Position numbers and translations under genes: made by a program. The notes under the pieces were generated by a model. That model searched no databases, was not told where the DNA came from, and was given only the letters and a program-made list of their open reading frames with translations. From positions 1 through 23,226 of IMG/VR virus record IMGVR_UViG_3300003873_000067: 23,226 bases of DNA; one strand, 5' to 3'. This DNA comes from a virus. Each line of letters opens with the position of its first letter. Position 1 is the stretch's first letter. This document shows positions 1 to 23,226 of the stretch, piece after piece.

Positions 1-2
1 AT

Positions 3-812
3 AGCTATATAGGTCATGACGATAGTGATAAAGATAAGGCTATAGAGCAGTATTGCAGTGATGTGCTACGAGTACCTGCTTCTATAGGTGTCATCACTAT
101 AGCAGGGGATATAGGTCATGATAACGAGGTGAATAAGCTATTGCTAGATTACTTAGCCAATACTTATGAAGTGCCTGTACTGTTTACAGCAGGTAACCAT
201 GATTTGTACCTAGTTAACAAAGCAAGCAGTGATAAATTTGAAGGGGACTCTTTTAACCGTTTACAGGATATGATTGACTGGGCTAAGGATAAGGACAATG
301 TCCATTACCTAGATGGAGATACCGTAGATGTCAAAGGTGTTACTATAGGCGGTGTAGCAGGTTGGTATGACGGGTCTTACCTAGATTACCCAGTAGCTAC
401 GATAAATGCTGCATGGCCTTCTTATATGCAAGATGCTCGTTACATCGGTAACCAAGGTAAACGGTTTGCTTCACCGTTGGATATATACGATAAGCTAGAT
501 GTAGATAACAAGTTCGCTAGGGTTATAGATGCAGGATGTGATTACCTGTTTACTCATGTAGCTCCTATCAGGAATAAAGGGGTTGTAGCTCCTATGTACC
601 AAGGCGAGCCATCTACTAGCTTCTTTGTTAGTAAAGCTTTGGAGGGTAAAGACTTAGGTAGCATAAAGACTGTACAGTTTGGACACTCACATATGAGGAC
701 TGATAGTGTTATAGATGGTGTTAATTATTTTAATGCTTGCTATGGGTATCAGCATGAGCTTAGATTTCAGGTTAGGGCTAATGTAGTTAAGACCATAGAG
801 GCCGCTAGGTAG
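3..812 (+). CDS. Calcineurin-like metallophosphoesterase (5' end outside window)
   Basis: The frame is open to the left edge of the window, so the true start lies upstream; the first in-window GTG (position 63) is internal. Visible motifs are those of the calcineurin-like metallophosphoesterase fold: GDIGHDN, then GNHD about 30 residues later, a mid-protein FTHVAP histidine, and GHSHMR near the C-terminus. These supply metal ligands for a two-metal centre. The first motif of the family (D-x-H) would be near the missing N-terminus. Such enzymes cleave phosphomono- or phosphodiesters; the phage substrate cannot be told from sequence. It ends 4 bp before the GIY-YIG gene, so both are probably on one transcript. 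Family assignment is firm; the biological role is unknown. Confidence 0.85.
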   Translation, partial: SYIGHDDSDKDKAIEQYCSDVLRVPASIGVITIAGDIGHDNEVNKLLLDYLANTYEVPVLFTAGNHDLYLVNKASSDKFEGDSFNRLQDMIDWAKDKDNVHYLDGDTVDVKGVTIGGVAGWYDGSYLDYPVATINAAWPSYMQDARYIGNQGKRFASPLDIYDKLDVDNKFARVIDAGCDYLFTHVAPIRNKGVVAPMYQGEPSTSFFVSKALEGKDLGSIKTVQFGHSHMRTDSVIDGVNYFNACYGYQHELRFQVRANVVKTIEAAR

Positions 813-816
813 GCTA

Positions 817-1179
817 ATGAAGCTAGCTATTAATACGGGCAGGGTAGTTAAGGAAGGTATCCTGTATCTGCTGTGTATTAGGCTGGAGGATAAAGACCTA
901 GTTAAGGTAGGGGTAACTTGTAGAGGTACGATAGAAGACCGTGTAGAAGAAATCTTACGGGGTATATTCACCAAGTATCGTTACTACCCTTACTGCTATC
1001 CTAAGAGGTTTAGGAAGGTATCCAAGGTATATAGTAAGGAGGCTAGGCTACACAAACTACTAGCTGAGTATAAATATACTACGGAGCATAGTTTTGGAGG
1101 GCATACTGAGTTCTTTGAGATACCTATAGATGAGGTAGTTAAGCATTACGAAAGAATTATAGATGAAGATAAAGATTGA
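817..1179 (+). CDS. GIY-YIG family nuclease (T5orf172/MUG113-like)
   Basis: A 120-residue protein with the layout of the short GIY-YIG nucleases of the T5orf172/MUG113 type. It has a first strand ILYLLCIRLED, the second strand LVKVGVT that replaces the YIG element, an Arg in the following helix (EDRVEEI), the helix EARLHKLLAEY carrying the conserved Glu and His, and the closing GGHTEFFEIP strand. The family cuts DNA, and free-standing members in phages often act as homing-like or recombination-associated endonucleases. It sits directly upstream of the terminase genes and overlaps the next small gene by 17 bp. No separate DNA-binding domain is visible. Target and role are inferred, not shown. 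Confidence 0.75.
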   Translation: MKLAINTGRVVKEGILYLLCIRLEDKDLVKVGVTCRGTIEDRVEEILRGIFTKYRYYPYCYPKRFRKVSKVYSKEARLHKLLAEYKYTTEHSFGGHTEFFEIPIDEVVKHYERIIDEDKD

Positions 1180-1363
1180 TAAACCGAATAAAAGCAGACG
1201 TAGGATAAGGGAGCTAGAGGCTATGTTAGTTGATTTAGACTGGATGATAGACCAACCTAGTTGGCTATGGTATAGGGAAGGGATTAACAGTGCCATACTT
1301 AAGAAACTAGCTATCAAAAAAGAAATACAAACATTAGAGAAAGAGGATGAAACAAATGACTAA
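1163..1363 (+). CDS. Small hypothetical protein
   Basis: A 66-residue highly charged protein with a basic N-terminus (KIKIDKPNKSRRR) and predicted helices (RIRELEAMLVDLDWM; ILKKLAIKKEIQTLEKE) that could pair as a helical hairpin. No family is recognised. It begins inside the end of the nuclease gene and overlaps the start of the next gene by 8 bp, an arrangement typical of translationally coupled phage genes. The ribosome binding site is weak (AAAG upstream), so coupling may drive expression. It is retained as a gene because it exactly bridges its two neighbours. Confidence 0.5.
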   Translation: MKIKIDKPNKSRRRIRELEAMLVDLDWMIDQPSWLWYREGINSAILKKLAIKKEIQTLEKEDETND

Positions 1364-2072
1364 ACTGGTAACCGTAGAGTCGTTACAAGAGGCTATGCCT
1401 AATAGGAAGAAGTTTATCACGCCTGAAGCTGTAGATATAATCAATTCTTCGCTGACGGAGCCTGAGTTCCAAGGAGAGTCGTTATTAAAGACTGCTGTTA
1501 CTTATGAGAATGTGCTGTCTCGGAATAAGGCAAGTATTCCTGAATATCTAAACGCTATCCGGTTCTGTGCATACCTAGTTTCAGAGGATGATAGTATCAC
1601 AGAAGCGTATAAGAAAACGTTTAGGGATAGGCCTTTCGTCAAAGAGCGTATGAACTGTGCTACACACACTAGTTCTTATAGGGAGCTTACAAGTGCCTCC
1701 AGTAGATACCGTAAATCTAAGCTTGTAGTTGATATACTTACTTTAAGCCAAGTACCACTAGACTTGATGTTTACAGGGGCTAGATATAAAGCAGTAAGTG
1801 TCTTAGCTGAGGTAATGGTAACAGCTAAATTAGATAGGGATAAGATTAACGCTGCTAAAGAACTGCTTGCTGCAACTAAAGGACCAGAGAACCTTAAGAT
1901 TGAGCTTGATGTAGGTGTTAAGGAGAGTAGTGCTGTAGACCAGTTAAATGAACAGCTAGCTAGTATAGCGGCTAAGCAGAAACAGCTTATAGAGGCCGGG
2001 GTATCTGACATTAAGGAGTTCGGAGCTATGAAAGTTAAGGACGATGATATTATTGAGGGTGAGCTGTCTTAA
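1356..2072 (+). CDS. Putative terminase small subunit
   Basis: A 238-residue mostly helical protein immediately upstream of the large terminase, the usual place of the small terminase that recognises phage DNA and stimulates packaging. The N-terminal half contains a segment resembling the adaptive-response arrangement of small terminases (ITPEAVDIINSSLTEPEF, then helices up to about residue 150). The C-terminal part holds a coiled-coil-like helix (SAVDQLNEQLASIAAKQKQL) and an acidic tail (DDDIIEGELS). ATG 1356 is preferred to in-frame ATG 1347 because the Shine-Dalgarno AAGAGG abuts 1347 but stands 9 bp from 1356. The assignment rests mainly on position and general architecture. Confidence 0.55.
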   Translation: MTKLVTVESLQEAMPNRKKFITPEAVDIINSSLTEPEFQGESLLKTAVTYENVLSRNKASIPEYLNAIRFCAYLVSEDDSITEAYKKTFRDRPFVKERMNCATHTSSYRELTSASSRYRKSKLVVDILTLSQVPLDLMFTGARYKAVSVLAEVMVTAKLDRDKINAAKELLAATKGPENLKIELDVGVKESSAVDQLNEQLASIAAKQKQLIEAGVSDIKEFGAMKVKDDDIIEGELS

Positions 2073-2114
2073 AGGACTGCAGATGCCTACTTTATTAGCT
2101 TATTAGGGAAACAT

Positions 2115-3683
2115 ATGACTGAACAATATACACCATCACAAGAGGCTCTGAAGTTCATTGCTTTTATACGTGCTGCTGCAGTAGAAGACAACGCTAACGC
2201 AGAGATACACTATAGACTAGCTGATAGATACTTCAGCAAAGAGAAACGAATACTCATAGAGGCTTTTCGTGGTAGTGCTAAAAGCTCGTTAATGGAGTGG
2301 TTTGTAATATACACAGCAGCCATAGGGTATGTGCCTAACTTCGGTAAAGTAAACTTTATAGCTTTTATAGGGGACTCTATGGAGAATGGGGTTAAGAACT
2401 TCTTCAGAAATGTCGTGAGTAAGATAGATAGGTCAAGCTTACTGCAACAGCTAATAACGATACGTAGAAAGACTGACTCTGAGATGGAGCTGGTTAATGC
2501 TGATAAGGTAGAGCTTAATATAAAGGGTTACGGTGCAAGTACCAACATCCGTGGTGTTAGATATAAAGGTAATCGTCCTGATATTGCTATACTAGATGAT
2601 ATCACTACTAACGAAGCTATTAATTCGGAGACTATACAGAATACCATCAACGACAATTTTTATAAGTCTGTAGTGCCTGCCTTACACCCTACTAGGTTTA
2701 AGATATTTTACATAGGTACTCCTATCAGCGAGAATGACCTTATCCATCAGCTTAGTGGTAATAATAAGTGGGCAGTACATAAATTTCCTGTATGCGAGAA
2801 ATTCCCTTGCACTAAAGAAGAATTTAAAGGTAATTGGGAGGACAGATTTCCATACTCATCGGTACGAGATACCTATGATATGCTTGAGGCGTCTGGTAAA
2901 GCTCAGGACTTTTTCCAAGAATACTTATTAGAGATAACCGACCTTAGCAGTAAACTTGTAGATGAAAGCGATATCAAATGGTTTGATCCGGCTATGATAT
3001 ATAAAAACAGACAGTTATATAATTACTACATAGTTACTGACTTCGCTACTAGTACAAAGAAATCTGCAGATTACTCTACTATAGGTGTAGTAGCTATATC
3101 TAGTAATAATGACTGGCTACTTGTAGATGGGCAATGCGTACGCCAATCGATGAATGAGAATATAGATGACGTATTTAAATATGTGAAGAAGTGGAAACCT
3201 ATATCGGTAGGGATAGAGAGCTCTGGACAGCAAGGAGGCTTCTTATCTATCATACAAGAAATGATGATACAGAGAAATATATGGTTCCAATTTGCTAAGA
3301 AACCGGGCAGTAAAGAGGTAGGTATTAGACCTCTAAAGGATAAGGTGCATAGATTTGTTACGGGTGTACAGCCTAAATTCAAACAAGGTAAGGTATGGCT
3401 TCCTAAGCCTGAAATTACTAAGGCTACAAACCTTAGACTACATACACTAGTAGAAGAACTTACAGCCGAACTAAGTAAACTGACCTTGTCAGGCGGAGTT
3501 AAGGCACTAGCCCATGATGATGCATTAGACTTGCTTAACCAATTGAGCGAGATGGAAACTTATGCACCTTCTGAGGAGGATATCACCCCTTCAGATAGAA
3601 TAGACGATGATGGCTATGTATGGACATCTATGTGGGACGATGATGAAAATGGTGATGGAGGGTCAAGTAATATTATATTTTAG
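2115..3683 (+). CDS. Terminase large subunit (packaging ATPase/nuclease)
   Basis: A 522-residue protein with the two domains of a phage DNA-packaging motor. The ATPase domain has a Walker A-like loop EAFRGSAKSS (about residues 48-57) and a Walker B strand with catalytic acids, PDIAILDDI (about 155-163), followed by the coupling segment FKIFYIGTP. The RNase H-like nuclease domain starts at YYIVTDFATS (Asp near 308), continues with VGIESSG (near 366) and ends with AHDDALDLL (near 467), giving the expected metal-binding acids. It translocates DNA into the prohead through the portal and cuts the concatemer. The start has a clear Shine-Dalgarno (AGGGAAACAT before ATG). Length is normal for the family and the C-terminus is acidic. 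Confidence 0.93.
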   Translation: MTEQYTPSQEALKFIAFIRAAAVEDNANAEIHYRLADRYFSKEKRILIEAFRGSAKSSLMEWFVIYTAAIGYVPNFGKVNFIAFIGDSMENGVKNFFRNVVSKIDRSSLLQQLITIRRKTDSEMELVNADKVELNIKGYGASTNIRGVRYKGNRPDIAILDDITTNEAINSETIQNTINDNFYKSVVPALHPTRFKIFYIGTPISENDLIHQLSGNNKWAVHKFPVCEKFPCTKEEFKGNWEDRFPYSSVRDTYDMLEASGKAQDFFQEYLLEITDLSSKLVDESDIKWFDPAMIYKNRQLYNYYIVTDFATSTKKSADYSTIGVVAISSNNDWLLVDGQCVRQSMNENIDDVFKYVKKWKPISVGIESSGQQGGFLSIIQEMMIQRNIWFQFAKKPGSKEVGIRPLKDKVHRFVTGVQPKFKQGKVWLPKPEITKATNLRLHTLVEELTAELSKLTLSGGVKALAHDDALDLLNQLSEMETYAPSEEDITPSDRIDDDGYVWTSMWDDDENGDGGSSNIIF

Positions 3684-3696
3684 AGGTGTGATATGT

Positions 3697-3702
3697 TATA
3701 AT
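3697..3702 (+). promoter_or_regulatory. Extended -10 promoter candidate upstream of adaptor gene
   Basis: TATAAT preceded by TGT (TGn extended -10), 32 bp upstream of the preferred adaptor start at 3734. No convincing -35 box is visible. The same TGTTATAAT string recurs in other intergenic gaps of this window. Confidence 0.4.
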
Positions 3703-3733
3703 GGTAGCTTCTATAATAGGGGTTTTTAGCGTA

Positions 3734-4348
3734 ATGACACTACAAGATGTAATCTCTTTAGCTGCTACGGGAGAGCTAAAGAACCTAGCAATTAAAACTG
3801 ATGTACCTACTGTACTGGACTACATTAATCTCGGTATGATAGAGCTGTATAAACGTTTTCCTTTAAACATAGCGGAGTATACGTTTACAAGAACTCTTAC
3901 AGATACCCTATATACACTACCAACAGACTGTATGTGGGTACTATCTGCTTATGGCCCAGCTGAGATAAACCAGAAAGTACAATTTGTGGAGTTACCTATT
4001 AATGATGAGAATACGCCTTACAGTGTTTACACAGTTAGCTGGAATAAGCTACAAGTAGGGCCATCTGTAGCTACCGGCTATGTAAACTTAATATACAGTG
4101 CCAACGCCCCTCACTACACTTCTGCTGACCTAGCTAAACCTATTGACCTACCTGACCAATTTATCGAGCCTTTACTTAATTACGTAGGGTATAGAGGTCA
4201 TGGAGCTATGAACGGTAATATCCAAGCAGAGAGCAATACGCACTACCAAAGATTTGAATTAGGTTGTAAGCGTATTCTAAAAGAAGGTATGTACGATCAG
4301 AACAGCCTGCATACAAATAATAGAATTACTACTAGAGGTTTTGTTTAA
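3734..4348 (+). CDS. Putative head-tail adaptor / connector protein
   Basis: A 204-residue protein with a helical N-terminus (MTLQDVISLAATGELKNLA) and the segment VLDYINLGMIELYKRFPL. This resembles phage connector proteins that plug under the portal: helices packing on an inserted beta domain (residues about 60-130, YTFTRTLTDTLYTLP onward), then returning to helices (PIDLPDQFIEPLLNYVGYRGH). ATG 3734 is preferred over ATG 3701 because 3701 lies inside the TATAAT box, whereas 3734 has AGGGG 10 bp upstream and starts in the pattern usual for this type of protein. The stop overlaps the fibre start as TAATG. The function is inferred from fold-like pattern and from its place after the large terminase. 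Confidence 0.5.
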   Translation: MTLQDVISLAATGELKNLAIKTDVPTVLDYINLGMIELYKRFPLNIAEYTFTRTLTDTLYTLPTDCMWVLSAYGPAEINQKVQFVELPINDENTPYSVYTVSWNKLQVGPSVATGYVNLIYSANAPHYTSADLAKPIDLPDQFIEPLLNYVGYRGHGAMNGNIQAESNTHYQRFELGCKRILKEGMYDQNSLHTNNRITTRGFV

Positions 4349-7320
4349 TGTCCTATCGTGTACCCTCCAATCCTGCATTCACCTCTAACATAGGTACAAC
4401 ATTCTACGAAGCTGTGGATAGTGTTAGTAAACACCTCGCTGCTATAGATGCCATAGCTGCTGGAAACTTTGATACGTTAATAGCTTCTTTTAACCAGGCT
4501 AAAGACTTTACAGGTATTACTGTTAGAAGTGGCACTACTGCGTCATGGGACCCAGTAACTAAGGTTCTTACAGTGCCTACCGTAAAAGGTGATGCAGGAG
4601 CTAAGGGAGACACAGGCAACCCCGGTCCTCAAGGTATTCAAGGTAAAAGGGGTTATAAAGGAGCTCAAGGTAAGCCTGGTAATGACCTACTATTAACAGA
4701 CATAAGCTATATCGGCGGAGGTCAGTTCACTTGGACATTCTCTGATAACACTACCTACACCACTCCTGACCTGCGAGGTATTCAAGGCCCTAAAGGTAAT
4801 ACCGGACAAAGTGTACATCATTCTAGTCCTACATCTACTACAGACCCTCACGGAAACTTCGGGAAATTTGGTGAGATAGACACTTACACCTTATGGGGGG
4901 ATCCGGACGAAACTATAAACCTAGGTGACTTTGTAGTAGGTAACGGCCTAGACCCTACCTACGTAGGTGCTTATGGCTATATGCAGAGAATTACTTATGA
5001 CACTAACCAGAACGGCATAGTAGACGACTCAGAAAGGTTGGGTGGAAAGCCTCTTACACAAATTGAACAAGAACGTGCAACCGCAATACACAGTGCTATG
5101 ACGGCTTTAGGGGCTACCATAATAGTAGCTACCATAGCCGAAAGAGACGCCTTATCAGGACTGATAGCTAAAGACACCGTATTCGTAAAAGATGCTGGTA
5201 ACGGGTTATGGGCATACTATATAGTATCAGCAATCACAGACGGCTCTGGAGCTACTAGCACATTCTTATGTATTAATGATGAATGGGCGTATACCCACAC
5301 AAGTACTAAGGAGGCTATTAAGACAGCGTATGAAAGCAACCTAAACACTAATGCCTATACAGACGCAGAAGTACAATTTATAGACGTGGCTACCGCTTTA
5401 ACAACTACCAATACTACATTACCCTCTGGGATTAATGAGCTTAAGAGCATAACCGACACGTTAAACGCTGGATTAGCTACTGAAAGTGATCGAATAACTG
5501 CGGAGATATCTACTAGAAGCACTAATGAGGGCACACTCACAAATCTAACTACTACTGCTAAATCTGACTTAGTGTCTTCTATTAATGAGGTATTAGGAAA
5601 CCTTAATACCCATGAGGCTTCTATAGCAGCTCACGGAGTTACTGAGGTGGTAGGGGCTGTAGATACACAAACACTAACTAATAAAACTATTACAAGCTCA
5701 ACTAATACTGTGGCAGCGGACTACGAGCATACTGAGGTGACTAATAGTACTGGTAGCACATTACCGAAGTATAGCGTTGTGACTATTGACACTGTACAGA
5801 ACCTATCGATTACTTCTGTAAAACTACAATCAGCTAGTACGGAAATGGCTGTAGGCATCACACTAGACACAATCGCTGCAGGAGCTACTGGGCGTATCGC
5901 AATCTCTGGTACAGTTATCGGTATAGACACATCTTCATGGGTAGAAGGGACTCTACTATACTCTGATGGTACAGGAGGTCTTACACCGACTAAAGCGACT
6001 TCAGGTAGCTACCAATCAGTTGCAACAGTTACCGTCTCAGGCGTACCCGGTAAACTGCTAGTCAACTTTAAAGACCATGTTACTATAGCGTCAGCAACTA
6101 CGCAGGGCGTCGTAAAACTAGTAGATAACGTTACTACCGCAAGTGCGGCAGACGCATTAACAGCTAAACAAGGTAAGCTGCTCAACGATAGACTTGCCGT
6201 AGTAGAAAGCACGTATATCTCTAGCGGTACTACTGTAGCGGCTACAAGCACTACTAATGGCAGTACAGTATCTATCACAGGGGACGTAGTCGGTACAACT
6301 AACGTAGCTACTAATGGTGATATAAGCGTACCTGTGCAAGTAGTAGATAACTCGCATAACCATGTAATAAGTAATGTGACAGGGTTACAGACTGCATTAA
6401 ATAACAAATTTGATAAGGCTGGCGGAACTATATCCGGCAACCTCACTATAGCAGGTAACCTGACTATTAGTGGGGGCACTACTACAGTAAGTAGTACTAC
6501 GGTAACTACTGCAGATAATGTCATTACAGTAAATGCCGGAGAGGCTGGTGCAGGTGTTACAGCAGGCAAAGCAGGTATTGAAGTAGACAGAGGTACTGCT
6601 ACTAACTATACATTTATATTTGATGAGGCTAGCGGAACGTTTAGAGCAGGTACTCTAGCAGCTACTCAGCCAGTTGCTACAAGAGAAGATGCACCATTAG
6701 CGAATGGCATTGCTGTATGGGATAGCACTACATTTAGCTTTAAAACTACTGCAACACCTACAGTCACTAGTCTTACTGCCACAAGTATATCGGTATCAGG
6801 CACAGTAAATGGCAGAGATATAGCCATAGATGGAGCTAAATTAGACACTATTGCGGCAAATGCTACAGGTGACCAGCTAGCTAGTCAAGTACCTTATACT
6901 AATACCGCTTCTGCACTAACCGCTACTAACGTACAGGCAGCACTAGATGAGGTGGAAGGTAACGTTAGCACACATAAACTGGATACTGCTAACCCCCATA
7001 ACGTAACAAAGACACAACTAGGTTTAGGGAATGTAGATAACACAGCGGATACAGCTAAGAATGTGCTATCAGCCACTAAATGGACTACAGCTAGAACTAT
7101 TAGTGTAGCAGGGTCACAGACTGGTACTGTAGTACTTGACGGTACTGCTAATGCTACCTTAACACTTTCTAATACCCCTAGCAATCTAATGGCAGACATT
7201 AAAACTGTAGATGGTACTGGAAGTGGACTAGATGCAGATTTACTAGACGGCAAACAAGGCGTAGACTATGAACAGTTCGCTATAGATAGTGCAATGGCTA
7301 TGGCTATAGCATTGGCATAA
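4348..7320 (+). CDS. Tail fibre protein with collagen-like segments
   Basis: A 990-residue low-complexity Thr/Ala/Ser/Asn-rich protein typical of trimeric phage fibres. After an N-terminal domain that may attach to the virion (residues 1-75) come Gly-X-Y collagen-like repeats (about 79-112, KGDAGAKGDTGNPGPQGIQG) and a second short stretch near 142-153 (RGIQGPKGNTGQ). Further modules follow: repeated INELKSI and SINEVLGNLNTH helices, a TLTNKTIT element (near 438), a beta domain through about 575, ADALTAKQGKLLNDRL (near 605), NPHNVTKTQLGLGNVDNT (near 885) and GLDADLLDGKQG close to the end. These last motifs recur in many phage fibres. It is the likely receptor-binding fibre or its shaft. It starts by TAATG overlap with the adaptor gene. 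Confidence 0.88.
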   Translation: MSYRVPSNPAFTSNIGTTFYEAVDSVSKHLAAIDAIAAGNFDTLIASFNQAKDFTGITVRSGTTASWDPVTKVLTVPTVKGDAGAKGDTGNPGPQGIQGKRGYKGAQGKPGNDLLLTDISYIGGGQFTWTFSDNTTYTTPDLRGIQGPKGNTGQSVHHSSPTSTTDPHGNFGKFGEIDTYTLWGDPDETINLGDFVVGNGLDPTYVGAYGYMQRITYDTNQNGIVDDSERLGGKPLTQIEQERATAIHSAMTALGATIIVATIAERDALSGLIAKDTVFVKDAGNGLWAYYIVSAITDGSGATSTFLCINDEWAYTHTSTKEAIKTAYESNLNTNAYTDAEVQFIDVATALTTTNTTLPSGINELKSITDTLNAGLATESDRITAEISTRSTNEGTLTNLTTTAKSDLVSSINEVLGNLNTHEASIAAHGVTEVVGAVDTQTLTNKTITSSTNTVAADYEHTEVTNSTGSTLPKYSVVTIDTVQNLSITSVKLQSASTEMAVGITLDTIAAGATGRIAISGTVIGIDTSSWVEGTLLYSDGTGGLTPTKATSGSYQSVATVTVSGVPGKLLVNFKDHVTIASATTQGVVKLVDNVTTASAADALTAKQGKLLNDRLAVVESTYISSGTTVAATSTTNGSTVSITGDVVGTTNVATNGDISVPVQVVDNSHNHVISNVTGLQTALNNKFDKAGGTISGNLTIAGNLTISGGTTTVSSTTVTTADNVITVNAGEAGAGVTAGKAGIEVDRGTATNYTFIFDEASGTFRAGTLAATQPVATREDAPLANGIAVWDSTTFSFKTTATPTVTSLTATSISVSGTVNGRDIAIDGAKLDTIAANATGDQLASQVPYTNTASALTATNVQAALDEVEGNVSTHKLDTANPHNVTKTQLGLGNVDNTADTAKNVLSATKWTTARTISVAGSQTGTVVLDGTANATLTLSNTPSNLMADIKTVDGTGSGLDADLLDGKQGVDYEQFAIDSAMAMAIALA

Positions 7321-7332
7321 TTAAAAGCTACG

Positions 7333-7363
7333 CTATAACTACTGTTTGTTATAATGGTTATAG
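7333..7363 (+). promoter_or_regulatory. Extended -10 promoter inside a 7-bp inverted repeat
   Basis: TGTTATAAT, with the -10 at 7350-7355, lies between the arms CTATAAC (7333-7339) and GTTATAG (7357-7363). No clear -35 is seen. It would serve the small structural gene at 7427, together with a second -10 at 7396. Confidence 0.4.
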
Positions 7364-7370
7364 TAAGTAC

Positions 7371-7401
7371 TTGTGTAATTTTGTGCTAGGAAAGGTATAA
7401 T
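7371..7401 (+). promoter_or_regulatory. Second promoter candidate for the 7427 gene
   Basis: GGTATAAT with the -10 at 7396-7401. The weak -35 candidate TTGTGT (7371-7376) is 19 bp upstream, longer than ideal. A start near 7408 would leave a leader of about 20 nt that includes the AAAAGGA ribosome binding site. Confidence 0.35.
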
Positions 7402-7426
7402 AATATCAAGATAAAAGGAAATATAG

Positions 7427-7732
7427 ATGGCAAATACGTTTAAAAGTTATAACACCTCAGGCGTTACGACAAGCACAGCAGTATACACTGCCCCTACGGC
7501 TACACAAACTACGGTTATAGGGCTTAGTATAGCTAACACATCAGGAGTAGCTACGGTAGCTAGTTTACTTAGAGGTACTACGTATATTGTCAAAGATGCA
7601 CCAGTACCTGCAGGAGGTTCTTTAATAGCTATTGGGGCTGATCAGAAAGTGGTTGTAGTGGCCGGTGAAACACTTAATGTGGTAGCTGATAATCCCGTAG
7701 ATGTATGCACCTCTGTTTTAGAGATAAGTTAG
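7427..7732 (+). CDS. Small beta-rich virion protein (probable)
   Basis: A 101-residue protein, rich in Thr, Val and Ala with almost no charged helices, which reads as one small beta sandwich: alternating strands such as QTTVIGLSIAN, ATVASLLRG, TTYIVKDAPV, GSLIAIGADQKVVVVAGETLNV and VCTSVLEIS. Similar small proteins are found beside fibre and head genes in marine-type podoviruses, where they are treated as virion or decoration proteins. It has its own promoters and a strong ribosome binding site (AAAAGGAAATATAG before ATG), suggesting high expression and hence a multi-copy structural role. The exact function is unknown. Confidence 0.6.
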   Translation: MANTFKSYNTSGVTTSTAVYTAPTATQTTVIGLSIANTSGVATVASLLRGTTYIVKDAPVPAGGSLIAIGADQKVVVVAGETLNVVADNPVDVCTSVLEIS

Positions 7733-7750
7733 TAAGTACAGACTACTTCG

Positions 7751-7770
7751 TATACGCTAAACAGCGTATA
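7751..7770 (+). other. Perfect 8-bp stem-loop, AAAC loop
   Basis: TATACGCT and AGCGTATA enclose the loop AAAC just after the 7427 gene. No T-tract follows, so it is not a standard terminator. It may protect an mRNA 3' end or be a processing site. Confidence 0.5.
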
Positions 7771-7850
7771 GGAGTGGCTATAAGTAAATTTACCTTAGCG
7801 ATATTGTTATATACGGTATATGTCATAAAATATTGCAGTAAAACTAACAA

Positions 7851-7876
7851 ACATTATACATAAAGAGGTATAATGT
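7851..7876 (+). promoter_or_regulatory. GGTATAAT promoter inside a 9-bp inverted repeat
   Basis: ACATTATAC (7851-7859) and GTATAATGT (7868-7876) are perfect reverse complements separated by 8 bp. The right arm contains TATAAT (7869-7874). Transcription would start near 7880. The same bases could also be read as a ribosome site (AAGAGG) before ATG 7873, so the assignment is open. Confidence 0.4.
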
Positions 7877-7878
7877 AC

Positions 7879-7975
7879 AGTGCTTTTGCGATGCATGTAA
7901 ACATTACAGGTAATTTACGTCATCTAATAAAGGGTAAGGCAGTAAGCATATACATACGTAGCTTACAAAAGCGTT
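7879..7975 (+). ncRNA. Candidate three-way-junction RNA / structured 5' leader
   Basis: AGTGCTTTTG (7879-7888) can pair with CAAAAGCGTT (7966-7975) as a 10-bp closing helix with two G-U pairs. It encloses two hairpins: one at 7895-7920 (GTAAA..TTA, CAGG loop, TAATTTAC, with a 2-nt bulge) and one at 7942-7966 (GTAAGC/GCTTAC, 13-nt loop; its last base competes with the closing helix). The 5' side of the closing helix coincides with the start predicted from the TATAAT at 7869. It may be an independent RNA or a translational regulator of the fibre gene at 8027. It was found by hand pairing only, with no covariance evidence. Confidence 0.35.
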
Positions 7976-8026
7976 AACTATTACAGGACTAATAAATAGT
8001 ATGATGAAACTGATGAGGAGTAATTT

Positions 8027-8641
8027 ATGAGTTATATAGGAACTCCTGCAGTACAAGCTGCTGGTGCTCAGGCTACTACAGCTACTTCAGGGCCTACGAT
8101 TGTAACTAATGCTAAGACGTATACAGCTACTGTGGGGCAGACGGTATTTCCTATCGTTTTTGACTATTATGCAGAAGTAGATGTCAACGGCGTACGGCTA
8201 ACAACTGCAGAGTACGCTTTAAATAGTGGTACATCAATTACATTAAATACTCCGGCAACAGCTGGGGATATTGTTAAATGTATAGGCTATGTAAACTTCG
8301 ATTTTACTAACGCCGCAGGCATGACAGCGTTGTATAATACTGTGGTATCTAAAGAGGCTTTAATCTCTCCACACTATACGCAAATAGATTTGTTAGCAGC
8401 TGACCTTACCAATATCGACACCGTAAGTGCTAATATAACAGGCATCCTAGCTTCAAGTACTAATGCAGCTAATGCCCTTACTAGTGAGCAGAATGCCGCT
8501 ATGTGGGCATCAAAAGCCTCTAACATCGCAGCAAACGGAATAATCGATGACACAACACCTTCTACTGTAACTACTTGGTCATCACAGAAGGTATCTAACG
8601 AATTTTCAACACTAAAAGCATTGGCCTTGTCAGGCCTTTAA
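8027..8641 (+). CDS. Short tail fibre-like / virion appendage protein
   Basis: A 204-residue protein in two parts. Residues about 28-90 form a beta module (KTYTATVGQTVFPIVFDY, VDVNGVRLTTAEYALNSG, GDIVKCIGYVNFDF) of the kind found at the N-terminus of podovirus fibres and related attachment proteins. It is followed by a helical stretch (YTQIDLLAADLTNIDTVSAN and a segment rich in Ala and Asn). The C-terminal TPSTVTTWSSQKVSNEF element is common in fibre proteins. It may be an adaptor onto which the next, repeat-bearing protein attaches. The ribosome site AGGAG is strong and a structured leader precedes the gene. The fibre class is likely; the exact role is inferred. Confidence 0.65.
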   Translation: MSYIGTPAVQAAGAQATTATSGPTIVTNAKTYTATVGQTVFPIVFDYYAEVDVNGVRLTTAEYALNSGTSITLNTPATAGDIVKCIGYVNFDFTNAAGMTALYNTVVSKEALISPHYTQIDLLAADLTNIDTVSANITGILASSTNAANALTSEQNAAMWASKASNIAANGIIDDTTPSTVTTWSSQKVSNEFSTLKALALSGL

Positions 8642-8650
8642 GGGGAGTAG

Positions 8651-9601
8651 ATGAGTTTTAACACATTTAGAGACAGCTTCTTGGCTGAAGCTGAGACAAG
8701 AATAACAGCAGTTAACCCGACCACTGCTACAACGAATGACCTGTTGGTCTCTGGTGCTTTGTACAAAATGGCGGCATCTGTAGCGAGCCTTGATTTAATC
8801 AGCACTCAAGCGTTAAGTCTTTTAACAGCTATGAGCGGTACACAGCTAGAGTCGTATCTACAAAACCCTGACGCAATGCTTTCATTTCAGCGAATTGTAG
8901 CTGACACACCAGCGATGAATACATTGGTGTTGAATGGGAGTATTATGAGTGCTATTATGGCAAGTACAACTGCTATGAGTGCTATTGCTGCAAGTACAAC
9001 TGCTATGAACGCTATTACGGCAAGTACAACTGCTATGAGTGCTATTGCTGCAAGTACAACTGCTATGAACGCCATTAATGGTTCTAGTTTAGCAATAGCG
9101 AAATATAGTGCTTCGCTTGCAGGGTTAGACCCAACAGTCTATGCCGGTATGAATGATATTGCTGCAAGTACTACTGCTATGAACGCTATTGCTGCAAGTA
9201 CAACTGCTATGAGTGCTATTGCTGCAAGTACAACTGCTATGAATGCCATTACGGCAAGTACTACTGCTATGAGCGCTATTGCTGCAAGCCCGCTATCAGT
9301 AACATATACAAGCCCGAATACTGTATGGGTTCCATCAGGAGCATCAGGAGAACAAGTCATATTCTCTGGAAGGTGCTTGTTAGTTCAGGCACAAATATCT
9401 CCAACTGCATCGTATTTAACTAATCCAGGTGGAAGTGGTCAGGGCGTTTATGTAGATGGTGTAGTTACATATTTTACAGCTACTCATGCCTACAACATGG
9501 TTGCAGGTGAGGTTCTTACCACGCCAAAGATTGCAGCATGTAATTCATCGCTCGGAATAAATACATACTGTGGTCTGATAGTTACATATATCCCACTATA
9601 A
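8651..9601 (+). CDS. Repeat-bearing tail fibre / receptor-binding protein candidate
   Basis: A 316-residue protein with a helical N-terminal domain (about 1-95), then two blocks of a 10-residue repeat with consensus TTAM(S/N)AI(A/T)AS, separated by a unique spacer of about 28 residues. A C-terminal beta-rich domain follows (about 217-316, VWVPSGASGEQVIFSGRCLL onward) containing several Cys and Gly. Repeats of this Ala/Thr/Met type are known in phage fibre proteins and probably build an elongated shaft, with the C-terminal domain as a possible receptor-binding head. It begins 10 bp after the previous gene with GGGGAG as ribosome site. Codon choice and repeats suggest recent exchange. Confidence 0.65.
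   Translation: MSFNTFRDSFLAEAETRITAVNPTTATTNDLLVSGALYKMAASVASLDLISTQALSLLTAMSGTQLESYLQNPDAMLSFQRIVADTPAMNTLVLNGSIMSAIMASTTAMSAIAASTTAMNAITASTTAMSAIAASTTAMNAINGSSLAIAKYSASLAGLDPTVYAGMNDIAASTTAMNAIAASTTAMSAIAASTTAMNAITASTTAMSAIAASPLSVTYTSPNTVWVPSGASGEQVIFSGRCLLVQAQISPTASYLTNPGGSGQGVYVDGVVTYFTATHAYNMVAGEVLTTPKIAACNSSLGINTYCGLIVTYIPL
8961..9080 (+). repeat. In-frame 30-bp tandem repeat, block 1 (4 units)
   Basis: Four 30-bp units starting CAAGTACAACTGCTATGA, with unit edges at 8961, 8991, 9021 and 9051. Odd and even units alternate between Ser/Ala and Asn/Thr versions, pointing to duplication of a 60-bp pair. The last unit is degenerate. Confidence 0.9.
9165..9284 (+). repeat. In-frame 30-bp tandem repeat, block 2 (4 units)
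   Basis: Four 30-bp units (edges at 9165, 9195, 9225 and 9255) of the same consensus as block 1. Synonymous differences (ACAACT/ACTACT, AACGCT/AATGCC) show protein-level selection or older duplication. Confidence 0.9.
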
Positions 9602-9610
9602 GGAGAAAAC

Positions 9611-10276
9611 ATGAAGCAAATCATAACAGATAAAAAAACGGGTGCAGTACTTGGTGTTGTCGAAGGAAGCCATCAGGATACAGCGTTATTCAACTATCAT
9701 GCCGTCACGCCTGATATTGACGTGGCAAATTTGAACAATTACATGGAGGTGAACGGTGTCCTAACGCTTGATATGACCGCTGCATTAGACAAAGCTAAAG
9801 CAGAAAAATCAGATGCGATGAAACAGAATGCCACCCAAGCAATCCTAGCAACGAATTGGCGGCTAGAGCGTGCCAAAGAGCGTGCATTAACAGGGGCAAC
9901 TGGTGAAACGGTTGATGCAGTACTGCTAGAGCGTGAAGCCATCCGACAAGCTTCAAACCGCATTGATGCTGCAATTAAGACTGCAAAGAGTGTTGCAAAA
10001 GTAAGCACGATTATTTTTGAAGTGTTGCCTAAAGACCGCATCACAAAAACGGTGTTATCACGTGTAGATTTCATGAACAGATTTACTCAACTAGAGATAG
10101 AAGCAATAGCCAAAGCGGTTAAGGCAATACCGTCGGTCGAGACAATATTATTAAAATGGCAGGCTGCGGACAGCATCAATCTTACTTCACAAGAAACGCA
10201 AATAGCGATAAATGCCTTAGAGACCGCAGGCATTATCAAAACAGGTCGAGCCGCAAGTATTCTGAAAGTGGGGTAA
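9611..10276 (+). CDS. Fibre-associated protein (tail fibre assembly-like, composite)
   Basis: A 221-residue protein in three parts. The N-terminal 60 residues resemble the start of tail-fibre assembly or fibre-linked proteins (short strands, AVLGVVEGSHQDTALFNYHA). The middle (NWRLERAKERALTGATGET then LEREAIRQASNRIDAAI) is a helical module seen in proteins coded beside phage fibres. The C-terminal part (SRVDFMNRFTQLEIEAIAKA, then INALETAGIIKTGRAASIL) matches a small helical module repeatedly found at the ends of phage tail-region proteins. It may help fold or attach the upstream fibre. The strong ribosome site AAGGAG lies 5 bp before ATG. Arg codons are mainly CGN, unlike the AGA/AGG-rich genes that follow. 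Confidence 0.55.
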   Translation: MKQIITDKKTGAVLGVVEGSHQDTALFNYHAVTPDIDVANLNNYMEVNGVLTLDMTAALDKAKAEKSDAMKQNATQAILATNWRLERAKERALTGATGETVDAVLLEREAIRQASNRIDAAIKTAKSVAKVSTIIFEVLPKDRITKTVLSRVDFMNRFTQLEIEAIAKAVKAIPSVETILLKWQAADSINLTSQETQIAINALETAGIIKTGRAASILKVG

Positions 10277-10279
10277 AGA

Positions 10280-10624
10280 ATGGTAGTTAACATTATTTTC
10301 CCGACAAAGACTTTTGAAAAAACGCTATACAGGCTTGAGCAACCGCTTAAGCTTGCAGGTGTAGATGTGCCAAAAGACTTTATCACGGACGGTGCAAGTA
10401 TTCCTCGTGGCTTATGGTGGTTATTCCCGCCCGTCGGTAGATATTTTAAGGCCGCAGTGGTTCATGATTATTTACTAACTTCTGGTAATTACTTCTCTTA
10501 TGCTAATAAAAAGTTTAGAGAAGCCTTAGAAGAACAAGGTGTAAAGCCTTGGGTAACATTTCTTATGTATCATGCAGTGGTAATACATTTCATGTTTAAG
10601 AAAGGTGATAAATATCCAACTTAA
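10280..10624 (+). CDS. DUF1353 family protein
   Basis: A 114-residue protein with the hallmark of DUF1353: VPKDFITDGASIPRGLWWLF, then PVGRYFKAAVVHDYLL, then a helical end (NKKFREALEEQGVKPWVTFL). The conserved Asp/Ser/His residues (TDGAS, VHDY) suggest a small enzyme-like active site, but no reaction has been established that I can cite. Members are frequent in phage tail/lysis regions. It follows the fibre-associated gene by 3 bp with only a weak ribosome site, so translation is probably coupled. It closes the putatively imported fibre block. Confidence 0.75.
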   Translation: MVVNIIFPTKTFEKTLYRLEQPLKLAGVDVPKDFITDGASIPRGLWWLFPPVGRYFKAAVVHDYLLTSGNYFSYANKKFREALEEQGVKPWVTFLMYHAVVIHFMFKKGDKYPT

Positions 10625-10629
10625 ATGGG

Positions 10630-10647
10630 ATACCTTCTAGTAGGTAT
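10630..10647 (+). other. Short stem-loop after DUF1353 gene
   Basis: ATACCT and AGGTAT form a 6-bp stem with loop TCTAGT shortly after the stop codon. It lacks a T-tract, so at best it is a weak terminator or a 3'-end stabiliser. Confidence 0.3.
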
Positions 10648-10717
10648 ATAAACTAATCACAACTTTCAGTACTGTAATAGGCAGTATAGATTATTAAAGC
10701 ACTGGCATAAAGTGCGG

Positions 10718-10723
10718 TATAAT
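10718..10723 (+). promoter_or_regulatory. GGTATAAT promoter for the Cys-rich gene
   Basis: TATAAT preceded by GCGG, 34 bp before the start at 10758. A 5-bp inverted repeat GCACT/AGTGC (10699-10715) lies immediately upstream, where a -35 would be; no consensus -35 is seen. Confidence 0.45.
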
Positions 10724-10757
10724 ACTTACCAACAAATAAACGATAAAGGAAAATACA

Positions 10758-11165
10758 ATGGAGACGACTGCAATGAATAGTACGCACGAACGCTATAAAG
10801 AGGCTAAAGACCTTACCGCTAAAGGTAATATGAAAATTATGAGAAGTCTAGTTAAAGACTGGAATTTAGGGCCTACTGCTGCACACAGTAACAACCAAGG
10901 CAACTCTGAGTTCTGGAAGTCTTTAGCGGATAAACTGCATATCGATGTTAAAGCAGCTAGAAGACGTAGCTGTGCTAACTGTGAAAACGGCAATATACAA
11001 CCGCTAGCGTTAAAAGCTATGGAGCATATCCCGTATAACAAATATGATAAAGACGGTGGTATGAGAGTTTGGTGTGAGAAGTTTGATTTTATTTGTCATG
11101 CGACTCGCAGCTGTCAGGCATGGGAAGGTGGTTATGACGGTGATGATGATGTGCTAGACGAGTAA
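10758..11165 (+). CDS. Cys-rich putative metal-binding protein
   Basis: A 135-residue protein with a helical N-terminus and a C-terminal half carrying Cys in the pattern SCANC (C-x2-C), then MRVWC, FICHATRSC and AWEGG, with a His beside the fourth Cys. Four to five Cys/His in this spacing suggest a structural zinc site. Proteins ending in the FDFICHATRSCQAWE type of sequence recur in phages, but I know no tested function. The N-terminal KAARRRSCANC suggests a nucleic-acid-facing basic patch. It has its own promoter and a good ribosome site (AAAGGAAAATACA before ATG). The acidic tail DGDDDVLDE is unusual for a DNA binder. Confidence 0.55.
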   Translation: METTAMNSTHERYKEAKDLTAKGNMKIMRSLVKDWNLGPTAAHSNNQGNSEFWKSLADKLHIDVKAARRRSCANCENGNIQPLALKAMEHIPYNKYDKDGGMRVWCEKFDFICHATRSCQAWEGGYDGDDDVLDE

Positions 11166-11166
11166 T

Positions 11167-11172
11167 TATAAT
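11167..11172 (+). promoter_or_regulatory. Possible weak -10 before the 453-residue gene
   Basis: TTATAATAGCC directly after the preceding stop shares TTATAATAGC with the stronger promoter at 12591, but has no TGn and no -35. Confidence 0.25.
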
Positions 11173-11204
11173 AGCCAATCCACTAAGCCTAAAGAGACCT
11201 ATTA

Positions 11205-12566
11205 ATGAAATTATTAAACCTAGTTCAACTATACAAAATTATCAAATCAGGTAACTCAGGAGACTTGAAAGAGTACTCAAAGTCTATGTCACCTACCGAG
11301 GTTAAAGACCTAAGAGTTAACCGTCCTATCATCTTTAAAGTGATTAGATGGATACTTGCTTTCATAGTCCGCAATAAGAAACATAACCTAGCAAATACTG
11401 TACCTACGCCTAGTAAATACTTAGCTAGGGACGAGTACCGTAGTAAGCTTATAGAGTTTAACAAGACTGTTATCGAAACAATACCGTCATGGAATGCTTT
11501 ATCTTTAGACGGTATAGACAACAAATACTTTGTAGTACTTATAAGGAAAGCGGATGGTAGATTTGATGGGTTTGAGGATGCACTACAATGGTCTTGCTAC
11601 CTAGCCACATCTATTAAGAGGGTGTACAGGGTAACTAAAGATGCTTCTTTACTTACGCACTATAATAAGCTAATAAGCGGTATCTCAAGCTGTATAGAAG
11701 CTAAGGATTACTATGCTATTAAACGTCATCCTATAAGCACTATCAAGAAAGATTTAGAGCCTATTAGCCAAGATATGATTAGCGGTCTAGTACTGCTGAT
11801 ATCGGAGTTTGATAAGGATGCAACTAACCCTATAGAAGTAGGCATAAAGCTTAATTTTAACTCTGTTATGCTACATCATGATTACAGATTAATGTATCCT
11901 GATGGTCGTACTGACTCCTATGACCTAGCTCCTAACCTTATCTACAACCATATCAAATCCTTTGCGTATTCCTCTATTAGGATGTCTCAAGGCATGTTTA
12001 GCAAGAATGATGCTAAGGTATTAAAAGCTATGCTGCAGATGCTTATACCAGAGGCTAAACCACCTTATAGTAGAAGTTGGTACGGACTAGTTGTAGCAGT
12101 AAACTTGTTAGACGCTATGATGGGGTTATACCCTAACAACAGTAAGCAAGTAGATAGCGTGATGAGTAAACAGGACTTCCTGCACCTAGCACTAGATTTC
12201 TTGCGTAACCAACAGGCTAGCACACCAGAGATACATCCTGAACTAGAGTCTGTATTACATAGATGCTACGACCTGCTAGGACATAAAGACGGTAAGAAAG
12301 AAACTAGTAGCAGACTACTATCAGTGTTAAACTTATACCCTATGTTCAACCTTGTTGAAAAGCATAACGGCAACCACGCTATGGTAGATGGCTATGATGG
12401 TACATATGCTTTAACACCCCACTTTAGAAGACCTGCTGACTACTATTGGCAACGTTCTGCTTGGAGTACTGGTAGTAGCGATGAGACACACCCTAGTTAC
12501 GAATTTAGTACAGCATTTGCTAGAGTACTGCCGTTTAACTACTACCCAGAAGACACTAATGCCTAG
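11205..12566 (+). CDS. Large hypothetical protein, helical (453 residues)
   Basis: I do not recognise a family with confidence. The protein looks all-helical. A hydrophobic amphipathic helix lies near residues 40-54 (IIFKVIRWILAFIV), and a conserved-looking DGRFDGFEDALQWSCYLATS lies at about 114-133. Many paired helices of 15-20 residues follow, then an aromatic-rich C-terminus (ALTPHFRRPADYYWQRSAW, about 401-419). The aromatic and acidic motifs on a helical frame recall alpha/alpha-toroid glycosidases or lyases, so a surface-polysaccharide enzyme is possible, but no catalytic signature is proven. There is no signal peptide. It lies between the Cys-rich gene and the lysis operon. It could equally be an internal virion protein. 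Confidence 0.6.
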   Translation: MKLLNLVQLYKIIKSGNSGDLKEYSKSMSPTEVKDLRVNRPIIFKVIRWILAFIVRNKKHNLANTVPTPSKYLARDEYRSKLIEFNKTVIETIPSWNALSLDGIDNKYFVVLIRKADGRFDGFEDALQWSCYLATSIKRVYRVTKDASLLTHYNKLISGISSCIEAKDYYAIKRHPISTIKKDLEPISQDMISGLVLLISEFDKDATNPIEVGIKLNFNSVMLHHDYRLMYPDGRTDSYDLAPNLIYNHIKSFAYSSIRMSQGMFSKNDAKVLKAMLQMLIPEAKPPYSRSWYGLVVAVNLLDAMMGLYPNNSKQVDSVMSKQDFLHLALDFLRNQQASTPEIHPELESVLHRCYDLLGHKDGKKETSSRLLSVLNLYPMFNLVEKHNGNHAMVDGYDGTYALTPHFRRPADYYWQRSAWSTGSSDETHPSYEFSTAFARVLPFNYYPEDTNA

Positions 12567-12590
12567 TTAGTAATATATTGCTTGATATGT

Positions 12591-12611
12591 TATAATAGCA
12601 AGACTTGCTAT
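12591..12611 (+). promoter_or_regulatory. Promoter with overlapping 17-bp palindrome (lysis/envelope operon)
   Basis: TGTTATAAT (-10 at 12591-12596) is followed at once by the palindrome ATAGCAAG-A-CTTGCTAT (12595-12611), which covers the predicted start. A weak TTAGTA -35 is 18 bp upstream. The palindrome could be an operator or a 5' RNA hairpin just before the AAGGG ribosome site of the 12625 gene. Confidence 0.5.
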
Positions 12612-12624
12612 AAGGGTATACGAA

Positions 12625-12972
12625 ATGGACCAAAACACTGTAGAGCACATCGACGTTGTACATCATAACGACGACCGTCATAGCAATGATGCCAGTAATT
12701 GGCTACCCTTAATAGGTACTGCCGTAACGTTGGTAGTAGGTGGGGTATCTGCATACGTAGCTGTAGAGAATAAGATTACCTCATTAGACCTCAACGTTAA
12801 CTACATAAAGCAAGAACTACAGCATGTGCAGAAAACTATTGACCACAATAGGGACACTATAGATGATACCACTAGAGACCTAAATACTCTTAGCGGTATT
12901 ATATCTAGTAACGAGGCTGATGCTATGCATAGGTATGATGCTTTAAAACAGAGGATAGAACGTAGTAAATGA
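12625..12972 (+). CDS. Membrane-anchored coiled-coil protein (holin-like or accessory)
   Basis: A 115-residue protein. A hydrophilic His/Asp-rich N-terminus (about 27 residues) is followed by one transmembrane segment (WLPLIGTAVTLVVGGVSAYV). A long helix with heptad spacing then runs to the end (SLDLNVNYIKQELQHVQKTI and onward). This is the form of small phage membrane proteins with a coiled-coil tail; in a lysis operon an antiholin, pinholin-like or envelope-tethering role is possible. It is the first gene behind the palindromic promoter and overlaps the PBP-like gene by 4 bp (ATGA), so it is likely needed with it. No family name is claimed. Confidence 0.6.
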   Translation: MDQNTVEHIDVVHHNDDRHSNDASNWLPLIGTAVTLVVGGVSAYVAVENKITSLDLNVNYIKQELQHVQKTIDHNRDTIDDTTRDLNTLSGIISSNEADAMHRYDALKQRIERSK

Positions 12973-13376
12973 ATATACTTATAGCCTTAGTGCTTACTTT
13001 GCTGTCTTTAGCTCCGTATAGCACGTATGCAAATAGCGGGGTGCAACTATATGCTGACGCACCTCCAGCAACTATAACCATACCTGAAGCACGCTTATTA
13101 TTCTCTAAAGAGACCTTCTATAGAGCACGTCATATATACGTACTTCCGTACACCTATAATGAACAAAATAAGTTCGTAGTTAACGTACTTGGTATATCCC
13201 CTACCAGATTTAAAGAAATTGCTACCACATCGAGTAAGTTTATACCTGTACAGTCCTATCAGGGCATGAGAAGTCGCTTGATTAAATGTACCTCTTGTGT
13301 AGGGCTTAGTAAACAATACTTGATGCGGTATGATGTATCCCGTCATAGAGTCATAGCAGTAAGGATAATATACTAA
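12969..13376 (+). CDS. Periplasmic PBP-like (substrate-binding-type) protein
   Basis: A 135-residue protein with a signal peptide (hydrophobic LIALVLTLLSLAP, likely cleaved after TYA at residue 21), so periplasmic. The mature part resembles the short phosphate-ABC-transporter substrate-binding-like proteins of Gram-negative chromosomes. It has the element IPEARLLFSKETFYRARHI, where those have a helix ending in IFLGK, followed by VLPYTYNEQNKFVVNVLGIS, matching their VLP..xFxxxVLGxSP pattern. The family's usual pGaIGYv strand is replaced by IKCTSCVGLS, giving a C-x2-C pair that may form a disulfide. In bacteria such proteins are often encoded next to a porin, as here. Overlaps: 4 bp before it, 1 bp after (TAATG). 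Confidence 0.6.
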   Translation: MNILIALVLTLLSLAPYSTYANSGVQLYADAPPATITIPEARLLFSKETFYRARHIYVLPYTYNEQNKFVVNVLGISPTRFKEIATTSSKFIPVQSYQGMRSRLIKCTSCVGLSKQYLMRYDVSRHRVIAVRIIY

Positions 13377-14524
13377 TGACAAAACTATTTATACCTTTTT
13401 TATTGCTACTGGCGTCTGCCGTTAATGCCGATGTGTCTGGTAGTATTTCCTCTACTGTAATACATTCTAATACTCCTAAAGATACTTTCTACCTTAATGA
13501 GAATAGCTCTACTACTGGGCTATATAATATAGGTACACTAAGCGTAGCAGGCTCTACAGACGATACGGCATTTAAAGCTGTAATATCCAATAGGTATGAC
13601 AGTAGCTTTATAGAGGAGATGTACACAAAAACTACTAAGTACATCACACATAACGTGTACATGTCCTTAAAACTTGGAACACTAGATAACGCTATGGGAC
13701 TATACAACCATAACAACGTAGGTAATCCAAGTATATATCCTCCACAAGGTGTGTACAACTACAATACGCAGAATAGTGTGCTGGAGTACTCTGTAGGAGC
13801 AAAACTAGCACTCAACTACATTACAGATAACTATGATGTCATTTCTATTGTACCTATGTTAGGCAAACAGCGTAACTTGTCTAATAGATGGGCTAACTAC
13901 GCAGGATATGGGTTTGACTCCCCTTACTCGCAGGTAGACGGTGAAGGTAAAAACGTAAGAGGGATAACGTTATCATTTATACGTAATAGCCAATTTAAGC
14001 TGTTTGCTAATTACTTTGAGTCTTCTGTAGACATTAACCCAAAGAAGCGTTTATCAAAGACAGAGCAGTACCTAATATACAAGAAGTCTCCGCATACAGC
14101 AAGTTTCCTAGTTGAAGGCAAATACGATTATAGCGTACATAGGTACGGATTTTGCTCAGAGCATGTAACGTATGCGGTAGGTGCAGAATACTATAAGCTA
14201 GACATCAGAAATAAGAGTAACCATAAACTAGATAGCACATCAGAAGGTAACTATATGTATGCTAGATACTACCTAAACAGATACTACTTATCTCCTTACA
14301 TTATTTATACAGAAGCCCATAAGTACGGTAAAGTGTACTCAAAAACTAGTATACTAGGGTTAAAGTATATGAAGCTAGCCCACATTACACTATCAGCAGA
14401 GTACCATAAAGTAAATTCTAATAGTTGGGTAGAGGCTAAATATCCCACAGAGAGTAGCTTACAGTCTGCTACAAGCGTTAAACCTTTTGATGCCTACTTG
14501 TTTAATTTTACATATGACTTCTGA
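13376..14524 (+). CDS. Outer-membrane beta-barrel porin-like protein
   Basis: A 382-residue protein with a signal peptide (KLFIPFLLLLASAVNA, cleavage likely after residue 18). The mature sequence consists of alternating strands (for example TGLYNIGTLSVAG, HNVYMSLKLGTLD, VLEYSVGAKLALNYI, ITLSFIRNSQFKLFANYFES, TYAVGAEYYKLDI, HITLSAEYHKVNS). It ends in the Phe of AYLFNFTYDF, the terminal signature used by the BAM machinery. The run GLYNHNNVGNPSIYPPQGVYN resembles the constriction-region PPxxVYN element of bacterial porins that are coded beside PBP-like genes. A full-length barrel is present, not a fragment. It should insert in the host outer membrane; effects on permeability, receptors or lysis are inferred. 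Confidence 0.75.
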   Translation: MTKLFIPFLLLLASAVNADVSGSISSTVIHSNTPKDTFYLNENSSTTGLYNIGTLSVAGSTDDTAFKAVISNRYDSSFIEEMYTKTTKYITHNVYMSLKLGTLDNAMGLYNHNNVGNPSIYPPQGVYNYNTQNSVLEYSVGAKLALNYITDNYDVISIVPMLGKQRNLSNRWANYAGYGFDSPYSQVDGEGKNVRGITLSFIRNSQFKLFANYFESSVDINPKKRLSKTEQYLIYKKSPHTASFLVEGKYDYSVHRYGFCSEHVTYAVGAEYYKLDIRNKSNHKLDSTSEGNYMYARYYLNRYYLSPYIIYTEAHKYGKVYSKTSILGLKYMKLAHITLSAEYHKVNSNSWVEAKYPTESSLQSATSVKPFDAYLFNFTYDF

Positions 14525-14714
14525 TACTAAAAATAAAAACATGAGGGCTATGGCGTGGATAGGGTTCTTACACGCTATAGCTACCACTACCTACGCAATG
14601 TTAGCAGGTAAAGAGCTGCCACCTGACTACTATTACTTATTTATAACAGGGGTAATATCTGCGTACTTTGGTTTTAGTAAATGGGGGGAGATTAACGATG
14701 CTAAACATGATTAA
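14514..14714 (+). CDS. Holin-like small membrane protein (two TM segments)
   Basis: A 66-residue protein with a short charged N-terminus and two hydrophobic helices (MAWIGFLHAIATTTYAMLAG and YYYLFITGVISAYFGF) joined by a polar turn KELPPDY. This is the topology of two-segment (class II) holins, which form lesions in the inner membrane. It lies directly before the spanin and endolysin genes. ATG 14514 is chosen over the more distal in-frame 14487 because the extra residues would be encoded deep inside the porin gene; it overlaps the porin by 11 bp. ATG 14541 is an alternative, so a dual start is possible. The role is inferred from topology and context. Confidence 0.65.
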   Translation: MTSDTKNKNMRAMAWIGFLHAIATTTYAMLAGKELPPDYYYLFITGVISAYFGFSKWGEINDAKHD

Positions 14715-15060
14715 GTTACTAGCCCCTATAGCTATACTTGTTATTACGTTCATTACAGGATACCATAAGGGTACTGTAGTTACTGAAACGGCGTATAGGC
14801 TAAAGCTACAAGCGTTACAAGAAAAGAACGCTAAAGACTTATACGCCTTACAGCAAGACCTACTAGATACAGAGAAATCATTATTAGATGATACTAACAC
14901 TGTAGAAGTAAGGTACAAAACTAAAGTAAAGGAAATAGTTAAGTATGTTAATAAAGCATCTACCAATAAAGGTATTTCTCTTAGCGATTGTGAGCTTCCT
15001 GATGACGGGTTGCGTAGGGTTATCTCCGCCTATGGTGAAGAAACCTCCAACAGTAAGTAG
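14698..15060 (+). CDS. Inner-membrane spanin (Rz-like)
   Basis: A 120-residue protein with an N-terminal membrane anchor (MIKLLAPIAILVITFITGYH) and a long charged periplasmic helix (AYRLKLQALQEKNAKDLYAL and onward). It ends in CELPDDGLRRVISAYGE, closely matching the C..P...LR..NA ending of Rz-type i-spanins. The protein pairs with the outer-membrane lipoprotein encoded in the overlapping frame to fuse inner and outer membranes at the last lysis step. ATG 14698 has an excellent ribosome site (GGGGGGAG, 7 bp upstream) and overlaps the holin-like gene by 17 bp. An upstream TTG in frame (14668) is less likely. Confidence 0.8.
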   Translation: MLNMIKLLAPIAILVITFITGYHKGTVVTETAYRLKLQALQEKNAKDLYALQQDLLDTEKSLLDDTNTVEVRYKTKVKEIVKYVNKASTNKGISLSDCELPDDGLRRVISAYGEETSNSK

Positions 15061-15229
15061 CTATTTACTTACTACCTGCAAACCACTAAGCCCTCCAGAA
15101 GATGGGAAGTTTTCTACTATAACAGGTAAACTGGTAGAGACAGTAGGTAAGTATAGAGAATGTCAATTAAAGCAAGAAGCTTTAATACATACGGTTAAAC
15201 GATTAGAGGCGTACATAAAGAGCAACTGA
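14945..15229 (+). CDS. Outer-membrane spanin lipoprotein (Rz1-like)
   Basis: A 94-residue protein in a different frame that starts inside the i-spanin gene and overlaps it by 116 bp, the classical nested Rz/Rz1 layout. It has a lipoprotein signal (IKVFLLAIVSFLMTGC; the lipidated Cys would be residue 23) followed by a Pro-rich start (SPPMVKKPP) and the CKPLSPPEDG and YRECQLKQEALI elements frequent in Rz1-type o-spanins. The mature lipoprotein would sit in the inner leaflet of the outer membrane and contact the i-spanin helix. A ribosome site AAGGA is present 11 bp before the ATG, within the i-spanin gene. Confidence 0.8.
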   Translation: MLIKHLPIKVFLLAIVSFLMTGCVGLSPPMVKKPPTVSSYLLTTCKPLSPPEDGKFSTITGKLVETVGKYRECQLKQEALIHTVKRLEAYIKSN

Positions 15230-15230
15230 T

Positions 15231-15638
15231 ATGAAATATTTTAATGAGAAAGAAGAGAATTTAACTTGTCCTTGTGGTTGTGGTGCCGAACTGGCCCAAA
15301 GTACTAAGGATAAACTAGACGCACTGAGAGAGGCCTACGGTAAGGCCATATACCCAGAACAAGGGGCTACCTGTGAGAGCTATAGTGTTAACCATGTACA
15401 TAGAAAGCCTACAAGTACCCATATAGATAGAGGTACTGGAGGTAAAGCTGTGGATATAAAGAGCAAGACTTTTGAAAGTAAACGTGACTTCTTTCGTTTT
15501 ATCGGCATAGCACAACAATTAGGTTTTAACGGCTTTGGTATAGGGTCATACTGGGTAGGTAATGGTAACGACCATAGATTGCATATAGATACCAAATTCG
15601 GTACCAACAAAGATTTGCGTACATGGGAGTATAAGTAA
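15231..15638 (+). CDS. Endolysin, peptidase M15-like (L-Ala-D-Glu/DD-peptidase type)
   Basis: A 135-residue protein that fits the peptidase M15_3 layout: an N-terminal LTCPCGCGAE element, then STHIDRGTGGKAVDI (zinc His near residue 63 and Asp near 74), GFNGFGIGSYWVG, and RLHID (third zinc ligand near 117), ending in TWEYK. This zinc peptidase type cuts peptidoglycan cross-links or stem peptides. No signal peptide is seen, so export through holin lesions is expected. It follows the o-spanin by one base and is the last gene of the lysis operon. The assignment is good; the exact bond cleaved is unknown. Confidence 0.85.
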   Translation: MKYFNEKEENLTCPCGCGAELAQSTKDKLDALREAYGKAIYPEQGATCESYSVNHVHRKPTSTHIDRGTGGKAVDIKSKTFESKRDFFRFIGIAQQLGFNGFGIGSYWVGNGNDHRLHIDTKFGTNKDLRTWEYK

Positions 15639-15661
15639 TTCTACTATGCTTACTAATTTGG

Positions 15662-15667
15662 TATAAT
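15662..15667 (+). promoter_or_regulatory. Extended -10 promoter for portal gene
   Basis: TGGTATAAT, 23 bp before the portal start, in a 52-bp gap. TGn extended -10; no -35 seen. The start near 15674 would leave a leader holding the AGGAT ribosome site. Confidence 0.5.
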
Positions 15668-15690
15668 AAGGAAAAACAACTAGGATAGCT

Positions 15691-17673
15691 ATGACACCCA
15701 CTAATACTCCACCACCACTAGATAAGAATGCTTTACTTAAGGCCTTTAAAGGGGACTTAAAAGCTGCTGACGTCTTAAAGAAAGATTGGGATATGCGTAT
15801 CAATGAGTGGAAGAATGCTTATGATGGCGGTCTTTACGGTAACGAGAAAAAAGGAAAATCTAAGATTGTATCTCGTGATATCAAGAAGCAGAGTGAATGG
15901 CAACATGCCAGTATTATAGACCCATTCGTAAGTAACGATAACATCATAAGCTGTAACCCTATTACCTATGAAGACACTAAAGCAGCTAGACAAAACGAGC
16001 TTCTGTTAAATACGCAGTTCGTTAGACAGTTTGATAGATATAACTTCATGTCTAAAGCAGTGAAAGTGCTAGAACGAGAAGGTACACTGGTTGTACAAAC
16101 TGGTTGGGACTACCAAGAAGAAAAAGTACAGGTAGAGACTGATGTAGTTACTGTAAACGAGCTTGGTGTTACTGAAATAACTAAACAGGTAGTAGAAGAC
16201 ACTAAGGTTAAACGTAATCAGCCTACTGCTAAGGTATGTCGTAATGAAGACATATTTATCGACCCTACTTGCATGGACGACCTAGATAATGCCCAGTTTA
16301 TAATCTATAGATATGAGACTGACTTATCTACGCTAAGGCAAGATGGCAGATATAAAAACCTAGATAAAGTAGCAAGAGCTATGTCTGGTGAGGACTTAGA
16401 CTATATCCCTCAAGATACAACAGCATTTCATTTTGAAGATGACCCAAGAAAAAAGCTACTCGTATATGAGTATTGGGGTAACTACGATGTGAATAATGAT
16501 GGTATTGCTGAGCCGATCGTATGCTCATGGGTAAACGATGTAATTATTAGACTGCAGAGTAACCCTTATCCTGACGGTAAGCCTCCTTTCCTTGTTGTAC
16601 CCTTTAATAGCGTACCTTTCCAGATACATGGTGAAGCTAATGCTGCTCTTATAGGGGATAACCAGAAGATAAAGACAGCCATTATTAGAGGCCTTATAGA
16701 TAATATGGCTCAATCTAATAATGGCCAAGTAGGTATGCGTAAAGGTGCATTAGATGCGGTTAACCGTAAAAAATGGCTGAACGGTAATAACTTCGAGTTT
16801 AACGGGTCTCCCAGCGATTTTTGGCAAGGCAGCTATAACCAACTACCTAGCTCTGCATTCGATATGCTAGGGTTAATGAACAATGAAATTGAGAGCCTTA
16901 CAGGTGTTAAATCTTTTAGTGGTGGTATTACAGGCAATTCTCTTGGAGCTACAGCTACAGGTGCTAGAGGTGCTTTAGATGCCACATCTACTAGAAGACT
17001 TAACATCGTACGCAATATATCAGAGAACCTAGTTAAGCCATTAATGCGTAAATGGATTGCGTACAATTCTGAATTTCTTAATGAGGAAGAGGTAGTACGT
17101 GTAACTAATGAGCAATTCGTGCCTATCAGAAAAGACGATTTACAAGGACGTATTGACATATCTATTGAAGTAAGTACTGCAGAAGACAATGCTGCGAAAT
17201 CACAAGAGCTTAGTTTCCTATTACAGACCGTAGGGCCTAGTGAAGACCCTTCTATACGTAGAGAGATTATGGCACAAATCATGGACTTGATGAAAATGCC
17301 AGAACAGGCTAGAAAGATTAGAACGTATAAGCCACAGCCAGACCCTACCGAAGAACAGCTTAAACAACTACAGCTACAGAAACTACAGCTTGAGAATGAA
17401 CTACTGCAAGCTAACATTGCAGAACAACAATCGTTAGCTAGTGAGAACAGTGCGGACAAAGAACTTAAACGTAATAAAGCTGCTGTTGAAGCAGCTAAAG
17501 CACGTAAGCTTGAAAGCGAAGCTGACCTACATGACCTTAAGTTTTTAAAAGAGGATGAAGGTGTAGACCATGAACAGCGTATGGTACTAGAAGATTTTAA
17601 ACGTAAAGCAAATTTAGACCAGATGGCTTTTCAAGCGATGCACGGTGACCATAATATAGGAGTAACTAAGTAA
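15691..17673 (+). CDS. Portal protein
   Basis: A 660-residue protein typical of podovirus portals. It has an N-terminal wing (KDWDMRINEWKNAYDGGLYG, then KSKIVSRDIKKQSEWQHASI) and a clip/stem region. The segment DVNNDGIAEPIVCSWVNDVI with NPYPDGKPPFLVVPFNSVP is characteristic of portals of the phiEco32/P22-like kind. The Gln/Glu-rich helix near 545-660 (LKQLQLQKLQLENELLQANI and onward) corresponds to the C-terminal barrel or tail. Twelve copies would form the ring through which the terminase pumps DNA and to which the adaptor attaches. AGGAT lies 4 bp before the ATG. It ends in a TAATG overlap with the next gene. Confidence 0.88.
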   Translation: MTPTNTPPPLDKNALLKAFKGDLKAADVLKKDWDMRINEWKNAYDGGLYGNEKKGKSKIVSRDIKKQSEWQHASIIDPFVSNDNIISCNPITYEDTKAARQNELLLNTQFVRQFDRYNFMSKAVKVLEREGTLVVQTGWDYQEEKVQVETDVVTVNELGVTEITKQVVEDTKVKRNQPTAKVCRNEDIFIDPTCMDDLDNAQFIIYRYETDLSTLRQDGRYKNLDKVARAMSGEDLDYIPQDTTAFHFEDDPRKKLLVYEYWGNYDVNNDGIAEPIVCSWVNDVIIRLQSNPYPDGKPPFLVVPFNSVPFQIHGEANAALIGDNQKIKTAIIRGLIDNMAQSNNGQVGMRKGALDAVNRKKWLNGNNFEFNGSPSDFWQGSYNQLPSSAFDMLGLMNNEIESLTGVKSFSGGITGNSLGATATGARGALDATSTRRLNIVRNISENLVKPLMRKWIAYNSEFLNEEEVVRVTNEQFVPIRKDDLQGRIDISIEVSTAEDNAAKSQELSFLLQTVGPSEDPSIRREIMAQIMDLMKMPEQARKIRTYKPQPDPTEEQLKQLQLQKLQLENELLQANIAEQQSLASENSADKELKRNKAAVEAAKARKLESEADLHDLKFLKEDEGVDHEQRMVLEDFKRKANLDQMAFQAMHGDHNIGVTK

Positions 17674-18287
17674 TGAGTTTTATCCATGACTTGCAGCAAA
17701 AAGAGGTTAATGCTGTTGAAGCACAAAGACAAGCTGCTGCACAAAAGCAGGCACTAGACGCACAGGTACACTCCTTAGCCGCACAAAGTATCCCACATAA
17801 ATCAGAGCAGAGCCAGATGCTATTAGACCAGTACAGAGGGCTTATACCTGACGAAGCTATCAAAAGGGGCAACACTACGGACTACGACTTAGGTATGTGG
17901 TTACAGCACGCTAGTTACGATGATGTAGCTAAACTAATCGATGACCCAAAGAACGCCCATTTTAACGATATAGGTAAACTCCCCAATCACTATACTTTCA
18001 GTACTGAGAGTGCTTATAGCAATAGCAATCATAGGGGTGGCAAGTGGGACGAAGGTAATAATGGTCATTGGACATTTACGGCTAGTCCTTATAACCTTAC
18101 ACAACATACTGCAGACCAAATGCGAGAGTATTTTGCTAATAACGAAGCAGATAATACACTGGTTATACCAGATGCCTCAGGGTCCACAAAGTTACCTGTA
18201 ATGCGACCCAATAACCCTATTACCGAGTACAAACCGCAAGGGCTAGCTAATAGCCTTGTAGGTAATGCCCACGGTTTGATTAACTAA
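17673..18287 (+). CDS. Virion-associated hypothetical protein (portal-coupled)
   Basis: A 204-residue protein with an Ala/Gln-rich helical N-terminus (KEVNAVEAQRQAAAQKQALD). A conserved-looking module follows: TTDYDLGMWLQHAS, DIGKLPNHYTFSTESAYS, HRGGKWDE and WTFTASPYNLTQHTADQMRE. The set YDL, LPNHYTFS.ES.YS, GG.W and FT.SP recurs in phage structural-region proteins of unknown function. It is coupled to the portal by TAATG, so it is probably made in proportion to it and may be an ejected or portal-bound protein. No enzymatic motif is evident. Confidence 0.55.
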   Translation: MSFIHDLQQKEVNAVEAQRQAAAQKQALDAQVHSLAAQSIPHKSEQSQMLLDQYRGLIPDEAIKRGNTTDYDLGMWLQHASYDDVAKLIDDPKNAHFNDIGKLPNHYTFSTESAYSNSNHRGGKWDEGNNGHWTFTASPYNLTQHTADQMREYFANNEADNTLVIPDASGSTKLPVMRPNNPITEYKPQGLANSLVGNAHGLIN

Positions 18288-18307
18288 TACATACTAGGAG
18301 AAATGAG

Positions 18308-18661
18308 ATGAACACACAAATGCAACAAGCACCACTACCACAAGCAACAGGAATGCCTCCTGCAGATGCTCCTGAAGTTAATGATGCTACTATGTCACAA
18401 CACCAAGGCGGATTAGCTAGAACTATGGCTAACAGTAGTGCTACGAGTGTAGAGGAGGTAGTTCAGCGGTTAATGCAGGGAGAAGACCCAGAACAACTAC
18501 TTAAGCAGGGTATTCCTTTAGAAGTCATCAAGCAAGCCGTTGAACTAATCCTAGCCCAGAATAAAGGACAGCCTCAACAAGGTGAAGCATCTGCACCTGC
18601 CACACCTGCAGGTCAAGCTATGCAAGGGCAAGGCTTAGCTGCTTCTATGGCAGGGCAATAG
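18308..18661 (+). CDS. Small Gln/Ala-rich hypothetical protein
   Basis: A 117-residue protein with flexible Gln/Pro/Ala-rich ends (QMQQAPLPQATGMPP; GQPQQGEASAPATPAG) and a short ordered core SVEEVVQRLMQGEDPEQLL-KQGIPLEVIKQAVELI that would fold as two to three helices. Such small core-plus-tails proteins are common between portal and scaffold in podoviruses, but no function is known to me. It has a strong ribosome site (AGGAGAAATGAG before ATG). The stop codon is immediately followed by a TTGACA promoter, so the gene ends a transcription block. Confidence 0.55.
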   Translation: MNTQMQQAPLPQATGMPPADAPEVNDATMSQHQGGLARTMANSSATSVEEVVQRLMQGEDPEQLLKQGIPLEVIKQAVELILAQNKGQPQQGEASAPATPAGQAMQGQGLAASMAGQ

Positions 18662-18703
18662 TTGACATTAAAAAATTAATGCTATATACTCTAAGGTATA
18701 TAG
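18662..18703 (+). promoter_or_regulatory. Consensus sigma70 promoter with overlapping inverted repeat
   Basis: TTGACA (18662-18667), a 17-bp spacer and TATACT (18685-18690), the only promoter in the window with a perfect -35. The inverted repeat CTATATAC / GTATATAG (18682-18689, 18696-18703; 6-bp loop) covers the -10 and start. This is operator-like. Confidence 0.65.
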
Positions 18704-18706
18704 GGA

Positions 18707-18729
18707 TAGCACAGTAGTACGCTGTGTTA
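18707..18729 (+). other. Stem-loop in 5' leader of the 18771 gene
   Basis: TAGCACAG pairs with CTGTGTTA (8 pairs, one G-U) around a 7-nt loop just downstream of the predicted start, a possible mRNA-stabilising 5' hairpin for the scaffold/capsid message. Confidence 0.4.
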
Positions 18730-18770
18730 CGTATATTTATTTTAACTATTCAACCAAAGGACTACATTAA

Positions 18771-19079
18771 ATGAGTAACCTTACACAAGAAGATAGTGCT
18801 ATTTTAGAAGTAGAGAACCAGTACTGGCTCGACCTAAAAGAAGCATCAGACCGACTACACAACAATGAAGACTTTAAAAAAGTTATCCTTGAAGGGTACT
18901 TTAAAGATAAAGCCATTAACGGCGTTAGCATGCTAGCACAAGATTACGTTATCCAGAACGGAAAACGTGGCGAAGTAATGGAAGCACTAGTTGCTATTAG
19001 TCATTTACAAGACTACCTTATCACCATTGAGAATATGGTACCTTCAAGAGAAGAAATGGAAGAAGCTGAAGACGAATAG
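18771..19079 (+). CDS. Small acidic hypothetical protein in capsid block
   Basis: A 102-residue helical acidic protein (core YWLDLKEASDRLHNNEDFKKVILEGYF split over two helices, then MLAQDYVIQNGKRGEVMEAL, and tail REEMEEAEDE). The pattern of a LxxNxDFKxVIxEGYxxD element is common in small proteins encoded near phage scaffold genes, but I cannot name a function. It follows the strongest promoter of the window and a stable leader hairpin, and has a good ribosome site (AAAGGACTACATTAA before ATG), so it is probably abundant late in infection. A head-assembly helper is a reasonable guess. Confidence 0.6.
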   Translation: MSNLTQEDSAILEVENQYWLDLKEASDRLHNNEDFKKVILEGYFKDKAINGVSMLAQDYVIQNGKRGEVMEALVAISHLQDYLITIENMVPSREEMEEAEDE

Positions 19080-19129
19080 ACGTCATTAATATACAACACG
19101 TAAGTTAAATTAAAAGGACTCATATAGTT

Positions 19130-19201
19130 ATGAATACCCGCTTTAATTCTTCTAACCACAGCAGTAAACAGTTAGCAGTATTATATTCGGGTGCTATGTA
19201 A
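19130..19201 (+). CDS. Possible 23-codon small gene
   Basis: An ATG-to-TAA frame encoding MNTRFNSSNHSSKQLAVLYS plus GAM, polar at the start and mildly hydrophobic at the end. It fills most of the gap between its neighbours. It is preceded by TAAAAGGACTCATATAGTT, the same AAAGGACT ribosome-site form used by the 18771 gene, and the next gene has its own site (AGAGGGGA). No homology can be judged at this length; chance is possible. Confidence 0.35.
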   Translation: MNTRFNSSNHSSKQLAVLYSGAM

Positions 19202-19224
19202 CTGTATGGGTTAGAGGGGAATAT

Positions 19225-20418
19225 ATGTCCACAGAAGACGATTTATACTCAATGAGTGATGAGGAATTGGAGCAAGCCTTTAAAGCAGCTAAAGCTGACG
19301 AGGTTTCTCCTGATACAGATTTAGAGGCTGACCAACCTATTGAGGGTGACGGTGAGCCTACAGAGCCTGAAGGTGTTGATGATGTACCTTCAGTAGATAT
19401 TGAAAATAGTGATTTAGAGCAGCCTCCTGAGGACTCAAATCATGATACTAGTGCGGAGCAAGCTACCAAAGATGCTGAAGCTGATGCAGACATCCCAGAA
19501 GAGTCTAACGACCCTGACGAAGGCGATCAACCTGCTGATGTTACAGAGCCTAAGGTAGAAGCCCCACAAGAAGCACAGCGTCTAACGTTTAAAGCTAACG
19601 GCAAGGAGTACGAATTTACTCCAGATGAAATCACCGCCCAGTTCCCGAAGATTTTCGGACAAGCGATGGATTACACTAAAAAGTTACAGGCTATTAAACC
19701 TTGGCGTAAAACAGTCGATGCCATCGAGCAAGCAGGGCTTAAGCAAGATGACATTAATTTAATGATTGATGTGCTTAAAGGTGATAAAGATGCTATCACT
19801 GAGGTGTTAAATAGAACAGGCGTTGATGCTCTCGATTTAGACCCAGAAGAAAGTACCTATACACCTAAGGATTATGGTAGAGATGAACATACTTTAGAGA
19901 TTGAGGATGTAATCCAAGACATCGCTAAAGACCCTGAGTATTCTACTACATATGATGTGCTTACTAATCAGTGGGATGAGAGTTCGCTACAGGCTATTAC
20001 AGCAAACCCAAGTAACATTAAAGCGTTACATGAGGATGTACGTAATGGTACCTATGCTAAACTTCAACCTATTATGGATAAGCTTAAGCTATATGATGGT
20101 GGCAGTAAGTCAGACCTAGATTATTATGGTATGGCTGCTCGTGAATACTTTGGTAATGTTGCTCAAGAACAGCAAACAGCAGCTATACAGCGACAAGAAG
20201 CTCCAACCGTTTCTACTGAAGAAGCAGAAAGAGTTTCTAAAGCTAAAGCCCAAGAGGCTGCTAGAAAAGCTACTCAACAAGCGTCAGCTAAGCGTAAAGC
20301 TGCAGCTCCAACAAAGACAAGAGCTGGTAGCAGTACCGTAGTTGATTATCTGGATGAGTCCGATGAAGCGTTTGAAGAGTGGTATACAAAAGTTACAGGT
20401 GAAAAACCTATAAACTAA
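19225..20418 (+). CDS. Scaffolding protein
   Basis: A 397-residue protein directly upstream of the major capsid gene. The first 115 residues are strongly acidic and repetitive in Asp/Glu/Pro. A small folded module follows (LTFKANGKEYEFTPDEITAQ, then FGQAMDYTKKLQAIKPWRKT), then helices, and last a basic, Ala/Lys-rich segment (about 330-375, EAARKATQQASAKRKAAAP) and LDESDEAFEEWYTKVTGE. An acidic start, helical middle and basic C-terminal region that binds capsid subunits is the usual design of phage scaffolds. The ribosome site is AGAGGGGA. Confidence is high from context and composition. No protease motif is evident, so scaffold release rather than cleavage is more likely. Confidence 0.8.
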   Translation: MSTEDDLYSMSDEELEQAFKAAKADEVSPDTDLEADQPIEGDGEPTEPEGVDDVPSVDIENSDLEQPPEDSNHDTSAEQATKDAEADADIPEESNDPDEGDQPADVTEPKVEAPQEAQRLTFKANGKEYEFTPDEITAQFPKIFGQAMDYTKKLQAIKPWRKTVDAIEQAGLKQDDINLMIDVLKGDKDAITEVLNRTGVDALDLDPEESTYTPKDYGRDEHTLEIEDVIQDIAKDPEYSTTYDVLTNQWDESSLQAITANPSNIKALHEDVRNGTYAKLQPIMDKLKLYDGGSKSDLDYYGMAAREYFGNVAQEQQTAAIQRQEAPTVSTEEAERVSKAKAQEAARKATQQASAKRKAAAPTKTRAGSSTVVDYLDESDEAFEEWYTKVTGEKPIN

Positions 20419-20438
20419 ATTACTAAAAAGGAAATATT

Positions 20439-21659
20439 ATGCCAACTCAAGTTTATGGTAATGGTACAAACAGTTCAGCTGGTGCCAATACAATTATCCA
20501 TTTTTACGACCGTGCAGGGGTAAAAGCCGCTAACCGTGTAAATGTTTATGGTCAGTTCGCTGATCGCAAGTCAATGCCACAGAAGCGTGGAAAGACTTTT
20601 AAAATCTCTAAGTTCATGCACATGTATGACCGTGACCTTACTGCCGCAGACTTTGCCGCTAAAGGTTACCTAACAGCCCGTACAGCTAATCAAGTATCTG
20701 CAGATTTAACTGCCTCTACTTTGGCTGAAGGTGCTGGTGCAGTTAACAAACGTAGCATCAAGAAAATTACTATGGAAACTACCTTAGCTCGCTATGGTGA
20801 GATGATTGAGTATACTGATGAAGTAGAGTTATTCTCTGAAGACGCTATGCAAGTCCGTTATCGTGAAGAGCTAGGTGCCGAAGCTAACTCTAAATGGGAA
20901 GACTTACTACAATTAGATATGCTAGCAACCCCTACAGTATTATACTCTGGCGTAGCTACATCAATCTCTACAGTAGGTAATGGTATTGCTGTTGACGGTA
21001 CACAAGATGACTTATGGAAAGTTTCTTACGACCTTATCCGTAGATCAGTACGTAAATTAGTACGTAACCGTGCTAAGAAAACTACTCAGATTGTTACAGG
21101 GTCTACTAAGGTAGGTACTACCCCAGTAAACGCTGCATACTACGCTATTATCGACTCAGATGTTAAAGCTGACCTTGAAGGTTTAGTACGTGGTGCTGGG
21201 TATGAGCGTGAGTTCGTATTCGTTCCTGTACATAAATATGCAGGTGCTACATCTTTAGCAGAGAACGAAGTAGGTTCAATGCATGAAGTACGTTTTATCG
21301 AGTCAGAAGGAGGAGTAGTCTATGCAGGTATGGGTGCAGCTGTACCAACCGGTTATACTGGTACTTTGGCTTACACTACTTTCGCTACTGCCGCTGATGC
21401 TATTGCCGTACGTGGTGCTGGTGCTACTGCTGGGTCTTACTTTGATGTTCACCCAATCCTTTTCCCAACTCAAGGCTCTTTTGCTACTGTTGGTCTTAAA
21501 GGTCAAGGTAAAATCAACTTTAAAGCTAAGTCTCCAGAACAAGTTGAACTAGCCAATCCATACGGAACTACCGGCTTCTTCTCTTATAACTTCTTCTATG
21601 GTGGCATCATCTTACAAGAAGAGAAACTATTAAAAGTACTAGTTGCTGCAGGTCAGTAA
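20439..21659 (+). CDS. Major capsid protein (N4-gp56-like family)
   Basis: A 406-residue protein of the N4-gp56 capsid type. It shows an early HFYDRAGVKAANRVNVYGQF and RKSMPQKRGKTFKISKF (the strand that positions the N-arm), followed by LTEG-like LAEGAGAVNKRSIKKITMET, LARYGEMIEYTDEVELFSED and LGAEANSKWEDLLQLD. A long middle part follows (RRSVRKLVRNRAKKTTQIVT), then HPILFPTQGSFATVGLKGQG near the end. Length and HK97-like pattern fit. Codons are biased to CGT, GCT and GGT, as expected for the most abundant virion protein. The ribosome site AAAAAGGAAATATT is strong. It ends just before a clear terminator. Confidence 0.9.
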   Translation: MPTQVYGNGTNSSAGANTIIHFYDRAGVKAANRVNVYGQFADRKSMPQKRGKTFKISKFMHMYDRDLTAADFAAKGYLTARTANQVSADLTASTLAEGAGAVNKRSIKKITMETTLARYGEMIEYTDEVELFSEDAMQVRYREELGAEANSKWEDLLQLDMLATPTVLYSGVATSISTVGNGIAVDGTQDDLWKVSYDLIRRSVRKLVRNRAKKTTQIVTGSTKVGTTPVNAAYYAIIDSDVKADLEGLVRGAGYEREFVFVPVHKYAGATSLAENEVGSMHEVRFIESEGGVVYAGMGAAVPTGYTGTLAYTTFATAADAIAVRGAGATAGSYFDVHPILFPTQGSFATVGLKGQGKINFKAKSPEQVELANPYGTTGFFSYNFFYGGIILQEEKLLKVLVAAGQ

Positions 21660-21679
21660 TACCTTTTAATACTTAGCAT

Positions 21680-21703
21680 AAGCCCCACTTATGTGGGGTT
21701 TTA
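21680..21703 (+). terminator. Rho-independent terminator after major capsid gene
   Basis: Stem CCCCAC / GTGGGG (21683-21688, 21693-21698) with loop TTAT, extended by an A-rich 5' side and followed by TTTT. It is the only canonical terminator seen in the window. Confidence 0.85.
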
Positions 21704-21742
21704 TGTATCTGTAGTATATTCCTATTTACTTACACAGCTATA

Positions 21743-21768
21743 GTGTTATAATTAGGCGTGTATAACAC
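21743..21768 (+). promoter_or_regulatory. Extended -10 promoter inside an 8-bp inverted repeat
   Basis: TGTTATAAT (-10 at 21747-21752), with a 4-of-6 -35 TTTACT 16 bp upstream. GTGTTATA (21743-21750) and TATAACAC (21761-21768) form a perfect inverted repeat around the start. It restarts transcription after the terminator for the 21799 gene. Confidence 0.5.
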
Positions 21769-21798
21769 ATTAACTAAACAACCATAAGGATTTAGACA

Positions 21799-22338
21799 AT
21801 GGCGACATTAAAAGAGCTAAGACAAGAAGCAAAAGAATTGGGTATTACGTTTAGCCCTAACATCTCAGAAGAGAAGTTGAAAACACGTATTAACGAATTT
21901 TATGAGTCTAAAGAGTCCAACGCTAAAACAGTTGAAGAAGCTGTAGAAGCTACGGAAGCTTTAAACACTAAAGAAAAAGAGGAAGCCGAAGGTAAAGCCA
22001 TCGTATCCTCTTTCGAACGTGCAGAGATAGCTAAGAAGGCTACTGTAGGTCAGCTAGCTAAGAAAGCGGAAGCAGATGCTAAAGCTACAAAAGTAGTTGA
22101 AATTATTGATAATGACCCAAAGCAGAATGCCCATACTACTACATGTACAGCATCATGCGGAAATGCGTATTTTGACTTAGGCCAAATCATTTTACCGCTT
22201 AATACACCGGTAGAGGTGGCTATAGGCCATATTAACTCCCTAAAAGAAGTTAAGTTCCCTCACCATCAAACAGACCAAAAAACAGGACTGAGTGAGGTAG
22301 TTATGCGTAACCGCTATACTGTCTCTTTCGTTCAGTAG
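21799..22338 (+). CDS. Head-region structural protein with HeH/SAP-like N-terminus
   Basis: A 179-residue protein. The first 35 residues (TLKELRQEAKELGITFSPNI, then SEEKLKTRINEF) form a helix-extended loop-helix like the HeH/SAP/Rho-N type used for nucleic-acid or protein docking. A charged Ala/Glu/Lys helix follows (about 40-110), then a C-terminal beta module with TTCTASCGNAYFDLGQIILP, LNTPVEVAIGHINSLKEVKF and RNRYTVSFVQ. The last part resembles the end of small head proteins encoded just after capsid genes. Three Cys are clustered (TCTASC), unusual here. It has a dedicated promoter and AAGGA ribosome site. Function is inferred from position. Confidence 0.5.
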   Translation: MATLKELRQEAKELGITFSPNISEEKLKTRINEFYESKESNAKTVEEAVEATEALNTKEKEEAEGKAIVSSFERAEIAKKATVGQLAKKAEADAKATKVVEIIDNDPKQNAHTTTCTASCGNAYFDLGQIILPLNTPVEVAIGHINSLKEVKFPHHQTDQKTGLSEVVMRNRYTVSFVQ

Positions 22339-22381
22339 TTATATATGTAGGGCTTTTAAACAAGAGCCCTATTACATAACT
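22337..22381 (+). other. Long two-part stem-loop between structural genes
   Basis: TAGGGCTTTT (22348-22357) pairs with AAGAGCCCTA (22362-22371; one G-U) around an AAAC loop. The outer arms AGTTAT (22337-22342) and ATAACT (22376-22381) extend it. No T-tract follows; the next gene's AGGAGT ribosome site starts 4 bp later. It is probably an RNA processing or attenuation element. Confidence 0.5.
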
Positions 22382-22395
22382 ATTAGGAGTATTGA

Positions 22396-22758
22396 ATGCC
22401 CTGCCAATCTACCTTATTCACTATAACAAAAGGTTTCGATAACGACTTCACTTTTACCGTAAAAGCGAATGGGTCTACCTTACCTATAACTATTAGTGCT
22501 ACAGATACATTTTCTGCTACCCTGTTAAACTTAGCTGATGATAGTACAGTCCTAACAAAACCATTATCGGTAGTGGATGCTGCTAATGGTAAGGTAGGAC
22601 TTATTTTTACAGCTAATGATACAGCCAGCTTAGTAGCCGACAAAGGTGGTAAAGTCGATGACTACTACCTTAAACCTGTATACAAACTAGTACTGCAATG
22701 TAACACACAAGCTAATGGTAACTTTTTAGTAACTATAGGCAAAGTGTATGTCGATTGA
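22396..22758 (+). CDS. Small beta-sandwich structural protein
   Basis: A 120-residue protein made of alternating strands (TLFTITKGFDNDFTFTVKAN, STLPITISATDTFSATLLNL, GKVGLIFTANDTASLVA, KPVYKLVLQCNTQANGNFLV, TIGKVYVD), reading as an immunoglobulin-like or similar beta domain. Proteins of this sort appear between head and tail genes of podoviruses as small virion components. The ribosome site AGGAGT is 5 bp before ATG. Its end overlaps the following tail gene by 11 bp, suggesting translational coupling and a joint structural role. No named family can be assigned. Confidence 0.6.
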   Translation: MPCQSTLFTITKGFDNDFTFTVKANGSTLPITISATDTFSATLLNLADDSTVLTKPLSVVDAANGKVGLIFTANDTASLVADKGGKVDDYYLKPVYKLVLQCNTQANGNFLVTIGKVYVD

Positions 22759-23226
22759 TGTAATACCTACTACAGTTACCGTAACAGGCAACTCGATAGA
22801 TGTAGTAGATAATAGTACTACAATACATACCGCACCTGCTGATATAGGTGTAGAAGTACAAAAGAAGGACTACACGGTAGTAGGTGACTCCTTATTTACG
22901 CAAGTAAATACTAGTACGCTACCTCAATGGTTATCTTCAGCTATAAGCTCTACCGTAAACCTGCAAACAGCCGATTTACTAACAGCGATAAACACCAGTA
23001 ACGCCAACCTTATTACCGCACTAGATGCCGTAAACATAGCTAAAAACCAGTACCAACAGTTAATAGATGTCAATGCAACTGTAGACGGTGTGGTAACATC
23101 AAGGTTAACTACCCTAAACGCTACCGTACAGAATAACTCTGCCAGCATACAAAACCTAGAGCTTACAAAAACTACTGCTGCAGAAGCTTCAACTATAGCT
23201 GCTAATACCATAAACAGTTCCATACA
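22748..23226 (+). CDS. N-terminal part of a large tail protein (3' end outside window)
   Basis: An ATG frame that stays open to the right edge (at least 159 codons) and begins inside the previous gene. The sequence starts MSIDVIPTTVTVTGNSIDVV with short beta repeats. From about residue 55 it becomes a long helical region rich in Asn, Thr and Ala (STVNLQTADLLTAINTSNAN, NATVQNNSASIQNLELTKTT, AAEASTIAANTINSSI), resembling the coiled rod of central-tail or host-specificity proteins. It is probably a tail/fibre-base protein, likely long. The start is supported by AGG about 9 bp upstream and by the overlap. The C-terminal part is outside the window, so the exact identity is open. Confidence 0.6.
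   Translation, partial: MSIDVIPTTVTVTGNSIDVVDNSTTIHTAPADIGVEVQKKDYTVVGDSLFTQVNTSTLPQWLSSAISSTVNLQTADLLTAINTSNANLITALDAVNIAKNQYQQLIDVNATVDGVVTSRLTTLNATVQNNSASIQNLELTKTTAAEASTIAANTINSSI

Follow-up and report, generated by a model that had tools for sequence, protein, structure and literature searches.

Why a virus would keep, among its lysis genes, a porin gene coupled to the gene of a short exported protein is the question raised by IMGVR_UViG_3300003873_000067, a linear fragment of 23,226 bases that was analysed along its whole length (this stretch, the window, covers the entire IMG/VR record). Its portal gene (phrog_1216, E=6e-197), its terminase gene (a match to phrog_38), its gene neighbourhood and its DNA similarity to Alteromonas phage vB_AmeP_PT11-V19, the record of which includes a 6.2-kb RNA polymerase gene, identify it by sequence as a fragment of an N4-like phage, a label that is read from 23 kb, with the giant virion RNA polymerase region lying outside the fragment. 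The virus is marine and has a bacterial host. An initial annotation had described two adjacent, TAATG-coupled genes encoding an exported PBP-like protein and a full-length outer-membrane barrel ending in Phe, and the open reading frames, the strand, the lengths and the coordinates of the pair are all as given there (Table 1).

An ATGA at 12969-12972, in which the stop of the 115-aa gene overlaps the start of the PBP-like gene, and the ATG of the holin-like gene at 14514, which sits inside the end of the porin gene, indicate that the pair belongs to one overlapping gene chain. After the pair come the 66-aa protein, the i-spanin, the embedded lipoprotein that is a candidate o-spanin, the endolysin and the portal, while the 115-aa protein on the upstream side has weak PHROG matches that include the Rz-like spanin phrog_739 (3.6e-4). 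Spanins and an endolysin thus flank the pair, consistent with the lysis operon to which it had been assigned, and the genes around 12969-14524 are, as judged from their sequences, a phage lysis cassette. A direct role of the pair in rupture of the outer membrane was considered and rejected because a spanin pair is already present in the cassette. No GGDEF, EAL or kinase motif was found in any gene of the 23-kb record, and the PADLOC defence models gave no match. Just upstream of the cassette, 11205-12566 encodes a 453-aa protein that has no match in Pfam, NCBIfam, PADLOC or the related contigs and a best PHROGs value of 0.06, counted as no match. A 135-aa protein of unknown function, encoded by 10758-11165, has one close relative (E=1e-52), found only in the phage contig L072.

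Table 1. Features of the pair and its neighbours in the lysis cassette.
Feature	Position	Strand	Basis or remark
115-aa inner-membrane protein, one transmembrane helix and coiled coil	12625..12972	+	upstream neighbour of the pair
135-aa exported protein, probably VpvB-like (short PBP-like) and diverged	12969..13376	+	two profiles, shuffles, alignment
TAATG stop/start overlap coupling the PBP-like and porin genes	13374..13378	+	sequence
382-aa VpvA-like porin of the outer membrane, 16 predicted strands, ends in Phe	13376..14524	+	HMM, BLASTP, AlphaFold2, Foldseek
Constriction-loop (L3) region of the porin, residues 103-138	13682..13789	+	model and alignment
66-aa holin/lysis-regulator-like protein, two hydrophobic stretches	14514..14714	+	sequence reading
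i-spanin (Rz-like)	14698..15060	+	phrog_2536 7.1e-6
Embedded o-spanin candidate, lipobox LMTGC	14945..15229	+	phrog_2425 1.9e-7 (unknown function), phrog_456 Rz-like 0.0074
Endolysin	15231..15638	+	phrog_894 2.3e-9

The porin begins with a signal peptide (...VNA, followed by D) that can be read from its sequence, and it ends in an alternating aromatic pattern with a final Phe (FDAYLFNFTYDF). Searches with the single sequence and with the curated libraries (Pfam, PHROGs, NCBIfam) gave no match. An HMM of 88 bacterial porins that adjoin short PBP-like genes ranked the phage porin first (E=4.2e-7) among 9,010 ORFs taken from the window and from related phages, with the next best at 0.47, and none of 1000 shuffles of the phage porin reached its score. 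Used alone in a six-frame search of 395 genomes of one order, the phage porin found its best match at 2e-5; this match is itself a porin, encoded immediately after a PBP-like gene, and BLASTP between the two proteins gave 6e-8 over an alignment spanning GLYN...RPSIFLPQSVY. A further search for closer relatives, in 297 genomes of one family, gave no better porin match than the one at 2e-5. The AlphaFold2 model of the porin, built from 40 sequences, has 16 strands (pLDDT 73, pTM 0.75), and Foldseek relates it to the general porins VhChiP, OmpT, OmpC/OmpF and OprP. Structure prediction of both proteins and comparison with the host's chromosomal pairs had been proposed as checks; for the porin, the former returned a beta-barrel, and chromosomal pairs supplied the similarity to a paired porin. 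The mention of DcaP-type barrels was not borne out, and DcaP as the closest porin family was rejected, with nothing in the evidence pointing there.

That such pairs exist on chromosomes, as had been asserted, is confirmed by their tight linkage. A GTDB scan with an alignment of PBP-like proteins returned 80 loci, in 78 of which a porin of the family adjoins the PBP-like gene, and the two exceptions sit at contig ends. Most pairs in Vibrio, Photobacterium and their relatives have the PBP-like gene first, separated from the porin gene by a few bases or joined to it by TAATG, and this overlap of the phage pair recurs in several chromosomal pairs. Among the neighbours at the loci that were read are hybrid histidine kinases, chemoreceptors and GGDEF/EAL proteins. 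Of 369 sampled genomes of one class, 40 have the subfamily that comes closest to the phage porin ('GLYN...RPSI.LPQS.Y'); in 31/31 loci its PBP-like gene immediately precedes the porin gene, which is the gene order of the phage, and a GGDEF protein is adjacent in all ten loci that were read further, usually with dCache_3 and EAL (in one of the ten, the GGDEF gene is on the other strand). Searched with the same profiles, Vibrio genomes yield consecutive genes for a porin, a PBP-like protein and a GGDEF protein, which is the architecture of VpvABC. For Vibrio cholerae VpvABC, a paper that does not mention phages (PMC12456836) describes the porin VpvA and the periplasmic binding protein VpvB as probably forming, without VpvC, a conserved sensing unit. 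By gene content and profile, the chromosomal PBP/porin pairs are the VpvA/VpvB sensing unit of the VpvABC type, an identity that adds to the initial annotation, which had not named VpvABC. The porin encoded by the phage belongs, on profile and sequence similarity, to this VpvA-type paired porin family and is predicted by its model to be an outer-membrane barrel.

In the porin model, the conserved GLYN...PQ.VY motif lies between strands 5 and 6, where general porins have their constriction loop L3. The phage form of this motif is GLYN...PSI.PPQGVYN, in the L3 region (residues 103-138). Compared with 31 relatives, the phage porin keeps G101, G108, Y110, N111, P118, I120, P123, Q124, Y127 and G141. 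The seven charges that are conserved in and around L3 of the relatives (R102, K104, R114, a D, R117, R132 and D140) are all replaced or deleted, with D in place of K104. This pattern suggests that the pore scaffold has been kept and that its selectivity has changed. In a maximum-likelihood tree, the phage porin is a neighbour of the nearest subfamily without being a member of it; its end branch measures 2.94 changes per column, and on so long a branch the position is unsure. Since the conserved charges of the L3 region are absent, and in view of the tree, the phage porin is placed beside the GLYN subfamily rather than inside it.

The small protein has a clear signal peptide (...TYA, followed by N), again read from the sequence. 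Pfam and NCBIfam gave no match for it, and a general short PBP-like profile run over the 9,010 ORFs did not find it. Shuffles scored as well as the small protein in 62 of 2000 cases with the general profile and in 146 of 2000 with the first small profile, and its profile alignments with general PBP profiles lie within the shuffle range and are not significant. A subfamily profile was made from the PBP-like proteins that adjoin the nearest porins, a set picked via the porin alone and not via the small protein. With this profile the small protein ranked 1 of 9,010 ORFs (8.7 bits, E=0.56; 1/2000 shuffles as good), and with a combined profile it held the same rank among the 9,010 (9.9 bits, E=0.21; 0/2000 shuffles as good). 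True members of the short PBP-like family score 141 to 190 bits, indicating that the small protein is extremely diverged. Residues 8-83 of the small protein and the surroundings of M100/G112 align in the correct register, and F69, L74, P78, V94, M100 and G112 are retained. The small protein has neither the near-invariant W..(V/L)FSG.G.P-type core (WDRLVFSGTGQAP), which is the most conserved segment of the short PBP-like family, nor the tyrosine of IGY, and it is therefore called VpvB-like here and not filed as VpvB.

A model of the small protein guided by the PBP-like alignment (pLDDT 72, pTM 0.54) resembles the second domain of PstS-type proteins (top Z 4.9-4.4, rmsd 4.4, 90 residues), with the caveat that the PBP-like proteins in the underlying alignment bias the model towards their own fold; the best Foldseek E value, 0.43, is not significant. 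Matches to the small protein in the 369 genomes of one class were short stretches, mostly with stops. Taken by its sequence, the small protein is a probable, diverged relative of VpvB. The claim of an exported PBP-like protein thus stands in part, the PBP assignment being less secure than was claimed: the signal peptide and the first rank among 9,010 ORFs favour it, and the want of a Pfam or NCBIfam match and the missing core segment tell against it.

Among 80 contigs whose portal is related, a set in which many are partial, neither gene of the pair occurs, and direct searches for homologues of either phage protein found none in phage records, plasmids, IMG/VR or PDB sequences, the sole plasmid row (E=5) being noise. 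Scans of IMG/VR with four bacterial porin/PBP alignments also found no pair gene, with the reservation that such scans depend on short stretches of conservation, so that copies with the divergence of the phage pair would escape them. In GC, GC3 and codon usage, neither gene falls outside the range of the contig's other phage genes. Together, this phage-like composition and the long porin branch indicate that the unit is old or fast-evolving in phages and not a fresh capture. The word 'captured' in the initial annotation, which implies a recent event, is accordingly not supported, and recent capture of the pair from a host was rejected on these same grounds.

Like VpvA-VpvB in V. cholerae VpvABC (PMC12456836, PMC8754643), the phage pair consists of adjacent genes for a porin and a short exported, probably PBP-like protein, and by profile VpvA and the phage porin are of the same porin family. 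Unlike VpvABC, the phage has the order PBP-like then porin and no VpvC diguanylate cyclase in the window, both of its proteins are very diverged, and the context is a lysis cassette. With the gammaproteobacterial PBP-porin-GGDEF-EAL loci (L187-L216, L217-L226; Halomonas L083), the porins of which are the nearest sequence relatives of the phage porin, the pair shares gene order, overlap and the GLYN...PSI.(L/P)PQ.VY loop; it differs from them in carrying no signalling gene, none of the seven L3-region charges and no WDRLVFSGTGQAP core. The pair is probably the phage version of the VpvA porin with a diverged VpvB-like partner, that is, a VpvAB-type unit that lacks a signalling enzyme and has long been resident in an N4-like phage.

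What such a unit might do can be framed by other phage envelope proteins. Lc/NmpC is a general porin of the OmpC type that is carried by lambdoid (temperate) phages near their lysis genes. It resembles the phage pair in being a phage-borne porin near lysis genes, but it is single and has no periplasmic partner. The rI/T lysis inhibition of T4 and gp60-gp63 of N4 tie envelope proteins to lysis timing and superinfection, but as described they include no porin or PBP-like gene (PMC12642591). N4 shows lysis inhibition upon superinfection, its superinfection exclusion system is stated to be uncharacterised, and its own lysis proteins function without a porin/PBP-like pair (PMC12642591).

Both proteins of the pair would be made late, with the lysis proteins, and both would be exported, the porin inserting in the outer membrane and the small protein sitting beneath it as a physical partner. 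Because the pore charges and the core motif of the partner have been lost, the unit has probably departed from its original ligand. It could act at the surface and in the periplasm of the infected cell, excluding or reporting incoming phage or outside conditions, and it could influence lysis timing via the neighbouring inner-membrane proteins. A role of this kind, in exclusion, sensing or lysis control, would suit the position of the pair between inner-membrane lysis proteins and its altered ligand-facing residues, and is put forward tentatively. A more specific version seems unlikely: VpvAB would have been recast as an outer-membrane and periplasmic device of the phage lysis machinery, one that senses or shuts out superinfecting phage, or monitors the environment, and signals to the inner-membrane lysis proteins.

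The pair could also be something else in origin. The small protein has no family match, general profiles fail on it and the hallmark motif is absent, as would be expected if a VpvA-like porin stood beside an unrelated exported protein of the lysis cassette that is not PBP-like. This is countered by the first rank among 9,010 ORFs with two profiles and the correct register, and by the gene order and TAATG coupling, which are as in bacterial pairs, and we regard it as improbable. It would be very surprising if the pair were an assembly chimera in which bacterial genes had been fused to phage sequence: the record is a single metagenomic one, and neither IMG/VR nor the phage records gave a second copy, but the pair overlaps phage genes on both sides, its composition and codon usage are phage-like, and no close bacterial relative was found.

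With respect to function, a permeability or nutrient module would provide a less charge-selective pore during a long infection, with the partner aiding solute capture, as a form of auxiliary metabolism. The barrel and the L3 scaffold are retained in the phage porin, and porin-like barrels, recognised by structure, exist in other, mostly uncultured, phages. The lost charges and PBP core, however, argue against retention of the original solute, the fragment holds no transporter partner, and the location is a lysis cassette and not early or metabolic genes, so that this role is doubtful. The GGDEF gene adjacent in 10/10 of the nearest chromosomal loci read, and the dependence of N4 adsorption in E. 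coli on a c-di-GMP-controlled glycan receptor (PMC8669472), would suit a hijack of host signalling, in which the pair is a decoy or altered input to a VpvABC-like or PBP-porin-GGDEF-EAL pathway and shifts c-di-GMP and possibly the receptor. Against this, the phage proteins are far diverged from every host unit found, and nothing points to use of an Nfr-type receptor by this phage; a hijack is quite unlikely.

VpvAB is thought to be a modular sensing unit of the outer membrane and periplasm that bacteria plug into c-di-GMP enzymes. On the preferred reading of the pair as a VpvAB-type unit without its enzyme, its diverged copy among phage lysis genes suggests that viruses can uncouple this module and put it to their own use. 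The pair is then a specific candidate for the means by which some N4-like phages detect or shut out competitors or set the time of lysis. If the lysis-machinery device were real, it would be a candidate for the uncharacterised sensor of superinfection exclusion or lysis inhibition of N4-like phages, at least in this lineage.

Several minor observations concern related loci. In L006, bases 1484-2005 (portal start minus 3761 to minus 3240) encode a 173-aa exported protein ending ...RWSF that adjoins the spanin genes of this related phage and may be a further example of a small outer-membrane barrel encoded among lysis genes. In L012 and L018, rows of exported proteins (about 165, 130-144, 135-139 and 302 aa) occupy the same general place, about 1.3 to 3.7 kb upstream of the portal. 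On the bacterial side, L187-L226 (G166, G1021, G881 and others) hold a PBP-like - porin module beside a (dCache_3)-(PAS)-GGDEF(-EAL) gene. The PBP-like - porin - GGDEF module, with a gene order unlike that of VpvABC, is found in about 11% of sampled gammaproteobacterial genomes, and a literature search found no paper on the module with such an adjacent gene. L086 and L092-L143 (Vibrio, Photobacterium, Thalassotalea) have the order PBP-like then porin, beside hybrid histidine kinases where read, and some loci (L108, L114, L123) carry tandem PBP-like/porin pairs. Within the window itself, the most unusual codon usage (z 7.7) is that of the gene at 20439-21659, in the position of the major coat protein, and is probably due to high expression.
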